From positions 558,001 to 622,000 of the forward strand of contig NZ_CP046457.1 of the NCBI RefSeq assembly GCF_009734445.1: a stretch of DNA of 64,000 bases, given 5' to 3'. The notes beneath the pieces were generated by a model, which was not told the DNA's origin, ran no database searches, and saw only the letters and a program-made list of their open reading frames with translations. Both the position numbers and the translations under genes were made by a program. Positions within the stretch are counted from its first letter, which is position 1. The number at the start of each line of letters is the position of its first letter. This document shows, piece after piece, positions 1 through 64,000 of the stretch. Source of the DNA: Candidatus Syntrophocurvum alkaliphilum (lineage in GTDB: Bacteria > Bacillota > Syntrophomonadia > Syntrophomonadales > Syntrophomonadaceae).

Positions 1-35
1 AGCGCTTACAACGTGAAATTCGAAAAATAGAATAG
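1..35 (+). CDS. sigE: C-terminal end of a sporulation sigma factor, probably SigE (partial, cut by window start)
   Basis: Only the last ten codons are visible, read in the frame beginning at base 3: RLQREIRKIE then TAG. This short tail resembles the basic C-terminus that follows the region 4.2 helix in SigE-type factors. The next gene is sigG, which is the classical spoIIGA-sigE-sigG order in spore formers, so context carries most of the weight. Another reading frame also stays open for nine codons, so the call is an inference from a very short stretch. Confidence 0.5.
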   Translation, partial: RLQREIRKIE

Positions 36-120
36 CTTTATTAAAATTAATAAAACTTAAATTTATTAATTCTTTGGCTGCGCGGATTAGATAAGGATTT
101 TTTTGTAGCAAATATCTATT

Positions 121-144
121 GACCTCATTTCGAGGTCTTTTTTT
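121..144 (+). terminator. Rho-independent terminator after the sigE-like gene
   Basis: Perfect six-base stem GACCTC/GAGGTC with loop ATTTC, followed by a run of seven T. It separates the upstream sigma gene from sigG, so sigG should have its own promoter between about 145 and 230. Confidence 0.85.
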
Positions 145-248
145 ATTTGTATTTAAAATTACATTGGATAGTCGAATAATATTTATCTAATTAGTAAATA
201 ATTTTAATGAAATAAATATAAAAAATATTTAGGGGAAGGGGTGGCTAG

Positions 249-1019
249 TTGATTAACAAGGTAGAAATATGCGGAGTAAATACTTCTAAACTGCCAGTTC
301 TTAAAAATGAAGAAATGAAAAACCTCTTCGTTTCTATGCAATCAGGTGAATATGAAGCACGTGAAAAATTGATACAAGGAAATTTAAGATTAGTACTTAG
401 TGTTATTCAGCGTTTTAGTAATAGAGGTGAATATGTTGATGACTTATTTCAGGTAGGATGTATTGGATTAATTAAAGCTATTGATAACTTTGATTTAAGT
501 CAAAATGTAAGATTTTCAACATATGCTGTTCCGATGATTATAGGTGAAATAAGAAGGTATTTACGTGATAATAATGCTGTTAGAGTATCTAGGTCTTTGA
601 GAGATATAGCCTATAAAGCTTTACAAGTACGGGAAAAGATGTTGTTAAACAACTCAGCAGAGCCTACTATTGCTCAAATTGCACAGGAACTTGAGGTAGG
701 GCGTGAAGAAGTTGTGTTTGCATTGGATGCGATACAAGAACCTGTTTCATTATTTGAGCCGATATATAATGATGGTGGCGATCCAATCTTGGTTATGGAT
801 CAAATAAGTGATGACAAAAATTCAGATGAACTGTGGTTAGAAGAGATATCAATAAAAGAAGCATTAAAAAAATTAAATGATAGAGAAAAACATATAGTTT
901 CTTTACGTTTCTTTAATGGAAAAACACAAATGGAGGTCGCTGAAGAAATAGGTATATCACAAGCTCAAGTTTCACGTTTAGAAAAGGCAGCCTTAAAACA
1001 CCTGAAAAAATATATATAA
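249..1019 (+). CDS. sigG: RNA polymerase sporulation-specific sigma factor SigG
   Basis: Late forespore sigma factor that directs RNA polymerase to forespore genes after engulfment. The 256-residue protein is full length. It opens with the family signature NKVEICGVNTSKLPVLKNEE, has region 2 around GNLRLVLSVIQRF and the core-binding/-10 block RFSTYAVPMIIGEIRRYLRD (about residues 90-110), and ends with a region 4.2 helix-turn-helix around MEVAEEIGISQAQVSRLEK. The start is TTG, placed seven bases after a strong Shine-Dalgarno tract AGGGGAAGGGG. The neighbour spoIIR acts in the same SigF-to-SigE compartment signalling programme. A SigF/SigG-type promoter could not be assigned with confidence. Identification as SigG rather than SigF rests on the near-invariant N-terminal signature. 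Confidence 0.97.
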   Translation: MINKVEICGVNTSKLPVLKNEEMKNLFVSMQSGEYEAREKLIQGNLRLVLSVIQRFSNRGEYVDDLFQVGCIGLIKAIDNFDLSQNVRFSTYAVPMIIGEIRRYLRDNNAVRVSRSLRDIAYKALQVREKMLLNNSAEPTIAQIAQELEVGREEVVFALDAIQEPVSLFEPIYNDGGDPILVMDQISDDKNSDELWLEEISIKEALKKLNDREKHIVSLRFFNGKTQMEVAEEIGISQAQVSRLEKAALKHLKKYI

Positions 1020-1048
1020 GATGTGTTCATTTAAAGGGAGGCATACTA

Positions 1049-1633
1049 ATGAGACATAGTTTAGTAATACTATTTTTATTAGCAGTAATACTTGCATTAG
1101 CAGTACCTATGACAGTCAATTATTATGATGTTGAAGAAGCATTTACTCCCGACAATCTAATAAGGGTTCAAATTATTGCCAACAGTGATAATGAAGAAGA
1201 TCAATTTATAAAGTATCAGATTAAAGACGAACTTGTAAAAGTATTATCAAATAAATTAGAAGATGCTGAGGATGTTAGTGAAAGCGAAATAATAATAAAA
1301 CAAAATTTAGGAACAGTAGAGAGCATAACAAAAAAAGTATTAAACTTATATAATAAAGAATATGATTCAACTGTAGCATTTTCTAATATAGAGTTTCCAA
1401 CTAAATCATATGGTGATTTTGTATTACCTCAAGATGAATATAAAGCATTAAGAATAACACTAGGAAATGGTAAAGGAACAAATTGGTGGTGTGTATTATT
1501 CCCACCATTATGTTTTGCGGGTGACCCAGACAAACAAATTTTAGAGAATGAAGATACTCCGCCATTTTATGTAGTAGAAAAATTACAGAATATTAGAACT
1601 CCAAGAGTAACTATATACGACCTAGAGGAATAA
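1049..1633 (+). CDS. spoIIR: Stage II sporulation protein R
   Basis: Secreted forespore signalling protein; in Bacillus SpoIIR crosses into the intermembrane space and triggers SpoIIGA to cleave pro-SigE. The 194-residue product has a hydrophobic N-terminal segment (about residues 4-20) serving as signal or anchor. The family hallmark IRVQIIANSDNEEDQ follows at about residues 38-52, then the conserved block ALRITLGNGKGTNWWCVLFP and PLCF. Start ATG follows AAAGGGAGG with normal spacing. It lies 29 bases after sigG and is followed at once by a terminator, so sigG-spoIIR form a two-gene unit. Confidence 0.95.
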   Translation: MRHSLVILFLLAVILALAVPMTVNYYDVEEAFTPDNLIRVQIIANSDNEEDQFIKYQIKDELVKVLSNKLEDAEDVSESEIIIKQNLGTVESITKKVLNLYNKEYDSTVAFSNIEFPTKSYGDFVLPQDEYKALRITLGNGKGTNWWCVLFPPLCFAGDPDKQILENEDTPPFYVVEKLQNIRTPRVTIYDLEE

Positions 1634-1641
1634 AGTAGAAA

Positions 1642-1666
1642 AGTCCTGTTTATCAGGACTTTTTTT
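1642..1666 (+). terminator. Rho-independent terminator after spoIIR
   Basis: Stem AGTCCTG/CAGGACT with loop TTTAT and a six-T tail. The T-run abuts an ATG at 1667 that opens the next reading frame, which argues that the methyltransferase starts downstream at 1703 rather than inside the terminator. Confidence 0.9.
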
Positions 1667-1702
1667 ATGTTAAACTTTTTCAAAAGGGTATTGAGGTTAA
1701 AA

Positions 1703-3028
1703 ATGAGCAAGAAAAAATCTACGGTTCAGCTAAACTGGGAAACGAAAAATAAGCAAATAACAAATAGCCAACAATTACTAAAGGATATTGAATTTGTACA
1801 ACCTAATCCTATAATTCTTGATCAAGGAATGATAGTTGATTTTAAAAATGATTACTTTAAACATTCTAAACAAAAAACAAATAAACTAATTAAAGGGGAT
1901 AATTTATCAGTAATAAATGCATTAATAAACCAAAAATATAGCCAAAAAATTGACTTAATATATCTTGACCCACCTTATTTTAGCAATATGGATTATACAT
2001 CTAATATTTACATAAATAATGATTCAAAAAAAGCAGTAAAAAGACCTGCTTTTAAAGACACTTGGGAAAAAGGCATTGATTCATACCTAGATATGATGTA
2101 TCAAAGGTTAGTTTTAATGAAAGAACTATTATCTGATAATGGCAGCATATTTGTTCATTTAGACTGGCATATTAATCACTATGTAAAAATATTGCTAGAC
2201 GAAATTTTTACTCCTAATAATTTTATAAATGAAATAATTTGGTGTTACGGAGGCGGAAGTAATACTAAGAAATCTTTTCAAAAAAAACATGATACTATTT
2301 TATGGTACGCTAAAGGCTTAGACTATATATTTAATCCACAATATAGACCTTATACAGATGCTACTAGACAACGTGGATTAACCAAAGTAAAAGGTGAGAA
2401 ATATAAATTAAATAAAAAAGGTGCTTTAATGCAGGATTGGTGGATAGATATTAATAAAATATTAAGTCCAACTGCTAAAGAAAACTTAAAATATCCAACT
2501 CAAAAACCTGAACCACTTCTGAAAAGAATAATTAGTACTGCTTCTAATGAGAATAGTTTAGTGGCTGATTTTTTTTGTGGTAGTGGAACATTAGGTAGAG
2601 TATGTGATGAATTGAATAGGCAGTGGATAATGTGTGATGATAGCAACATCGCTATTAATACTTGTAAATATGGCTTAATTACTAACTCACATTCACTTCC
2701 ATTTTTAGTTCAAACTAATCATCTTAATGAAAATTTAGATAAAGAAGAAAAAGCTTTAGAGATTGTAAATAGCAGTGAGGATAAAATAACAGTAAATATT
2801 AACTTAAATGATTTTTATCATTCATCTGAAATTGAATATTTGGAAATAGATCCTAATTATAATGGAAAGTATTTTTGTTCTAATTATCAATTTATTAGTC
2901 AAAAACGTTTTAATAATTTTTCTTTGAATAATATCAACATAGAGCTAAATAAAAAATTAAATCCATATAATTTAGCAGCAAAGGCTACTAATGTATATGG
3001 AAATAATAAAATTATAATTTATAGATAA
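1703..3028 (+). CDS. Orphan DNA N4/N6 methyltransferase (beta-type, DPPY)
   Basis: Predicted S-adenosylmethionine-dependent methylase of adenine-N6 or cytosine-N4 in DNA (N6_N4_Mtase family). About 441 residues from the ATG at 1703, which has GAGGT six bases upstream; an earlier in-frame ATG at 1667 sits directly on the preceding terminator. Catalytic motif DLIYLDPPYFSNMDY lies at about residues 84-98, a central region 150-260 is the likely target recognition domain, and the SAM-binding motif DFFCGSGT is at about 289-296. The order catalytic motif before SAM motif marks the beta class. A C-terminal tail of some 120 residues has no motif I recognise. No restriction endonuclease or specificity gene lies next to it. 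Its host role, epigenetic or otherwise, cannot be read from sequence. Confidence 0.85.
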   Translation: MSKKKSTVQLNWETKNKQITNSQQLLKDIEFVQPNPIILDQGMIVDFKNDYFKHSKQKTNKLIKGDNLSVINALINQKYSQKIDLIYLDPPYFSNMDYTSNIYINNDSKKAVKRPAFKDTWEKGIDSYLDMMYQRLVLMKELLSDNGSIFVHLDWHINHYVKILLDEIFTPNNFINEIIWCYGGGSNTKKSFQKKHDTILWYAKGLDYIFNPQYRPYTDATRQRGLTKVKGEKYKLNKKGALMQDWWIDINKILSPTAKENLKYPTQKPEPLLKRIISTASNENSLVADFFCGSGTLGRVCDELNRQWIMCDDSNIAINTCKYGLITNSHSLPFLVQTNHLNENLDKEEKALEIVNSSEDKITVNINLNDFYHSSEIEYLEIDPNYNGKYFCSNYQFISQKRFNNFSLNNINIELNKKLNPYNLAAKATNVYGNNKIIIYR

Positions 3029-3078
3029 TTATTAACGCTTTGTCAATAAAATCTCGGAAGGTTTTTATTTAATGTAAT

Positions 3079-3873
3079 TTATTCATGTTCTGGAATATAA
3101 TAATCTAGATTTGAGGCAGATATAGCTAGTGCCCTTGATTCTATATCATCCTCAATTTGTATTTGAGTTAATGCGAATACTATACCTACGACTTTACCAT
3201 TTTTATTTACTACTGGACTGCCACTGTTGCCTTTTCTTATATCACTATCTATCTCAAACAAATAAAAATCTTCATTATCACTTCTATAATGATTCCCTAT
3301 TTTTCCTTGAACTGCTATATTAGGAAATCCTAGAGGATTACCTATAATAAAAACTGTTTCATTTGTAGATGCTAAAGTATTTTGCAATGAAGCTTTAGGA
3401 AGATTTTCACCTTCAATAAATATAAAAGCTAAGTCTATATCAGGTATTTTTTTAAAATTATTACTAGTAAAACTTTTACCATCAGAAAATTCAATAGTTG
3501 CAGAAACAGCATTTTCTAATAAATGATGATTAGTTACTATTAATCCATCTGAACAAATGTTAAAACCAGTCCCCTGTCCACTTGTAATCATAGTCCCTTT
3601 GCTATTTTTAACATTTAAATATACAACTGCAGGTTTAATTGACTCTACCACTGGATTATCATTTAATTTATTACTTTCAGTTAAAAAAGAAAAGTTCTCT
3701 GATGTTATGAGTGGGAATAATTGACTAAAAGATAAACTAAGAAATGCTATTAATACAACAACAGAAAATAATTTTATAAGTATAGATTTTAAGGGACTTT
3801 TGTATTTTTCATCTTCTTCTAAATCACTTAAATTAAAATCATTATTTGAATATTTATCATTATCATTGTACAT
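3079..3873 (-). CDS. Membrane-anchored HtrA-like trypsin-type serine protease without PDZ domain
   Basis: Predicted S1C-type serine protease exposed outside the membrane. The 264-residue protein has an acidic cytoplasmic N-terminus, one membrane segment at about residues 31-50 and a chymotrypsin-fold domain. The catalytic triad is visible: His117 in VTNHHLL, Asp147 in DIDLAFI and Ser217 in KGNSGSP. HtrA/DegP proteins normally continue into one or two PDZ domains; here the chain ends shortly after the barrel, so substrate recognition must differ. Start ATG follows AGGGGAGAGGTG on the minus strand. It converges with the methyltransferase gene. Function is probably envelope protein quality control or processing, but no substrate can be named. 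Confidence 0.85.
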   Translation of the reverse strand: MYNDNDKYSNNDFNLSDLEEDEKYKSPLKSILIKLFSVVVLIAFLSLSFSQLFPLITSENFSFLTESNKLNDNPVVESIKPAVVYLNVKNSKGTMITSGQGTGFNICSDGLIVTNHHLLENAVSATIEFSDGKSFTSNNFKKIPDIDLAFIFIEGENLPKASLQNTLASTNETVFIIGNPLGFPNIAVQGKIGNHYRSDNEDFYLFEIDSDIRKGNSGSPVVNKNGKVVGIVFALTQIQIEDDIESRALAISASNLDYYIPEHE

Positions 3874-3951
3874 ATATTTTTTTCACCTCTCCCCTTGAAT
3901 TGATTTTAACATATAAATTAGTGGTTTCACCTGCAAAAAGCTAAACTTAAA

Positions 3952-3996
3952 TTTAAGCTGAGCAAACTAACAAGTTAACTCAGCTTAAAATTTTTT
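3952..3996. terminator. Long perfect hairpin, probable bidirectional terminator
   Basis: An 11-base perfect inverted repeat, TTTAAGCTGAG/CTCAGCTTAAA, separated by 16 bases. On the + strand it is followed by ATTTTTTG. On the - strand the tail is AT-rich but less uniform. No + strand gene reads into it; the minus-strand gene ending at 4041 does, so termination of the two small minus-strand genes is the likely job. Confidence 0.6.
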
Positions 3997-4040
3997 GTAA
4001 TTACTGTTTGTTTGTAAATAAAGAAATTATAATTTATCTA

Positions 4041-4187
4041 CTAATAATGCCCTATTCTTTCTTGACGAATCAATCTATAGACATCAGTTTCTTTATTATC
4101 GCCAAATGGAAGCCAAACATTTTGATAAACATTTAAATCCAAAACATCTTCATAATCAAGAATAGCTTTATGATGTTGTTTTTGCAA
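4041..4187 (-). CDS. Small hypothetical protein, 48 residues, TTG start
   Basis: A short reading frame on the minus strand starts with TTG eight bases after a clear GGAGG and ends in TAG. The product begins MQKQHHKAILDYEDVLDLN and contains the aromatic/proline patch NVWLPFGDNKETDVY before ending RQERIGHY. It is soluble, has no signal peptide or cysteines, and matches no family I recognise. It lies 19 bases downstream of the other small minus-strand gene and shares its likely transcript, ending before the hairpin at 3952-3996. Support is the good ribosome site, the operon spacing and an uninterrupted frame; homologues would be needed to be sure. Confidence 0.6.
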   Translation of the reverse strand: MQKQHHKAILDYEDVLDLNVYQNVWLPFGDNKETDVYRLIRQERIGHY

Positions 4188-4206
4188 TTAATTAACCTCC
4201 AAGTTT

Positions 4207-4389
4207 TTAATAATTGTTTTTAAAAGATTTTCCTATTTTATGACCTAACATATAAATACTTCCAATTGCTACAGCATGAAATGCCCACCAGCCTGGTTCC
4301 ATCAAACTAAAAGTTCCAGGATCTGGTTTATCCTCATTCATTATTTTTTTAGTTACTGAATTTTTAACATCCATTAAATCTGACATCAT
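4207..4389 (-). CDS. Small single-pass membrane protein, 60 residues, function unknown
   Basis: The product has a charged N-terminus with NEDKPDPGTFS, then MEPGWWAFHAVAIGSIYMLG (about residues 30-49), which looks like one membrane helix preceded by an amphipathic GWW turn, and a basic tail KIGKSFKNNY. This suggests an N-out/C-in or membrane-surface peptide. The start ATGATG follows AAGGTGGTG with seven-base spacing. It is the first gene of a two-gene minus-strand unit with the 48-residue gene. I do not recognise the family; placement among sporulation genes is only weak context. Confidence 0.7.
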   Translation of the reverse strand: MMSDLMDVKNSVTKKIMNEDKPDPGTFSLMEPGWWAFHAVAIGSIYMLGHKIGKSFKNNY

Positions 4390-4507
4390 TATTTATCACC
4401 ACCTTTATTTATATTTCATTATTATTTTCTCCACATAAAAAAAATTGACTAACACAATTTGTGCCTTAGAAAAAATAACCAAAAATACCAATTGGAAGAA
4501 AAAACTC

Positions 4508-4536
4508 TTGCATACTCGTCTTATTTGTGGTATCAA
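4508..4536 (+). promoter_or_regulatory. Candidate SigA promoter for dprA
   Basis: TTGCAT, 17 bases, TATCAA, located about 45 bases before the dprA start in the divergent intergenic region 4390-4581. The match is partial, so this is a candidate only. The rest of that gap is AT-rich, with no open frame or hairpin I can support. Confidence 0.35.
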
Positions 4537-4581
4537 TTTTGTAGGTTTAATATCATAAAATAAATCAAGAGGGATGTTAAA

Positions 4582-5676
4582 ATGGATTTATTTGAGCGTT
4601 CTGTTTTATATTTTATTCATTGCATTAATGGAGTAGGGAATAGTACACTATGGACAATAAAAAAGTCATTTGGAAGTTTTACAAAATTTTATGAATCCAA
4701 TAGTAAATTAATGTACAGTAGCTCGATACCTAATCAAATCATTAATGAAATAATAAATACAAGAAAAAATGTTGATCCTTTAAAAAATTTGGAAAACCTA
4801 TTCTCAGAAGATATTAAAATAGTTTGTGTTGTCGAGGATGAATATCCTGAAAGTTTGCAAAATATATATAACAAACCATATATGCTTTACTATAGAGGTG
4901 ATTTAAAGGTTTTAAATCAAACTGCTTTTGCTATTGTTGGAGCAAGAACTGCAACACCATATGGAAGAAAGGTTGCCAGACAATTTGGTCGAGATCTTTC
5001 AGCACAAAATATATCAATAGTAAGTGGTATGGCTAGAGGCATTGATGCAGAAGCACATTGGGGTGCATTAGAATCTGGAGGGAAAACAGTAGCTATACTA
5101 GGCAGTGGGATTAAAATAATCTATCCAAAAGAAAACGTAAAACTATATGAGGAAATTACTAAAAAAGGTGTAGTTTTATCTGAATTTGTACCAACAGCAC
5201 AACCTAAACCAGGAAATTTTCCACAAAGAAATAGAATAATTTCTGGTTTATCAAAAGGTTTATTAGTAGTTGAAGCGAAGGAAAAAAGTGGGGCATTAAT
5301 AACAGTTGATTTTGCACTCGAACAAGGTAAAGATGTTTTTGCTGTTCCTGGTCCTATAACAAGCAATAATAGTAAAGGAACAAACCAATTAATAAAAGAT
5401 GGGGCAAAAATTGTTACTCAAGTAGATGATGTATTGGAGGAATATAAAGATGTTTCAATAGTTATGAATAGCCCAAGTTTTTTCCAGGAAAAATTAAAAT
5501 TGCTAGACAATAATGAAAATAAAATAATACAATATATTGGATATAATCCTATACACTTAGATGAGGTAATTAAAAATGTAGGTTTAAACATTGGTGAGGT
5601 TAGTACTATTATACTTAAGCTAGAACTAGATGGCATAATACAAGCTCTTCCTGGTAACTACTATGTAAAAGTTTAA
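4582..5676 (+). CDS. dprA: DNA processing protein DprA (Smf)
   Basis: Single-stranded-DNA binding, RecA-loading protein of natural transformation, also widely conserved in non-competent bacteria. The 364-residue protein has an N-terminal helical (SAM/HhH-like) region up to about 70. The Rossmann-like core follows with AFAIVGARTATPYG at 115-128, SIVSGMARGIDAEAH at 145-159 and the later block PGNFPQRNRIISGLS. A C-terminal winged-helix-like segment of about 60 residues closes the chain. Start ATG follows AAGAGGGA. It is followed closely by topA, the usual dprA-topA-trmFO-xerC order of Firmicutes. Confidence 0.96.
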   Translation: MDLFERSVLYFIHCINGVGNSTLWTIKKSFGSFTKFYESNSKLMYSSSIPNQIINEIINTRKNVDPLKNLENLFSEDIKIVCVVEDEYPESLQNIYNKPYMLYYRGDLKVLNQTAFAIVGARTATPYGRKVARQFGRDLSAQNISIVSGMARGIDAEAHWGALESGGKTVAILGSGIKIIYPKENVKLYEEITKKGVVLSEFVPTAQPKPGNFPQRNRIISGLSKGLLVVEAKEKSGALITVDFALEQGKDVFAVPGPITSNNSKGTNQLIKDGAKIVTQVDDVLEEYKDVSIVMNSPSFFQEKLKLLDNNENKIIQYIGYNPIHLDEVIKNVGLNIGEVSTIILKLELDGIIQALPGNYYVKV

Positions 5677-5704
5677 CAAGCTTAAATTCAGTGAGGTGAT
5701 ATTT

Positions 5705-7798
5705 TTGGCAGCCACTACATTAGTGATAGTAGAATCTGCAGCTAAGGCAAAAACTTTAGGAAAATTTTTGGGAAAAAACTATAAAGTAAAAGCATCGGTA
5801 GGACATGTGAAAGATTTGCCTAAAAGTAAACTAGGGATAGACGTAGAAGATAATTTCGAACCAAAATATATAACCATAAGAGGAAAAGGTGATATTCTTA
5901 AAGAGATAAAAGATAATGCTCAAAAGGTTTCAAAAGTTTTACTTGCAACAGACCCAGATAGAGAAGGAGAAGCAATTGCATGGCATTTGAGAAATGCTAT
6001 AAAAATTGATTCCGAAACAAAGTGTAGAATTGAATTTAATGAAATTACCAAGGATGCTGTAAAGCAAGCTATAAAAAACTCTAGAACAATAGATATGAAT
6101 AGGGTGAATGCCCAACAGGCAAGAAGAATCCTAGATAGATTAGTAGGGTATAACCTATCTCCTTTATTATGGAGCAAGGTGCGCAAAGGACTAAGTGCGG
6201 GTAGAGTACAGTCAGTTGCGGTAAGACTTATTTGTGAACGAGAAACAGAAATTAATAATTTTCTGCCAGAAGAATATTGGACTATTCAGCTAAAAGTAGA
6301 AGATGAAAATAAACATATATTTCTAGCACGATTAAATAATTATAAGGGCAAAAAATTAGAAATTAACAATGAGACCGAAAAATCAGAAATTATATCAGAG
6401 CTTGAAAAAGCAAATTTGACAGTAGAAAAAGTAGTTACAAAAGAAAAAAGAAGAAAACCTAACCCACCTTTTACAACAAGTACTCTGCAACAAGAAGCTT
6501 CTAAACGTTTAAACTTTATGGCCAAAAGAACTATGCGAGTTGCACAGGAATTATATGAGGGATTAGAAATAGGCAAACAAGGAACTATTGGTTTAATAAC
6601 GTATTTAAGAACGGATTCAATAAGGGTTTCTAGCACTGCGCAAGCAGAAGCGTTAGAATATATAAATGATGAATTTGGAAAAGAGTATGCGCCTAAAACA
6701 CCAAATGAGTATAAGAGTAAAAAAGCTGCTCAAGATGCTCATGAATCAATAAGACCTACATCAGCTTCAAGGTCACCTCAGAGCTTAAAACAATATTTAA
6801 GTAGAGATCAATTTAGATTATATAAGCTTATATGGGAGCGTTTTATAGCTTCACAGATGACTCCAGCAGTTTATGACACAATTAGTGTTGATATAAGCGC
6901 AGGAGATTACGGTATTCGAGCCAGTTCATCTCAGTTGAAATTCCCAGGGTACAAAAAAGTATATAATGATAATGAAGAAGAAGAAATTAAGAATCCTATA
7001 CCAGAATTAACTAAGGGACAGGAATTATTTTTAAATGAATTACTGCCTGAACAACATTTTACTCAACCACCGCCAAGATTTACTGAAGCAAGTTTAGTAA
7101 AATTACTTGAAGAAAAAAACATAGGCAGACCAAGTACCTATGCTCCAATCATAGATACTATTTTAAGACGAAACTATGTTGAAAGACAGAATAAGCAATT
7201 CATTCCTACAGAACTAGGATATATTGTTGTTGAATTATTAAAAGATAACTTCTCAAATATAATCGATGTAGAGTTTACTGCCCGAATGGAAGAAAATCTT
7301 GATCTAATTGAAGAAGGTGAGCTTGACTGGAAACAAGTAATTAAAGATTTTTACTCTCCATTTGAAGATGAAATGGAAAAGGCTCAGGAATTAATTGAAA
7401 AAATTGAAATTAAAGACGAAGAAGCGGGTAAGGATTGTCCTGAGTGTGAGAAACCAATATTAATAAAACATGGAAGATTTGGCAAATTTTTAGCTTGTTC
7501 TGGATTTCCTGACTGTAGACATACCGAATCTTATACTGAGGAAGTAGGTGTAAATTGTCCGGTATGCCAAGGAGAAATTATAGCTCTTAAAACAAAAAAG
7601 GGTCGAAAATTCTTTGGGTGTAAAAACTATCCTGAATGTGATTTTAAGACATGGAATAAACCTACAGGAGAATTATGTCCTCAATGTAGTAACGCAATGG
7701 TTGAAAAGACTAGTAAAAACAAAGATGTACATGCTATATGTCAAAACAATGAATGTAAGTACAAGAAAGAAATGGGTGTAGAAGTTGCAACAGATTAA
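5705..7798 (+). CDS. topA: DNA topoisomerase I (type IA)
   Basis: Relaxes negative supercoils by single-strand passage. About 697 residues from the TTG at 5705, which lies five bases after GAGGTGAT; a GTG at 5696 is inside that ribosome site. The TOPRIM domain carries the acidic motif TDPDREGE at residues 82-89. The active-site tyrosine lies in GLITYLRTDS near residue 300. Three C-terminal four-cysteine zinc fingers begin CPECEKP, CPVCQGE and CPQCSNA. The first motif reads VIVESAAKAKT, where most family members have ESPAKAKT. The 3' end overlaps trmFO by 14 bases. Confidence 0.97.
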   Translation: MAATTLVIVESAAKAKTLGKFLGKNYKVKASVGHVKDLPKSKLGIDVEDNFEPKYITIRGKGDILKEIKDNAQKVSKVLLATDPDREGEAIAWHLRNAIKIDSETKCRIEFNEITKDAVKQAIKNSRTIDMNRVNAQQARRILDRLVGYNLSPLLWSKVRKGLSAGRVQSVAVRLICERETEINNFLPEEYWTIQLKVEDENKHIFLARLNNYKGKKLEINNETEKSEIISELEKANLTVEKVVTKEKRRKPNPPFTTSTLQQEASKRLNFMAKRTMRVAQELYEGLEIGKQGTIGLITYLRTDSIRVSSTAQAEALEYINDEFGKEYAPKTPNEYKSKKAAQDAHESIRPTSASRSPQSLKQYLSRDQFRLYKLIWERFIASQMTPAVYDTISVDISAGDYGIRASSSQLKFPGYKKVYNDNEEEEIKNPIPELTKGQELFLNELLPEQHFTQPPPRFTEASLVKLLEEKNIGRPSTYAPIIDTILRRNYVERQNKQFIPTELGYIVVELLKDNFSNIIDVEFTARMEENLDLIEEGELDWKQVIKDFYSPFEDEMEKAQELIEKIEIKDEEAGKDCPECEKPILIKHGRFGKFLACSGFPDCRHTESYTEEVGVNCPVCQGEIIALKTKKGRKFFGCKNYPECDFKTWNKPTGELCPQCSNAMVEKTSKNKDVHAICQNNECKYKKEMGVEVATD

Positions 7799-9101
7799 TG
7801 TAATAGGTGGGGGCTTAGCTGGTTCTGAAGCAGCTTATGCTATAGCTAATTGTGGTGTTAAAGTAAAATTATGGGAAATGAGACCAAACAATAATACACC
7901 AGTTCATCAAACGTCAAACCTTGCAGAATTAGTATGCAGTAATTCATTAAAATCAGAGTTAATAGATACATCACAAGGATTATTAAAAAAAGAGATGAGT
8001 ATTTTAGGTTCTCTACTACTAAAATGTGCTGAATCCACAAAAGTTCCGGCTGGATCTGCATTAGCTGTGGATAGAGAGCTGTTTTCCAAAGAAGTTACAA
8101 AAACCTTGGAAGCAACTCCAAATATAGAAATTATTAGGGATGAAGTAACAGAATTAGATCATAACCAAATTAATTTAATTTGTACAGGACCTTTAACTTC
8201 AAAGACATTGCACGAAAGTTTGCAAAAATTAACTGGAGAGGAAAATCTATATTTTTTTGATGCAGTTGCACCTAGTATAACAGCCGAAAGCTTGGATAAA
8301 ACTAAAGTATTTAAAGCTTCGCGCTATAATAAAGGTACAGCTGACTATTATAATTGTCCATTTACAGAGGAAGAGTACAATGATTTTTATCAAAATTTAA
8401 TTAAATCAGATATAAAGCAAGGACACTCAGTTGATAAGAAACTTTATTTTAGCGGTTGCATGCCTATAGAAGTAATTGCTCATGGAGGCATAGATTCACT
8501 TAGATATGGCCCACTCCGCCCTGTTGGCTTAATAGATCCTAGAACTGGCCAACAACCTTATGCGGTATTGCAGCTTAGACAAGAGGATAGAGATGGCAAC
8601 ATTTATGGATTAGTAGGTTTCCAAACCCGTTTAAAGTGGGGAGAACAAGATAAGGTTTTTCGTTTAATTCCGGGTTTAGAGCAAGCTGAATTTATTCGTT
8701 ATGGTGTAATGCATAGGAACACATTTATTAATAGCCCTAAGCTATTACTACCTACATTACAATTAAAACAAAATGAGAATATATTTTTTGCAGGACAAAT
8801 TACTGGTGTCGAAGGTTATATGGAATCAGCTGTTACCGGAATAATAGCAGGTATTAATGCAGTAAGATATATAAAAAAAATGCCCCTAATGTATCCTAAT
8901 AGATTTACTATGACAGGTGCCTTAATAGACTTTATAACTACATCTGAATCCAAAGATTTTCAACCTATTAATGCTAACTTTGGATTAATTCCTCCATTAG
9001 AAGAACGTATTAAAAACAAAAAAGAAAGATACAAACAATATTCAAATAGAGCGATAAAGGCAACTAAGAAATTTTCAGAATTGTTTCTGAGTAACTTGTA
9101 A
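7785..9101 (+). CDS. trmFO: Methylenetetrahydrofolate-tRNA-(uracil-5-)-methyltransferase TrmFO
   Basis: FAD-dependent enzyme that makes 5-methyluridine at position 54 of tRNA using methylenetetrahydrofolate. The 438-residue protein begins with the dinucleotide-binding motif INVIGGGLAGSEAA. It contains the conserved TSNLAELVCSNSLKSE block at about residues 43-58 and the FAD-binding C-terminal FFAGQITGVEGYMESAV. The start is TTG inside the end of topA, giving a 14-base overlap that suggests translational coupling. Part of the dprA-topA-trmFO-xerC-hslVU-codY run. Confidence 0.97.
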   Translation: MQQINVIGGGLAGSEAAYAIANCGVKVKLWEMRPNNNTPVHQTSNLAELVCSNSLKSELIDTSQGLLKKEMSILGSLLLKCAESTKVPAGSALAVDRELFSKEVTKTLEATPNIEIIRDEVTELDHNQINLICTGPLTSKTLHESLQKLTGEENLYFFDAVAPSITAESLDKTKVFKASRYNKGTADYYNCPFTEEEYNDFYQNLIKSDIKQGHSVDKKLYFSGCMPIEVIAHGGIDSLRYGPLRPVGLIDPRTGQQPYAVLQLRQEDRDGNIYGLVGFQTRLKWGEQDKVFRLIPGLEQAEFIRYGVMHRNTFINSPKLLLPTLQLKQNENIFFAGQITGVEGYMESAVTGIIAGINAVRYIKKMPLMYPNRFTMTGALIDFITTSESKDFQPINANFGLIPPLEERIKNKKERYKQYSNRAIKATKKFSELFLSNL

Positions 9102-9161
9102 AAAAAGGTATATTATGTTAGCATTTTTTTAGCAAAGAACTTCGGAGGTACATATAAGGGG

Positions 9162-10076
9162 ATGCTGCTATTTGAGCATATAGAAAGTTTCTTTAACCAC
9201 CTTAAAATTGAAAAAAATGCTTCAGAGTTTACTATAATTAGTTACAAAACTGATATTGAACAGTTTTTTTCTTTTTTATCACAAAAATATGGCATACCTA
9301 AAGAGGATATAACAACTGATCATATTGTACATAAGTCTGCAAGAGAATACCTTATATTAATGCAGAATAAACAAATGAGTAGAGCGACTATAGCGAGAAA
9401 ACTTGCAACAATAAGATCTTTTGTGAAGTTTTTATGTCGTGAAAATGTGTTAGCCAATAATCCCATAGCGACACTAAGCACTCCTAAACAAGAAAAAAAA
9501 CTTCCACGTTTTATATATCCGACTGAAATATCTCTTCTTATAGAAGCTCCTAACATAAACAAATCAACAGGTATAAGAGATAAAGCAATTTTAGAAACAT
9601 TATATGCAGCTGGATTAAGAGTATCAGAACTAGTTAATTTAAACTTAATTGACATAGATATTAATGAAGAATTTATTAAGGTTAGTGGTAAAGGAAAAAA
9701 AGAACGTATCATACCATTCGGAACGCAAGCTAAAAAAAGTTTAATAGAATATATTCGCACAAGCAGAAATATTTTATTAAGTAAAAATGATAAAAATACA
9801 GATGCAGTATTTTTGAATAGGTATGGAAATAGACTGTCAAGCAGAAGTGTTAGAAATATAATAAATAAATATGTAGAACAAGTAGCAATTAATCAAAAAA
9901 TTAGTCCACATACTATAAGACATTCTTTTGCTACTCATCTTTTAAATAATGGAGCAGATTTAAGATCGGTTCAAGAACTACTTGGTCATGTGAAACTTTC
10001 TACGACTCAAATCTATACTCATGTTACCAAAGATAATATTAAAAATATTTATGAAGAAACACATCCTAGGAGGTAA
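9162..10076 (+). CDS. xerC: Tyrosine recombinase XerC (CodV)
   Basis: Site-specific recombinase that, with XerD, resolves chromosome dimers at dif. The 304-residue protein has an N-terminal SAM-like core-binding domain (about 1-90) and a C-terminal catalytic domain with all conserved residues: Arg153 in GLRVSEL, Lys177, His250 and Arg253 in SPHTIRHSF, His276 in LLGHVKLS and Tyr285 in IYTHVTK. Start ATG is preceded by GGAGGT thirteen bases away and a closer AAGGGG. The position between trmFO and hslV is that of codV in Bacillus. It is chromosomal housekeeping, not a sign of a mobile element. Confidence 0.95.
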   Translation: MLLFEHIESFFNHLKIEKNASEFTIISYKTDIEQFFSFLSQKYGIPKEDITTDHIVHKSAREYLILMQNKQMSRATIARKLATIRSFVKFLCRENVLANNPIATLSTPKQEKKLPRFIYPTEISLLIEAPNINKSTGIRDKAILETLYAAGLRVSELVNLNLIDIDINEEFIKVSGKGKKERIIPFGTQAKKSLIEYIRTSRNILLSKNDKNTDAVFLNRYGNRLSSRSVRNIINKYVEQVAINQKISPHTIRHSFATHLLNNGADLRSVQELLGHVKLSTTQIYTHVTKDNIKNIYEETHPRR

Positions 10077-10079
10077 ATA

Positions 10080-10613
10080 ATGTTTCATGCCACAACTATA
10101 GTAGCAGTAAAAAAACAAAATAAATCTGCTATAGCAGGTGATGGTCAAGTTACTTTTGGACAAAATATAGTAATGAAACAAAATGCTACTAAAATTCGTA
10201 AGCTTTACGATGGTAAAGTACTTGCTGGGTTTGCTGGCTCAGTTGCTGATGCGTTTACTTTATTCGAAAAATTTGAGGATAAGCTAAAACAAGCTGGAGG
10301 TAATTTAACTAAAGCATCTGTTGAAATAGCTAAAGAGTGGCGGACAGATAGGGTTTTAAGAAAATTAGAGGCTTTATTAATTGTTATGAATACAGAAAAA
10401 ATGTTTATTATTTCTGGTAATGGTGAAATAATAGAACCGGATGAAGGTGTTACAGCTATTGGTTCAGGAGGTCCATATGCATTAGCAGCAGCTAAGGCAT
10501 TACATGAATATTCTGATTTAGATGCTAAAGAAATTGCTTACAATTCCTTAAGTATTGCAGCAAATATATGTGTCTATACAAATAATAATATTACAGTTGA
10601 AGTATTAGAATAA
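10080..10613 (+). CDS. hslV: ATP-dependent protease subunit HslV (ClpQ)
   Basis: Proteolytic chamber of the HslUV (ClpYQ) protease. The 177-residue protein reads [12 protein letters not shown] at its start. The catalytic N-terminal threonine of the mature enzyme is Thr5 or Thr6 of a short propeptide; by alignment with the Bacillus form, which also begins with a short HATT leader, it is probably Thr5. Conserved [13 protein letters not shown] and [16 protein letters not shown] are present. It starts three bases after xerC with an AGGAGG site. The partner hslU begins only 217 bases later, which is wider than the usual tight hslV-hslU spacing. Confidence 0.96.
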
Positions 10614-10754
10614 GAAAATATTTTATTTAATATACCCTTCATAATATAGTCAAATTTAACATAGAAAAATAACCATATATTATAAGTGTACAAATAAAGC
10701 TTAATTTTAGCTATGAATCTCTATCTATATGTAGATGATTATATAGCCCTACCT

Positions 10755-10781
10755 ACGCAGTGAATAAAATTTTTACTGCGT
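10755..10781 (+). repeat. Inverted repeat in the hslV-hslU gap
   Basis: ACGCAGT and ACTGCGT form a perfect seven-base stem, extendable by a G-T and two A-T pairs, around an AT-rich loop. It is followed by TTTATAATATACG rather than a T-run, so it is not a standard terminator. The 217-base gap holds no open frame; upstream of the hairpin is a second small palindrome, ATCTATATGTAGAT. Confidence 0.5.
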
Positions 10782-10830
10782 TTATAATATACGTTTAAAA
10801 TACAATAAGTAATTTTAAGGAGGAAATGCC

Positions 10831-12231
10831 TTGTACAAACTTACTCCTAGAGAAATTGTTGAAAAACTAGATAAATACATTATTGGTCAAAAAGATGCCA
10901 AAAAAGCAGTTGCCATAGCCTTAAGAAATAGATACAGAAGAAAAAAATTACCTAATGAGGTTAGTGAAGAAATTTACCCAAAAAATATAATAATGATAGG
11001 TTCTACAGGTATAGGAAAAACAGAAATTGCCCGACGTTTAGCTAAACTAGTAAAAGCACCATTTATAAAAATTGAAGCTACAAAGTTTACTGAAGTAGGT
11101 TATGTGGGTCGTGATGTTGATTCTATGATAAGGGATCTCTTAGAGACATCAATAAGTATTGTTAAACAAGAAAAAATGGAAGTTGTAGAAGATAAGGGGA
11201 GAAAACTTGCGGAGGAGAGAATAGTAGATTACATATTACCTTTACCAGAAAAGAAAAGTAATACTCCTAAAAATCCTTTTGAAATGTTACTGGGTCAAAA
11301 TAACGAAACAAATCAATATGATGAAGAATATAAAAATAAGATAAAAGATATAGAGGAAAGAAGAGAAATAGTCCGACAGCAACTAAAAAGATATGAGCTA
11401 GAAGATGAAATCATTGAAATTGAAGTTGAAGAAAAAAACACTTCTTTTATGGAGGTTATTTCTGGATCAGGAATTGAAGAAATGGGAGTAAACATGCAAG
11501 ATATGTTTGGTGGATTACTCCCTAAAAATAAGAAAAAAAGAAAAGTTACAGTTGCGGAAGCTAGAAATATTTTAACATATGAAGAAGCCCAAAATTTAAT
11601 AGATATGGATGAGGTTCATAGAGAAGCTATAAAAAGAGTAGAGGAAGATGGGATAGTATTTCTGGATGAAATTGATAAGATAGCAGTACAAGATAGTCCA
11701 CATGGTCCCGATGTTTCTCGGGGTGGAGTGCAAAGGGATATACTTCCTATAGTTGAGGGTTCAACTGTAACTACCAAATATGGTCTTGTTAGAACAGATC
11801 ATATATTATTTATAGCTGCTGGAGCTTTTCATGTTAATAAACCTTCTGATCTTATACCAGAACTCCAAGGAAGGTTTCCTATTCGAGTAGAATTAGTAAG
11901 TTTAAATAAAGAAGACTTAAAACGAGTTCTAACAGAACCTAATAATTCATTAATTAAACAATATATAGCACTAATATCTACAGAAAAGGTGGAAATAAAA
12001 TTTTCAGATGAAGCAATTGATTATATAGCTGAAATTGCACATGAGGTTAATCTTAAAACTGAAAATATTGGTGCAAGAAGGCTTCATACTATAATGGAAA
12101 AAGTTTTAGAGGATTTACTTTTTGAGTCTTCGGATATGAGTGGCCAAAGCATATCTATCAATAAAGACTATGTTAAAATTCGATTACAAAAGATTATTGA
12201 AGACGATGATTTAAGCAGATATATCTTGTAG
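10831..12231 (+). CDS. hslU: ATPase subunit HslU (ClpY) of the HslUV protease
   Basis: AAA+ unfoldase that feeds HslV. Its 466 residues match the family length. Walker A is GSTGIGKT (residues 57-64, with Ser where most have Pro), the pore loop is in [10 protein letters not shown], Walker B is [11 protein letters not shown], and the sensor/arginine region includes GRFPIRVEL and NIGARRLHT. The segment [13 protein letters not shown] has Gly in place of the usual Glu. The inserted I domain spans roughly residues 105-245. The TTG start lies seven bases from AAGGAGGAA. codY follows after 12 bases. Confidence 0.95.
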
Positions 12232-12243
12232 GAGGTCATATAT

Positions 12244-13028
12244 TTGAATAATGGAATTTTAAAAAAGTCTAGAGCCATAAATAAAATACTGCAAAAAATA
12301 GCTGGAAATCCAGTTGATTTTTTTGAAATGGCATCTGTTTTATCAATGAATTTAGAATGTGGTGTTTTTATTGTAGGAAGAAGAGGTCAAATAATAGGAT
12401 ATGCTTTTAATGCAAGTGATGGGTGTACAGATATTGATAATTTAATAAGCCATGCAGAACGATTTCCCGAGAGTTTTAATCAAGATTTGATTTATATTCA
12501 GGAAACTAAAACCAATGTTGTTCTAGACGAGGGAAGAAAATGTATTTTTAATGTTTCCGATGATTCTTCTTGTATGTGTTCCTCCCGTATATGGTCAATA
12601 GTGCCTGTTTTTGGAGGAGCAAGAAGAATAGGTACACTGATTATAACTAGAGCAACCCAAAACTTTAGTGATGAAGATATTGTATTAGCTGAATATGGTG
12701 CAATTGTTGTAGCAAATGAAGTAATGCGAATGAGAGCAGAGAGAATAGAAGAAGATGCACGTAAGAAAGCTTCTGTTCAAATTGCTATTGCTACCTTATC
12801 ATATTCGGAGAAGGAAGCGATTGATCATATTTTAGCTGAGCTTGATGGTAATGAAGGCTTATTAGTTGCAAGTAGAATAGCCGATAAAGTGGAATTACTA
12901 GATCTGTTATAGTAAGTGCTCTTAGAAAATTTGAAAGTGCGGGTGTTATAGAGTCCCGATCATTAGGAATGAAGGGCACATATATAAAGGTACTTAATGA
13001 CTATTTATTTGAAGAACTAAAGAAATAA
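12244..13028 (+). pseudogene. codY: Global regulator CodY, frameshifted in the DNA-binding domain
   Basis: GTP- and branched-chain-amino-acid-responsive repressor. From the TTG at 12244 (after GGAGGT) the frame encodes an N-terminal GAF-type domain and linker, then the C-terminal block EAIDHILAELDGNEGLLVAS. At base 12891 it leaves the family sequence and stops after 222 residues ([11 protein letters not shown] at 12910-12912). Reading one base earlier from 12892 restores the conserved [20 protein letters not shown] and [12 protein letters not shown], ending TAA at 13026-13028. The repaired protein would be about 261 residues, the normal length. The break falls inside the helix-turn-helix and is explained by loss of one G in GTGG(G)A. 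It may be a true mutation or a sequencing error. Confidence 0.9.
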
Positions 13029-13057
13029 TATTTTAATAATACTATATAGTACTTAAG

Positions 13058-13084
13058 AACCAGCTTACAAGGCTGGTTTTTTTT
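13058..13084 (+). terminator. Rho-independent terminator after codY
   Basis: Stem AACCAGC/GCTGGTT, loop TTACAAG, followed by a continuous T-run to 13084. It closes the dprA-to-codY block and isolates it from the flagellar operon. Confidence 0.9.
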
Positions 13085-13098
13085 ATTTTTAGTGTATG

Positions 13099-13137
13099 AA
13101 AAAAATGTAAATTCAATATATTTATCTACATTTTTTT
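13099..13137 (+). repeat. AT-rich inverted repeat upstream of the flagellar operon
   Basis: AAAAAAATGTA and TACATTTTTTT form an 11-base perfect stem with a 17-base loop and end in eight T. It could be a second terminator or a protein-binding palindrome. The surrounding 13029-13494 gap (466 bases) otherwise holds the codY terminator, an apparent ribosome site AAGGGAGG at about 13144 with no reading frame behind it, promoter-like elements and the hairpin at 13404. Confidence 0.55.
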
Positions 13138-13258
13138 TATTCAAGGGAGGATTTTAGGATAAAAACTAGAATTCACAAAATGTAGACCAAATGGAACATA
13201 GAGAAATATAAGGAAAAATATTCCGCATTAATTACTTGCTTTAACTGTCGGATGAATT

Positions 13259-13351
13259 TTGACATATTATGAAATATATTACAAGATATCTGCGAGCTAA
13301 CCTAAGAAAAAAGATTGAAGTCCTAATAATAATGACAATTTATGCTATAAT
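13259..13351 (+). promoter_or_regulatory. Candidate promoters of the fla/che operon
   Basis: Two SigA-like elements are visible. TTGACA at 13259-13264 has a weak -10 (CAAGAT) 17 bases on. TGCTATAAT at 13343-13351 is a perfect extended -10 (TATAAT at 13346-13351) with no good -35 at the right distance. Either would leave a long leader before flgB at 13495. No convincing SigD site (TAAA then GCCGATAT) was found here. Confidence 0.5.
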
Positions 13352-13403
13352 AACTCATGGAAATAAAATACAAGTACCAAAACACAAAAAATGATGGAAA
13401 TAG

Positions 13404-13438
13404 TTCTACTGCAAAAACCCTATTACGAAGCAGTAGAA
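13404..13438 (+). repeat. Hairpin in the flgB leader, related to other intergenic repeats
   Basis: TTCTACTGC and GCAGTAGAA form a perfect nine-base inverted repeat around a 17-base loop. The left arm plus loop (TTCTACTGCAAAAACC then TATTACGAAGCA) recurs almost unchanged after flgE at 24419 and more distantly at the left ends of the repeats at 53386 and 55920. There is no T-run after it, so termination is unlikely. Confidence 0.65.
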
Positions 13439-13494
13439 TCAAAGTTTAGATATAAAAGGACTCTATAGGATGATTAAATGGGACGGTGTTATTT

Positions 13495-13920
13495 ATGTTA
13501 AAACAAGTATTTTCCTCTTCAACACATTCTATTTTGCAAAAATCTATGGATACAGCTAATTTACGTAATGAAGTTATAGCAAATAATATTGCTAATGTTG
13601 ATACTCCTGATTTTAAACGTAGTGAAGTTGTTTTTGAAGACAAATTAAAGGAGCTTTTGTCAACCAAAGCTAATCGAAGTGAACTTCAAACGACCAACCC
13701 TAAACATATTCAATTAGGTGGTAATAACAATAGCATAAAACAAATAGAGCCAACTATTCACCAAGTTGGCGACTATAGCTATAGAAATGATAAAAATAAT
13801 GTTAATATCGATACTGAAATGGCTAAATTAGCCAAGAACAAAATTAATTATGATGCATTAACTCAGAGTATGAGTAATGAAATACGTCTTCTTAGGATAG
13901 CTATAACAGGGAGGGGTTAG
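13495..13920 (+). CDS. flgB: Flagellar basal-body proximal rod protein FlgB
   Basis: Proximal rod subunit. About 141 residues from the ATG at 13495, chosen because GGACGGTG lies seven bases upstream; a GTG at 13486 is inside that site. The N-terminal rod motif NEVIANNIANVDTPDFKR is present, and the C-terminal heptad region INYDALTQSMSNEIRLLRIA matches the coiled-coil end of rod proteins. First gene of the fla/che operon; flgC follows after three bases. Confidence 0.95.
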   Translation: MLKQVFSSSTHSILQKSMDTANLRNEVIANNIANVDTPDFKRSEVVFEDKLKELLSTKANRSELQTTNPKHIQLGGNNNSIKQIEPTIHQVGDYSYRNDKNNVNIDTEMAKLAKNKINYDALTQSMSNEIRLLRIAITGRG

Positions 13921-13923
13921 TGA

Positions 13924-14379
13924 ATGCGGTTTTTAAATAGTATTGATGTTAGTGCTTCTGGCTTAACAGCCCAAAGATTAAGAATGGATACCACTGCAAA
14001 TAACATGGCTAATGTCGAAACTACTAGAGTTAACAATGGTGAAGGACCTTATAGAAGAAAAGTAGTAGTACTAGAGGCACGAGAAAATAATAAACCCCAA
14101 TTTAACAACGTTTTAAAAAATCAAATGAGTAATAATTCTGGTCAAGGAGTTAGGGTGAGTGGAATTAGAGAAGTAGATGATAATGAATCACCATTTAGAA
14201 GGGTACACGATCCTTCTCATCCGGATGCTGATGAGGATGGTTATGTTAATTATCCTAATGTCAATATCGTAGAAGAAATGATAAATATGATATCTTCAAC
14301 CCGTGCTTATGAAGGAAATGCTAAGGTTATAGAAGCAAGTAAAAACATGGCGATGAGGGCTTTAGATATTGGTAGATAG
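13924..14379 (+). CDS. flgC: Flagellar basal-body rod protein FlgC
   Basis: Proximal rod subunit that stacks with FlgB. The 151-residue protein has the N-terminal signature SASGLTAQRLRMDTTANNMA (about residues 11-30) and the C-terminal PNVNIVEEMINMISSTRAYE followed by NAKVIEASKNMAMRALDIGR, the pairing of terminal coiled coils typical of rod/hook proteins. A GGGAGGGG site precedes the ATG. It is tightly packed between flgB and fliE. Confidence 0.96.
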   Translation: MRFLNSIDVSASGLTAQRLRMDTTANNMANVETTRVNNGEGPYRRKVVVLEARENNKPQFNNVLKNQMSNNSGQGVRVSGIREVDDNESPFRRVHDPSHPDADEDGYVNYPNVNIVEEMINMISSTRAYEGNAKVIEASKNMAMRALDIGR

Positions 14380-14390
14380 GAGGATATCTC

Positions 14391-14690
14391 TTGAAGTTAA
14401 ATTTATTAGAAGGTAGTGAAATATTAAAAAATATAGCCCAAAACAATCCAGAAAGCAAAGTTGAAAATAAAGACTCTTTTAGCAAGTATTTTAAAAACGC
14501 ACTAAATGAAGTTGATGAGTTACAAAAGGAAGCATCTTATAGTGCACAAAGGCTTGCTCTTGGAGATGAAAGCTATCTACATAATACTATGATAGCTTAT
14601 GAAAAAGCTAATTTATCCTTACTACTAACAATAGAAATTAGAGATAAATTACTCGAATCTTATCAAGAAATAATGAGAATGCAAATGTAG
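14391..14690 (+). CDS. fliE: Flagellar hook-basal body complex protein FliE
   Basis: Adapter joining the MS ring to the rod. The 99-residue protein has the family block SFSKYFKNALNEVDELQKEA and the ending TIEIRDKLLESYQEIMRMQM. The TTG start lies after AGGAGG. Short length and position between flgC and fliF agree. Confidence 0.95.
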   Translation: MKLNLLEGSEILKNIAQNNPESKVENKDSFSKYFKNALNEVDELQKEASYSAQRLALGDESYLHNTMIAYEKANLSLLLTIEIRDKLLESYQEIMRMQM

Positions 14691-14712
14691 TAGAGTGGGA
14701 GTTTTATAGCAA

Positions 14713-16329
14713 ATGGAGAATTTTGTAACAAGATTAAAGCATTTTGCTTCTAGGGCTAAGGAATTTTGGTCAAACACAACCTTGAACCAAAGGGTGCTCT
14801 TTTGTGGTGCTTTACTGTTAACTGTTATTGTAATAATAGTTTTGTTGACAGGTAGCAGGACAGGTGATTTTGTTACTCTTTATACAGAGCTAGATGATCG
14901 TGATGCTGCTGCAATAACAGAAAAGTTAGAAGAATATAGAGTATCCTACCAATTTGCAGATAACGGTAGGACTATTTTAGTGCCATATAATGAAAAACAC
15001 GAAGCACGTCTAAAACTAGCTAGCGAGGACCTTCCCCGTGGTCCAGTAGGTTTTGAAATTTTTCAGGAAAGCTCATTTGGTGAAACCCAAGAAGATAAAC
15101 GTGTTAAGTATCAAATGGCTTTACAAGGAGAATTAGAAAGAACTATTCAAAGTCTAAATAAAATCAACTCTGCTAGAGTACACCTAGTAATTCCTGAACC
15201 TACATTATTTTCAGATAGAGAAGAGTTTCCAAGTGCCAGTGTTACAGTTAGAGTACGTGATCACAATACCTTAAATAAAAGTGAAGTTAAGGGAATTGTT
15301 AACCTTGTAGCTAATAGTATAGAAAAGCTAGATCCTGAAAATGTAGTTGTAGTTGATCAAAATGCTAATATCTTATCAGATCCACTTGATTCAATGGAAA
15401 GTAGTTCGGATATGTTGAAGGTTCAAGCTGCAATGAAAAGGCAAGTTGAAAGGGAGAAACAACAAGCTATACAAAGCATGCTAGATAAAACGCTTGGACC
15501 TGATAATGCTGTTGTTAGGGTTAATGCAGAACTTAACTTTGATCAACGAGAACAATTAGATGAGAGATACTTTCATGATCCAGATGGAAGGTTTATACGA
15601 AGTGAAGAATTAATAGAGGAGTCGGGTGAACAAACTACTCCTGCTCAACAAGGTATACCAGGTGTTGATGAAAATGTACCTGAATATCTTGAAGAAGAAG
15701 GAGAAAACGGTTATTCATCTTATGAAAGCTCACATACAACTCGAAATTATGAAATTAATAGGACTGAAACAATCACTACTTATTCAGTAGGAGATATAAA
15801 ATATGATTATTTAACAGTTGCTGTATTAGTTAACAATGAAGTTGCTGACCAAGCATTTCTTGGTGCTGACAATCAAGAAAGAGCTGATAGCATAAGAGGA
15901 ATAGTAGCAACAGCAGCAGGCTTAAGAGAAAACAGAGAAAATGAAAATGTATTACTAGATGATAATATTGCAGTTACATTTATGGATTTTTATACTGAGC
16001 CTGAAGAAGATATAGTTGAAGCAACATTTATGGAAGAACTCTTAAGGTCACCATATACCCCATGGTTTATTTTGGGATTAATTATTACTATACTTATTAT
16101 GGTGTGGTTATTAGCTAGACGTAGAAAAGTTGATGACGAAAGCTTAACGGAAACAAATCAGTTTGAGACTGTAGTAGAAGAAGAAATAAATATAGATGAT
16201 ATTATTGATAAAAACTTAACTCCTGAGGAAAAAGAACGTCAAAAAGTTAAGCAAGAGGTAGATAAGATAATTGATCAAGATCCAGATAATGCAGCACAGG
16301 TTATAAAAACTTGGCTTTCAGAGGATTAG
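14713..16329 (+). CDS. fliF: Flagellar M-ring protein FliF
   Basis: Forms the MS ring in the membrane. The 538-residue protein has an N-terminal membrane helix at about 27-47, ring-building motifs with the ASEDLPRGPVGFEIFQ block, a periplasmic segment with an acidic region around residues 300-345, a second membrane helix at about 450-470 (PWFILGLIITILIMVWLLAR) and a cytoplasmic acidic tail that binds FliG. Start ATG follows GAGTGGGAG. Confidence 0.97.
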   Translation: MENFVTRLKHFASRAKEFWSNTTLNQRVLFCGALLLTVIVIIVLLTGSRTGDFVTLYTELDDRDAAAITEKLEEYRVSYQFADNGRTILVPYNEKHEARLKLASEDLPRGPVGFEIFQESSFGETQEDKRVKYQMALQGELERTIQSLNKINSARVHLVIPEPTLFSDREEFPSASVTVRVRDHNTLNKSEVKGIVNLVANSIEKLDPENVVVVDQNANILSDPLDSMESSSDMLKVQAAMKRQVEREKQQAIQSMLDKTLGPDNAVVRVNAELNFDQREQLDERYFHDPDGRFIRSEELIEESGEQTTPAQQGIPGVDENVPEYLEEEGENGYSSYESSHTTRNYEINRTETITTYSVGDIKYDYLTVAVLVNNEVADQAFLGADNQERADSIRGIVATAAGLRENRENENVLLDDNIAVTFMDFYTEPEEDIVEATFMEELLRSPYTPWFILGLIITILIMVWLLARRRKVDDESLTETNQFETVVEEEINIDDIIDKNLTPEEKERQKVKQEVDKIIDQDPDNAAQVIKTWLSED

Positions 16330-16339
16330 AGGTGAAAAA

Positions 16340-17353
16340 ATGGCAACCAAGAAAAAAGGATTAACTGGTAAACAAAAAGCTGCCAATTTTTTAATATTTT
16401 TAGGCCCTGAACGATCAGCACAAGTATTTAAGCATATGACTGAAGAGGAAATAGAACAGCTAACACTTGAAATTGCCAATGTTCGTAAAGTACCAACTGA
16501 AAAAATGGATGACATATATAAAGAGTTTTATGAAATGTGCTTAGCTACCCAATATATTGGTCAGGGCGGTATAAATTATGCTAAAGAAGTATTAGAAATG
16601 GCTTATGGTTCTGAAAAAACTACAGAAATTATAAGCCGAATTTCAGCTTCATTGCAGGTGAGGCCATTTGATTTTATGCGTCAAACTGAACCATCTCAAC
16701 TTCTAAATTTTATTCAATCAGAACATCCTCAAACAATAGCCCTAGTTCTTGCCTATATAGAGCCGGAAAAATCATCAGTTATTTTATCAGCCCTACCTCC
16801 AGAAAGGCAAGCAGAAGTGGCTAAGCGAATAGCTATGATGGATACTACCTCACCGGAGATAATAAAGGAAGTAGAAAGAGTATTAGAAAGAAAGATATCT
16901 TCGATTGAGCCACAGGAATTAACTGATGCTGGTGGTGTAAAATCTGTTGTTGAAATAATTAATAGAGTAGATAGATCGACTGAAAAAATTATTATGGAAT
17001 CTTTAGAAGTTCAAGATCCAGAATTAGCAGAAGAAATTAAAAAATTAATGTTTGTATTTGAAGATATAGTTATGATAGATAATCGTTCAATTCAAAGGGT
17101 ATTACGAGAGGTTGAAACTTCTGATTTAGCCTTAGCACTAAAAGGGGCAAGTAGCGAAGTTACCGAAAAGATTTATGTTAATATGTCTAGCAGAGCATCC
17201 GAAATGCTTAAAGAAGATATTGAGTTTATGGGTCCTGTAAGGTTGAAAGATGTTGAAGAAGCACAACAGCGAATAGTAAATATTATTAGACGGCTTGAGG
17301 AAGCTGGTGAAGTTGTAATTGCACGTGGTGGAGGGGATGAAGTCATTGTCTAA
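16340..17353 (+). CDS. fliG: Flagellar motor switch protein FliG
   Basis: C-ring component that contacts the stator and determines torque. The 337-residue protein starts with KGLTGKQKAANFLIFLGPE and contains the middle-domain EHPQTIALVLAYI motif. The charged C-terminal segment with DLALALKGASSEV and FMGPVRLKDVEEAQQRIV carries the torque residues. An AGAGGTG site precedes the ATG. Its last eight bases overlap fliH. Confidence 0.97.
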   Translation: MATKKKGLTGKQKAANFLIFLGPERSAQVFKHMTEEEIEQLTLEIANVRKVPTEKMDDIYKEFYEMCLATQYIGQGGINYAKEVLEMAYGSEKTTEIISRISASLQVRPFDFMRQTEPSQLLNFIQSEHPQTIALVLAYIEPEKSSVILSALPPERQAEVAKRIAMMDTTSPEIIKEVERVLERKISSIEPQELTDAGGVKSVVEIINRVDRSTEKIIMESLEVQDPELAEEIKKLMFVFEDIVMIDNRSIQRVLREVETSDLALALKGASSEVTEKIYVNMSSRASEMLKEDIEFMGPVRLKDVEEAQQRIVNIIRRLEEAGEVVIARGGGDEVIV

Positions 17354-18149
17354 AATAATAAAAGGATCTGCATTAAATATATCCGAACCTCGAATAGTTG
17401 AAGCTTCCTTGAATGAACGAACACCTATAATTAATCCTAAAATAACATCTAATGAAAAAAATTTAAATGAAGAACAAATTAATGAAATTAAATTAGAAAG
17501 TGAAAGAATTTTATCTGAAACTGAATCAATGGTAAAAGAACTACTTGATAAGGCTAAAGAGCAGGCTAATGAAATACTAAGTGAAGCACAAGATGAAGCT
17601 GAAGAAATTATAGCTAAAGCAAATAAAGAGGCGGAAGAATTATATCCTAAAGCTAAGAAAAAGGGGTATGATGAGGGGTTAAAAAAAGCTCAAAAAGAGA
17701 TGAAAAAAGAACGCACCGCTGCACTTGAAAAATCTGAAAAACTTATAGAGGAAGCTAAACAGAAAAAACTAGACACAATTAAATCAAGTGAAAAAGATAT
17801 GATCAAATTAGTATTAGCAGTAGCAAAAAAAGTGATAAGTACTGAAATACAAACCAACCCTCAGGTTATTTCAAATGTTGTAAGGGAAGCAGTAAGTTAT
17901 ATAGATAATCCCTCAAATATTAACATTTATGTAAATCCTAATGACTTAGATGAACTATTAAAAACTATTGAGACCAAAAATATTAGTGAAATTGGTTGTC
18001 AAGAACCGGAAATTACTACTACTTCTGATGACCGTGTTACTAAAGGAGGATGCCTTATTGAAAGTTCCTCGGGTTCAGTAGATGCTAGACTTGAAACTAG
18101 AATAGAAAATGTAGAAAAAGCTTTTCTGGAAGTGGATAATGATGAATAA
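17346..18149 (+). CDS. fliH: Flagellar assembly protein FliH (export ATPase regulator)
   Basis: Binds and controls the FliI ATPase of the export apparatus. About 267 residues from the TTG at 17346, placed nine bases after GGAGGGG; an ATG at 17337 touches that site and is less likely. The centre (about residues 50-150) is a long charged coiled coil with repeated AKEQANEILSEAQDEAEEII-type heptads, and the C-terminus has the FliH/YscL-like fold. It overlaps fliG by 8 bases and fliI by 11. Confidence 0.9.
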   Translation: MSKIIKGSALNISEPRIVEASLNERTPIINPKITSNEKNLNEEQINEIKLESERILSETESMVKELLDKAKEQANEILSEAQDEAEEIIAKANKEAEELYPKAKKKGYDEGLKKAQKEMKKERTAALEKSEKLIEEAKQKKLDTIKSSEKDMIKLVLAVAKKVISTEIQTNPQVISNVVREAVSYIDNPSNINIYVNPNDLDELLKTIETKNISEIGCQEPEITTTSDDRVTKGGCLIESSSGSVDARLETRIENVEKAFLEVDNDE

Positions 18150-19464
18150 AACACTAAGTGTTGACAAATATCTCAACATTTTAGATGGTATAAATATTTG
18201 TGAGTTAAAAGGTAGGATAAAACAGGCAATAGGTTTAACACTTGAAGCCTCAGGACCTAGGATGAGCTTAGGTGAGCTATGCTATGTAAAAACCAATACC
18301 TTTGACAAAAAGATGCTACCATGCGAAGTGGTGGGATTTAAAGATAATAGCATGCTTTTAATGCCATTAGGTAATACAGAAGGAATTGGACCTGGATGTG
18401 AACTTTTTTCAAGTGGAACTATGTTGAAAGTTCCTGTCAGCTTGGAGCTTAGGGGAAGAGTGTTAAATGGATTAGGGCAGCCGATTGATGATTTAGGAAA
18501 AATAAATTCACAGAGTATGTATTCAGTAATGAACCAACCTCCAAGTCCTCTTAAAAGAGAACGAATAAAAGAAATTTTGCCAGTTGGAATTAAAGCAATT
18601 GATGGTTTAGCTACAATAGGAAAAGGACAGAGAATGGGGATTTTAGCAGGTAGTGGTGTGGGAAAAAGTACTTTGATTGGAATGATAGCTAGAAATACAG
18701 AAGCAGATATAAATGTAATAGCCTTAATTGGAGAAAGAGGTCGCGAAGTTAAAGATTTTTTGGAAAGAGACTTAAAGGAAGAAGGTTTAAAAAAATCCGT
18801 GGTAGTTGTTGCAACTTCTGATCAGCCAGCTTTAGTAAGACTTAAAGGGGCTTTTGTAGCAACTAGTATAGCTGAATATTTTAGAGACCAAGGAATGAAT
18901 GTTCTTCTATTAATGGATTCAGTAACTCGATTTGCATTAGCTCAACGAGAAATAGGACTCGCTATTGGAGAACCACCAGCAACTAGAGGATATACTCCAT
19001 CAGTATTTGCACTTTTACCTAAATTGCTTGAAAGAGCTGGAACCTCCGATAAAGGGAGTATTACTGGCTTATACACAGTGCTTGTTGAAGGAGATGATCT
19101 TAATGAACCTGTTACTGATACTGTTAGAGGAATAATAGACGGACATATAGCATTAAGTAGAACCCTTGCATCTATGAATATTTATCCTGCTGTAGATATA
19201 TTGCAAAGTGTTAGTAGATTAATGATAGATTTAGTTGAAAATGAGCATATGGATAATGCTAATAAATTTAGAGCAATAATGTCTACTTACGAAGAGGCTA
19301 AAGACTTAATTGATATTGGAGCATATCGCAAGGGCTCTAATACCAAAATAGATGAAGCGATAAAGCTAATTGATAAACTAAGAGGCTTTGTAAAACAGGA
19401 TGTTTATGAAGAAACTACCTTATCCAATACATTAGACGAACTAAATAAAGTTATTAATGGGTAG
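18139..19464 (+). CDS. fliI: Flagellum-specific ATP synthase FliI
   Basis: Type III export ATPase. The 441-residue protein has Walker A AGSGVGKS at 170-177 after GIKAIDGLATIGKGQRMGI, the family block ALIGERGREVKDFLERDL, Walker B LLLMDSVTRFA, and the conserved GEPPATRGYTPSVFA. Closely related to F1-ATPase beta subunits, but the flagellar context and N-terminus settle the assignment. Start ATGATG lies inside the end of fliH. Confidence 0.97.
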   Translation: MMNKTLSVDKYLNILDGINICELKGRIKQAIGLTLEASGPRMSLGELCYVKTNTFDKKMLPCEVVGFKDNSMLLMPLGNTEGIGPGCELFSSGTMLKVPVSLELRGRVLNGLGQPIDDLGKINSQSMYSVMNQPPSPLKRERIKEILPVGIKAIDGLATIGKGQRMGILAGSGVGKSTLIGMIARNTEADINVIALIGERGREVKDFLERDLKEEGLKKSVVVVATSDQPALVRLKGAFVATSIAEYFRDQGMNVLLLMDSVTRFALAQREIGLAIGEPPATRGYTPSVFALLPKLLERAGTSDKGSITGLYTVLVEGDDLNEPVTDTVRGIIDGHIALSRTLASMNIYPAVDILQSVSRLMIDLVENEHMDNANKFRAIMSTYEEAKDLIDIGAYRKGSNTKIDEAIKLIDKLRGFVKQDVYEETTLSNTLDELNKVING

Positions 19465-19470
19465 GTGTGA

Positions 19471-19911
19471 ATGTTGAAAAAATTTAATTTTCGCTTAGAA
19501 AAAAACTTAAATATATCTTACCAAGAAGAACAAAGAGCTAAAGAGAATTTACATGAGAAAATAAAAGAAAGAGATGTAGCACAAGAAGAGCTTAATATTG
19601 TGCAAAATAAATTAGTTAGTTTAGAGGATTCAATAAGGAATGAAAAAATTTTACAAAAGATTATGATAAAAAAAGATTATATACAGGTTTTAAAAAAGCT
19701 GATTTATGAAAAAGAAGAAGATTTGAATTTAGCACAAACCAAATTAGAAAAAGCTCGTAAAATACTTATACAAAAATCGCTTGAAACAAAAACCTTAGAA
19801 AAGCTAAAAGAAAAAGAGTGGAAGACTTACTTATTAGAAGCTAATCGAGAAGAACAAAAAGCAATAGATGAAATAGCTTCAAGTAAGCATATTAGAGAAA
19901 ACGTGAACTAA
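19471..19911 (+). CDS. fliJ: Flagellar export chaperone FliJ
   Basis: The 146-residue protein is almost entirely charged coiled coil (starts MLKKFNFRLEKNLNISYQEE), as expected for FliJ, the chaperone-escort protein and central stalk of the export ATPase. Sequence identity in this family is low, so the call rests on length, coiled-coil character, N-terminus and position directly after fliI. Confidence 0.88.
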   Translation: MLKKFNFRLEKNLNISYQEEQRAKENLHEKIKERDVAQEELNIVQNKLVSLEDSIRNEKILQKIMIKKDYIQVLKKLIYEKEEDLNLAQTKLEKARKILIQKSLETKTLEKLKEKEWKTYLLEANREEQKAIDEIASSKHIRENVN

Positions 19912-19930
19912 TAATGGAGGTAATTTTCTC

Positions 19931-20497
19931 TTGAATATGATTAAAAAAATTCTTATATCTATTATGGGTATAGCTATTATATTGCTTGCTGTATATTTAG
20001 TTTTTACTTTTGACATAGTGGAGAGGCCAAATTTTGTTGAGGATATCCCTGTACTTGGTGGTGTTGCAAATGGAGAAACCGAAGAAACTGAGCTTCAGAA
20101 ACTACAAAGATTATACGATGAAACAAATATGACTTTAGACGAAAAAGAGAATGAGTTACAAGAACAAATGCAGGCTAATATACAGCTAGAAAATCAATTG
20201 AACAGACAATTACAAGAACAAGAACTATTAGAGGATGAGATTAGTGAACTAAATGATGAATTAGAGAGCTTAAGACAAGAATTAAGTGGACAAAGAGCAA
20301 CTTATAGAGATATGGCTACCTATTATTCAGCTATGAGAACAGGTGATGCAGCAGAAATAATATCAGAATTAGAAGATGAAGATATAATAGGTATATTATC
20401 AGAAATGGAAAGAGAGTTAGCAGCCTCAATACTTCAAAATATGGATAGAGATAAAGCAGTAACTATTAGTGAGCAGATGTTAATTACATCACCATAA
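19931..20497 (+). CDS. MotE-like flagellar protein (YlxF position)
   Basis: The 188-residue protein has one N-terminal membrane helix (about residues 7-27), a long coiled coil (about 50-125) and a C-terminal domain resembling the MgtE N-terminal superhelix (AAEIISELEDEDIIGILSEM then LAASILQNMDRDKAV). This is the architecture of the MotE family, described as a chaperone for the MotC stator protein; in Bacillus the same slot holds ylxF. The TTG start is preceded by GGAGG. The exact role in this organism is inferred from family and position. Confidence 0.8.
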   Translation: MNMIKKILISIMGIAIILLAVYLVFTFDIVERPNFVEDIPVLGGVANGETEETELQKLQRLYDETNMTLDEKENELQEQMQANIQLENQLNRQLQEQELLEDEISELNDELESLRQELSGQRATYRDMATYYSAMRTGDAAEIISELEDEDIIGILSEMERELAASILQNMDRDKAVTISEQMLITSP

Positions 20498-20549
20498 AGT
20501 GTTGTAGTTTCATCATAAAAAATAAAGCAAAGGAGGGAGGTGAGACGGG

Positions 20550-21950
20550 TTGATAGAAGTGCCTGTTATGCAAAACGCAAAGCCTTCTAGGGATATAAAT
20601 AATTCCCAAACAAAAGCAGATGTAGAAAACACAAGATGCAGAGAAAGTGCTTTTAAAACAAAAGATGGCAACTCTTTTAATAATTGTTTAAAGCAAACTT
20701 GCAATCAGGTAGATACCGATGATAAAAAGGCTATTGATGTAGAACAACTTAACTTAATATGCAAAGAAACTATTAAAAAAGAGGTAAAAATATTAGTAGG
20801 AGATAAAATACCTGATGATTTGCTAGAGGAATTAATTGAAGATTTACTTAACGAGTTATTAAAGGAAATATCTTTAACTGATGTGTTAGTAGACAATGAA
20901 GATGCAAAAAACAATGAAGAAATTAGTGAAGTAAAAGCCCTTTTATTTAAATTAATACAAGATAAAGGATTAACAGAAGAAAAAAACTTTAAATCACAAA
21001 AAAAACAAAGCAATCAATTAATTAATCAAACAATTGCTAGACTAATTGCTAATAAAATTTCTACATCAAATGAAGGCAAGAAAGCTGATGTTGAGTTAAA
21101 GGTGAAAAAAGATGATGCAAAGACACAATTGCCTAGAAATATCAAAAATAATAATAGGGAAAATAGAACAGAATCCAGAGAAAATTCCCAAATTAGATTT
21201 CCTTCATCAGTAAAAAATGTATCTTCAGAAAAGCAGGTGCAGAAAAAGGAAAGTAATACTAGAAAGGTTATTGATATGGAAAGCAGGAGATTAGGTTTAA
21301 CCCAATCTGATACTAGAGCAAGCTCATCTGACGTAAGAGGTGCAGTAATTAATGAAGAAATTACTAATACGTTAAACAATAATAATACACGATTAGTAAA
21401 TAGTGATAGCAACCGAATGTTTTTTATGAATGGCACAACCAATAATGCACCAGCAGCAAGAGAAGTAATACAACAGATTGTTCAAAATGCTCAGTTAATG
21501 GTAAACCAAAATTCTTCTGAAATGCAGATTCAATTAAAGCCTGAGTTTTTAGGTAAAATGTTTATCAGAATTTCAGTTGAAGAAGGTATTGTTACAGCAA
21601 GATTTGTTACTGAAAGTCATAATGTAAAACAACTTTTAGAAGCAAATATGAATACTCTAAGACAAACTTTAGAGGCAAATGGTTTAAGAGTAGAACGCAC
21701 AGAAGTTAATGTTGGGATTAATAACAATGGCAATAATTCTCCTGATCAGGAAGAAGCTCAACAATTATTGCAATGGCAACAACAGGAGTCAAAACAAAAT
21801 CAAGGCTTTTTACAATTACAAGATGACGAAATAGAAGACGTAGAAGAAGAGCTAATTGATGTAATATTTGACCATGAAGAAGACCTAGATTATGACATAC
21901 GATCTTCTGATGAGTTCTTGGTAAACAAACAGGTCAATTTCGTTGTATAA
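20550..21950 (+). CDS. fliK: Flagellar hook-length control protein FliK
   Basis: The 466-residue protein has a poorly conserved, charged and Asn/Gln-rich N-terminal two thirds. The conserved Flg_hook domain near residues 320-400 includes the MQIQLKPEFLGKMFIRISVE block and NTLRQTLEANGLRVERTEV. FliK measures hook length and switches export specificity at FlhB. The TTG start follows GGAGGTGAGACGGG. The C-terminus is strongly acidic. Position before flgD and flgE fits. Confidence 0.92.
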   Translation: MIEVPVMQNAKPSRDINNSQTKADVENTRCRESAFKTKDGNSFNNCLKQTCNQVDTDDKKAIDVEQLNLICKETIKKEVKILVGDKIPDDLLEELIEDLLNELLKEISLTDVLVDNEDAKNNEEISEVKALLFKLIQDKGLTEEKNFKSQKKQSNQLINQTIARLIANKISTSNEGKKADVELKVKKDDAKTQLPRNIKNNNRENRTESRENSQIRFPSSVKNVSSEKQVQKKESNTRKVIDMESRRLGLTQSDTRASSSDVRGAVINEEITNTLNNNNTRLVNSDSNRMFFMNGTTNNAPAAREVIQQIVQNAQLMVNQNSSEMQIQLKPEFLGKMFIRISVEEGIVTARFVTESHNVKQLLEANMNTLRQTLEANGLRVERTEVNVGINNNGNNSPDQEEAQQLLQWQQQESKQNQGFLQLQDDEIEDVEEELIDVIFDHEEDLDYDIRSSDEFLVNKQVNFVV

Positions 21951-21965
21951 AAGGAGGTGTAATAA

Positions 21966-22556
21966 GTGCCAGCAGTTTACAATGATAAAACAGCAGCTCC
22001 ATGGTTAAAGGCTTCTGAAGGTGCAAATGAGACTAAAAAAGTTGACAAAGATCATGGGATTTTAGGTAAAGATGATTTTTTTAAATTATTAATAACTCAG
22101 CTTAAGTATCAAGATCCCTTAAAGCCTATGGAAGATCGTGAGTTTATAGCACAAATGGCGCAATTTAGTTCGCTTGAACAGATGCAAAACTTAAATACGT
22201 CATTTGAAAACTTTAATAGCAAAATTACTGAAGAATTACTTCCAGGTATGCTAATGCAGCAATCAACTACATTAATCGGTAAAAATATAGCATTTGATAA
22301 CCCGGAGTGGAGTACAGATGATGAATCAGGTAGTCCGGTTTTAACAGGAAAAGTAGAGTCTGTAGTTGTCAAAGAAGGAATACCATATTGTGTGGTTAGA
22401 GAAGAAGGTACCTCTAACTTACATGAAATAAAAGCTAATGAAGTAGTTGAAGTAGGAGAAGGTTCAAACAATACCGAACAATTATTAGCAGCTATTCTTG
22501 AGCGATTAGATGATAGGCAGCAAATAGAAGAGGGTGATGGGTATGGTAAACAATAA
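21966..22556 (+). CDS. flgD: Flagellar hook assembly (capping) protein FlgD
   Basis: Scaffold cap for hook polymerisation. The 196-residue protein has the signature LGKDDFFKLLITQLKYQDPL then DREFIAQMAQFSSLEQMQNL at about residues 37-80, and a C-terminal Tudor-like part. GTG start after AAAGGAGGTG. The 3' end overlaps the next gene by 14 bases. Confidence 0.95.
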   Translation: MPAVYNDKTAAPWLKASEGANETKKVDKDHGILGKDDFFKLLITQLKYQDPLKPMEDREFIAQMAQFSSLEQMQNLNTSFENFNSKITEELLPGMLMQQSTTLIGKNIAFDNPEWSTDDESGSPVLTGKVESVVVKEGIPYCVVREEGTSNLHEIKANEVVEVGEGSNNTEQLLAAILERLDDRQQIEEGDGYGKQ

Positions 22557-22932
22557 AATATTTTTTCCTCAAAAACCAGTTCAACCAATAGGAACAGATA
22601 AAACCAAGAAGGATATTGATAATAAAAAGACAGAGCCTAAAACTTCATTTAATGATATCCTACAAAAGAAAATTGAGGGAGAACTTAAAATTTCCAACCA
22701 TGCACAACAGCGATTACAATCGAGAAACATTGAACTAACAGAAAATGACATGAATAAAATAGAAGAAGCAGTTGTAAAGGCTCGTGAAAAAGGCTCAAAA
22801 GACTCACTTGTACTTATGGATGATTTAGCATTTGTAGTAAGTATTAAGAATAATACCATTATAACAGCAGTAGATGGAACTAACTTAAAAGAGAATGTAT
22901 TTACTAATATAGACAGTGCAGTAATTGTATAG
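22543..22932 (+). CDS. Flagellar operon protein, TIGR02530 type
   Basis: About 129 residues from the ATG at 22543, which has GAGGGTG seven bases upstream; earlier in-frame starts sit in that site. It has a variable N-terminus, then the block ISNHAQQRLQSRNIELTEND and SLVLMDDLAFVVSIKNNTII, features I associate with the TIGR02530 flagellar operon family found between flgD and flgE in many Firmicutes. Molecular function is unknown; involvement in hook assembly is inferred from position only. Confidence 0.82.
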   Translation: MVNNKIFFPQKPVQPIGTDKTKKDIDNKKTEPKTSFNDILQKKIEGELKISNHAQQRLQSRNIELTENDMNKIEEAVVKAREKGSKDSLVLMDDLAFVVSIKNNTIITAVDGTNLKENVFTNIDSAVIV

Positions 22933-23029
22933 GGCTGGACCTCCAAAAGGAAGCCCTTTGGATGTGGAATGATAGAAACATCCTAGAAAACAAAATAACA
23001 ACAAAATATAAGGGGAGGTCATATATAAT

Positions 23030-24391
23030 ATGATGCGTTCAATGTATGCTGGTGTCTCCGGATTACAAAATCACCAGACGAAAATGGATGTAATAGGTAA
23101 TAACATAGCCAATGTAAATACTAATGGCTTTAAAAAAAGTAGAGTATTATTCCAAGATACCCTGTATCAAACAATGCGGGGAGGTTCAAGCCCAACAGAT
23201 GCACGTGGAGGAACTAACCCCATGGGAGTAGGTTTAGGAATGCAAGTTGCTAGTATAGACCAAATCCACACTCCAGCACCAGCTCAGTCAACTGGTAAAA
23301 CCACAGATATGGCTGTAGATGGAAATGGTTATTTTATAGTTGAAGATGGCAATGAGCGTTACTATACAAGAGCAGGAGGCTTTGACTTTGACCGAAATGG
23401 CAATTTAGTAACTACTGCCGATGGTTTTAAAGTACAAGGCTGGAATGCTGATGAAAACTGGAATATTGATACAGTAGCTCCACCCGAAGATATTGATATA
23501 CAAGACCTTAGATCAGTAGAACCAAGGGCAACTACGGAAATGACTTTTACAGGGAATCTAGATTCGACATTAAGGGCTATAAATGAAGGTGAAGATGAAA
23601 ATTTTGTTTTTCAACCAGATCAAGAAGGTAGTGTTATTTTTAATAATGAAAACTCGGTTGTAACCTCTAAAGAAATGTATAATTCATTAGGTGATGAAGA
23701 AATTGTTTATTTTAGGTTTTATAAATTTGATGGCGGTGATGATGGAATCACATGGGGTTGTCAGGTTTCTTTAGATCCAGATTTTGGGGATATAGATGAT
23801 GTAGATGAACTTAACCCTAGTAACGAATCAGATACTATTACAGAGCTTCCATTTGACCAAGATACCGGAAAATTACCTGTAGGCACATCAGCCACATTAA
23901 AAATTCAAGATGATAACGAAATTGACTTTGGAAATGATGATGATGTTAGAGAAATAGAAATTGACTTCAGTGATCTTACCCAATATAATTCTAGCTCAAC
24001 TGCTTGGGCTGAGCATCAGGATGGTTATACATCTGGTGATTTAACTAGTTTTGATGTGGGTGCAGATGGTTCTGTATTAGGGGTTTATGATAATGGTGAG
24101 ATTAGAAATTTAGCTAGGGTAGCATTAGCTAATTTCCAAAACCCTACTGGATTACAGCAAGAAGGAAATAATCTTTATCAGGTAACTAACAACTCTGGGG
24201 ATGCTAATATAGGTGCCCCTGCAGATCAGGGTATGGGTTCTATAATGCCCGGTTCACTTGAAATGTCAAATGTAGATTTATCCGAAGAATTCACTGACAT
24301 GATAGTAACCCAAAGAGGTTTCCAAGCTAACTCTAGACTAATAACAACCTCTGATGAAATGTTACAAGAGCTAACTAATCTAAAAAGATAA
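23030..24391 (+). CDS. flgE: Flagellar hook protein FlgE
   Basis: Hook subunit. The 453-residue protein begins MMRSMYAGVSGLQNHQTKMD and VIGNNIANVNTNGFKKSR, has the internal FlgE/F/G repeat DMAVDGNGYFIVED, an acidic surface domain inserted at about residues 200-330, and the C-terminal SLEMSNVDLSEEFTDMIVTQ and RGFQANSRLI that close the family. A GGGGAGG site precedes ATGATG. Length and the central insert fit FlgE rather than FlgG or FlgF. Confidence 0.95.
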   Translation: MMRSMYAGVSGLQNHQTKMDVIGNNIANVNTNGFKKSRVLFQDTLYQTMRGGSSPTDARGGTNPMGVGLGMQVASIDQIHTPAPAQSTGKTTDMAVDGNGYFIVEDGNERYYTRAGGFDFDRNGNLVTTADGFKVQGWNADENWNIDTVAPPEDIDIQDLRSVEPRATTEMTFTGNLDSTLRAINEGEDENFVFQPDQEGSVIFNNENSVVTSKEMYNSLGDEEIVYFRFYKFDGGDDGITWGCQVSLDPDFGDIDDVDELNPSNESDTITELPFDQDTGKLPVGTSATLKIQDDNEIDFGNDDDVREIEIDFSDLTQYNSSSTAWAEHQDGYTSGDLTSFDVGADGSVLGVYDNGEIRNLARVALANFQNPTGLQQEGNNLYQVTNNSGDANIGAPADQGMGSIMPGSLEMSNVDLSEEFTDMIVTQRGFQANSRLITTSDEMLQELTNLKR

Positions 24392-24414
24392 AAACTATCT
24401 ACCAAAATAAATAA

Positions 24415-24484
24415 TTGATTCTACTGTAAAAACCTTATTTACGAAGCAAATAAATATTATAAAAATAGTCTGCGTAAGTCTAAA
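24415..24484 (+). repeat. Intergenic repeat copy between flgE and flbD
   Basis: TTCTACTGTAAAAACC followed by TTATTTACGAAGCA matches the flgB-leader hairpin copy at 13404 and, more loosely, the left ends of the elements at 53386 and 55920. Further on, TGCGTAAGTCT resembles TACGTAAGTCT in the 55920 element, in the same order. Its borders are not clear. Confidence 0.55.
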
Positions 24485-24513
24485 AAGGCCGCGAAGTCCG
24501 CGTCTATAAAAAA

Positions 24514-24582
24514 CCATCCTCCACTAACCAGTGGGGGATGGAAATATAAAAAACAGACAAAAACCGAGAGAAATTTACTCGG
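24514..24582 (-). other. Two terminator-like hairpins oriented toward the minus strand
   Basis: The first has a 12-base stem (24514-24525 with 24530-24541, one G-T pair) around the loop AACC. The second is CCGAG/CTCGG (24564-24568 with 24578-24582). On the + strand neither is followed by T. On the - strand the first is followed by TTTTTTATAG and the second by TTTTTGTCTGTTTTTT. They resemble intrinsic terminators for antisense transcription inside a + strand operon. Confidence 0.6.
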
Positions 24583-24611
24583 CTTGCGTCTAAAGGACAA
24601 GGAGATAGAAT

Positions 24612-24806
24612 ATGATTTATCTTACCCGACTAAACGGTCAAAAAGTAATGGTAAATATTGATTTAGTAGAGTTCATTGAAGAAACACCAGATACGGTTAT
24701 TACTCTTACTACAGGTAAGAAATTTGTTGTAAAAGAGTCTGCTAAAAGAATAACCGAAAGAATAATAAAATTTCGCAAAAGTACTAATACAGTTTTAAAA
24801 AGGTAA
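24612..24806 (+). CDS. flbD: Flagellar FlbD family protein
   Basis: The 64-residue protein starts MIYLTRLNGQKVMVNIDLVE, the standard FlbD_Firmicutes pattern of a small beta-rich protein, and continues with TPDTVITLTTGKKFVVKES. Found between flgE and motor or fliL genes in Firmicutes; not the response regulator FlbD of Caulobacter. Preceded by AAGGAG. Its molecular role is not established. Confidence 0.88.
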   Translation: MIYLTRLNGQKVMVNIDLVEFIEETPDTVITLTTGKKFVVKESAKRITERIIKFRKSTNTVLKR

Positions 24807-24818
24807 GGGGAGAGGCAA

Positions 24819-25292
24819 ATGGCTGAAGAGAATAAAACTGAAGCAACGGAAAAAAAGTCCGGATTAAATTTTAAAATAATTCTAGCTGGATTAATTGTTT
24901 TTTTAATAGCTATGGGTGCCTCCTACTTTATGATGCAAAGTGCACTAAAACCACTTTTACCTGATGAAGATACAGAACAAGAAAAATTGGCAACTGGTGA
25001 TTTAGTATTAATAGATCAATTTACTACTAATATTAATGACATTGCAGGAAGTAGATACCTGAAAATTGAAATATATGTAGAAATAACTGATGAAAAAGCT
25101 AAAGAGTCTATAGAAGAACGAATGCCAATTATAAAAGATGGCATTTTAACTATACTTTCGTCAAAAAATGTAGCAGATTTTGATGCAAGTAACTGGGGAA
25201 GTTTAAGGCAAGAGATTAAAGAAGTGGTTAATTCTAAAGTAGGCATTAATGCTGTTAGTAATGTGTATTTTACTGATTTCATTATGCAGTAG
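24819..25292 (+). CDS. fliL: Flagellar basal body-associated protein FliL
   Basis: Single-pass membrane protein that sits around the stators. The 157-residue chain has a charged cytoplasmic start, one membrane helix at about 19-41 (FKIILAGLIVFLIAMGASYF) and an extracytoplasmic domain with the family features TTNINDIAGSRYLKIEIYVE and a C-terminus NAVSNVYFTDFIMQ. Start ATG after AGGGGAGAGG. motA/motB are not in the window. Confidence 0.93.
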   Translation: MAEENKTEATEKKSGLNFKIILAGLIVFLIAMGASYFMMQSALKPLLPDEDTEQEKLATGDLVLIDQFTTNINDIAGSRYLKIEIYVEITDEKAKESIEERMPIIKDGILTILSSKNVADFDASNWGSLRQEIKEVVNSKVGINAVSNVYFTDFIMQ

Positions 25293-25315
25293 TTATAACC
25301 GTAAGGAGGGTTATA

Positions 25316-26311
25316 ATGAGCGATGTTCTCTCTCAAAATGAAATTGATGATTTGCTATCTGCTCTAAGTACTGGTTCAGTAGATGCAAATGAATTAAAGG
25401 AAGAGCAGACCAAGAAAAAAGTAAAATTATATGATTTTCGAAGACCTAATAAGTTTTCAAAAGATCAAATTCATACACTCCAGGTTATATATGAGAATTA
25501 TGCTCGTTCACTGGGAACATATTTATCAGCTCATTTAAGAGCACCACTGCAAATGGAAGTTTTATCAGTAGAACAGCTAACATATGATGAGTTTATTCGT
25601 TCTATTCCCAATCCTACTATTTTTAGTATATTTTCATTATATCCTTTAGAAGGTAGTGCAATTTTAGAAATTAATCCCAATTTAGGCTTTACATTTCTAG
25701 ATAGGCTCCTAGGAGGACCAGGAATAGTTCCCCCTAAAATTAGAGGACTAACTGAAATAGAACTAACAGTTATGGAAAAGCTAGGACAAAAAATGCTAGA
25801 TGCACTTCAGGAACCATGGGAAAGTATTATAGAGCTAGATCCAGTAATAGAAAGGATAGAAACTAATCCTCAGTTTACACAATTAGTTTCCCCTGGAGAA
25901 ATAATGATAATAGTATCTATTGAAGTGAAAATGAATGATGAGCTTGGTATGATAAATATGTGCATACCATTTATAGTTTTAGAACCAATCATTGAAAAAC
26001 TAAGTGTACATTATTATTATGCACAATCATCAAACCAAAAGAAGTCACCAGAAAATGAGACTACAATAAAACAAAAATTACAAAACACAGCTTTACCGAT
26101 AAAGGTTGTTTTAGGGGAAACAGTTATAACAGTAAAAGATTTGTTAGAACTAAGTGTTGGTGATGTAGTACCAGTAAACAAAAATATCGGTGATGAAATT
26201 GAAGTAATAATAGGCCAAAGAACAAAATTTCTTGGTAAACCTGGTATCCATAATAATAAATCTTCAATACAAATTACTAAAGTGTTAGAGGAGGGAAATG
26301 AAAATGAGTGA
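25316..26311 (+). CDS. fliM: Flagellar motor switch protein FliM
   Basis: C-ring protein that binds phospho-CheY. The 331-residue protein begins with the CheY-P-binding peptide VLSQNEIDDLLSAL. A CheC-like middle domain has IFSLYPLEGSAILEINPNLG, and the C-terminal SpoA domain includes VVLGETVITVKDLLELSVGD. Start ATG after AAGGAGGG. It overlaps fliY by eight bases. Confidence 0.96.
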   Translation: MSDVLSQNEIDDLLSALSTGSVDANELKEEQTKKKVKLYDFRRPNKFSKDQIHTLQVIYENYARSLGTYLSAHLRAPLQMEVLSVEQLTYDEFIRSIPNPTIFSIFSLYPLEGSAILEINPNLGFTFLDRLLGGPGIVPPKIRGLTEIELTVMEKLGQKMLDALQEPWESIIELDPVIERIETNPQFTQLVSPGEIMIIVSIEVKMNDELGMINMCIPFIVLEPIIEKLSVHYYYAQSSNQKKSPENETTIKQKLQNTALPIKVVLGETVITVKDLLELSVGDVVPVNKNIGDEIEVIIGQRTKFLGKPGIHNNKSSIQITKVLEEGNENE

Positions 26312-27515
26312 TGATGGTATCCTTTCCCAAGAAGAAATAAATGCTCTTTTAAATGGTGAGTTAACCAATAATACAGAGCAAAATGAGAAAGAAAAATCCC
26401 AGGATTTTTCTGAACTTGTTAATGATTTTGAAAAAGATGCATTAGGAGAAATAGGAAATATTAGTATGGGTACTGCGGCTACAACGCTTTCAACGTTACT
26501 GCGCAGAAAAGTATCTATAACCACACCTAATGTATCAGTTATTAATAAAGATAAGTTACAAAATGATTATCCTCTCCCTTATTTAGTAGTAGAGGTGAAA
26601 TATACTGATGGCTTAAGTGGTTCTAATATTCTTATAGTAAAGGAAGAAGATGCCAGTGTTATATCAGATTTGATGATGGGTGGGGATGGTACTTGTGAGG
26701 ATTATTCATTAGATGAAATAAAACTTAGTGCAGTAAGTGAGGCTATGAATCAAATGATGGGTTCAGCAACTACAAGTTTGTCTTCCATGTATGATAAAAA
26801 AATTGATATAACACCTCCCCAGTTAACTTTAGTAAATCTAGGGGAAGAACCACTTGAGCTTTCAAGTGATTTTGATGATATTGTACAAATTAAATTTAAA
26901 ATGGAAATAGAAAACCTTATAAACAGTGAAATAATGCAACTTATACCTATTGAAGCAGTAAAAAGTATGATCGGTAATTTGATGGATAATAGTGCTGAAA
27001 AATTAAATACTGCAACAGTTACTGAACAGCCATCAATAGAGCAGGATTCAGAGATAGAGCACCAAAGTCAGCATCCAAAGGATGTTGCACATACACAGGT
27101 TGAGCAAAATAATTTAGAACAAAATCAAGGCAAACAACAGATGTGGGCAGACCAAGCATATCAAAATATACCATCTAATATTAAAAAAGGAGAGCAGGTT
27201 TCAGTACAACCAGTTCAATTTGCTCCTCTTAATGAAGATAACATAGAGCCGTTACCACAAAATATTGGTCTTATAATGGATGTACCTTTAGATGTAACTG
27301 TAGAGCTAGGTAAAACTCGTAAAACAATTAAAGAAATACTTGAACTAAATCCAGGATCAATTATACAACTCGATAAACTTGCAGGTGAACCTGTTGACCT
27401 TTTGGTTAATGGAAAACTAATAGCTAAAGGAGAAGTAGTTGTTATAGATGAAAGTTATGGTATACGTATAACCACAATAATTAGTCCAATGGATAGAATG
27501 AATAAATTACAATAA
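26304..27515 (+). CDS. fliY: Flagellar motor switch phosphatase FliY
   Basis: FliN-type switch protein with a CheC-like phosphatase domain that dephosphorylates CheY-P. About 403 residues from the ATG at 26304 (eight bases after GAGGAGGG). The N-terminus repeats the CheY-binding peptide ILSQEEINALLNG. The phosphatase motifs are DALGEIGNISMGTAATTLS and AVSEAMNQMMGSATTSLS. A Gln-rich linker spans about 250-315, and the C-terminal SpoA domain contains DVTVELGKTRKTIKEILEL. The presence of FliY instead of a bare FliN is typical of Firmicutes. Confidence 0.95.
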   Translation: MSDDGILSQEEINALLNGELTNNTEQNEKEKSQDFSELVNDFEKDALGEIGNISMGTAATTLSTLLRRKVSITTPNVSVINKDKLQNDYPLPYLVVEVKYTDGLSGSNILIVKEEDASVISDLMMGGDGTCEDYSLDEIKLSAVSEAMNQMMGSATTSLSSMYDKKIDITPPQLTLVNLGEEPLELSSDFDDIVQIKFKMEIENLINSEIMQLIPIEAVKSMIGNLMDNSAEKLNTATVTEQPSIEQDSEIEHQSQHPKDVAHTQVEQNNLEQNQGKQQMWADQAYQNIPSNIKKGEQVSVQPVQFAPLNEDNIEPLPQNIGLIMDVPLDVTVELGKTRKTIKEILELNPGSIIQLDKLAGEPVDLLVNGKLIAKGEVVVIDESYGIRITTIISPMDRMNKLQ

Positions 27516-27533
27516 GGTATTGGGAGGGTAACA

Positions 27534-27896
27534 ATGAGTAAAAAAGTATTGATAGTTGATGATGCGGCTTTTATGAGGATGATGATTAAAGATATTCTTG
27601 CTAAAAATGGCTATGAAGTAATTGGGGAAGCAGAAAATGGTATTGAAGCGGTTGAAAAATTTGATGAACTAAAGCCTGATTTAGTAACAATGGATATAAC
27701 TATGCCTGAAAAAGATGGAATTGCAGCAGTAAAAGAAATTAAGTCCAAGGATCCTAATGCTAAAATAATAATGTGTAGTGCTATGGGACAGCAAGCTATG
27801 GTAATCGATGCTATTCAAGCAGGGGCTAAAGACTTTATAGTTAAACCATTTCAGCCTGAAAGAGTGTTAGAGGCAGTAAGTAAAGCTATTGAATAG
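27534..27896 (+). CDS. cheY: Chemotaxis response regulator CheY
   Basis: Single receiver domain of 120 residues. The acidic pocket is VDD at 8-10, the phosphorylation site Asp54 in VTMDITMPE, Ser82 and Lys104 in FIVKPF. Phosphorylated by CheA, it binds FliM and FliY, encoded just upstream. Start ATG after GGGAGG. No output domain. Confidence 0.96.
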   Translation: MSKKVLIVDDAAFMRMMIKDILAKNGYEVIGEAENGIEAVEKFDELKPDLVTMDITMPEKDGIAAVKEIKSKDPNAKIIMCSAMGQQAMVIDAIQAGAKDFIVKPFQPERVLEAVSKAIE

Positions 27897-27919
27897 TTTA
27901 TCTCTCTGGATGTGAAGTA

Positions 27920-28558
27920 ATGTTTAAACTAACTAATAAATCAAAATTAATATTAGGGTTACTAATTATAATATTTGTTTTTACTAACTGTGATACTTCC
28001 TTAGCTGTTGATTTAAGTGAACTAAACAGAGAGTTAGAACAACAAGATCAAACAAATATTGAGAACCAAAACTTAGTTTTAGAGTTTTTAAAACTAATTA
28101 TAGTTTTAGGATTAATAATCGGTGCAGCATGGTCATTAGTTAGATTGTTTTCTAGATATGGTAATTCTAAAACACAAGGTACATGGATTAATGTGGTTGA
28201 TGAGGTGATGCTAGGACAAAATCGAGGAATAGTCTTATGTGAAGTTGGCGGCAAAATTTATGCCATTGGTATAACAGATAATAATATCAACATGTTGTTT
28301 GAAGTAGACAATCCAAAATTATTAGAAGATATTAGCGAAAATCAAGCCGAGGATGATCTAACAAATAATAAAAAATTCAATGATTTAAATCACAAGCTTA
28401 GAAGTTTTTTTGGAATGGAGAAGCTTTCTGTAAAGTCCCGTAAGGATTTTAAGAATATTATGGAGAGTCATACTAAAAAACTTGATGAACTATCAAATGG
28501 TTCATTTAATAGTGGGGATATCAGGGGTAGCAGGAGTAATAAAGATGAAAATAGCTAA
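27920..28558 (+). CDS. fliO: Flagellar biosynthesis protein FliO (FliZ)
   Basis: Membrane protein that helps assemble the FliP-FliR export gate. The 212-residue chain has an N-terminal signal-like hydrophobic stretch (about 9-28), a second membrane helix at about 54-74 ([20 protein letters not shown]) and a cytoplasmic domain with [20 protein letters not shown], the recognisable FliO block. The ribosome site is weak. Overlaps fliP by 14 bases. Confidence 0.88.
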
Positions 28559-29327
28559 AAAGTTTGTACCATGCTTAAAAATATTAGGGATTTTAACAAT
28601 TGCGTTAATAATTATTTCATTTTTAACGTCTCCAGTATTAGCTCAACCAATCCAAGTACCTGATATTAACCTTCAAATTGGTGGGGAGGGTGATGACCCT
28701 CAAAATTTATCAACTGTTTTACAGTTAATTATTTTAATAACTGTATTAGCTTTAGCACCCGCCATACTAGTACTTTTAACATGCTTTACTAGAATTATTG
28801 TTGTATTAGCATTTATTAGAAGTTCACTGGCTACTCAACAAATGCCTCCTAATCAGGTTTTAATAGGTTTAGCTTTGTTTTTAACATTTTTTGTTATGGC
28901 TCCAACATGGCAACAAGTAAATGAACACGCATTACAGCCGTATTTTGAGGGTGAAATAAACCAAACAGAGGCTTATGAAACGGCAATGGAACCAATGAGA
29001 ACTTTTATGTTTGAGCAAACAAGAGAAAAGGACTTAGCATTATTTGTAAGGATGGCAGAATTAGATAGACCTGAAAATTATGACGATATACCAAATTATG
29101 TACTTATACCAGCATTTGTTATTAGTGAATTAAAAACGGCATTTCAGATAGGATTTATTATTTTTGTTCCATTTTTAATAATAGACATAGTTGTTGCCAG
29201 TGCGTTAATGAGTATGGGGATGATGATGCTTCCTCCCATGATGATTTCATTGCCATTTAAGGTATTATTATTTGTATTAGTAGATGGATGGAACCTAGTA
29301 ATTCAATCATTACTGCTTAGTTTCTGA
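28545..29327 (+). CDS. fliP: Flagellar type III export gate protein FliP
   Basis: Core of the export gate with FliQ and FliR. About 260 residues from the ATG at 28545, which follows AGGAG at eight bases. The N-terminal signal sequence ends near SPVLAQP. The hallmark stretches [20 protein letters not shown] and [20 protein letters not shown] follow, and the C-terminal [20 protein letters not shown] and [20 protein letters not shown] close the family. Confidence 0.96.
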
Positions 29328-29346
29328 CGGGAAGGGGTAATTAACT

Positions 29347-29619
29347 TTGTTTGAAGATGTAGTATTAGGTATAGCAAACAGAGGTGTTTTAACAGCACTA
29401 TTAGTTGCAACCCCTATCCTTGCAGCAGCATTATTAACCGGTTTATTAATAGCTATTATGCAAGCTACAACTCAGATTCAAGAAATGACCTTAGTTTTTG
29501 TACCTAAAATAATAGCTGTTTTACTAATTATTGTTTTGTTTGGTCCATGGATGATGAATGTTATAACAAGTTTTGCAATTGAGTTATATGTATCAATTCC
29601 AGAACTAATTACTATGTAA
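29347..29619 (+). CDS. fliQ: Flagellar type III export gate protein FliQ
   Basis: 90-residue, two-helix membrane protein of the export gate. Signature PILAAALLTGLLIAIMQATT and QIQEMTLVFVPKIIAVLLII. The TTG start follows GAAGGGG. Operon position between fliP and fliR fits exactly. Confidence 0.95.
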   Translation: MFEDVVLGIANRGVLTALLVATPILAAALLTGLLIAIMQATTQIQEMTLVFVPKIIAVLLIIVLFGPWMMNVITSFAIELYVSIPELITM

Positions 29620-29638
29620 GAATAGGCGGTAGATTAGC

Positions 29639-30403
29639 ATGCCGTTTGCTTTAGAAGGATTCTTAATGATTTTAGGTAGACTATCGGGTTTATTTATTAG
29701 TGCACCAGTATTTAATAGTCGCCAAGTGCCCGGTACCGTTAAAGTCTTAATTATAGTTATTCTTTCAGCAACTATGGCTTATTTTGTCCCGGTTAGTTTT
29801 TTAGTAAGCCTAGATAATCCTGGAATAATTATTGCTGCTTTAGTTGTTGAAATATTTATTGGTTTTACAATAGGCTTTGTTGCCTATATTGCATTTGCAG
29901 CTATTCAATTAGCAGGACAGTTAATTGATAAGCAAATGGGTTTTATGATTGTAAACGTTGTTGATCCACAAAGCGGTACTTCAATACCGTTAATGGGTAA
30001 CTTTAAATATATAATTGCCTTATTACTTTATTTGGGTATGAATGGTCATCATTATCTATTACAAGCAATTGTCCAAAGTTATCAGTTTATACCCGTAATG
30101 GGACTAAATCTAGGTGCTAATTTTTACAACTTAATTATTGAAACTACCGTTTATATGTTTGTTGTTGCAATTAAAATAGCAGCACCAGTAGTAATGGCAA
30201 TATTAATAACTGATGTTTCTATGGGATTTATAGCACGAACAGTCCCTCAAATGAATGTTTTTATAGTTGGACTTCCACTTAAAATATTCATGGGATTAGT
30301 TATCTTGTTGATGGTACTACCTGTTTATATATGGTTTATGGGAATACTTTTTGCTAGGTTTTTTGAGTACCTTGATCGCATTATATTTAGTATGGGCTTA
30401 TAG
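29639..30403 (+). CDS. fliR: Flagellar type III export gate protein FliR
   Basis: 254-residue membrane protein with about six hydrophobic segments. The N-terminal GRLSGLFISAPVFNSRQVPG and the middle GQLIDKQMGFMIVNVVDPQS are family signatures. The C-terminus with FIARTVPQMNVFIVGLPLKI is also conserved. It completes the FliPQR gate. A weak GGCGG site precedes the ATG. Confidence 0.95.
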   Translation: MPFALEGFLMILGRLSGLFISAPVFNSRQVPGTVKVLIIVILSATMAYFVPVSFLVSLDNPGIIIAALVVEIFIGFTIGFVAYIAFAAIQLAGQLIDKQMGFMIVNVVDPQSGTSIPLMGNFKYIIALLLYLGMNGHHYLLQAIVQSYQFIPVMGLNLGANFYNLIIETTVYMFVVAIKIAAPVVMAILITDVSMGFIARTVPQMNVFIVGLPLKIFMGLVILLMVLPVYIWFMGILFARFFEYLDRIIFSMGL

Positions 30404-30411
30404 GGAGTATT

Positions 30412-31518
30412 ATGGAAGTTAATAAATATTTTTTATTAGATCTACAGCTTTTTGCAGAAGGCGATACTGGTGAAAAAACTGAAAAGGCAACACCTAGGCG
30501 TAGGGAAGAAGCTAGAAAAAAAGGTCAGGTTTTTAAAAGTAATGATCTTAATTCAGCTATTATATTAGTTGCTGGAGCAACTGTAGTTTTTTTAACTTTT
30601 CCTTATATGATTGATAATGTAAAAGAATTTACTACTTTTTACCTATTAGAAAGAACAAACCATGAATTTACGAATGAGTATGTGTATTTTTTATTAATAG
30701 AAGTATTAATATTACTTGCTAAAACTTTATTCCCGATATTTTTAACCACCTTTGTAACAGCATTAATTATTAACTATCTACAGGTGGGATTTATTTTTAG
30801 TGGAGAACCACTAAAACCTAAATTAGAAAGACTTAATCCTGTAAAAGGCTTTCAAAGGATTTTTTCTAAAAGAGCATTAGTAGAGTTATTTAAATCCTTG
30901 GTTAAAGTCATTACTATAGGATTTATAGTATATACAACAATTATGAAATATTTTTATATTTTTCCTCGCTTTGTTGACATGGAATTAATAGCAACAATAA
31001 GAATAATATCAATTATATTATTTGAGATAGCACTAAAAGCAGCTTTAGTTTTTATAATAATTGGAATCCTAGATTTTTTATATCAAATGTATGAATATGA
31101 AAAATCCCTAAAAATGAGTAAGCATGATGTAAAACAAGAACATAAGCAAACAGAAGGAGATCCCTTAATTAGATCAAAACAAAGACAGATACAACGTGAA
31201 GCAGCAATGAAAAGAATGATGAGTGAGGTTCCTGATGCTGATGTTATAATAACTAATCCTACACATTTTGCTGTAGCTTTAAAATATCAGATTTCAGATA
31301 TGGATGCTCCAATAATTATAGCTAAAGGACAAGACTTTATTGCATTAAGAATCAGAGAAATAGGTGCTCAGCATGATATAGCAATAGTAGAAAACCCATC
31401 ATTAGCTAGGACTTTATTTTATAATGCAGAGATTGGTGATGAGGTTCCTGAGGACTTATATCAAGCTGTCGCTGAAGTACTAGCCTTTGTATATAAACAG
31501 AAAAAAATTGTCCTATAG
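30412..31518 (+). CDS. flhB: Flagellar export switch protein FlhB
   Basis: Export-substrate switch protein that responds to FliK. The 368-residue protein has the EKTEKATPRRREEARKKGQV N-terminal motif (21-40), four membrane segments between about 48 and 220, and the autocleavage motif NPTH at residues 282-285 in VIITNPTHFAVAL. The cytoplasmic C-terminal domain is complete. Nine bases separate it from fliR. Confidence 0.96.
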   Translation: MEVNKYFLLDLQLFAEGDTGEKTEKATPRRREEARKKGQVFKSNDLNSAIILVAGATVVFLTFPYMIDNVKEFTTFYLLERTNHEFTNEYVYFLLIEVLILLAKTLFPIFLTTFVTALIINYLQVGFIFSGEPLKPKLERLNPVKGFQRIFSKRALVELFKSLVKVITIGFIVYTTIMKYFYIFPRFVDMELIATIRIISIILFEIALKAALVFIIIGILDFLYQMYEYEKSLKMSKHDVKQEHKQTEGDPLIRSKQRQIQREAAMKRMMSEVPDADVIITNPTHFAVALKYQISDMDAPIIIAKGQDFIALRIREIGAQHDIAIVENPSLARTLFYNAEIGDEVPEDLYQAVAEVLAFVYKQKKIVL

Positions 31519-31530
31519 TGGGAGGAACAT

Positions 31531-33591
31531 ATGCTAAGTAGGACTAGTTTAACAGATAGAATAACCGATTATAGTGATGTTTTAATTGCTATGATTGTTA
31601 TATGTGTAGTTATGATGATGATAGTGCCTTTAAGAACAGGCATATTAGATATATTAATAACTTTTAACATAACTTTTGCATTAATAATTTTAATGGTAAC
31701 TATATTTAACAATGATCCACTAGATTTTTCAGTTTTTCCTGCATTATTACTAATTATGACCTTATTTAGATTAGCAATAAATGTTTCAACTACTAGGCTA
31801 ATATTATTAGATGCAGATGCAGGTCAAGTTATTGAGGCATTTGGATCATTTGTAATAGGTGGTAATACCGTTGTAGGTTTAGTTATATTTTTAATTCTAG
31901 TTGTTATACAATTTATTGTTATTACCAAAGGAGCAGAAAGAGCTTCAGAAGTAGCAGCTAGATTTACTCTTGATGCTATGCCTGGTAAACAAATGGCTAT
32001 AGATGCAGATTTAAATGCTGGGTTAATAAACGAAGAACAGGCACGTGAAAGACGTGAAAAGATACAAAAAGAAGCAAATTTTTATGGTTCTATGGATGGA
32101 GCTAGTAAATTTGTTAAAGGTGATGCCATAGCAGGTATAGTTATAATTATAATAAATATTGTCGGTGGTTTAGTTATAGGTATGGCACAAATGGGAATGG
32201 ATTTTTCTCAAGCTGCTGGAACTTACACAATTCTAACAGTAGGTGATGGGCTAGTAACCCAAATTCCTGCATTACTTATATCAACAGCAACAGGTATTGT
32301 AGTAACCAGAAGTATATCTGAAACAGGGTTAGGTACACAATTAACCACCCAAATCCTTAACTTTCCCAATACGATGGGGATAGTAGCAGTAGTTCTTTTT
32401 GTGCTTGGTACTATTGGATTACCCACCTTTCCGATGTATACATTAGCTGTTCTTTTTGCCATTATGTTTTTTGTTTTTAGAAAAACAGAAGATGAAATTG
32501 TAGAAGAAGAGGAACCAGAGGATATTCAAGAGGCTGAAGAAGTTAAGAAGGCTGAAAATGTTATGGAACTATTACAAGTTGAAAAAATGGAAATGGAATT
32601 AGGCTATGGATTGATTCCTCTTGTTGATGCAGATCAAGGGGGAGATCTTTTAGATAGAATTGTAATGATTAGAAGACAATGTGCTGTTGAATTAGGCTTT
32701 GTTGTGCCTCCAATAAGAATTCGTGATAATATGCAACTTAAGCCTAATTCATACTCTATTAAGCTTAAGGGTATGGTTATAGCTTCAGGTGAATTAATCT
32801 TAGACAATTATCTAGCAATTGGTCCTGATATTGAAAATGATACGGAGATTACAGGAATTGATACTATTGAACCGGCATTTAATTTACCTGCCAAGTGGAT
32901 AGATACCAATGAAAAAGATAGTGCTGAATTAAAAGGATATACAGTGGTGGATCCACCGTCTGTTTTAGCAACACACATCACATCTGTTATTAAATCACAT
33001 GCCTTTGAGTTATTGGGTAGACAAGAAGTTCAAGGCATTATTGATTATGTTAAAGAGCAAAATCAAGCAGTTATAGAAGAACTAATACCAGATTTATTAA
33101 GTTTAGGTGAAATACAAAAAGTCTTAGGAAACCTTTTAAAAGAGCAAATATCTATTAGAGATATTATTACTATACTTGAAACTTTGGCTGACTACTCTAA
33201 ATTAACCAAGGATACTGATGTTTTGAGTGAGTATGTACGTCAATCTCTAAAACGTCAGATAAGTAATCAATATTCTGAAGATAATAAAATTAGTGTATTA
33301 ACAATAGATCCTAATTTAGAAGATAAATTGCGCGAATCTGTTCAGCAGTCTGAATTTGGTTCATATTTAGCTCTTGATCCTGAAATAGCTCAGACAATGA
33401 TAGATAATTTAACAGCACATTACCAAGAGCTTACTAGTAGAGGTGTTAGTCCAATAATACTATGTGCACCAGTGTTAAGAATTTATTTTAAGCGTTTAAT
33501 AGATAGATTTATGCCTGGTTTAACGGTACTTTCATATAATGAAATAGATAATAACATAGAGGTTGAGGTTTTAGGGATGGTGTCAGTATGA
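31531..33591 (+). CDS. flhA: Flagellar biosynthesis protein FlhA
   Basis: Ion-driven export gate subunit. 686 residues: about eight membrane helices in the first 320 residues with the conserved FHIPEP-type segment PALLLIMTLFRLAINVSTTR and the loop FTLDAMPGKQMAIDADLNAG, then a large cytoplasmic domain (about 335-686) that docks chaperone-substrate complexes. Start ATG after GTGGGAGGAA. The last four bases overlap flhF. Confidence 0.97.
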   Translation: MLSRTSLTDRITDYSDVLIAMIVICVVMMMIVPLRTGILDILITFNITFALIILMVTIFNNDPLDFSVFPALLLIMTLFRLAINVSTTRLILLDADAGQVIEAFGSFVIGGNTVVGLVIFLILVVIQFIVITKGAERASEVAARFTLDAMPGKQMAIDADLNAGLINEEQARERREKIQKEANFYGSMDGASKFVKGDAIAGIVIIIINIVGGLVIGMAQMGMDFSQAAGTYTILTVGDGLVTQIPALLISTATGIVVTRSISETGLGTQLTTQILNFPNTMGIVAVVLFVLGTIGLPTFPMYTLAVLFAIMFFVFRKTEDEIVEEEEPEDIQEAEEVKKAENVMELLQVEKMEMELGYGLIPLVDADQGGDLLDRIVMIRRQCAVELGFVVPPIRIRDNMQLKPNSYSIKLKGMVIASGELILDNYLAIGPDIENDTEITGIDTIEPAFNLPAKWIDTNEKDSAELKGYTVVDPPSVLATHITSVIKSHAFELLGRQEVQGIIDYVKEQNQAVIEELIPDLLSLGEIQKVLGNLLKEQISIRDIITILETLADYSKLTKDTDVLSEYVRQSLKRQISNQYSEDNKISVLTIDPNLEDKLRESVQQSEFGSYLALDPEIAQTMIDNLTAHYQELTSRGVSPIILCAPVLRIYFKRLIDRFMPGLTVLSYNEIDNNIEVEVLGMVSV

Positions 33592-34766
33592 AAATAAAAA
33601 AGTTTGTAGCCGATGATTTTCAAACAGCAATAATGCAAGCTAAAAGAGAAATGGGAAGTGAAGCAATAATACTATATACCAAAAAGGTTAAAAAAGGAGG
33701 ATTTTTGGGTTTATTCTCAAGTACAAAAGTAGAAGTAACAGTAGGTATTGATGATGATGTAAAAATTGAAAGGGATAATTTAAGTAATAAATCTAATAGT
33801 CCAAGCGCTAAAGATAATAAAATAAGCGATGAATTTAAAAATCTACTAAACCAACCACCTAAGGATAACGAAATAGTAAGTGAACTACATAAAATGAAGG
33901 ATATAATGTCAGATGTAAAATCAAAAATGTATGATTTAGAAGTAATTAAAGGTTTATCAGAACCGTTACAAAATTTTTATAATTCATTAATAGAAGAAAA
34001 TGTGGACAAAGAAATTGCACTTGAAATAATAAATAATATCCAATTACGGCTATCAAACGAAACTAATAACGATATCGAATTTGAAGAACTATGCTTAAAT
34101 ACAATAAAAGAGTACTTAAGAAATATTAGGCCCATAGAATTAACAGAGAATAGTAAAGCAAAAGTAATTGTCTTTGTCGGTCCAACTGGTGTAGGTAAAA
34201 CTACTACAATAGCAAAATTAGCTGCTAATTCTACATTTATAGAAGGAAAAGATGTTGCATTAATAACGCTTGATACTTATAGAATTTCAGCTGCAGAACA
34301 GCTTAAAACCTTTGCTGAAATAATAGATATTCCTATTAGAGTTATATTTAATCCTAAAGATTTACATGATTCACTACAATATTTTAATGATAAAGACTTA
34401 ATATTTATTGATACAGCAGGTCGTAGTCCTTATAAATTAGAGCACATGAATGAACTTAAAGAGTTTATGGAAGTAGCTAAACCAGATGAAAGTATTTTAG
34501 TTTTAAGTGTTACAACTAGTTCAACAGAGCTTATTAATATTTATGAAAAATTCAATGAACTAGGAGTTGACAAACTAATATTTACAAAATTGGATGAAAC
34601 TCAAAACTATGGACATCTTTTAAATGTAATATATGAGATAAATAAACCAGTGGCATATTTTACTACTGGCCAAAATGTTCCTGATGATATAGAAGTTCCA
34701 GATGGATTAAGATTTGCTAATAAAGTTATTAGAAAGGAAGAGAGCCATGAAAGACCAAGCAGATAA
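33588..34766 (+). CDS. flhF: Flagellar SRP-like GTPase FlhF
   Basis: GTPase that sets the place and number of flagella. The 392-residue protein has a basic N-terminal domain starting MKIKKFVADDFQTAIMQAKR, a helical N domain, and an SRP-type GTPase with P-loop GPTGVGKTT at 198-206, DTYRISAAEQLKTFAE and DTAGRSPY. It pairs functionally with FlhG, whose gene overlaps its end by 20 bases. Confidence 0.95.
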   Translation: MKIKKFVADDFQTAIMQAKREMGSEAIILYTKKVKKGGFLGLFSSTKVEVTVGIDDDVKIERDNLSNKSNSPSAKDNKISDEFKNLLNQPPKDNEIVSELHKMKDIMSDVKSKMYDLEVIKGLSEPLQNFYNSLIEENVDKEIALEIINNIQLRLSNETNNDIEFEELCLNTIKEYLRNIRPIELTENSKAKVIVFVGPTGVGKTTTIAKLAANSTFIEGKDVALITLDTYRISAAEQLKTFAEIIDIPIRVIFNPKDLHDSLQYFNDKDLIFIDTAGRSPYKLEHMNELKEFMEVAKPDESILVLSVTTSSTELINIYEKFNELGVDKLIFTKLDETQNYGHLLNVIYEINKPVAYFTTGQNVPDDIEVPDGLRFANKVIRKEESHERPSR

Positions 34767-35643
34767 AATACGACAAATGGCTCTAGAAATGGGAACTCAA
34801 TTAGAAAATGAGTTAAGTAGTAAAATACTAAGGAGCCGAGTAATTGTTGTTGCTAGTGGGAAAGGTGGTGTAGGCAAAAGTACACTTGCGATAAATCTTG
34901 CATTAAGTATATGTCTGATGAATAAAAAGGTAGTTTTAATGGATGCAGATTTAGGGTTAGCAAATATAGATATAATGTTGGGTATTACACCAAACTATAA
35001 TCTACTTGACGTTGTGCAAGGCAGTAAAAGTATTAAAGATATTATGGTAGAAGGTCCTAATGGATTGAAATTAATACCAGGAGGATCTGGCATAATTGAG
35101 CTTGCTAATCTAAAAGAACATGAACTCAAGAGACTTCTAATACAGATGAGTAGCCTTGATAGTGAATTTGATTATATGATTGTTGATACTGGTGCTGGTA
35201 TATCCAATAATGTACTTAGCTTTATATTATCATCAGATGATGTTTTAATTGTAACCACCCCTGAGCCTACATCACTTACTGATGCATATGGTGTTGTTAA
35301 AAGTGCGGTGAGATTTGGATTTAATGGTAATATTCAGGTGGTTATTAATAAGGTTAACAACAAATCAGAAGGTTTATTAGTAGGTGAAAAATTTAAATTA
35401 GTTAGTGAGAAATTTTTAGATCTTAATATTAATATACTAGGACATATGGTTAAAGAACCTATGGTTGAAGAGGGTATAAAGAGACAAGAAGTTTTTATTG
35501 AGGCTTTTCCTAAGAGTATAGCAACAAAAAACATTAATAACATAGCTCAAAAATTAGTTAATGAAAACAATAGCGAAAATAAAGAGGTTAAAGCTCAAGG
35601 GATTAAAGGATTTTTCAAACAATTGGTGAATTTTAGAAAATAA
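34747..35643 (+). CDS. flhG: Flagellar number regulator FlhG (MinD-like ATPase, YlxH)
   Basis: MinD/ParA family ATPase that antagonises FlhF and limits flagellar number. About 298 residues from the ATG at 34747, preceded by AAGGAAGAG; a longer in-frame start at 34714 has no site. The N-terminus MKDQADKIRQMALEMG is the activator helix that contacts FlhF. The deviant Walker A is GKGGVGKS at 38-45. VVLMDADLGLANIDIMLG and the IVDTGAG motif follow. Ends with a basic amphipathic tail that probably binds membrane. Confidence 0.95.
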   Translation: MKDQADKIRQMALEMGTQLENELSSKILRSRVIVVASGKGGVGKSTLAINLALSICLMNKKVVLMDADLGLANIDIMLGITPNYNLLDVVQGSKSIKDIMVEGPNGLKLIPGGSGIIELANLKEHELKRLLIQMSSLDSEFDYMIVDTGAGISNNVLSFILSSDDVLIVTTPEPTSLTDAYGVVKSAVRFGFNGNIQVVINKVNNKSEGLLVGEKFKLVSEKFLDLNINILGHMVKEPMVEEGIKRQEVFIEAFPKSIATKNINNIAQKLVNENNSENKEVKAQGIKGFFKQLVNFRK

Positions 35644-35681
35644 TTAAAATTTTATAAATGTGTATCTAGGAGTGCAAATCT

Positions 35682-36323
35682 ATGAACGAACATTTAAAAG
35701 TTAATCAATTAATTGATGTTGCATTAATAAATAATGATGAAAAAAAAGAGTATTTACCTAGTAGAATAGAAGAGATAACTGAAGAAAATATACATATATC
35801 TGTTCCAATGAAAAAAGGAAGAATTGTTCCTATAAGGGTTGGACAGACAATAGAAATTGTTTTAAATCATAAAAATGATACTTTTGCTTTTATTTCTAAT
35901 ATATTAGCTAGAGAAAAAGAACCAATACCAGTACTAATAATTAAAAAGCCTACTAATTTTAAAAAAATACAACGTAGAGAGTATGTAAGACTTCCTGTGA
36001 TGTTGAATATAAAGATATTTGATCAAAGGGGAGAAGATTTTAGTGATGGAACAACTGTTGATATAAGTGCTGGTGGTGCTTTAATTAATACCAAAGCATC
36101 ACTGGAAGAAAGTGATATAGTAAAAATTCAGATTGAGTTACCTAATAGAACACCAGTATTATGTAAAGCAAAAGTAATTAGACTTTTGGAAAAACCTAGA
36201 ACAAAAGGTGAAACATGTAAAGTGGCGCTTGAATATCATGATATTAGTCAGAGTGATAGAGATAAAATATTTAATTTTATTTTTGAAAAACAAAGAGAAT
36301 GGAGAAAAAAAGGGCTTTTATAG
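35682..36323 (+). CDS. PilZ-domain flagellar brake protein (YcgR/YpfA type)
   Basis: Cyclic-di-GMP receptor expected to slow or stop the motor. The 213-residue protein has an N-terminal YcgR-like domain (about 1-90) and a C-terminal PilZ domain. The binding motifs are intact: R99xxxR103 in QRREYVRLP and D127xSxxG132 in VDISAGGAL. It sits between flhG and cheB inside the fla/che operon, linking motility to c-di-GMP. No diguanylate cyclase gene lies in the window. Confidence 0.9.
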   Translation: MNEHLKVNQLIDVALINNDEKKEYLPSRIEEITEENIHISVPMKKGRIVPIRVGQTIEIVLNHKNDTFAFISNILAREKEPIPVLIIKKPTNFKKIQRREYVRLPVMLNIKIFDQRGEDFSDGTTVDISAGGALINTKASLEESDIVKIQIELPNRTPVLCKAKVIRLLEKPRTKGETCKVALEYHDISQSDRDKIFNFIFEKQREWRKKGLL

Positions 36324-36342
36324 TATAAAGGGGGGCAAATCT

Positions 36343-37413
36343 ATGAACAAAATTAAAGTTCTAGTAGTTGATGATTCTGCCTTTATGAGGAAAGTTATTT
36401 CCGATATTATAAACAGCTATCCTGATATGGAAGTAATAGAAAAGGCTAGGGATGGTAATGATGCACTTCAAAAAATTGAAACATTCTCTCCAGATGTAGT
36501 AACTATGGATGTAGAGATGCCCAAACTTGATGGTTTATCAGCCTTAAAAAATATTATGGATACTAATCCAGTACCTGTAATAATGCTTAGCAGTTTAACT
36601 CAAAATGGAGCAGAGCAAACTGTAAAAGCATTACAATTTGGAGCAGTTGATTTTATACCCAAACCTTCAGGTTCAATATCACTAGATATTGAAAAGGTTA
36701 AAGATGATATAATTTCAAAAATTAGAATTGCGGCAGGTGCTAAAAGAAAATTACAGAATTTAAATATAAATCACGACTTAAATAGTATAGTTAAAATTAA
36801 ACCCCCAACGAAAAAAATAGATTATAAAAAGCAGTTAAAAAAACTTATAGTTATGGGAACTTCAACAGGAGGACCTAAAGCACTTCATGAAGTGTTGCCT
36901 AAAATTCCAGTAAACATAGATGCGGCTATACTTATAGTTCAACATATGCCTCCTGGATTTACCAAATCCCTTGCAGATAGATTAGACATTCTATCTCAAA
37001 TAAAGGTTAAAGAAGCTGAACATGGAGAAAAGGTTATACCGGGTTGTGCTTATATAACACCCGGTAATTATCATTTAAATGTTGAAAGCATTTATAACCA
37101 AATTAAAAAAGACTTAATTATAAATTTAAACCAAAATAATCCGATTAAAGGGCACAGACCATCGGTAGATGAAATGTTATTATCAGTAACCAAACATTTC
37201 TGGTCAGATATTATATGTGTAATAATGACTGGAATGGGAAGTGATGGTTCGAAGAATTTACATCTAATAAAACAAAAAGGTGGTAAGGTAATAGCAGAAC
37301 ATCAGTCAACCTGTATTGTGTACGGTATGCCTAAAGCAGCTATACAAACAGGAAACGTAGATAGTATAGTTCCACTTGAAGATATAACTAAAGAAATTAT
37401 AAGTATGATTTAA
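36343..37413 (+). CDS. cheB: Chemotaxis-specific protein-glutamate methylesterase CheB
   Basis: Removes methyl groups from (and deamidates) chemoreceptors. About 356 residues from the ATG at 36343 after GGGGGG; earlier in-frame codons lie inside the preceding gene. The receiver domain has the VDDS pocket and phospho-acceptor Asp56. The methylesterase domain has the catalytic Ser in MGTSTGGPKALHEVL, His in IVQHMPPGF and a C-terminal Asp in IMTGMGSDG. The matching methyltransferase cheR is not found in the window. Confidence 0.95.
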   Translation: MNKIKVLVVDDSAFMRKVISDIINSYPDMEVIEKARDGNDALQKIETFSPDVVTMDVEMPKLDGLSALKNIMDTNPVPVIMLSSLTQNGAEQTVKALQFGAVDFIPKPSGSISLDIEKVKDDIISKIRIAAGAKRKLQNLNINHDLNSIVKIKPPTKKIDYKKQLKKLIVMGTSTGGPKALHEVLPKIPVNIDAAILIVQHMPPGFTKSLADRLDILSQIKVKEAEHGEKVIPGCAYITPGNYHLNVESIYNQIKKDLIINLNQNNPIKGHRPSVDEMLLSVTKHFWSDIICVIMTGMGSDGSKNLHLIKQKGGKVIAEHQSTCIVYGMPKAAIQTGNVDSIVPLEDITKEIISMI

Positions 37414-37433
37414 TACACTTAGGAGGTGGTTGT

Positions 37434-39461
37434 ATGAATATGGATATGTCCAAATATTTAGATGTTTTTCTAGAAGAAAGCCAAGAGCATTTGCAAGTTT
37501 TGAATGAAAAATTACTTGAATTAGAAAAAACAAAAGAAAATCCATCAGCTATAGATGCTGTATTTAGATCAGCTCATACACTAAAAGGAATGTCTTCTAC
37601 AATGGGCTTTGAAGATTTAGCTGATCTTACACACCATATGGAAAATGTGTTATCGGATTTAAAGGATGGATTGCTTGAAGCAAACTCTTTTGTAATCGAT
37701 GCCCTTTTTCAATGTTTAGATAGAATCCAGGTTATGATTGAAAATATTGAATTAGAGGAAAAATCGAATTTAGACAATAGCGACCTTATAAAGGTTCTTC
37801 AAAACATAAAAGCAGGTGATATAGAGGCTGCTGCGGTAATTGAAAAAGAAACTAAAGAAGAAAGTGGTAAAGAATCTAAAAAATTAAATATTCAAGAATC
37901 AGAGTTAGATCTTAATGATTACGATATAACAATTTTTAGGGAAGCAGCAACTTTAAACTTTAATACCTTTTATATAAAAGCAAAAGTAGATGAAAAATGT
38001 TTAATGAAATCTGTACGCACATTTATGGTTTTTAAGGCGATAGAAGAAGATGGTGAAATTGTAAAATCAATACCTTCTGCTCAAGATTTAGATGAAGGTA
38101 AATTTGACACTGAATTTCAATTATTTGTAATAACTTCTACTTCCATTGATGTATTAATGGATCGTATTAATAAAATATCTGAAATAGAAGTAATAGCAAT
38201 TAATGATATAAATGTAAGTTTACTAGAAGCAAGTTCTAAAGCAATTCCTCGAAATAACACCTTTGAGGAAAAGGAAGCTAATGATTTTGAAGCAGTTAGC
38301 AATAAAAGTAATAGAACCAAACAAACTGTTAGAGTTGATATTGATAGGTTAGATAATTTAATGAATTTAGTTGGCGAACTGGTTATGCACAAAGGAAGAC
38401 TTGAGCAGATTGGTGCTAACAAAAGAGTTCCTGATTTAAATGAGACAATAGAACAAATAGATAGAGTTAGTGCTGATTTACAGTCTGTAGTTATGAAAGT
38501 AAGAATGGTTCCTATTGAACAAGTGTTTAATAGATTTCCACGTATGGTTAGGGATTTAGCTAAAGAACTCAATAAAGACGTAGATTTTATTGTAGAAGGA
38601 AAGGAAACTGAACTTGATAGAACAGTTATAGATGAAATAGGTGACCCATTAGTACACATATTAAGAAATGCTGTTGACCATGGCCTTGAACCGCCTGAAG
38701 TTAGAGTAGAAAAAGGAAAGTCTATAAGCGGTACAATATGGTTGAAAGCAAAGCATGAGGGAAACCATGTTTATATTGAGGTGGAAGATGATGGTAAAGG
38801 AATTAATCATGAAAAAATATTAAGAAAAGCAATCGAAAAAGATATAATTACACAATCTGAGGCTACGCAACTTAAAAACGAGGAAATAGTTAACTTACTA
38901 TTTTCATCTGGCTTTAGTACTGCAGAAGATATAACAGACATATCTGGTAGAGGGGTAGGATTAGATGTAGTACGTTCTAAAATAGAAGCTTTAAATGGAG
39001 AGATTTTCTTAGAATCTGTAGCTGGTAGAGGGACTAAATTTAAAATTAAACTTCCATTAACTTTAGCAATTATTCAAGCATTAATGGTTTCTATTAAAGA
39101 AGAAATATATGCTATACCATTAAGTTCGGTAGATGAAACAACCCTAATAACTAAAAATGATATAAAAATGATACAAAACCAAGAAGTGGTAATGCTTAGA
39201 GGACATGTTTTACCATTATATAGATTAGGTGATTTGTTAGAAGTCCCTAATATTGAAACCAATGATGATGAAATGTATGTTGTTGTTGTTAGAAAAGCTG
39301 ATAAACAAATAGGATTGGCTGTTGATACTTTAATTGGGCAACAAGAGATAGTTATCAAATCTTTGGGTAAAGTTCTTGCTGGTATACCAGGATTAGCTGG
39401 TGCAATAGTATCTGGGGATGGTAATGTTAGATTGATTCTAGATATAACTACTTTAATATAA
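37434..39461 (+). CDS. cheA: Chemotaxis histidine kinase CheA
   Basis: 675 residues with the five-domain CheA plan: P1 with phospho-acceptor His48 in FRSAHTLKGMSS, P2 around residues 160-265 for CheY/CheB docking, P3 dimerisation around VDIDRLDNLMNLVGELVMHK, P4 kinase with IVEGKETELDR, LRNAVDHGLEPPE, VEDDGKGI and GRGVGLDVV, and P5 (last about 130 residues) for CheW/receptor binding. Start ATG after AGGAGGTGG. Confidence 0.97.
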   Translation: MNMDMSKYLDVFLEESQEHLQVLNEKLLELEKTKENPSAIDAVFRSAHTLKGMSSTMGFEDLADLTHHMENVLSDLKDGLLEANSFVIDALFQCLDRIQVMIENIELEEKSNLDNSDLIKVLQNIKAGDIEAAAVIEKETKEESGKESKKLNIQESELDLNDYDITIFREAATLNFNTFYIKAKVDEKCLMKSVRTFMVFKAIEEDGEIVKSIPSAQDLDEGKFDTEFQLFVITSTSIDVLMDRINKISEIEVIAINDINVSLLEASSKAIPRNNTFEEKEANDFEAVSNKSNRTKQTVRVDIDRLDNLMNLVGELVMHKGRLEQIGANKRVPDLNETIEQIDRVSADLQSVVMKVRMVPIEQVFNRFPRMVRDLAKELNKDVDFIVEGKETELDRTVIDEIGDPLVHILRNAVDHGLEPPEVRVEKGKSISGTIWLKAKHEGNHVYIEVEDDGKGINHEKILRKAIEKDIITQSEATQLKNEEIVNLLFSSGFSTAEDITDISGRGVGLDVVRSKIEALNGEIFLESVAGRGTKFKIKLPLTLAIIQALMVSIKEEIYAIPLSSVDETTLITKNDIKMIQNQEVVMLRGHVLPLYRLGDLLEVPNIETNDDEMYVVVVRKADKQIGLAVDTLIGQQEIVIKSLGKVLAGIPGLAGAIVSGDGNVRLILDITTLI

Positions 39462-39477
39462 TATGGAGGTGTGCCAC

Positions 39478-39951
39478 TTGGAATCGGTTAATATTAACAA
39501 GGAAGATTTAAATAGTTTTGAAGACGAACTGCAAGTTGTTGCTTTCAATTTAGGTGAAGAAGAGTATGCAGTTAATATATTATATGTTCTTGAAATAAAT
39601 AGGTTATTAAATATTACTAGGGTTCCTAGGTCTAATCGGATTGTTGAAGGTGTTATGAATTTAAGAGGTAATATTATTCCAATAATTAATCTATATAAAA
39701 AGTTCGATATAGAATCGAAAGGCAATGAAGAAGAAAAAAGGATTATAGTTTTTAACTATGATGGAGTTAAAATCGGCATTATTGTTGATGGTGTATCCGA
39801 AGTTTTACGACTAAACAAAGAAAATATAGAAGAAACTACCAAAGTTTATAACTCAATGAATGCTGAGACTATTGAAGGTGTTGCTCATATAGGTGATAGA
39901 TTAATTATATTACTTGATATAGAAAAAGTTATTGAAATAGATGAAAAATAA
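39478..39951 (+). CDS. cheW: Chemotaxis adaptor protein CheW
   Basis: Couples receptors to CheA. About 157 residues from the TTG at 39478, eight bases after GGAGGTG (an ATG at 39463 overlaps the site). CheW/P5-type SH3-like fold with LQVVAFNLGEEEYAVNILYV and the conserved ITRVPRSNRIVEGVMNLRGN plus IIPIINL. Confidence 0.94.
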   Translation: MESVNINKEDLNSFEDELQVVAFNLGEEEYAVNILYVLEINRLLNITRVPRSNRIVEGVMNLRGNIIPIINLYKKFDIESKGNEEEKRIIVFNYDGVKIGIIVDGVSEVLRLNKENIEETTKVYNSMNAETIEGVAHIGDRLIILLDIEKVIEIDEK

Positions 39952-39966
39952 TTGGGGTGGAGTATT

Positions 39967-40599
39967 ATGACTCGAGATTATAATGAACTATCAGGTTTAG
40001 AGATTGATGCATTAAAAGAAATAGGAAATATTGGTGCTGGAAATGCTGCAACAGCGCTTGGTCAGATGGTAAATGACAAAATTGACATGAGTGTTCCTAA
40101 TGTAAACATACTTCCTTTTCAAAGTGTACCTGATTTAATTGGTGGAGCAGATTCCCATGTTGTTGGAGTATTTTTTAATGTTTCAGGCTCTGCTCCAACT
40201 AATATAATCTTTGTTTTACCTATTGAAAAAGCTTCCTTACTAATTGATATGCTTATGGGAAGGCCTGTTGGGCAGACACTTAAAGAACAACTTGATGATA
40301 TGGAAATATCAGCAATGATGGAATTAGGAAATATTATAGCTGCAACATATTTAAATGCGCTAGGTATGTTTACTCAGTTAGATTTTTCACCATCTGTACC
40401 GGCAATAGGTATAGATATGGCTGGAGCAATTGTTGATGCTGTATTAGCTCAATTTGGTGAAGTGGCAGATCATGTTTTAGTATTAGAAACTAATTTTAAA
40501 AAAGATGAAAAGGATGTTGTAGGGCATTTCTTTTTACTTCCGGAGCCAGGATCGTTAGATACCATCTTATCAGCACTTGGGGTGAGCTTAAATGAGTAA
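39967..40599 (+). CDS. cheC: CheY-P phosphatase CheC
   Basis: About 210 residues from the ATG at 39967 (GGGGTGGAG upstream). Two phosphatase motifs are seen, DALKEIGNIGAGNAATAL and ISAMMELGNIIAATYLNALG, each with the Glu and Asn that act on phospho-CheY. The tail is suited to CheD binding, and cheD overlaps it by eight bases, as expected for an interacting pair. Confidence 0.94.
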   Translation: MTRDYNELSGLEIDALKEIGNIGAGNAATALGQMVNDKIDMSVPNVNILPFQSVPDLIGGADSHVVGVFFNVSGSAPTNIIFVLPIEKASLLIDMLMGRPVGQTLKEQLDDMEISAMMELGNIIAATYLNALGMFTQLDFSPSVPAIGIDMAGAIVDAVLAQFGEVADHVLVLETNFKKDEKDVVGHFFLLPEPGSLDTILSALGVSLNE

Positions 40600-41077
40600 A
40601 ATTATACAGGTGGGTATGGCTGATTTTGACATTGCTAAAAAACCCGATAAACTTATGACTGCAGGATTAGGGTCTTGTATTGGTATATGTGTTTTTGACA
40701 AGTCTGCTAAAATAGGTTGTTTAGCTCATATAATGTTGCCATCCAGCCTGGATTCCAAAAAAGTATTAAATAAAGCTAAGTTTGCTGATACTGCAATAGA
40801 AATGGCTTTGGAGGAAATGAATAAAATGGGTTGCAATACCACAATGCTTACAGCAAAAATTGCAGGTGGTGCACAAATGTTTAAGTTTTCTGGTGAAAGT
40901 GACATAATGAAGATAGGGAAACGTAATGCTCAAGCTGTGGAGGAAAACCTAAAAAAACATGGAATAAAAATAGTATCTAAAGATACAGGTGGCAATTATG
41001 GTCGCACTATTATTTTTAATGTTGAAACAGGAGATTTATTTGTAAGAACTATAGGACATGGGGAGCGAACAATATAA
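40592..41077 (+). CDS. cheD: Chemoreceptor glutamine deamidase CheD
   Basis: Deamidates receptor glutamines and stimulates CheC. The 161-residue protein has the catalytic Cys in LMTAGLGSCIGICVFD, His in GCLAHIMLPS and the KIAGGAQMF block. The start codon is embedded in the end of cheC. With CheC and CheB it forms the adaptation module; the stop is immediately followed by the sigD ATG. Confidence 0.95.
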   Translation: MSKIIQVGMADFDIAKKPDKLMTAGLGSCIGICVFDKSAKIGCLAHIMLPSSLDSKKVLNKAKFADTAIEMALEEMNKMGCNTTMLTAKIAGGAQMFKFSGESDIMKIGKRNAQAVEENLKKHGIKIVSKDTGGNYGRTIIFNVETGDLFVRTIGHGERTI

Positions 41078-41851
41078 ATGAGTAGTAGCGAATTAAGCCT
41101 TCTTTGGGAAAAATATAAAGACCATGATGATTTAGAGGCTAGAGACAAACTTATAATACATTATGCACCTATGGTTAAATATGTAGCTAATAGACTAGCT
41201 ATTAATCTTTCATCTGTTGTAGAAACAGATGAACTAATCTCTTATGGTATAGAGGGTTTAATTGATGCTATAGAAAGATATGATCATACAAGAAATATTA
41301 AATTTGAAACTTATGCAGTGACTCGTATAAGGGGTTCAATGATAGATGGATTACGTTCAATGGACTGGGTACCAGTTTCTATCAGACAAAAGAGTAAAGA
41401 ATTAGAAAAAGTTTATACTAAGCTTGAAGCTAAGCTTGGCAGATCAGCTACTGATGAGGAAGTTGCAAAAGAAATGGGGATAAGTGTAGATGACCTACAT
41501 CAATTATTAAAAGATGTTGCATCTACTACGATAATATCATTAGATGATTTTATTACAGGTGATGAAGAGGATAATAAAAAAAGAATTATTGATATGCTTG
41601 AGGATAATAATTCTACAGGCACGGTTGAGCTAGTAGAATTTAGAGAAATAAAAGATATTTTAGCCAAATCAATTACTAAACTTCCTGAAAAAGAAAAAAC
41701 AGTTATTTACTTGTATTACTATGAGGGTTTAACTCTTAAAGAAATTGGAGCAGTATTAACTTTATCAGAATCTCGAATATCACAGCTTCATACCAAAGCT
41801 ATTCTTAGGTTGAGAGGGAGTTTAAGCAAGAAAAAACAATTACTTTTTTAA
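41078..41851 (+). CDS. sigD: Flagellar RNA polymerase sigma factor SigD (FliA/WhiG family)
   Basis: Directs late flagellar and chemotaxis gene transcription. The 257-residue protein has region 2 with DELISYGIEGLIDAIERYDH and FETYAVTRIRGSMIDGLRSM plus DWVP, region 3, and region 4 LTLKEIGAVLTLSESRISQL. Lack of sporulation-factor signatures and position after cheCD identify it as SigD. An anti-sigma factor gene flgM is not in this window. It starts one base after the cheD stop. Confidence 0.95.
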   Translation: MSSSELSLLWEKYKDHDDLEARDKLIIHYAPMVKYVANRLAINLSSVVETDELISYGIEGLIDAIERYDHTRNIKFETYAVTRIRGSMIDGLRSMDWVPVSIRQKSKELEKVYTKLEAKLGRSATDEEVAKEMGISVDDLHQLLKDVASTTIISLDDFITGDEEDNKKRIIDMLEDNNSTGTVELVEFREIKDILAKSITKLPEKEKTVIYLYYYEGLTLKEIGAVLTLSESRISQLHTKAILRLRGSLSKKKQLLF

Positions 41852-41869
41852 AAAAGAGAGGTGGACCTG

Positions 41870-43288
41870 ATGACAGATAATGAAACAAATAGCAATGTGA
41901 AAGTTGATGGTCAAGTTAAAGTAATTGTCGATCGTGAAAAACTTAATGCATATATTGAAGTAACCCCTCCATTAGGGGACGGTAAACCTTGCGAGTATGA
42001 AGATGTAATAAATACTTTAAATGAAAATTCGGTTGTATATCAACTTAAAAAGGAAAAAATTAAAGAAGCTCTTAAAAAAGAAAATTGGAACAAACGGATT
42101 CACATATCTCAAGGAAAACCTCCTGTCAACGGTAAAGATGCTATTATTACATATAAATTCCCTCTTCCTTGGGAAAGAATAGCTAAACCCAAAATAGATG
42201 AAAAAGGAAAAGCAAATTATCAGGATTTAGATTTAATACACAACGTAAAAACAGGTGATTTGTTAGCAGCACGAACACCACCTGATGAAGGTAATCCAGG
42301 TATAGATGTATATGGCAATGAAATTAAACCAAAACCAGGGAAAGATAAATTATTACCTAGAGGTAAAAATACTGTTTGTGATAAAGAAGAGTTAATATTA
42401 TATGCGTCTGCGGCTGGACATGTTACTATGATAGATAATAAGGTAGTAGTTAAGCCTATATATGAACATGATGGAGATGTAGATTATTCTTCTGGAAATA
42501 TAGAATTTGTTGGCAATGTAGTTATAAGGGGCAATGTGAATAGTGGCTTTACTGTCAAGGCAGAGGGAGATATTGAGATATATGGGTTTGTTGAAGGGGC
42601 GCAAATACTAGCAGAAGGTAGTATATATATAAAAGGTGGAATAACAGGAGGAATAAGAGGATATATAAAAGCAGGTGAAAACATATATGCTAGATTTGCA
42701 GAAAATTCACGTTTAGATGCTGGACGCGATATATATATTCGTGATGCAATAATGCAATCTTCGGTTAAAGCAGGAGGGAGCATAAAGGTTGTTGAAAGAA
42801 GGGCTACCATAGTTGGAGGTAATATTCAGGCGTCACAGGAAATTGAAGCTAAATTTATTGGATCACAAATAGGTACACAAACAATAATTAATGTAGGTAT
42901 AAAGCCAGAATATAGGCAGGAATATCAGGAATTAATAAAAAATAGAAATGAAAAGAAAAAGGTTTTTGATCACTTATCACATAATTTACAGATATACCAG
43001 AAGCGAGGTATTTCACCTGAAAATTTAACTGAGAAAAAGCGTTTAACATTAATTAAAATGTTAGATGAGTTGAAAAAAAGTAAACAAGAATTGACTAATA
43101 TGGATAAAAGAATAGCGATATTAGAAGAAGAATTTAAAAATATTAATAACGCAAAAGTTAAAGCAACAGAAGTTGTTTATCCCGGTGTTAAAATTTATAT
43201 TGGTCAATCTATATATTTAGTAAATGATGAAATCAAGTATTCTCAATTTATTTTAGAGAATGGTGATGTTGTTATTTCACCACTATAA
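41870..43288 (+). CDS. FapA family protein (DUF342, polymer-forming)
   Basis: About 472 residues from the ATG at 41870, seven bases after GAGGTGG. The middle is a right-handed beta-helix-like repeat region (about residues 200-330) with short glycine-rich repeats such as GNIEFVGNVVIRGNVNSGF and GRDIYIRDAIMQSSVKAGGS. The C-terminal part is coiled coil. DUF342/FapA proteins are common directly after sigD in Clostridia; no biochemical role is established, and a cell-polar or flagellar scaffold is conjecture. Confidence 0.85.
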   Translation: MTDNETNSNVKVDGQVKVIVDREKLNAYIEVTPPLGDGKPCEYEDVINTLNENSVVYQLKKEKIKEALKKENWNKRIHISQGKPPVNGKDAIITYKFPLPWERIAKPKIDEKGKANYQDLDLIHNVKTGDLLAARTPPDEGNPGIDVYGNEIKPKPGKDKLLPRGKNTVCDKEELILYASAAGHVTMIDNKVVVKPIYEHDGDVDYSSGNIEFVGNVVIRGNVNSGFTVKAEGDIEIYGFVEGAQILAEGSIYIKGGITGGIRGYIKAGENIYARFAENSRLDAGRDIYIRDAIMQSSVKAGGSIKVVERRATIVGGNIQASQEIEAKFIGSQIGTQTIINVGIKPEYRQEYQELIKNRNEKKKVFDHLSHNLQIYQKRGISPENLTEKKRLTLIKMLDELKKSKQELTNMDKRIAILEEEFKNINNAKVKATEVVYPGVKIYIGQSIYLVNDEIKYSQFILENGDVVISPL

Positions 43289-43314
43289 TTAAAAGATTGG
43301 GGGGGACTTAAAAA

Positions 43315-43635
43315 ATGACAATTAGAAGTACTGATATGCAGGTCCTCATTCAAAGAGTTGGTGATGTAGCAAGGATACAACAAACTCAGCAACAAGAACA
43401 ATCTAATAGACAACAAGAATTTATAAATCAAATAAATCAGCAAAAAGAAAAAGATAGCAAAACTACTAATAAGCCAATAAAACCAGAATCTGCACATATT
43501 AACGATAAAGAAGAAAAGAAAAATAAAAAAAATAAGCGTAAAAAAGAAAAAAATAAAAAGGAAAATGATGAAAAAAAGGAGAATAAAGAAGAATTGGTAT
43601 CAGAAAAAGGTAATAATATAGATGTAAAAATATAA
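43315..43635 (+). CDS. Small lysine-rich hypothetical protein
   Basis: 106 residues. The N-terminal third, MTIRSTDMQVLIQRVGDVAR plus a Gln-rich helix, looks like an ordered amphipathic segment. The rest (about 45-95) is a low-complexity Lys/Glu/Asn tract with many KKEKNKK runs. I know similar small proteins at this place, between fapA and the swrB-like gene, in Clostridia, but no function. GGGGGG precedes the ATG. Confidence 0.7.
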   Translation: MTIRSTDMQVLIQRVGDVARIQQTQQQEQSNRQQEFINQINQQKEKDSKTTNKPIKPESAHINDKEEKKNKKNKRKKEKNKKENDEKKENKEELVSEKGNNIDVKI

Positions 43636-43639
43636 GTAG

Positions 43640-44335
43640 GTGATAACAATTACAAATGTACTAATGCTAATATCTGTTCTTCTTTTAGTCATTACAATTT
43701 TATCAATATATATTCATAAGCAGTATTTGGAAAATTTTAAAAATGAAGTGCAAGATATCGTGAATGAAGGAAAAGATATTCAAGAAAACTTGGAAAAAAT
43801 ATTGGATCAATCACTTGATGTTTCGCAGACTATTTTGGATCGAGTAGAAATGTCCAACCTAGCAAGTGATAAAAATACTCAACCTCTACAGTCTAATGAA
43901 AAAGGACAAAAAATAAATTCAAATAAAAGTAATTCTAATAAAATACGTGTTTACCAACTTGCAAAAGAATTAAACATGACTAGTAAAGAAATGGTTAATA
44001 GGCTTAACCAATTAGGATTAAAAATAAACAATCATATGAATATTTTAGAAGAGGAGAAAGCTAACTGGGTAAGAGATATATTAAAAATAAATGAAGAAAT
44101 GAATAAAAATACTAACAGTAATAAGAGTAATATTAGTTTATTTTTAAAAAGAAATGATAAAAATATAATTGATGTAAATCATTTAGATGAGTTAAAAGCA
44201 GTTGATCCATATATTGCAGTTAAAACTCTTAATGAAAAAGGCTATGACATTAAAGAAATTGCTCAATTATTAGGCAGGGGTCAAGGTGAAGTTAGTTTGA
44301 TATTAAATCTTAATAAAACGAAGAAAGCATTATAA
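43640..44335 (+). CDS. SwrB-position membrane protein with an IF2 N-terminal domain
   Basis: 231 residues: one N-terminal membrane helix (about 4-25), a coiled coil (28-70), an Asn/Ser-rich linker, a domain at about 101-148, a second linker and a C-terminal helix-turn-helix-like end (DIKEIAQLLGRGQGEVSLIL, about 203-222) as in SwrB/DUF6115 proteins. The 101-148 domain aligns without gaps to residues 3-50 of InfB here, 24 of 48 identical by my count (IRVYQLAKELN against [11 protein letters not shown]). Position between sigD and rpsB is that of swrB, a promoter of flagellar maturation in Bacillus. The start is unclear: GTG at 43640 lacks a site, while AGGTGAT lies five bases before an ATT at 43649. 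Function is inferred. Confidence 0.8.
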   Translation: MITITNVLMLISVLLLVITILSIYIHKQYLENFKNEVQDIVNEGKDIQENLEKILDQSLDVSQTILDRVEMSNLASDKNTQPLQSNEKGQKINSNKSNSNKIRVYQLAKELNMTSKEMVNRLNQLGLKINNHMNILEEEKANWVRDILKINEEMNKNTNSNKSNISLFLKRNDKNIIDVNHLDELKAVDPYIAVKTLNEKGYDIKEIAQLLGRGQGEVSLILNLNKTKKAL

Positions 44336-44362
44336 GTCGAAGAGTATATCTTCGACTTTTTT
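44334..44362 (+). terminator. Rho-independent terminator ending the fla/che operon
   Basis: Ten-base perfect stem AAGTCGAAGA/TCTTCGACTT, loop GTATA, then a T-run to 44362. It begins at the stop codon of the SwrB-position gene and marks the end of a roughly 31-kb operon. Confidence 0.92.
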
Positions 44363-44393
44363 GGTGTAAAATGCTTTTAGATACTTTGTATTA

Positions 44394-44422
44394 TTGCAAA
44401 GCCTTTAACCATATGGTATATT
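44394..44422 (+). promoter_or_regulatory. Strong SigA-type promoter for rpsB
   Basis: TTGCAA, 17 bases, TATATT, with an extended -10 TG at 44414-44415. Located after the fla/che terminator and about 115 bases before the rpsB start, leaving a leader of roughly 105 bases. Confidence 0.75.
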
Positions 44423-44441
44423 AATTTTTGGTAATTACACA

Positions 44442-44505
44442 CGCTACAGAGTTTAAGGAAAGTGCTGTTACAGAAGTAACAGTCTCCAAAAATGATGAAG
44501 TAGCG
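44442..44505 (+). promoter_or_regulatory. Structured 5' leader of rpsB
   Basis: The leader can fold as CGCTAC (44442-44447) with GTAGCG (44500-44505), closing a region that holds GAG/CTC and a perfect seven-base hairpin CTGTTAC-AGAA-GTAACAG (44465-44482). There is no T-run, and the rpsB ribosome site follows within 20 bases. This is the layout of an autoregulatory ribosomal-protein leader acting on translation; a binding protein (S2 is the obvious candidate) is inference. Confidence 0.55.
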
Positions 44506-44536
44506 GAGGAATAAAACTTAAAGGAGGTGTTAGTCT

Positions 44537-45235
44537 GTGTCAGTAATTACTATGAAGCAACTGCTTGAAGCAGGAGTGCATTTCGGACATCAGACAAGAC
44601 GTTGGAACCCTAAAATGTCGACTTATATTTATATGGAGAGAAACGGCATTTACATTATTGATTTGCAGCAAACAGTAAAAAAATTTGAAGAAGCTTATAC
44701 ATTTGTTAAAAATGTAGCTGCAGAGGGCAAGGGAGTATTATTTGTTGGTACTAAAAAACAAGCCCAGGAAACAATTAAAGAGCAAGCTGAAAGGTGTAGT
44801 ATGTACTATGTAAACCAGCGTTGGCTAGGTGGGATGCTTACTAACTTTAAAACCATTAGAAAGCGAGTCTATCGTCTTAAGGAACTTGAAAAGATGGAAG
44901 AGGATGGCATGTTTGAAGTTTTAACCAAGAAAGAAGTTGCAAGGTTAATAAACGAAAGAGAAAGGTTAGAACGTTTCCTCGGTGGTATAAAAGATATGGA
45001 CAAACTCCCAGGTGCTGTTTTTGTAGTAGATCCAAGAAAAGAAAGAATCGCTGTAGCTGAGGCTCGAAAGCTAAATATTCCTGTTATAGCTATAGTTGAT
45101 ACTAATTGTGATCCGGATGAGGTTGATTATGTAATTCCAGGTAATGATGATGCTATCAGAGCTGTAAAATTAATGTCATCAAAAATAGCTGATGCTGTAA
45201 TAGAAGGCCAACAGGGAGAGCAAACAGCCGAGTAA
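44537..45235 (+). CDS. rpsB: 30S ribosomal protein S2
   Basis: 232 residues. Starts with GTG after AAAGGAGGTG. Family motifs [20 protein letters not shown] and [12 protein letters not shown] at the N-terminus, [24 protein letters not shown], and [20 protein letters not shown] near the C-terminus. Forms the classic rpsB-tsf-pyrH-frr run, here with a terminator between rpsB and tsf. Confidence 0.98.
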
Positions 45236-45239
45236 GTAG

Positions 45240-45276
45240 AAAAGGGGTGAAGGGTTTTCCTGTACGCCCCTTTTTT
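45240..45276 (+). terminator. Rho-independent terminator between rpsB and tsf
   Basis: AAAAGGGG/CCCCTTTT stem with an inner AGG/CCT helix in the loop, ending in six T. It would make rpsB partly monocistronic and reduce tsf relative to rpsB unless a second promoter is used. Confidence 0.85.
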
Positions 45277-45283
45277 GTGAAAC

Positions 45284-45313
45284 TTACTATTGTTTAAAAA
45301 TACATTTTATAAT
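45284..45313 (+). promoter_or_regulatory. Candidate promoter for tsf
   Basis: A perfect TATAAT at 45308-45313 with TTACTA 18 bases upstream, between the rpsB terminator and the tsf start. The -35 is weak, so confidence is modest. Confidence 0.4.
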
Positions 45314-45339
45314 TACTTTTACATAAGGAGGTAAATATT

Positions 45340-45990
45340 GTGGTAAGTGCGCAATTAGTAAAGGAACTACGAGAAAGAACCGGTGCAGGTATGATGGATT
45401 GCAAAAAAGCCTTAGTAGAAACTAATGGTGATATTGAAAAAGCTATTGATGAATTAAGAACTAGAGGGCTTGCAAAGGCTGCTAAAAAATCAGGCAGAGT
45501 AGCAAGTGAAGGGCTTGTAACTTCATATATTCATGGTGGTGGACGTATTGGAGTATTAGTAGAAATAAATTGTGAAACAGATTTTGTTGCTAAAAACGAA
45601 GATTTTAAAAACTTAACTCGTGATATAGCTATGCAAATTGCAGCTTCTAATCCAGATTATATTTCTCGTGAAGAAGTTCCACAAGAAGATATAGATAGAG
45701 AAAAGGAAGTACTTAAAGCTCAAGCGATTGAAGAAGGGAAACCCGAAAAAGTCATAGAGAAGATGGTAGAAGGTCGAATAGAAAAATTCTTTAAAGAAAG
45801 ATGTTTATTAGAACAGGCGTATATAAAAGATCCAGATACAACTGTTCAGGACTTAATTCATACAAGTATTTCCAAAATAGGAGAAAACATTAACATTAGA
45901 CGTTTTGCTCGTTATGAAGTTGGAGAAGGCATTGAAAAAGAAGAAACAGATTTTGCCTCAGAAGTAATGTCACAAATAAAGTCTGAATAA
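45340..45990 (+). CDS. tsf: Elongation factor Ts
   Basis: Nucleotide exchange factor for EF-Tu. 216 residues, the short form typical of Firmicutes. N-terminal UBA-like [20 protein letters not shown], then [20 protein letters not shown] and the core motif [22 protein letters not shown] start after AAGGAGG. Confidence 0.97.
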
Positions 45991-46036
45991 ACATAACTGT
46001 ATAAAGCAAACAAGGTCATTCTCAGGAGGTAATAAA

Positions 46037-46753
46037 TTGCAAAATCCCAAATATAATCGTATTGTTCTCAAACTTAGCGGAGAAGCTTTAGCTGGTAATA
46101 AAGGTTATGGAATAGAACATGATATATTAGCCTCTATTGCCAACCAAGTTGTTGAAGTAGTCAAGTTAGGAGTTCAAGTATCTGTAGTAGTAGGAGGAGG
46201 CAATATTTGGCGAGGAGTATCTGGCAGTGCCAGGGGAATGGATAGATCAACAGCTGATTATATGGGGATGCTAGCTACTGTTATTAATGCATTGGCATTA
46301 CAAGATGCTCTTGAAAATGAGGGCATGGAGACTAGAGTTATGTCAGCAATTGAGATGAAAGAAGTAGCAGAACCATATATTAGGCGAAGAGCAATTAGAC
46401 ATCTAGAAAAGAACCGTGTTGTTATATTTGCGGCTGGTACTGGTAATCCATATTTTTCAACTGATACTGCAGCAGCTTTAAGATCAGCTGAAATTGAAGC
46501 TGATGTGATATTAATGGCTAAGAAGGTGGATGGGGTATATGATTCAGATCCACTAAACAATCCTAATGCGAAAAAATTTGAAGATTTAAAATATATAGAT
46601 GTATTAAATAAGGGTTTAGGTGTTATGGATTCTACTGCTACTTCTCTGTGTATGGACAATACTATACCTGTAGTAGTGTTTGACCTAACTAAAAAGGGCA
46701 ACATATATAAAGTTGTTATGGGTGAGGATATAGGTACCTATGTAGGGAGGTAA
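46037..46753 (+). CDS. pyrH: Uridylate kinase
   Basis: Phosphorylates UMP to UDP. 238 residues with [19 protein letters not shown] at the N-terminus, [11 protein letters not shown] and [20 protein letters not shown], ending in the [11 protein letters not shown] block. TTG start after CAGGAGG. Seven bases to frr. Confidence 0.97.
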
Positions 46754-46759
46754 TTAAAA

Positions 46760-47317
46760 ATGATGGATGATATACTTAAAGATAGTGAAGATAGGATGAA
46801 AAAATCAATTGAACACTTAACCAAAGATTTTGCAGCGTTAAGGGCTGGTAGAGCAAATCCTGCTATGTTAGATAAAGTTATGGTAGAGTATTATGGTGAA
46901 CCAACACCACTAAATCAGTTGGCTAGTATTACTGTACCAGAAGCTAGATTGTTAGTTATTCAACCGTGGGATAAAGGAAGCATAGCTGATATAGAAAAGG
47001 CTATATTAAAGTCTGATTTAGGTGTAAACCCCACTAATGATGGTAATGTAATTCGTATAGCCATACCTCAGTTAACCGAGGAAAGAAGAAAAGAATTAGT
47101 AAAAGTAGTTAAAAAAAGGGCTGAAGAAGGCAAAGTAGCAATAAGAAATATTAGAAGAGAAGCTAATGATATGTTAAAAGATACTGAAAAAGACAAGGTT
47201 ATATCAGAGGATGAATTAAAAAAAGGATTAAATGATATTCAAAAAATAACAGATAAATATATTAAAGACATTGATTCCGTACTTCAAGCAAAAGAAAAAG
47301 ACATTATGGAAGTTTAA
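46760..47317 (+). CDS. frr: Ribosome recycling factor
   Basis: Releases ribosomes after termination together with EF-G. 185 residues, standard length, with [40 protein letters not shown] and the C-terminal VRNIRR-type helix ([20 protein letters not shown]). AGGGAGG precedes ATGATG. Confidence 0.98.
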
Positions 47318-47357
47318 GCTTGCAAAAAGTTGAATTGTTGTTTTTTAAAAAAGCAAT

Positions 47358-47383
47358 ACCCCCCACACAATGTCGGGGGTTTT
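47358..47383 (+). terminator. Rho-independent terminator between frr and uppS
   Basis: ACCCCC/GGGGGT stem with an inner ACA/TGT helix, followed by TTTTGTATTTT. It ends the tsf-pyrH-frr unit; the reading frame of uppS that extends back through it is therefore not used from its first ATG. Confidence 0.75.
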
Positions 47384-47407
47384 GTATTTTGGGAGAGAAG
47401 GGTTCTA

Positions 47408-48148
47408 GTGAGCAAGAATATAAATTACCGAACAAAATTAAATTCAGAGACTTTACCCAAACACATCGCAATTATTATGGATGGAAACGGTAGGTGGGCT
47501 AAAAAAAGATTATTACCACGTACCGCAGGTCATCGTGCTGGTATGAAAAGTTTACGGAAAGTCGTTGAAACCTGTACTGAATTGAAGATACAGGTATTAA
47601 CTGTCTATGCCTTTTCTACTGAAAATTGGAAAAGACCTGAAGGTGAAGTTAGTTATCTAATGGAACTTCTTGTTGAGTATTTAAACAAAGAAATAAAAGA
47701 ACTTCATGACAATAATGTCAAAATTCAAATAATTGGTGATATTCAGGTACTAAACAATTCATGTAAACAAGAAATTAATCGTGCAATTTTAATGACCGAA
47801 AATAATACTGGTTTGATTTTTAATATAGCTTTAAACTATGGATCAAGAACTGAAATAATATATGCCATAAAACAAGTAGCAGAACAAATTCAAGCTAATT
47901 TAATTACTATTGATGATATAAATGAACAAATGTTGTCAAACACTTTATATACTAGCAATATTCCTGATCCGGATTTATTGATTAGGACAGCAGGTGAAAT
48001 GCGTTTAAGTAATTTTCTGCTATGGCAAATAGCCTATTCAGAATTATGGATAACAGAAAAACTATGGCCAGATTTCGGAGAAAAAGACCTAATTAAAGCT
48101 ATTGTTGATTACCAAAAAAGAGATCGGAGATTTGGCGGAATTAAATAG
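47408..48148 (+). CDS. uppS: Isoprenyl transferase (undecaprenyl diphosphate synthase)
   Basis: Makes the C55 carrier lipid for cell wall synthesis. About 246 residues from the GTG at 47408, which follows GAAGGG; upstream codons lie in the terminator. Motifs: catalytic Asp25 in IIMDGNGRWAKKR, the VYAFSTENWKRP block, and the C-terminal RTAGEMRLSNFLLWQIAYSE. Directly followed by cdsA, as usual. Confidence 0.96.
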   Translation: MSKNINYRTKLNSETLPKHIAIIMDGNGRWAKKRLLPRTAGHRAGMKSLRKVVETCTELKIQVLTVYAFSTENWKRPEGEVSYLMELLVEYLNKEIKELHDNNVKIQIIGDIQVLNNSCKQEINRAILMTENNTGLIFNIALNYGSRTEIIYAIKQVAEQIQANLITIDDINEQMLSNTLYTSNIPDPDLLIRTAGEMRLSNFLLWQIAYSELWITEKLWPDFGEKDLIKAIVDYQKRDRRFGGIK

Positions 48149-48164
48149 GAGTTGAGGAGAATAT

Positions 48165-48962
48165 ATGCTTAGTACGCGGATACTTACAGCTATAGTCACT
48201 ATACCTATATTAACTTTTATTCTTTACCAAGGTGGAATTTACTGGACATTATTATTTGCTTTAATAGCAGCACTTGGTCTATTTGAATTTTATAACATGA
48301 TTTCGAGTAAAGGTTTAGCCCCTTTATGGTTATTAGGATATTTAACAATGTTTCTCATCTTGTTTTCTAGCTATTACTTAGAATTTATAGGAATTATCAT
48401 ATTTATATTAATATTTACTATAGTACTATTTACTATTGTTTTTTATCCACAAAAAACCATTGGAGAGATATCATTAAGCTTATTTGGCTCAATATATATA
48501 GGTTATTTACTGCATTATGCTATTAACGTACAGACTTTAAATAATGCCTTTTGGATAATATTATTAGCTTTTATACTTACATGGGCTAGCGATGTAGGTG
48601 GTTATTTTTTTGGAAGATTATTTGGAAGAGAAAAAATTGCGCCACTATTAAGCCCTAATAAGACTTGGGCAGGAGCTATTGGGTCTATAGTTTTTTCAGT
48701 TGTAATAACAATTGGATATTTCTCTTTTGTTCCTTTAAACAATATTGAGTTCATAAATTTAATAACACTAGGTATAATTGCTAGTATAATGGCACAATTA
48801 GGTGATTTATTTATATCAAGTGTAAAAAGGTATTGCAATGCAAAAGATTCAGGTAATATCATACCTGGCCACGGAGGGGTTCTTGATAGGTTTGATAGTT
48901 TTATTTTAGTATTACCAACAGTATATTACTTTTTTACATTCTATTTGAATATGTTTATATAA
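48165..48962 (+). CDS. cdsA: Phosphatidate cytidylyltransferase
   Basis: Makes CDP-diacylglycerol for phospholipid synthesis. 265 residues, about seven to eight membrane segments. The C-terminal signature is present: SDVGGYFFGRLFGREK, SPNKTWAGAIGS and GHGGVLDRFDSF. A GAGGAG site precedes the ATG. Confidence 0.96.
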   Translation: MLSTRILTAIVTIPILTFILYQGGIYWTLLFALIAALGLFEFYNMISSKGLAPLWLLGYLTMFLILFSSYYLEFIGIIIFILIFTIVLFTIVFYPQKTIGEISLSLFGSIYIGYLLHYAINVQTLNNAFWIILLAFILTWASDVGGYFFGRLFGREKIAPLLSPNKTWAGAIGSIVFSVVITIGYFSFVPLNNIEFINLITLGIIASIMAQLGDLFISSVKRYCNAKDSGNIIPGHGGVLDRFDSFILVLPTVYYFFTFYLNMFI

Positions 48963-49019
48963 ATAAGAAGATTAGGTTAGTGTTAATGTATTAATTGTAT
49001 TGAAAAGTGAGGGAAACAT

Positions 49020-50135
49020 GTGGATCCTGAATTACAAAAAAGCATTAAAATATTAACTAAATTAGCTATTATTGTATTAGCTCTTTATGCTATTTTTTTA
49101 CTCTTTACTTACGTCTTTCCTATAGTAGGTGATATATTAACTTTTATCCCTAATCTTATACTTCCTTTTGTGCTTGCAATAATTTTAGCAGTTTTAATTG
49201 AACCAGTAGTTCATTTTTTTGAAAATAAAACAAAAATGCGTAGAAGTTTATCTGTTTTTTTAAGCTTAACATTAGTTGTTGGTGGCTTAGTATATATTAT
49301 TTCTTTGGTTATATCGGTAGTAACTAGAGAATTAATGGCCCTATATAAATTAGGTTTATCTTATTCAGATGAATTAACTTACAATATTTTAGCAGCTATA
49401 AGTGATTTTCGTCTTTTTTATCTACGATTAGATCTTCCGCCACAGGTACATACTGCAATAGAAGATAACATCGAGAATGCTATTGAAATTATCCAAACAG
49501 TAGCAGAAAGCATTATTAATAATCTTGTGAATTTACTTACAATGCTACCTAATATATTTGTTTTTATAATGATTGCAACAGTAGCTACCTTTTTTATCAT
49601 GAAAGATCGTGCTATAATTAGAAAATTTATATTGCAAATAATACCATCTAATGTTAGGTCAAAGACTCGTAATATAGTTGGAGATTTATTTCGAGCATTA
49701 GTTGGTTTTTTCAAAGCTTACACAATACTTATTTCGGTAACTACTATTATTACAGTAATAGCCTTAAAATTATTAGGAGTAGACTATGTTTTAACAATTG
49801 GGATTTTAATAGGTTTACTTGATATATTACCAATATTAGGTCCGGCGTTAATATTTATTCCTTGGATAATATGGCAATTTGTTGTAGGGAATACATTTAT
49901 GGGACTAAGTTTATTAATTTTGTATATAACAATATCGATAGTAAGACAATTTCTTGAGCCTAAAATAGTAGGTGATAATATAGGACTACATCCTCTAGTA
50001 ACTTTAATCTCTCTTTATATAGGGTTAAGGATAGCAGGAGTTATAGGAATAATTTTAGGACCTGTAACAGTAGTAATTTTTATTGCTTGTTATCGAGCAG
50101 GATTATTTGATGGATTAATTTTGAGGAGGACATAA
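49020..50135 (+). CDS. AI-2E/YtvI-like membrane protein (permease family)
   Basis: 371 residues, polytopic: paired N-terminal helices (about 12-60), a helix near 75, an extracytoplasmic loop (about 90-160), and C-terminal helices with the family motif ILIGLLDILPILGPALIFIP. This matches the AI-2E transporter/YtvI sporulation membrane protein superfamily; members act as small-molecule or ion carriers, and substrate cannot be told. The start is GTG after GAGGG. Inserted between cdsA and dxr, which are adjacent in Bacillus. Confidence 0.8.
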   Translation: MDPELQKSIKILTKLAIIVLALYAIFLLFTYVFPIVGDILTFIPNLILPFVLAIILAVLIEPVVHFFENKTKMRRSLSVFLSLTLVVGGLVYIISLVISVVTRELMALYKLGLSYSDELTYNILAAISDFRLFYLRLDLPPQVHTAIEDNIENAIEIIQTVAESIINNLVNLLTMLPNIFVFIMIATVATFFIMKDRAIIRKFILQIIPSNVRSKTRNIVGDLFRALVGFFKAYTILISVTTIITVIALKLLGVDYVLTIGILIGLLDILPILGPALIFIPWIIWQFVVGNTFMGLSLLILYITISIVRQFLEPKIVGDNIGLHPLVTLISLYIGLRIAGVIGIILGPVTVVIFIACYRAGLFDGLILRRT

Positions 50136-51283
50136 TGCAAAAAGAAACAAATGTAGTTATTTTAGGATCTTCAGGCTCAATAGGTAAGCAAGCCTTAGAA
50201 GTAATAGATAAACATAATGAAAAATTTAATATTATTGGATTAGCAGCTAAAGACGAATTGAATATACTTACTGAGCAAGTATTAAAATACAAACCTGAAT
50301 ATGTTGTAATTGGGGATGAAAAGTACTATAGCGAATTAAAAAATAGAATAGATATTAATAACACTGAAATACTAACAGGGGTTAATGGAATGACTCATTT
50401 ATGTGCTTTAAGCAATGTCGATATAGTAATAGTTGCTGTTAGTGGGGCAATTGGGATACTCCCAACTCTTAAGGCAATTGAAGCTGGCAAAACAATAGGA
50501 TTAGCTAACAAAGAAACCTTAGTAAGTGCTGGGGATATTGTAATGCAAAAAATTAAAAATTCAAATAGTCAAATGATTCCTGTAGATAGTGAACACTCAG
50601 CTGTATATCAATGCTTACAAGGTGAAGAAAGATATTTAAAAAATATTTGGTTAACTGCATCAGGAGGACCTTTTAGAGATTATACTTATGAGCAACTTGA
50701 AAAAGTTACACTAGAGCAAGCATTGCGGCACCCTAACTGGGTAATGGGGCCAAAAATTACGATTGATTCGGCTACTTTAATGAATAAAGGGTTAGAAGTT
50801 ATAGAAGCCCATCATTTATTTGATATAGATTACGAAAATATTAATGTAATTGTTCATAAGGAAAGTATTATTCATTCTATGATTGAACTGATTGATGGAT
50901 CATTTATTGCTCATTTAGGTTTGCCTGATATGAGGATCCCAATACAGTATGCCTTAACTTATCCTGAAAGATTAGAATCACCCGTTAAACCTCTTGATTT
51001 TACTACTCTTAGTACATTAAATTTTGATAAACCTGATACTAAGCGTTTTCCTGCTTTAGAATTAGCATATCAAGCAGGAAAGCAAGGAGGATCAATGCCT
51101 GCTGTTTTGAATGCAGCAAATGAAATAGCAGTAGATAAATTTATAAATGGTTTTATTAAGTTTACAGAAATAAGCAAACTTGTTGAAGAGGTTATGTTAA
51201 AGCACCAATTAGTTAAAAATCCAAGTATTACTGAAATATTAGAGATTGATGCTTGGGCAAGAAATATTAGTCATGAGTTTTAA
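50135..51283 (+). CDS. dxr: 1-deoxy-D-xylulose 5-phosphate reductoisomerase
   Basis: Second step of the MEP isoprenoid pathway. 382 residues. NADPH-binding VVILGSSGSIGKQALEVIDK, GLANKETLVSAGDIV, metal/substrate site VDSEHSAVYQCLQGE, TASGGPFRD and HPNWVMGPKITIDSATLMNK are all intact. The ATG overlaps the previous stop by one base. ispG of the same pathway lies 1 kb downstream. Confidence 0.97.
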   Translation: MQKETNVVILGSSGSIGKQALEVIDKHNEKFNIIGLAAKDELNILTEQVLKYKPEYVVIGDEKYYSELKNRIDINNTEILTGVNGMTHLCALSNVDIVIVAVSGAIGILPTLKAIEAGKTIGLANKETLVSAGDIVMQKIKNSNSQMIPVDSEHSAVYQCLQGEERYLKNIWLTASGGPFRDYTYEQLEKVTLEQALRHPNWVMGPKITIDSATLMNKGLEVIEAHHLFDIDYENINVIVHKESIIHSMIELIDGSFIAHLGLPDMRIPIQYALTYPERLESPVKPLDFTTLSTLNFDKPDTKRFPALELAYQAGKQGGSMPAVLNAANEIAVDKFINGFIKFTEISKLVEEVMLKHQLVKNPSITEILEIDAWARNISHEF

Positions 51284-51300
51284 AGGGAGGCGCTAACAAA

Positions 51301-52332
51301 GTGACAGTTGTTATTACACTTATTATAATAGCTGTACTAATTCTTGTTCATGAACTAGGACATTTTTGGGCTGCACGTAGAGCAGGAATACAAGTACATG
51401 AATTTAGTCTAGGATTTGGATTTCAGTTATTATCAATTAATAAAGACGGTGTGGAATATTCTCTAAGGGCTATACCCTTAGGAGGATATGTCAGAATGGC
51501 TGGAATGGATCCTGATGACAATGATAATCCTAATGGATTTAACCAACGTAGACCACTAGAAAAAATAGGAGTAGCATTTGCAGGTCCATTTATGAATTTT
51601 GTGCTTGCTGCACTTATTTTTGTGATTAGTTTTACGTTTATTGGTATACCAAAACCTTTAGATACCCCTATAATTGGTGATGTATTAGAAGGGCAACCAG
51701 CTGCAACTGCAGGATTAGAAGCTGGTGATAGAGTGTTAACAATAAATGGTCTAGAGGTTAACAATTGGGAAGATTTTGTAGGAGTTATTCAAACTAGTGA
51801 TGAAGGTGATTTACTAGAACTTACAGTACAAAGAAATGAAGAAGTTGTTACTCTACAAATAAGCCCTGTTATCAATGAAGCAACAAATACTCCTGTAATA
51901 GGAGTATATAGTGAACATGAATTTGAAAAACAAGGAATTGTTAATTCCATTAAATTTGGATTAGAACAAACCTATGACATGACAGTAGCCATATTAGGAG
52001 CACTAGGAATGTTATTTACCGGAGGCGCCTCAACTGATGATTTAGCTGGACCAGTAGGAATAACCATGATGATAGGTGATGCTGCGCAAGGAGGGATTGT
52101 ATACCTGCTGAGTTTTACAGCATTACTAAGCATAAATTTAGGAATACTGAATCTATTGCCAATTCCAGCTTTAGACGGAAGTAGAATTGTATTTGCAGTA
52201 ATAGAAGCTATCAGAGGTAGACCACTACCTCCAGAAAAAGAAGGATTTATACACTTTATAGGCTTTGTATTACTTATGACATTAATTATTGTGGTAACCT
52301 ATAACGACATAATCAGATGGATTAGAGGATGA
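51301..52332 (+). CDS. rseP: Site-2 membrane protease RseP (RasP)
   Basis: Intramembrane zinc metalloprotease that cleaves anti-sigma factors and remnant signal peptides. 343 residues with the active site HELGH at 17-21, a PDZ domain at about 105-190 (VLEGQPAATAGLEAGDRVLT), and the second motif LLPIPALDGSRIVF near residue 285. GTG start after AGGGAGG. Confidence 0.96.
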   Translation: MTVVITLIIIAVLILVHELGHFWAARRAGIQVHEFSLGFGFQLLSINKDGVEYSLRAIPLGGYVRMAGMDPDDNDNPNGFNQRRPLEKIGVAFAGPFMNFVLAALIFVISFTFIGIPKPLDTPIIGDVLEGQPAATAGLEAGDRVLTINGLEVNNWEDFVGVIQTSDEGDLLELTVQRNEEVVTLQISPVINEATNTPVIGVYSEHEFEKQGIVNSIKFGLEQTYDMTVAILGALGMLFTGGASTDDLAGPVGITMMIGDAAQGGIVYLLSFTALLSINLGILNLLPIPALDGSRIVFAVIEAIRGRPLPPEKEGFIHFIGFVLLMTLIIVVTYNDIIRWIRG

Positions 52333-52336
52333 TAGC

Positions 52337-53389
52337 ATGGCTAAACATTCAAAGATTATAAAAATTGGTGATAAATTAGTTGGTGGAAATAACCCAATAG
52401 TGGTTCAATCTATGACTAATACCGATACTAGAGATGTAAGTTCTACAGTAGAGCAAATAAAACAGCTAGAAAAGGCAGGTTGCGAATTAGTAAGAGTTGC
52501 GGTAGTAGATAATGAAGCTGCTATTAGTATTAGTAAAATAAAAAAGCAAATAAAAATACCCTTAATTGCAGATATACATTTTAATTATAAATTAGCATTA
52601 AAAAGTATAGATTCTGGTGTAGATGCTCTAAGAATAAATCCAGGTAATATTGGTAGCAATGAAAAAATAAAAACAGTTGTAAAAGCATGTCAAGAACGAA
52701 AAATACCTATAAGAATTGGTGTGAATGCAGGTTCCCTAGATAAGCGTCTTTTAGAAAAGTATAATGGTGTAACCAAAGAAGCTATGGTTGAAAGTGCAAT
52801 GCAAAACATAAAAATCTTAGAAGATATGAACTTTAATGATATAAAGGTTTCATTAAAAGCTTCATCTGTCAAATTAACTATTGATGCTTATCAAGAAATA
52901 GCCAAAATGATAGACTATCCTTTACATATTGGAGTAACCGAGGCAGGAACAACAGAAAGAGCATTAATTAAATCTTCCTTTGGACTAGGGATGTTACTTT
53001 ATAAAGGTATAGGAGATACATTAAGAGTATCTTTAACAGATAATCCAGTAAACGAAGTATGGGCGGCATATGAGATACTTAGGATGCTTAATTTAAGAAA
53101 CAAAGGCATTGAGCTTATATCATGTCCAGGCTGTGGGCGTTGTGAAATAGATTTAGTAAAAACGGCAGAACAAGTTGATAAAAAAATTAGAGATATAAAT
53201 AAGACCTTAAAGGTAGCAGTTATGGGTTGTGTAGTAAATGGTCCTGGAGAAGCAAGAGAAGCTGATTTGGGTATTGCTGGAGGAAGAGGTTTTGGTTTAC
53301 TATTTAAGAATGGAGAAATTATACGCAAAGTAAATAATGAAAACCTAGTGGACGAGCTATTACAAGAAATAAAACTGTATAATTATTAA
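52337..53389 (+). CDS. ispG: 4-hydroxy-3-methylbut-2-enyl diphosphate synthase (IspG, GcpE)
   Basis: [4Fe-4S] enzyme of the MEP pathway. 350 residues with the N-terminal barrel (VGGNNPIVVQSMTNTDTRDV, then RVAVVDNEAA). The cluster-binding cysteines are in SCPGCGRCEIDL and VMGCVVNGPGEAREADLGIA. The last codons (AAT TAT TAA) lie inside the outer edge of the inverted repeat that begins at 53381, so the element may have supplied the stop. Confidence 0.96.
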   Translation: MAKHSKIIKIGDKLVGGNNPIVVQSMTNTDTRDVSSTVEQIKQLEKAGCELVRVAVVDNEAAISISKIKKQIKIPLIADIHFNYKLALKSIDSGVDALRINPGNIGSNEKIKTVVKACQERKIPIRIGVNAGSLDKRLLEKYNGVTKEAMVESAMQNIKILEDMNFNDIKVSLKASSVKLTIDAYQEIAKMIDYPLHIGVTEAGTTERALIKSSFGLGMLLYKGIGDTLRVSLTDNPVNEVWAAYEILRMLNLRNKGIELISCPGCGRCEIDLVKTAEQVDKKIRDINKTLKVAVMGCVVNGPGEAREADLGIAGGRGFGLLFKNGEIIRKVNNENLVDELLQEIKLYNY

Positions 53390-53489
53390 TTTTGATTTTG
53401 TTACAAAAAGTAACTACGAAAAACATGTTTGCTCAGCCGATTCCATAGTCTAAGTTTAGTTTTTCACAGTGAAACCAAAATTAATAATT
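53381..53489 (+). mobile_element. Short MITE-like element between ispG and proS
   Basis: AATTATTAATTTTGATTT at 53381-53398 is matched at 53472-53489 by its reverse complement with one mismatch. Between them are about 73 bases with no coding frame. The inner sequence shares the left block (TACAAAAAGTAACTACGAAAAAC) in diverged form, and the right block (AAAAACATGTTTG, then TAGTCTAAGTTTA, then GTGAAACCAAAATTAA), with the element at 55920. No transposase is present; a non-autonomous element is inferred. Confidence 0.65.
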
Positions 53490-53516
53490 ACTTTAGTATA
53501 TAAGGAGGTAGTACTT

Positions 53517-55220
53517 TTGAAAGCTTCTGAACTATTTTATCCTACATTACGAGAAGTGCCTAATGAGGCGGAAATTATTAGCCACCAACTACTATTAAGA
53601 GCTGGTTTTATTAGAAAAGCAAGTGCTGGTATATATTCATATTTACCACTAGCTAATAGAGTGTTAAAAAAAATAATGGATATAGTGCGTGAAGAGATGG
53701 ATAATGCTGGTGCACAAGAGATTATAATGCCTATAGTTCAGCCCAAAGAACTATGGGAAAAATCAGGACGTTGGTCTGTTTATGGAGATGAGATGTTTAG
53801 GTTAAAAGACAGACATGAACGTGATTTTGCGCTTGGTCCGACTCACGAAGAAATTGTAACAGCTATTGTTGATGCAGATGTACATTCCTATCGTGATATG
53901 CCTGTTATGCTTTATCAAATTCAGAACAAATATAGAGACGAAATAAGACCTAGATTTGGGCTAATGCGTGGTAGAGAGTTTATAATGAAGGACTGCTATT
54001 CCTTTGATAATGATTATGATGCTTTAGATATTTCTTATAAAAAAATGTATGAAGCTTATAAAAACATATATGAAAGAATGAATCTTAAGTTTCGTGTTGT
54101 TGAAGCTGATAGTGGTGCAATAGGTGGAAGTGAAAATCACGAATTTATGGTATTAGCAGATAATGGTGAATCAGTTATAGTATACTGTGATGAATGTAAT
54201 TATGCAGCTAATATTGAAAAAGCTGAATGTAAATATAGTGAAGATAATATTATCAAAGAAGAATTCTTAGATATTACAAAAGTTTCTACACCAGAACAAA
54301 AATCAATTAATGAAGTATCTAATTATCTAAATATACCCACTAATAAACTTCTTAAGACAATGCTATATGTAGCAGATGGAGAATTAATAGCTATTGTCCT
54401 AAGGGGTGATAGAGAGCTTAATGAAATAAAGCTTAAAAATAGCATAAATTGCAATCACCTTGATATAGCAGATGAAAATAGAGTCAAAGAGGAAATGGGT
54501 TTTAGCTTTGGTTATGTAGGTCCAGTTGGGCTTGATATAAAGGTTTATGCTGATATTGAGGTAAGCATGGTGCAAAATTTAGTATGTGGAGCTAATGAGG
54601 ATGGATTTCACCTTATTAATGTAAACATGGGAAGAGATTTTACACCAGAACATATTATAGATATACGTAATGCTGTTGAAGGTGATAAATGTCCGGAATG
54701 TTCAAATTTACTCCAAGCTACACGAGGTATAGAAGTAGGACATATTTTTAAGCTTGGTACAAAATATTCAGAATCTATGAATGCAACTTTTTTAGATCAA
54801 AATGGTACTAACAACCATATGATTATGGGATGTTATGGTATTGGAGTATCACGTTCCATGGCTGCAGCTATAGAACAAAACTATGATGAAAACGGAATTA
54901 TCTGGCCTTTACCTATTGCTCCTTACCATGTAATAATAGTGCCAGTAAATGTTAAAAAAGATGACCAACTAGATGTTGCCATGTCACTTTATGAACAACT
55001 AAAAGAAAAGGGAATTGAAGTTATAATAGACGATAGAGATGAAAGAGCAGGTGTCAAATTTAAAGATGCAGATTTAATTGGGATACCTATGAGAGTAACA
55101 ATTGGACCTAAATCATTAAAAGAAAACAAAGTAGAATTTAAAAAAAGATGGGAGAAAGAATCCGAGTTAATAGATATTTACGAAATAGTTAATAAAATAA
55201 CTAATATAATCGATAAATAA
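53517..55220 (+). CDS. proS: Prolyl-tRNA synthetase (bacterial type)
   Basis: Class II aminoacyl-tRNA synthetase. About 567 residues from the TTG at 53517, eight bases after AAGGAGG; an earlier GTG start falls inside the repeat element. Motifs LRAGFIRKASAGIYSYLPLA, GPTHEEIVTAIVDADVHSYR, RPRFGLMRGREFIMKDCYSF, and GCYGIGVSRSMAAAIEQNYD. The editing (INS) domain spans about residues 225-380. C-terminal anticodon-binding domain complete. Confidence 0.97.
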   Translation: MKASELFYPTLREVPNEAEIISHQLLLRAGFIRKASAGIYSYLPLANRVLKKIMDIVREEMDNAGAQEIIMPIVQPKELWEKSGRWSVYGDEMFRLKDRHERDFALGPTHEEIVTAIVDADVHSYRDMPVMLYQIQNKYRDEIRPRFGLMRGREFIMKDCYSFDNDYDALDISYKKMYEAYKNIYERMNLKFRVVEADSGAIGGSENHEFMVLADNGESVIVYCDECNYAANIEKAECKYSEDNIIKEEFLDITKVSTPEQKSINEVSNYLNIPTNKLLKTMLYVADGELIAIVLRGDRELNEIKLKNSINCNHLDIADENRVKEEMGFSFGYVGPVGLDIKVYADIEVSMVQNLVCGANEDGFHLINVNMGRDFTPEHIIDIRNAVEGDKCPECSNLLQATRGIEVGHIFKLGTKYSESMNATFLDQNGTNNHMIMGCYGIGVSRSMAAAIEQNYDENGIIWPLPIAPYHVIIVPVNVKKDDQLDVAMSLYEQLKEKGIEVIIDDRDERAGVKFKDADLIGIPMRVTIGPKSLKENKVEFKKRWEKESELIDIYEIVNKITNIIDK

Positions 55221-55247
55221 AAGATTATTCGTCAGGTGTGATAATTA

Positions 55248-55913
55248 ATGGAAACTTATGAGATTATATTTAGATTGACTTTAGCCTGTATTTTAGGCGG
55301 TTTAATAGGCTTAGAAAGAGAAAGCTTAAATAGACCTGCAGGATTAAGAACCTATACATTAGTTTGTGTTGGTTCAGCGTTAGCTATGGTTGTATCTCTT
55401 GATATGTATTACCAATATTATCACACTGTAAATGCAGACCCCGGCCGAATTGCTGCTCAAGTAGTAAGTGGCATAGGCTTTTTAGGAGCAGGTACTATTC
55501 TTAGAGAAGGTGCAACTGTAAGGGGACTAACTACAGCTGCTGGGTTGTGGGTAGTAGCTTGTATTGGATTAGCAGTTGGAGCTGGCCTTTATGTTCCTGC
55601 AATTGCTACTACTATATTAATTCTTTTTATATTGATATATTTTATTAAGTTTGAAGAGCAGTTTACTGGGATGAGAGAGTATAAAGGAATAGTTTTAGTA
55701 GTAGAAGATAGACCTGGACAAGTCGGAATAATTGGATCGATATTAGGAGACTTAGGTATTCTTATCAAAAACATACAGTTAAATAGATTGGAAACAGACC
55801 ATGATTTAGAAATAGAATTATTGCTAGACCTTCCACCTAATATGGAAATAGGTGAGGTTATTGAAGAGTTGTCTGTTTTACGCGGATTAAAAAACATAGA
55901 TAGACTTAACTAA
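55248..55913 (+). CDS. MgtC/SapB family membrane protein
   Basis: 221 residues. N-terminal membrane domain of about four helices with the family signatures GLIGLERE (18-25), RPAGLRT (29-35) and SGIGFLGAGTILREGATVRG (about 80-100). The cytoplasmic C-terminal part looks like an ACT-type domain. MgtC proteins are tied to magnesium limitation and membrane potential in other bacteria; the specific role here is unknown. It interrupts the usual proS-polC adjacency and is flanked on the right by a repeat element. Confidence 0.88.
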   Translation: METYEIIFRLTLACILGGLIGLERESLNRPAGLRTYTLVCVGSALAMVVSLDMYYQYYHTVNADPGRIAAQVVSGIGFLGAGTILREGATVRGLTTAAGLWVVACIGLAVGAGLYVPAIATTILILFILIYFIKFEEQFTGMREYKGIVLVVEDRPGQVGIIGSILGDLGILIKNIQLNRLETDHDLEIELLLDLPPNMEIGEVIEELSVLRGLKNIDRLN

Positions 55914-55919
55914 AATAAT

Positions 55920-56104
55920 TTAATTTTGGTTCTACTACAAAAGTAATTACAAAAAACTTAATGTTTAGTTAACTTCTTTACGTAAGTCTTTAAGTAACAA
56001 GGTGTAGTGCATACATTATAGTAAAACAAATAAAATTTCACCGTCAAAAACATGTTTGTGCGAATTTTATAGCCTAAGTTTATCTTTAGTGAAACCAAAA
56101 TTAA
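55920..56104 (+). mobile_element. MITE-like element between mgtC and polC
   Basis: Perfect 12-base terminal inverted repeats TTAATTTTGGTT (55920-55931) and AACCAAAATTAA (56093-56104) bound a 185-base non-coding segment. Both ends resemble the element at 53386-53484, which looks like a version with a shorter centre. The left part also resembles the hairpins at 13404 and 24419. It leaves about 30 bases before polC. Confidence 0.7.
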
Positions 56105-56133
56105 AAATAATTAAATATATTGGAGGTAAAAGC

Positions 56134-59100
56134 ATGAATAAAAGTTTTCGTGCTTTTTTAGATAATATAAAATTTGATAAAGCTGAAATATGGGAAGATT
56201 CTATTGTTGATAAAGTATTAGTAGATTCACAGAATAAGATATGGAAAATACATCTTATAACTCCCCGACTTATGTCTTCAACTTTAATTAATAGTACAAC
56301 AAAATATATAAGTGAAAAAAATAGTTACTTAGAAGTAGTAGAACTAGTACAAGTACCCGTAGATGCAAAAAAAAGTATAAAAGCTATTTTAGACTCCCGC
56401 AAGGATGAATTATCATCCTACTTATTTTCTGATAACAATTCTCTTGTTATTGATGAATTAGAATGGACTGTATCTAATAACAAAGTTGACATATTAATAA
56501 ATAATAAAAAAATATATGATGAAATTCTAGAAAAAAATATAGCTTCATCAGTTTATCAATGGTTTTGGAATGAATATAAATATCAAGTTATAGTTAGGGT
56601 AATATTAAACTCAAGTGTAGACAATGTACCTACAGTGCCAAGTGTTATAAAAACAAAATCTAAGTTAAATGTTATAGAAGAAGATAAAAACAAAACAACC
56701 AATGAAAACAAGAAAAAGTCTTTTAGAAAAAACAAAAAATTAGAAGTAGAAGTTATTCAGGATGAAATTACTCCTGTTTCGGAGTTAGTAGAAGGACTAA
56801 GGTCTGTCGCAGTAAAAGGTGAAATATGGAAAAAAGATATTAATATTTTAAAAGATAATAGACTAGTTGTATCATACTACCTTACTGATTACAACGATAC
56901 TATTGTTGTAAAGCAGTTTTATGATCGAGCAGAAGATGACTTGATTAACAAAGGAGATTGGATAAAGGTAAAAGGTAGTATAAGGTATGATACTTTTTTA
57001 AAAGAAATCGTACTATATATGGATATATTTGCTCGTGAAAAAAAACCTATAAGAATGGATAATGAATCTAACAAAAGAATCGAATTACATGCTCATACTA
57101 AAATGAGTTTAATGGATGGATTAACACCGATAGATGAGCTTATAAATAGGGCTGAAGAATGGGGACATAGTGCTATAGCAATAACTGATCATGGTTGTAC
57201 TCAAGCATTTCCGGATGCATATGATGCAGCCAAAAACAGTAATTTAAAAGTAATTTATGGTGTTGAGGGATACTTAATAGAAGAAGATAAGAAAGAAAGA
57301 CCCTATCATATTATATTGTTAGTTAAAAACCAAACTGGTTTAGAAAACTTATATAAACTTATAAGCCTATCATATGTAGATCATTATCACCGGTTTCCTA
57401 AAATGCCAAGAGGTTTAATAGAAAAATACAGAGAAGGCCTGATTATAGGATCAGCTTGTGATTCAGGAGAATTGTATTCTGCTATATTAAATCAGGCTAA
57501 TGATGAAGAATTAATAAACATTGCTTCTTTTTATGATTATTTAGAAGTTCAACCTATATCAAATATTGATTTTCTCCTTAGAAAAGGTACAGTTAATACA
57601 ACAGAAGACCTACAAAATATAATTAAAAAGATAATTAATTTAGGTGATCAGCTTGATAAATTAGTGGTTGCTACTGGAGATGTGCATTACCTTGATCCTG
57701 AAGATAGTATATTAAGGGAAATCATACAAGCAGGTCAAGGGTATGATGATGCATGGCAACAAGCTCCATTATACTTTAAAACAACTAAAGAAATGTTAGA
57801 TGATTTTAATTTCATAAATATAGAAAATGCTAAAAAAATAGTGATAGAGAATCCAAGAAAAGTATCTGAACAAATAGAAAATGTACAACCTGTACCTGAC
57901 GGATTTTATCCACCTAAAATAGATACCGCAGAAGAAGAAATAATAAATCTTACATATGGGAAAGCCAAAGAAATTTATTCTGATAATATTCCTGATATAA
58001 TTCAAAAAAGAATTGAAAGAGAACTATATGCGATTACAACCCATGGTTTCAGTGTATTATATCTTATATCTCATAAGCTAGTTAAAAAATCTAATGATGA
58101 TGGATATTTAGTAGGTTCTAGAGGTTCAGTTGGTTCCTCTATAGTTGCTTATTTAACTGGAATTACTGAAGTTAATCCATTACCACCACATTATATATGT
58201 ATTTCTTGTAATTATAGTGAATTTATATTAGATGGTTCAGTAGGTTGTGGTTCTGATCTTAAAGATAAAATTTGTCCACAATGTAATAATGAACTTGGAA
58301 AAGATGGATTTGATATACCATTCGAAACTTTCTTAGGATTTGAAGGGGATAAGGTTCCTGATATAGATTTAAACTTTTCAGGAGATTACCAAAGTAAAGC
58401 CCATCAATATGTAGAAGAGCTTTTTGGAAAAGAAAATGTATTTAGAGCAGGCACAATATCAACTATAGCTGATAAAACAGCCTATGGTTTTGTTAAAAAG
58501 CATTTTGAAGAAAAGCAAAAAGATATCAAAAACTCAGAAGCATCAAGACTTACAAAAGGTATAACTGGTGTAAGAAGAACTACAGGGCAGCACCCCGGTG
58601 GGCTTATAGTAGTTCCTAAAAATAAAAATATATATGAATTTACTCCTATTCAACATCCCGCTGATAAAAAGGAATCAGGTATTATTACAACCCATTTTGA
58701 ATATCATGCTATAGATAATCAGTTAGTTAAATTAGACATACTAGGGCATGATGATCCTACAGTAATAAAAGAGTTAGAAGATTTAACAGGTGTTAATGCA
58801 TCTAAAATTAGTCTTAGTGAGCAAAAAACTATGAAAATATTTTCAGGTGTAGAACCCTTAGGTGTTAGTGCTGAAGATATAGATTCAAAAGTAGGGACGT
58901 ATGGAATACCAGAATTTGGCACGAAATTTGTTCGTCAAATGCTTGAACAAACCAAACCAACAACTTTTGCTGAATTAGTTAAAATAAGTGGATTATCTCA
59001 TGGTACTGATGTTTGGCTTAATAACGCTCAAGATTTAGTGAAAAATGAAGTAGCTAGTTTAAACGAGGTTATATGTACTCGTGATGATATTATGACTTAC

Positions 59101-59781
59101 TTAATATTTAAGGGAATGGACAAAAAACTAGCATTTAAAATAATGGAAAACGTGCGTAAGGGAAAAGGACTTAAACCTGATGAAATAGAATTGATGAAAA
59201 AATGTGATATACCAGATTGGTATATAAACTCTTGCCAAAAAATAAAATATATGTTTCCTAAAGCTCATGCAGTTGCATATGTAACCATGGCATATCGTAT
59301 AGCCTATTTTAAGGTATATTATCCATTAGAGTTTTATGCAAGCTTTTTTAGTATTAGAGCTGAGGATTTTGATTCAGAAGTTATTTTAGCAGGCTATGAT
59401 GCAATAAAAAGAAAGATAAAGGAGATTGAAAATTTAGGATATCAAGCTTCACAGAAAGACAAAAAACTCGTTACTATACTAGAGTTAGCAATGGAAATGT
59501 ATGCTAGGGGATTATATTTTTATCCAGTTAATTTATATAAATCAGATGCGAAAAAGTTTATTGTTAAAGACAAAGGTCTTATACTGCCATTTTCCTCTTT
59601 ACCCAATGTTGGTTTAGCTGCTGCTGATGGTATATGTGAAGCAAGAGAGCAGGAAAAGTTTATATCTATAGAAGACTTTCAAGTTAAAACACGTTTAAAT
59701 AAAACTGCAATGGATGTTCTAAGAAAAAACAATTGTTTTGAAGACTTACCCGAAACTACTCAGATAAGTTTATTTGGATAA
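56134..59781 (+). CDS. polC: DNA polymerase III alpha subunit, PolC type, lacking the exonuclease insert
   Basis: Replicative polymerase of low-GC Gram-positives. About 1215 residues from the ATG at 56134 after TTGGAGG. Order: N-terminal domain (1-210), OB fold (about 225-305), PHP domain from HAHTKMSLMDG (319) through ITDHG and GDVHYLD (515-521), palm with VGSRGSVGSS (660-669), a cysteine cluster (689-717) and the catalytic Asp pair in PDIDLNF (742-748), then a C-terminal domain. Other PolC proteins carry a DEDDh 3'-5' exonuclease inserted in PHP; here IYGVEGYLIEEDKKE runs directly into RPYHIILLVKN and no DxETTG motif occurs anywhere. That accounts for about 220 missing residues. Confidence 0.95.
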   Translation: MNKSFRAFLDNIKFDKAEIWEDSIVDKVLVDSQNKIWKIHLITPRLMSSTLINSTTKYISEKNSYLEVVELVQVPVDAKKSIKAILDSRKDELSSYLFSDNNSLVIDELEWTVSNNKVDILINNKKIYDEILEKNIASSVYQWFWNEYKYQVIVRVILNSSVDNVPTVPSVIKTKSKLNVIEEDKNKTTNENKKKSFRKNKKLEVEVIQDEITPVSELVEGLRSVAVKGEIWKKDINILKDNRLVVSYYLTDYNDTIVVKQFYDRAEDDLINKGDWIKVKGSIRYDTFLKEIVLYMDIFAREKKPIRMDNESNKRIELHAHTKMSLMDGLTPIDELINRAEEWGHSAIAITDHGCTQAFPDAYDAAKNSNLKVIYGVEGYLIEEDKKERPYHIILLVKNQTGLENLYKLISLSYVDHYHRFPKMPRGLIEKYREGLIIGSACDSGELYSAILNQANDEELINIASFYDYLEVQPISNIDFLLRKGTVNTTEDLQNIIKKIINLGDQLDKLVVATGDVHYLDPEDSILREIIQAGQGYDDAWQQAPLYFKTTKEMLDDFNFINIENAKKIVIENPRKVSEQIENVQPVPDGFYPPKIDTAEEEIINLTYGKAKEIYSDNIPDIIQKRIERELYAITTHGFSVLYLISHKLVKKSNDDGYLVGSRGSVGSSIVAYLTGITEVNPLPPHYICISCNYSEFILDGSVGCGSDLKDKICPQCNNELGKDGFDIPFETFLGFEGDKVPDIDLNFSGDYQSKAHQYVEELFGKENVFRAGTISTIADKTAYGFVKKHFEEKQKDIKNSEASRLTKGITGVRRTTGQHPGGLIVVPKNKNIYEFTPIQHPADKKESGIITTHFEYHAIDNQLVKLDILGHDDPTVIKELEDLTGVNASKISLSEQKTMKIFSGVEPLGVSAEDIDSKVGTYGIPEFGTKFVRQMLEQTKPTTFAELVKISGLSHGTDVWLNNAQDLVKNEVASLNEVICTRDDIMTYLIFKGMDKKLAFKIMENVRKGKGLKPDEIELMKKCDIPDWYINSCQKIKYMFPKAHAVAYVTMAYRIAYFKVYYPLEFYASFFSIRAEDFDSEVILAGYDAIKRKIKEIENLGYQASQKDKKLVTILELAMEMYARGLYFYPVNLYKSDAKKFIVKDKGLILPFSSLPNVGLAAADGICEAREQEKFISIEDFQVKTRLNKTAMDVLRKNNCFEDLPETTQISLFG

Positions 59782-59918
59782 TGAAGTTTAATATAATAAT
59801 ATATAGATTTAATAAGGAAATAGTATTTAACATACATTGTCAAGGGTATAAAGTAACAATAAATTGAAAATATCTTTAGCTTAGTTAAAAAACCTAGTTT
59901 TAATAAACTTTACTAAGG

Positions 59919-59948
59919 TTGTATAATTTTATTCCAATGTGTTATACT
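59919..59948 (+). promoter_or_regulatory. Candidate promoter for the rimP-nusA-infB operon
   Basis: TTGTAT, 18 bases, TATACT with the extended -10 TG at 59940-59941. It lies in the 262-base gap after polC and just before a terminator-like hairpin. The remainder of the gap (59782-59918) is AT-rich, with one imperfect AACCTAGT/ACTAAGGTT inverted repeat and no open frame. Confidence 0.55.
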
Positions 59949-59976
59949 GCTTAATAGCAACTAATATTTTTGTCAC

Positions 59977-59999
59977 AAAGTGGGTGCAGCCCACTTTTT
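59977..59999 (+). terminator. Terminator-like hairpin in the rimP leader
   Basis: AAAGTGGG/CCCACTTT stem, loop TGCAG, ending in TTTTT. It lies downstream of the candidate promoter and 45 bases before the rimP start, so it could act as an attenuator of the nusA operon or, if read from polC, as a plain terminator. Confidence 0.75.
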
Positions 60000-60043
60000 C
60001 TATTGTTATAACTAGTGCAAAATATTTTGGAGGTGATATTGTT

Positions 60044-60502
60044 TTGGCTGAGGATATAAAAAAATTAATAAATAAATTAATTGAGCATGAACTAAAAGAA
60101 GCTGGCATTGAACTAGTTGATATTGAAGTAAATAAAGAAGATAAAGCAAAAATGCTAAGAATATTTATTGATACACCAAACGGAGTAACTTTGGATTTGT
60201 GCACTGATGCCTCAAAAACAATAAAAGCTATATTAGATGACCATGAAGATAAAGTAGATTATGATTACTTAGAAGTATCATCTCCAGGAATAAATCGTGT
60301 TCTTAAAACAGAAAAAGATTTTAAAAAATTTATAGGTAGTAGAATAAAACTAAAAACCTATCAACCCCTTGATGGAAGAAAAAACTTTACTGGCATACTG
60401 AAAAGTTATACCAACGAAAATATTGAAATTGAATTTGATTCAAATGTAGTATTAATACCTAGGGAATCAATTGCCCAGGTAAAATTACATCCACAATTAT
60501 AA
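60044..60502 (+). CDS. rimP: Ribosome maturation factor RimP
   Basis: Needed for 30S subunit maturation. About 152 residues from the TTG at 60044, six bases after GGAGGTGAT; the longer open frame runs through the leader hairpin and is not credible as protein. Motifs AGIELVDIEVNKEDKAKMLR, DYLEVSSPGINRVLKTEKDF and the C-terminal SH3-like part ending in IPRESIAQVKLHPQL are typical. Confidence 0.95.
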   Translation: MAEDIKKLINKLIEHELKEAGIELVDIEVNKEDKAKMLRIFIDTPNGVTLDLCTDASKTIKAILDDHEDKVDYDYLEVSSPGINRVLKTEKDFKKFIGSRIKLKTYQPLDGRKNFTGILKSYTNENIEIEFDSNVVLIPRESIAQVKLHPQL

Positions 60503-60516
60503 GAGGAGGCAAAACA

Positions 60517-61572
60517 ATGTCTAATGATTTAATCCAGGCATTGGGTGAAATAGAAAAAGAGCGGGGGATTCCTAAAACAGCTTTAATTGAAGCAATAAAA
60601 GTAGCTCTTAACACAGCATATAAAAAGAATTTTGGTACTGCTCAAAATGTTAATGTTGAATTAAATGAAATTACAGGAGCAGTTCAAGTTTTTGCTGAAA
60701 AACGTGTAGTTGAAGATGTAAAGGATGCTCGGTATGAATTATCACTCGAAGATGCTTTAGAACAAAATCCTAATATATCACTTGAGGATATTGTTACTGT
60801 TGAGGTTACTCCTGCAAACTTTGGAAGAATAGCTGCTCAAACTGCCAAACAAGTAGTTATTCAAAAATTAAGAGAAGCAGAACGAAGTATTATATTTGAA
60901 GAGTTTGCTGAAAGAGAAGGTGAAATAGTAACTGGTACAGTACAAAGAATAGAGTCAAGAATAATACATATTAATTTAGGGCGAACTGAAGCAATTATGA
61001 TGCCTAATGACCAAATACCTTCAGAGACATATAATATTGGAAACAGAATTAAAGGTTATATTTATGAAGTGAAGAATACTGCTAAAGGGCCTAATATTCT
61101 AATATCACGTACTCATCCATATTTTTTACGGCGTTTATTTGAGCTTGAGGTACCTGAAATATATGAAGGTTTAGTTGAAATAAAATCCGTTTCGCGTGAA
61201 GCAGGGTCTAGATCAAAAATAGCAGTTAACTCAGTTGAAGATAATATTGATTCAGTAGGTTCCTGTGTAGGACCAAAAGGTATAAGAGTACAAAATATAG
61301 TTACTGAATTATCTGGTGAAAAAATTGATATTATAAAATATGATAGAGATCCAGAAAATTATATAGCTAATTCTCTTAGCCCTTCTAAAGTTTTATCGGT
61401 TACTGTAAATGAAGAGGAAAAAACAGCAAGAGTTATAGTTCCTGATTATCAGTTATCTTTAGCTATTGGCAAGGAAGGGCAAAATGCTCGCCTAGCAGCA
61501 AGGCTTACTGGATGGAAAGTGGATATTAAGAGTGAAAGTCAATTCCAAGAGGAGAATGATTTTGATGGTTAA
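60517..61572 (+). CDS. nusA: Transcription termination/antitermination factor NusA
   Basis: 351 residues, the short Firmicute form without C-terminal acidic repeats. N-terminal RNA polymerase-binding domain (LGEIEKERGIPKTALIEAIK), S1 domain around GTVQRIESRIIHINLGRTEA, then two KH domains with AGSRSKIAVNS, GSCVGPKGIRVQNIVTELSG and AIGKEGQNARLAARLTGWKV. AGAGGAGG precedes the ATG. Confidence 0.97.
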   Translation: MSNDLIQALGEIEKERGIPKTALIEAIKVALNTAYKKNFGTAQNVNVELNEITGAVQVFAEKRVVEDVKDARYELSLEDALEQNPNISLEDIVTVEVTPANFGRIAAQTAKQVVIQKLREAERSIIFEEFAEREGEIVTGTVQRIESRIIHINLGRTEAIMMPNDQIPSETYNIGNRIKGYIYEVKNTAKGPNILISRTHPYFLRRLFELEVPEIYEGLVEIKSVSREAGSRSKIAVNSVEDNIDSVGSCVGPKGIRVQNIVTELSGEKIDIIKYDRDPENYIANSLSPSKVLSVTVNEEEKTARVIVPDYQLSLAIGKEGQNARLAARLTGWKVDIKSESQFQEENDFDG

Positions 61573-61831
61573 AAAACGCAAAATACCTCAAAGGATGTGC
61601 GTTGGGTGTAAAGATATGAAAATAAAAAAAGAATTAAAACGTATCGTACGAACTCCTGAAGGTTTAATTGCGTTTGATCCTACAGGTAAAAGGTCAGGAC
61701 GTGGTGCATACATTTGTCCAAACGAAGAATGTTTAAATCAAGCTATAAAAGGTAAGCGTTTACAAAAAGCTCTAGAAGTGCAAATCCCAAATGAGGTTTT
61801 TGAACAACTAAAAAATGATATAGCCAAATAA
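61565..61831 (+). CDS. ylxR: YlxR family nucleic-acid-binding protein (DUF448)
   Basis: About 88 residues from the ATG at 61565, ten bases after GAGGAG and overlapping nusA by eight. The signature PQRMCVGCKDMKIKKELKRI, FDPTGKRSGRGAYIC and the following CLNQAIKGKRL match the family. Conserved between nusA and ylxQ-infB; putative RNA-binding or regulatory protein. Confidence 0.94.
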   Translation: MVKKRKIPQRMCVGCKDMKIKKELKRIVRTPEGLIAFDPTGKRSGRGAYICPNEECLNQAIKGKRLQKALEVQIPNEVFEQLKNDIAK

Positions 61832-61844
61832 GGTGTGTGATAGA

Positions 61845-62189
61845 TTGAAAAAAATTTACAGCTTAATAGGATTTGCTACCAAAGCAGGCAAGGTTTCTTC
61901 AGGTGCGATGGCGGCTAAAACCAGTTTGGTTAGACGTAAGGCAAGGTTACTTATCGTTACTCACGATATGTCTGAAAGAGCAAGAGAATCTTTAGTCGTA
62001 GCATGTTCAAAAAATAAAGTGCCTTGGGTAATTTTTGGGAATAAATATGAATTAGGTACTAGTGTAGGAAAAGCATATAGAGTAGCAATAACTATTAATG
62101 ATAAAAAAATAGCGGATGCTATATTAGATGCGTTAAAGACACTAGGAGAAGAGGTAAATATCATGGGGGTGGTTGAATGGCCAAAATAA
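61845..62189 (+). CDS. ylxQ: L7Ae-family RNA-binding protein YlxQ
   Basis: About 114 residues from the TTG at 61845 (AAGGTGTGAT upstream). L7Ae/L30e fold with [39 protein letters not shown] and [19 protein letters not shown]. Kink-turn-binding family; a target is not known. The end overlaps infB by 13 bases. Confidence 0.93.
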
Positions 62190-64000
62190 GAGTACATGAA
62201 CTAGCTAAAGAACTAAATATTATTAGTAGAGAATTAGTGCAAACTTTACAAAATATGGGTATGGATATAAAAAATCATATGAGCACTCTTGAAGAATCAC
62301 AGGTAGATTGGGTTAAAAGCAGAATCAACCAAGCTAATGCTAAAGAATCCGCTACTGAGAAAAAACAAGAGTCTTCACAAATGCAGGCTTCACAACCACA
62401 ATCCAAAAATTCTTCTAAAAACATAGAATCAGGAAGAGACCGTAGCAAAAATACTTTTTCTAAAAATAAAAATGAAGCACAAAATCAGAATAAACAACAA
62501 ACTAGTAATAAAAAAATTGGTGGGCAAAATCAATCTAAACAAGAGTCAGTTAGACATAAACATGCAGATGATCAATCTAAACAAAAACCCATTAGACAAA
62601 GACCTGTAGGAGATAATCAACCTAGCGGTCAAAAGCCAGCAGGGCAACATCAACCTAGTCAAAAACCTAGTGGTCAAAAGCCAGTAGGGCAACATCAAAC
62701 TAAGCAAAAGCCTAGTGGACAAAAAACTAGTTATGATAATAAAAAAGGTCAGCAAAATAATAGAAATAATCAACCACAAAGACGTGATTATAGCAAACCG
62801 CAAAAGAAAAAACATAAAAAGAAAAAGGTGGATACAACACCAAAAACTCCTGATGTTATTACAATCTTGGATACAATAACAGTAAGAGAATTAGCTGAAA
62901 AATTAAACAAGGGTTCAGCAGAGATTGTGAAAAAATTAATGGAGCTTGGAACAATGGCAACTATTAATCAAGTTGTTGATTTTGAAACTGCTGAAATTAT
63001 TGCAAGTTTATATGAAGTACGTGTTGAGCGTGGTATATCAGAAGAAGAAAAGATATTAGAGGAAATAGTAGATAGTGAAGAAAGCCTCGAACCTAGACCT
63101 CCTATAGTTACAGTAATGGGTCATGTTGATCATGGAAAAACATCTTTATTAGATAGAATAAGAAAAGCGGATGTAGCATCAGGTGAAGCCGGTGGAATTA
63201 CTCAGCATATAGGTGCGTATCAAGTAAAAGTTAATGAAAACAGAGTAACTTTCATTGATACACCAGGCCATGAAGCCTTTACTTCAATGAGAGCTAGGGG
63301 AGCTAATATTACTGATATTGTTATATTAGTAGTAGCTGCGGATGATGGTGTTATGCCTCAAACAATTGAAGCAATAAACCATATAAAAGCTGCAGAAGTA
63401 CCCTTTGTAGTTGCAGTTAATAAAATAGATAAAACAGAAGCAAATCAAGATAAGATAATGCAGCAACTAACAGAATACAATATTGTCCCGGAAGCATGGG
63501 GCGGTGAAACCATATTTGCACCAGTTTCTGCTATTACAGGTGAAGGTATTGAAAATCTTTTAGAAATGCTACTACTAGTTGCTGAAATGAATGAGATTAG
63601 TGCTAATCCAGATAGAGCTGCAGAGGGTGTAGTTATTGAAGGTGAGCTTGATAAAGGTAGAGGTCCAGTAGCAACAGTTTTAGTACAAAAAGGAACTTTA
63701 AAAGTTGGTGATAGCTTATTAGCTGGTTTTAATTGGTGTAAAGTAAGGGCTATGACTGATGATAGAGGAAGAAGAGTAGAGGAGGCTTTACCCTCTACAC
63801 CAGTAGAAATTATGGGATGGTCCGATGTTCCTGAAGCTGGAACAAAAGTCCAAGTTGTAGATGAAAAAATAGCCAAGGAAGTTACTAATTTAAGACTCAC
63901 TGAAAAGAAAATCGAAGAGCAAAAACAACAAAGCAAAGTTTCACTTGATGATTTCTTTGAGCATATGAAAGAATCAGATATAAAAGACTTAAACTTAATT
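62177..64000 (+). CDS. infB: Translation initiation factor IF-2 (3' end beyond the window)
   Basis: 608 residues are visible from the ATG at 62177 after GGGGGTGG. N-terminal IF2_N domain (about 3-50, [12 protein letters not shown]), a Lys/Gln/Ser-rich low-complexity linker (about 55-215) with a 15-residue repeat, a second IF2_N-type domain (about 230-280), and the GTPase domain with [17 protein letters not shown] and NKID. Domain II begins near the cut. The frame is open to the last base. The first IF2_N domain has a close copy in the membrane protein at 43640-44335. Confidence 0.97.
62621..62724 (+). repeat. In-frame 45-base tandem repeat in infB
   Basis: Two full 45-base units (62621-62665 and 62666-62710) and a partial third encode [30 protein letters not shown] and PSGQK. 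The unit length is a multiple of three, so copy-number change keeps the reading frame. It lies in the flexible linker between the two IF2_N domains. Confidence 0.85.

Follow-up and report, generated by a model that had tools for sequence, protein, structure and literature searches.

The window analyzed here is a stretch of 64,000 nucleotides, bases 558001-622000 of the 2,360,781-bp single-contig genome of Candidatus Syntrophocurvum alkaliphilum strain B(2M). The genome is published and belongs to the family Syntrophomonadaceae (PMC7005122).

Flagellar operon and protein architecture

The window contains a flagellar operon with the order flhB, flhA, flhF, flhG, a PilZ/YcgR gene, cheB with ORFs at che-gene positions, sigD, and fapA. 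Downstream of fapA are a small Lys-rich ORF, a gene that encodes a 231-aa protein with an IF2_N domain (the fusion gene), a terminator-like hairpin, and rpsB. The 231-aa protein is a single-pass membrane protein, and its gene is the last of the fla/che operon upstream of rpsB. A sequence-only reading had placed the gene at the end of a flagellar operon, and fapA on one side with the hairpin and rpsB on the other confirm this. The features are as follows, in window coordinates.

33588..34766, + strand: flhF, presumed to partner the C-terminal domain; lies between flhA and flhG and encodes an SRP54-type GTPase domain (1.1e-47)
34714..35643, + strand: flhG, MinD-like ATPase (start codon uncertain)
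41078..41851, + strand: sigD-type sigma factor (Pfam sigma-70 regions 2, 3, and 4)
41861..43288, + strand: fapA (Pfam FapA, 2.6e-81)
43315..43635, + strand: small Lys-rich ORF that follows fapA and precedes the fusion gene; position conserved
43640..44335, + strand: fusion gene for the membrane-anchored flagellar-operon protein with IF2_N (231 aa, start codon GTG); an ORF whose placement between fapA and rpsB is kept in relatives
43652..43711, + strand: N-terminal transmembrane helix, approximately residues 5-24, from the sequence and an AlphaFold2 helix that begins at residue 2
43712..43867, + strand: long helix or coiled coil, residues 25-76, within AlphaFold2 helix 2-76
43937..44080, + strand: IF2_N domain, residues 100-147 (fold to about residue 156), from the PF04760 match (E = 1.3e-13) and fold matches
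44174..44332, + strand: C-terminal helix-turn-helix domain, residues 179-231, DUF6115/DUF2802-like by profiles, AlphaFold2 model, and motif spacing (PMC11620751)
44334..44358, + strand: intrinsic-terminator-like hairpin at the end of the flagellar operon (2 in the region versus 0.3 expected)
44537..45235, + strand: rpsB (Pfam Ribosomal_S2, 6e-106)
62183..62329, + strand: infB N1 domain, the lineage to which the inserted domain is traced
62870..63016, + strand: infB N2 domain, not the source (N2 split 100/100)

For the small, very Lys-rich ORF at 43315-43635, phmmer finds relatives in many Clostridia, again in this position. The ORF does not match any Pfam family. The low-complexity linker of infB contains a 45-bp tandem repeat in 2.4 copies (window 62619-62724).

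An AlphaFold2 model of the 231-aa protein was run with 16 sequences. It contains a single long helix at residues 2-76, made up of the anchor and the coiled coil, with pLDDT mostly above 90. The hydrophobic N-terminal helix and the coiled coil had both been called by the sequence-only reading, and both are present. A compact beta-alpha-alpha-beta-alpha domain follows at residues 100-156, with pLDDT of about 85 to 88 across residues 100-150. The last domain, at residues 179-230, has four helices, resembles a helix-turn-helix, and has pLDDT of about 82 to 93. Residues 80-98 and 157-174 have low confidence. The pTM was low (0.28), as expected, because the domains sit on flexible linkers. The C-terminus is probably cytoplasmic, judging from the basic residues after the transmembrane helix.

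Identity, distribution, and origin of the IF2_N domain

Residues 100-147 match PF04760 (IF2_N) at 50.9 bits (cut-off 25.3; E = 1.3e-13). The domain had been proposed at about residues 95-155, and the match agrees with this. All 16 of the fused homologues scanned also match IF2_N at E <= 0.1. The domain aligns with the N1 domain of the local infB over 49 ungapped columns with 24 identities. None of 200,000 shuffles reached 24, and the maximum was 14. The gap-free alignment and the 24 identities had been reported before from a hand count, which was correct. The genome contains three strong IF2_N sites, two in infB and one in the 231-aa protein. A profile search of this protein found neither the GTPase domain nor the C-terminal domains of IF2.

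The best PDB matches to the IF2_N part in Foldseek were all the Thermus thermophilus IF2 N domain. The match to 4b3x covered 57 columns with an rmsd of 1.0 and 38% identity. VIA-align gave a Z score of 9.7 against the T. thermophilus IF2 N domain, and the first unrelated folds were the RacA and Par winged helices at Z of about 6. The predicted fold is that of IF2 domain N, as the sequence-only reading had suggested. Convergence or chance likeness to a helix-turn-helix was rejected on the E value of 1.3e-13, the 0 of 200,000 shuffles, and the IF2 N domains at the top of the fold search. An assembly chimera or annotation artifact was rejected on the presence of the fusion in 24 genomes with the same synteny and many independent assemblies. 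A match to DUF6115 that runs across the IF2_N region was taken as profile drift because the short members of DUF6115 do not contain the domain. The IF2_N fusion is real and is selectively kept.

Twelve genera of the Syntrophomonadaceae (GTDB) have the fusion, in 24 genomes altogether, including entries for Syntrophomonas and Thermosyntropha. The gene lies between fapA and rpsB in every genome whose contig reaches both sides. The same architecture had been expected in orthologues, and these genomes bear it out. In seven further Syntrophomonadaceae genera, and in both of the other families sampled from the order, the gene between fapA and rpsB encodes a shorter protein that does not contain IF2_N. 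No full match to the fused profile above 200 bits was found outside the Syntrophomonadaceae in a sample of 398 genomes from the phylum; the remaining matches were to infB alone or to the C-terminal domain alone. In a sample of 119 genomes from the phylum, none outside the Syntrophomonadaceae had more than two IF2_N matches, and two are expected from infB. No other non-IF2 protein with IF2_N was seen in the phylum sample. The three short single-domain IF2_N frames examined (G119, G150, and G157) are all at contig ends and are most likely truncated infB.

On a tree of rpsB and fapA, the trait changes 7 times by parsimony, and well-supported branches force at least 3 changes. This is most simply explained by a gain near the base of the Syntrophomonadaceae followed by repeated losses; the alternative is several gains. 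Since several genera lack the domain, the core function does not require it. One short homologue (L023, in G022) has a possible decayed remnant of IF2_N, LAKQYGLTTEQVDSLLKDL, that fits loss of the domain.

The origin of the domain was examined with a tree of 49 columns. The SwrB-type IF2_N domains group with infB N1, and infB N2 is cut off at 100/100. An origin from N2 was rejected on this split. A supported group (96/95) contains 16 of the 24 SwrB-type domains, and the rest are unplaced on the 49-column tree. A single clade of all SwrB-type domains was not rejected (AU P value of 0.35), but 49 columns are too few to show one origin. The IF2_N domain of the 231-aa protein is 49% identical to N1 of its own infB versus up to 61% identical to N1 of relatives. 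A single recent copy from the local infB is thus unsupported. In each of the 14 genomes compared, swrB and infB are 16.5 to 19.2 kb apart, a distance at which an old local duplication is easily imagined. The sequences support derivation of the inserted domain from the infB N1 lineage. The idea that it derives from infB therefore stands at the level of the N1 lineage and is unsupported for the infB of the same genome.

The dN/dS of the domain in close pairs was mostly about 0.08 to 0.24, and the linkers were generally less conserved. The pair of S. wolfei and S. wolfei subsp. methylbutyratica had a dN/dS of about 0.6 for the domain. The domain is thus mostly under purifying selection. The SwrB-type copies retain the first strand and helix of infB N1, with K1, R3, V/I4, Y5, E6, L7, A8, S15, and K16. 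K30 and S34 in the KNHMS loop are invariant in all 34 infB N1 domains compared. In the SwrB-type copies, K30 is kept in 12%; position 34 is S in 8% and N in 91%. The mean identity is 39% among the SwrB-type copies versus 66% among the infB N1 domains of the order. The net charge of the SwrB-type domain is near zero. By these comparisons, the fold is kept along with part of the conserved surface, and another part of that surface has been rebuilt. Binding to the ribosome or NusA should not be assumed to be retained because K30 and S34 are replaced. These features favor a re-specialized docking domain over a ribosome binder that has stayed as it was.

The C-terminal domain and its likeness to FipA

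The C-terminal domain of the 231-aa protein scores 23.8 bits against DUF6115 (PF19610), which is below the cut-off of 27. All 16 fused homologues match DUF6115 at E <= 0.1, with a best value of 2.3e-8. The SwrB/DUF6115-like end proposed by the sequence-only reading is thus found in the family, and the protein's own score is sub-threshold. DUF2802 (PF10975) scores 13.1 bits in the 231-aa protein against a cut-off of 33.5, and homologues at the same locus reach 42.2 bits. Weak matches to DUF2802 were found in 8 of the 16 fused proteins. L115, a short homologue in a similar position, matches both DUF6115 (3.5e-9) and DUF2802 (3.1e-7). Through such homologues, the DUF6115 C-terminal domain is linked by sequence to DUF2802 of FipA as a related domain. 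This kinship to the FlhF-binding domain of FipA was missed by the earlier reading.

FipA is anchored in the membrane, has a coiled coil, and recruits FlhF; DUF2802 is its cytoplasmic domain (PMC11620751). FipA has the fully conserved residues G110, E126, and L129, and the change G110A or L129A abolishes FlhF binding (PMC11620751). The 231-aa protein contains a G-x15-E-x2-L motif at G201, E217, and L220, with the same spacing as those residues. G201 and E217 are invariant in the fused proteins, and L220 is nearly so. The equivalence of these residues to those of FipA is drawn from the spacing and the DUF2802 profile. The relation to DUF2802 and the motif spacing suggest that the C-terminal end may contact FlhF, whose gene lies in this operon.

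DUF2802 was matched at E <= 1e-4 in 42 of 249 genomes from the phylum, 4 of them above the Pfam cut-off, and in 0 of 14 control genomes. The matching loci examined (among L115 and L151-L178) were mostly beside fapA, sigD, or rpsB. The profile matches suggest that distant relatives of FipA may be common in Clostridia. The authors of the FipA study describe it as absent from Bacillus (PMC11620751). Binding of FipA to FlhF is known only in gammaproteobacteria. S. wolfei subsp. methylbutyratica has a second DUF2802-like match (L114, G034:C8:82442-82618). It scored 30.3 bits in a 132-aa frame, and no flagellar neighbor was detected.

Proposed role and competing explanations

Each part of the 231-aa protein belongs to a known family, and the whole has the layout of a FipA/SwrB-type adaptor. 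The combination is restricted to one lineage and dispensable in several genera. The IF2_N part is of the same family (PF04760) and fold (Z of 9.7) as IF2 N1 and is up to 61% identical to N1 of infB in relatives. It differs from IF2 in that it lies in a 231-aa membrane protein without a GTPase domain, has other residues in place of K30 and S34 in the KNHMS loop, and diverges faster. The N-terminal membrane helix, the coiled coil, the C-terminal G-x15-E-x2-L, and the setting among flagellar genes that include flhF and flhG are common to FipA and the 231-aa protein. FipA does not contain IF2_N, whereas in the 231-aa protein the DUF2802 score is sub-threshold and the FlhF contact is predicted. The clostridial DUF6115 proteins between fapA and rpsB have the same position, transmembrane helix and coil, and C-terminal domain, but they are about 130 to 200 aa long and do not contain IF2_N. 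The fusion itself had been thought to be undescribed. We found no description of it in the literature searched, and none of DUF6115 or of IF2_N outside IF2, with subscription journals barely covered.

The position of the fusion gene is like that of B. subtilis swrB, which closes the fla/che operon and precedes rpsB. SwrB is also described as a single-pass membrane protein. No IF2_N has been reported in SwrB, which is reported to be restricted to Bacillus (PMC4526659). SwrB of B. subtilis promotes maturation of the basal body and activates export (PMC4526659, PMC12153297).

We propose that the 231-aa protein is a flagellar membrane adaptor of the FipA/SwrB type that gained a copy of infB N1 as a second docking module. 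We give this reading a probability of about one-half. The copy was probably acquired near the base of the Syntrophomonadaceae. With its anchor and coiled coil, the protein would sit at the membrane close to nascent basal bodies. The C-terminal domain would recruit or hold the SRP-type GTPase FlhF, as FipA does; flhF and flhG lie in the same operon as the fusion gene. The IF2_N domain would bring one more protein partner to the assembly. That partner was probably taken over from the interactions of IF2 N1 at first and re-specialized later, since part of the IF2 surface is kept and part is replaced. The output, by analogy with SwrB, may be regulation of the time or place at which basal bodies turn active. 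Points against the adaptor reading are the protein's own low DUF2802 score (13.1 bits), which leaves the link to homologues, the absence of the domain from several genera, the dN/dS of about 0.6 in the S. wolfei pair, and the restriction of known FipA-FlhF binding to gammaproteobacteria.

The N1 source, the low charge, and the altered loop favor docking to a protein. Such docking has a precedent in N1 of Escherichia coli IF2, which binds NusA directly (PMC12297416). The sequence-only reading had offered two possibilities, a ribosome- or RNA-binding surface or a helical fold used for protein contacts. The first is unsupported as such, and the second is preferred, on the loss of K30 and S34 in nearly all copies and the net charge near zero. 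The NusA of the window contains 351 aa and appears to stop after the KH domains and to lack AR1, the repeat implicated in E. coli. NusA is thus an uncertain partner.

It is possible, though unlikely, that the domain has kept a partner of the IF2 N domain, either NusA-RNA polymerase or the 30S shoulder, and tethers transcribing or translating complexes of the flagellar operon to the membrane beside FlhF. Basal-body parts would then be made where they are inserted. The K-x-R-x-Y-E-L-A segment is retained, and the C-terminal domain may bind an SRP-type GTPase. Binding to rRNA also has a precedent, in that the homologous N2 sub-domain of Pseudomonas aeruginosa IF2 binds helix h16 of 16S rRNA (PMC9192638). 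However, the h16 binder is N2, and the SwrB-type copy is of the N1 type. The near loss of K30 and S34, the mean identity of 39% versus 66%, the net charge, and the apparent lack of AR1 in the NusA of the window also argue against it. We are doubtful of the version in which the IF2-derived domain holds NusA-RNA polymerase or an initiating 30S subunit, the other end holds FlhF, and gene expression is coupled to placement of the organelle.

The domain may instead be a generic insert that arose by local recombination with infB about 18 kb away. It would be tolerated as a folded spacer with no specific partner and gradually lost. Points in its favor are the 16.5 to 19.2 kb between swrB and infB in 14 of 14 genomes, the repeated changes on the tree (at least 3 forced and 7 by parsimony), and the fast divergence. 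It agrees poorly with dN/dS mostly well below 1 and with a domain that is more conserved than the flanking linkers. The domain has also gained family-specific conserved residues (N34 and Y5), and it is kept across 12 genera. We give this explanation little credence. A RacA-like anchor that ties flagellar sites to the chromosome, through an IF2_N fold like the MerR/RacA-type winged helices and the C-terminal helix-turn-helix, is very improbable. In its favor, the IF2_N part resembles the DNA-binding domains of RacA and pSK1 Par (Z of 5.7 to 6.3), the C-terminus resembles the helix-turn-helix domains of ParB and of sigma region 4 (Z of about 6), and 5 of 16 members match MerR_1 weakly. Against it, such Z values are common among small helical domains, the sequence assigns the domain to IF2_N rather than MerR, there is no excess of positive charge, and the equivalent C-terminal domain of FipA binds FlhF.

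A 2025 review stated that how landmarking works outside the monotrichous pattern is unclear (PMC12826062). Membrane proteins that recruit FlhF have been described as confined to polarly flagellated gammaproteobacteria, and they may have relatives across flagellated Clostridia. In the phylum sample, IF2_N occurs outside infB only in the Syntrophomonadaceae, and its stable, selected transfer there to a flagellar membrane protein is thus a natural experiment on what the poorly understood N1 can bind.

Two fused proteins (L071 and L076, from G032 and G016) contain about 380 aa with long inserted linkers. Both have a degenerate C-terminal motif, RSQGEI...FMLSI, which suggests that the function of their C-terminal domain may be altered.

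Follow-up and report, generated by a model that had tools for sequence, protein, structure and literature searches.

The window analyzed here, a 64,000-nucleotide stretch of the Candidatus Syntrophocurvum alkaliphilum chromosome (NZ_CP046457.1, positions 558,001 to 622,000 of the forward strand), encodes a PolC-type DNA polymerase III alpha subunit without the DEDDh exonuclease (Exo) insert (Table 1). The surrounding genes are arranged in the order dxr, rseP, ispG, proS, an mgtC-like gene, polC, rimP, nusA, and an L7Ae-family gene, and the gene that follows was read from its sequence as probably encoding IF-2; the proS-polC-rimP-nusA setting is normal. The polC reading frame is unbroken, and its start was taken as the ATG at 56134, with TTGGAGG ahead of it, which would give the 1215-residue protein whose numbering is used throughout.

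Table 1. Features of the polC locus (coordinates refer to the 64,000-nucleotide window).
Feature	Coordinates	Strand	Basis or remark
proS, proline--tRNA ligase, upstream neighbour of polC	53469..55220	+	
polC, Exo-less PolC-type DNA polymerase III alpha, 1215 aa	56134..59781	+	ORF, RBS-like TTGGAGG, NCBIfam matches
OB-fold region, residues 225-285	56806..56988	+	PF01336, 18.0 bits, E 0.0029, under cut-off of 27
PHP domain, Pfam-matched part, residues 317-464	57082..57525	+	PF02811, 126.4 bits
Nine PHP metal ligands: H319, H321, D328, H353, E378, H392, C442, D516, H518	57088..57687	+	Pattern HHDHEHCDH
Exo-less junction: stretch of 13 residues separating PHP ligands E378 and H392	57268..57306	+	
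Polymerase core, Pfam-matched part, holding D743 and D745	57937..58524	+	PF07733
C-terminal QISLF, residues 1210-1214	59761..59775	+	Like clamp-binding pentapeptide QL[S/D]LF
rimP, downstream neighbour of polC	59939..60502	+	RimP models, best 123 bits, below their cut-offs
nusA, downstream neighbour of polC	60517..61572	+	

The protein was matched by the NCBIfam PolC models NF001688 (1554 bits; cut-off, 873) and TIGR01405 (1402 bits; cut-off, 1043), the top-scoring stretch beginning past the Exo gap, and Pfam identified the PHP, polymerase core, finger, and HHH domains. The PHP domain was taken to extend to about residue 545. D743, D745, and D868, which we take to be the catalytic Asp residues of the palm, are all kept, and this DDD triad is found in 103 of 103 aligned PolCs; D868 (window 58735-58737) lies beyond the part of the core that Pfam matched. 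Residues 215-1215 were modeled from 17 sequences, and the resulting structure has a mean pLDDT of 88.9. The OB fold that precedes the PHP domain in PolC-type enzymes is present, as the sub-cut-off PF01336 match, the alignment of the model to 3f2b, and OB-type structural matches for model residues 1-90 (e.g. 3e0e, Z 12.9, 82 residues) indicate. The PolC N-terminal domain PF14480 reached 19.5 bits against a cut-off of 22 in a region outside the model. At the C-terminus, QISLF is a putative clamp-binding motif, resembling the consensus QL[S/D]LF given for sliding-clamp binding (PMC3919608). The nearest structure to the model is the Geobacillus kaustophilus PolC crystal (Z 47.6-47.7, rmsd 2.7, 981-982 residues), for which a construct with Exo taken out is described (PMC12592400), and in the model the natural Exo-less form and the laboratory deletion look alike. 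Canonical PolCs (G. kaustophilus, 3f2b; E. faecium, 9qpc) share the fold, the core motifs, and 51-54% identity over the aligned part, and differ from the present PolC in carrying the DEDDh insert and, in G. kaustophilus, in having Asn in place of D516.

In Exo-bearing PolCs, the DEDDh domain is located between PHP metal ligands 5 and 6. At this site, the window gene has E378 (codon 57265-57267) and H392 (codon 57307-57309) separated by only the residues GYLIEEDKKERPY, in place of the canonical insert. Across 132 PolCs the spacing is 12-33 residues in Exo-less and 204-218 residues in Exo-bearing proteins, close to the shortfall of about 220 residues estimated in the first-pass annotation, and it is exactly 13 residues in 26 of 26 counted sequences from the same order, the window gene included. 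Alignment of E. faecium PolC (9qpc) yielded two blocks with chain residues 432-631 skipped, and comparison with this and other PolCs upheld the absence. Scanning window frames of at least 120 residues on both strands for DxE[TA][TSN] gave no match in polC and a single match, at 41876, in a different gene; together with the lack of an RNase_T match, this agrees with the earlier observation that Exo is missing at 57270-57310 and that the protein holds no exonuclease motif. The PHP motifs HAH, DHG, and GDVH, which had been described as intact, belong to a site in which all nine ligands are kept.

The absence had been treated as peculiar to one protein; it is in fact order-wide and corresponds to a variant published in 2013 (PMC3919608). 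Of 63 genomes searched from the order, 57 yielded PolC matches spanning the Exo site, none with an insert; one match (G032) ends before the site, and five genomes (G003, G014, G015, G018, and G052) gave no PolC match with this query. The match in G019 stops at H392, and the frame in G061 is broken further on. An assembly or annotation artefact as the source of the missing Exo is scarcely credible, with the polC frame open, the insert absent from all 57 matches, and the 13-residue spacing constant. Because the same spacing and lack of insert recur across the order, a collapsed or missing assembly segment at the junction, raised earlier as a possible refutation, is excluded in practice. The PolC described here is apparently an orthologous, working enzyme of a lineage without the DEDDh insert.

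Exo-less PolCs were reported by Timinskas et al. in Clostridia and Negativicutes and as one extra PolC copy in Thermotogae, and their Table 2 puts them at 6% of PolCs and 16% in systems combining PolC with DnaE1 (PMC3919608). The present PolC belongs to this variant: it lacks the insert, is paired in its genome with a replicase taken as DnaE1, and falls in a PolC group with a conserved PHP site, as that report describes. The difference from the published 6% lies in the extent of the state, which covers 57/57 matches in the order and 49/75 genomes in a sample of the phylum, in the several changes of state, and in the frequent absence of PF00929. For the phylum sample, 101 genomes that were at least 90% complete were drawn evenly; scoring was confined to the six top first-look candidates in each, Exo state was inferred from match coverage and frame length, and two genomes without a PF00929 match were taken to be G158 and G159. 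PolC matches were obtained in 77 genomes, 49 of them Exo-less, 26 Exo-bearing, and 2 undecided (G133 and G140, in which polC is cut off), hence 49 of 75 decidable cases. All 25 PF00929 matches in PolC-sized frames fell in genomes scored Exo-bearing. G126, a genome without a PF00929 match, was scored Exo-less though its frame has 1372 codons, and G105 was scored Exo-bearing from a PF00929 match in an N-terminal piece. Exo-less PolC is not rare in the phylum, and the 49/75 figure is not directly comparable with those of 2013, as the sampling differs. The nearest Exo-bearing relative belongs to a class of only four genomes, each of them Exo-bearing.

A single clade of Exo-less PolCs was rejected on a quick tree of 40 of the 103 rows (AU p 3.5e-67), where well supported branches force at least four changes of Exo state; at least five are forced on the 103-sequence quick tree, and on a tree of 132 PolCs the Exo state changes nine times and the PHP state three times. 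The 103-row tree was made after dropping four broken or cut-off sequences (L023, L074, L104, and L123) and two that repeat the L007 and L015 genes (L061 and L062). From the 132-PolC set, L191 was dropped as the same gene as L027; in the ligand reading, L105 has no palm ORF and L005, being the window gene, was left out, as were L161 and L162 in the additional reading. Since the insert occupies the same position in the Exo-bearing PolCs read, one gain followed by several losses is the simplest story for these unrooted trees, which were made without an outgroup. Survival of a freed PolC Exo as a stand-alone protein was also considered, and no supported case emerged from the Exo-domain tree, which is poorly resolved and whose group counts are unusable, two of its "alone" rows (L036 and L037) being in reality PolC Exo domains. 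The longest Exo-less linkers occur in L070, a Peptococcaceae MAG (33 residues), and L132 (30 residues), and are possible remnants of the insert. What is new here is the Exo-less majority in the phylum sample and the finding that Exo state changed repeatedly along the tree.

The PHP site of the window protein agrees at all nine positions with the pattern HHDHEH[C/H]DH given for active PHP domains (PMC12926913). Sorting the 132 PolCs by both features resulted in 64 Exo-less proteins with an intact site, 46 Exo-bearing proteins with an intact site, 22 Exo-bearing proteins with a changed site, and no PolC (0/132) lacking both Exo and the full site. In 21 of the 22 changed sites (21/68 Exo-bearing PolCs) D516 is replaced by Asn, the carriers being 18 of 20 Bacilli and three genomes of one family. 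The 3f2b alignment places Asn at this position in G. kaustophilus PolC, an enzyme reported to have one of the nine ligands mutated and to have shown no PHP exonuclease activity (PMC5636811). According to the same source, changing aspartate 226 of the Mycobacterium tuberculosis enzyme abolishes its exonuclease, and we infer that this residue is the counterpart of D516. Judged from these sequences, the two types appear as mirror images, Bacillus-type PolC having Exo and a changed PHP site and the present type having the PHP site and no Exo. Two Bacilli, L096 (Brevibacillus thermoruber) and L120 (Sporolactobacillus), have Exo together with all nine ligands, unlike the other 18. A Vallitaleaceae MAG (L130), sister to Exo-less Lachnospiraceae on the 103-row tree, is Exo-bearing with the site NHDYEHCDH, a change separate from that of the Bacilli.

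Of the 229 PHP columns, 33 are invariant across the Exo-less PolCs, the nine ligands included, which points to strong constraint whatever its cause. An independent-pairs test of Exo loss against an intact PHP site on the 132-PolC tree was not significant, and with few independent changes the pattern of compensation between the two is weak by phylogenetic count. Nor was PHP seen to be under tighter selection where Exo is missing: ratios of PHP to core evolution are 1.02-1.52 in six Exo-less groups, compared with 1.30 in Exo-bearing Clostridia, 1.47 in Halanaerobiales, and 2.27 in Bacilli. These ratios, calculated for nine hand-made groups containing 97 of the 103 rows (omitting L033, L034, L065, L067, L086, and L095), suggest that PHP is loosened only in Bacilli among the groups compared.

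Proofreading by a separate protein was addressed by searching the genome, a single contig that is 99.7% complete, with PF00929, TIGR00573, and PF01612. PF00929 matched one protein, and TIGR00573, at E values up to 10, matched the same one, a 298-residue protein, encoded beside cas1, in which Cas2e is fused to a DEDDh domain. Its gene (L142:12916-13812, minus strand) lies outside the window at about 934.9-935.8 kb of contig C1, within an apparent type I-E CRISPR operon that has a repeat array nearby; a similar protein occurs in G016 (L039). A stand-alone DnaQ in this genome was rejected on these results, and the earlier proposal that a separate DnaQ-like protein proofreads finds no support. In the order, PF00929 was unmatched in 44 of 63 genomes and in 40 of the 57 with a site-spanning Exo-less PolC; many of these genomes are incomplete, and at completeness of at least 90% and contamination of at most 5% the proportion without a match is 23/35. 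Because most genomes of the order have no match, PolC has no constant partner among PF00929 proteins. In favor of a DEDDh protein acting as an epsilon-like subunit are the 19 order genomes with some PF00929 match and the phylum sample, where 36 of the 49 Exo-less genomes have a match (13 have none) and some of the matched frames, of about 870-980 codons, were taken for helicase fusions. The proteins inspected from the order differ in type and occur patchily, however, and with a Cas2e fusion as the lone candidate in the genome itself we regard this explanation as very improbable.

The 3'-5' exonuclease domain of Pol I (868 aa; L160, C1 about 1.625-1.628 Mb) was matched by PF01612 at 27.8 bits (cut-off, 23.6), no DxE motif was seen at the start of the domain, and from its sequence the domain looks degenerate; inactivation of the Pol I exonuclease is reported to be common in Firmicutes (PMC12926913). 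A phage-type family A polymerase of 653 aa (L142:3188-5149, minus strand) has a weak PF01612 match (19.4 bits) and looks to lie in an integrated element, and in the relative G001 four matches to PF01612 fall in frames of 646-664 codons.

A second polymerase, for which the first-pass annotation had suggested looking, is present as one further PF07733 gene (DnaE; frame of 1134 codons, about G000:C1:1635.9-1639.4 kb). Its PHP ligands read HHDHEHCDH (9/9), as do those of the five relatives' DnaEs read (5/5), it has the clamp-type motif QLTLF, and the intact PHP site led us to take it as DnaE1 rather than DnaE3. It is conceivable that PolC does not proofread, that DnaE1 carries out most replication or corrects PolC errors in trans through its own PHP site, and that PolC has a special role. 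Such a division, with DnaE1 replicating and PolC used in specific situations, is an idea raised in PMC3919608, and the nine ligands and QLTLF motif of DnaE are in keeping with it. At E 1e-60, 24 of the 101 phylum-sample genomes (at least 90% completeness) gave no PolC match and may depend on DnaE alone, and the order search found none in G015, a member of the same family at 98% completeness. Against this, the Asp triad, the clamp-type motif, and all nine PHP ligands are kept in PolC, its gene setting is retained, and 57 of the 63 order genomes have a site-spanning PolC match, so that we consider a non-proofreading PolC beside a correcting DnaE1 unlikely.

The reading that we favor, at a probability of roughly 0.6, is that, with an intact DnaE1 alongside, the PHP domain proofreads in Exo-less PolC as it does in Mycobacterium DnaE1. 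This was one of the options offered in the first-pass annotation; the completeness of the zinc site in both PolC and DnaE speaks for it, and the activity itself is predicted. After a mispairing by PolC, the end of the primer would move into the PHP site and be trimmed there by zinc-dependent hydrolysis, with Mycobacterium DnaE1 as the model. The short E378-H392 loop, occupying the place of Exo in Bacillus-type PolC, would leave the PHP site accessible, an effect that this loop also has in DnaE enzymes. DnaE, which likewise has a clamp-type motif and an intact PHP site, would share in replication and may proofread for both replicases, and MutS-type mismatch repair would act behind both. A further step is to regard the PHP sites of PolC and DnaE1 as the sole proofreaders, neither replicase having one of the DEDD type, throughout the order and in many lineages of the phylum; this extension is tentative, and we give it slightly less than an even chance.

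Counting against PHP proofreading is the fact that 46 of the 68 Exo-bearing PolCs likewise keep all nine ligands, and for this reason ligand conservation alone is no proof of proofreading. A structural or pyrophosphatase role of PHP would conserve the nine ligands too, and both have been reported, the former in E. coli (PMC3666897) and the latter in PMC4822814. With such a role PolC would have no proofreading partner, and fidelity would come from nucleotide selection and from mismatch repair, for which the genome has a MutS-type gene. This arrangement sits poorly with the retention of all nine ligands in 64 of 64 Exo-less PolCs when at least one is changed in 22 of 68 Exo-bearing ones, few as the independent events are; because those 22 are changed, a complete PHP site appears dispensable for the polymerase as such. 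We therefore judge a PolC without any proofreader to be quite improbable.

Known systems bear on PHP proofreading by PolC in different ways. All eight Negativicutes PolCs in the 103-row tree are Exo-less, and Sporomusa ovata is presumably a member of this class. In its PolC1, a PHP substitution arose during an adaptation experiment, and the authors suggest PHP proofreading (PMC4632017). The PHP domain of M. tuberculosis is described as the essential replicative exonuclease, and PolC Exo as inserted in a loop beside the PHP site (PMC5636811). M. tuberculosis DnaE1 (7pu7) and the present enzyme have in common the nine-ligand PHP site and the loop in the place of Exo; the latter differs in being a PolC, known here from sequence, whose proofreading is predicted, and in coming from a genome with a MutS-type gene, whereas mycobacteria are reported to be without mismatch repair (PMC5636811). 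Thermus aquaticus DNA polymerase III alpha likewise has an intact nine-ligand PHP site, with a loop of 18 residues (PMC5636811), in a DnaE architecture that gave a weaker structural match (2hpi, Z 33.5, 782 residues). Searches of the literature by titles and the beginnings of abstracts found no biochemical study of an Exo-less PolC. PolC is targeted by a drug that has reached late clinical development (PMC12592400).

Bacillus-type enzymes cannot show whether PolC proofreads through PHP, because they have Exo and in most cases a changed PHP site (18/20 Bacilli). Exo-less PolCs with a full PHP site, in genomes that yielded no DnaQ-like protein, offer a clean natural test, and the useful addition made here is to point to lineages that have an Exo-less PolC and in which searches turned up no DEDDh protein, so that PHP proofreading by PolC is directly testable. 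The distribution suggests that the description of Exo inside PHP as a hallmark of PolC fits Bacilli and many Clostridia better than the whole phylum. If the PHP sites are indeed the sole proofreaders, the phylum would have Exo-less PolC as its commoner form and not as a rarity, and the Exo domain of PolC would be a dispensable add-on, shed (or gained) several times and its absence tolerated only with an intact PHP site.
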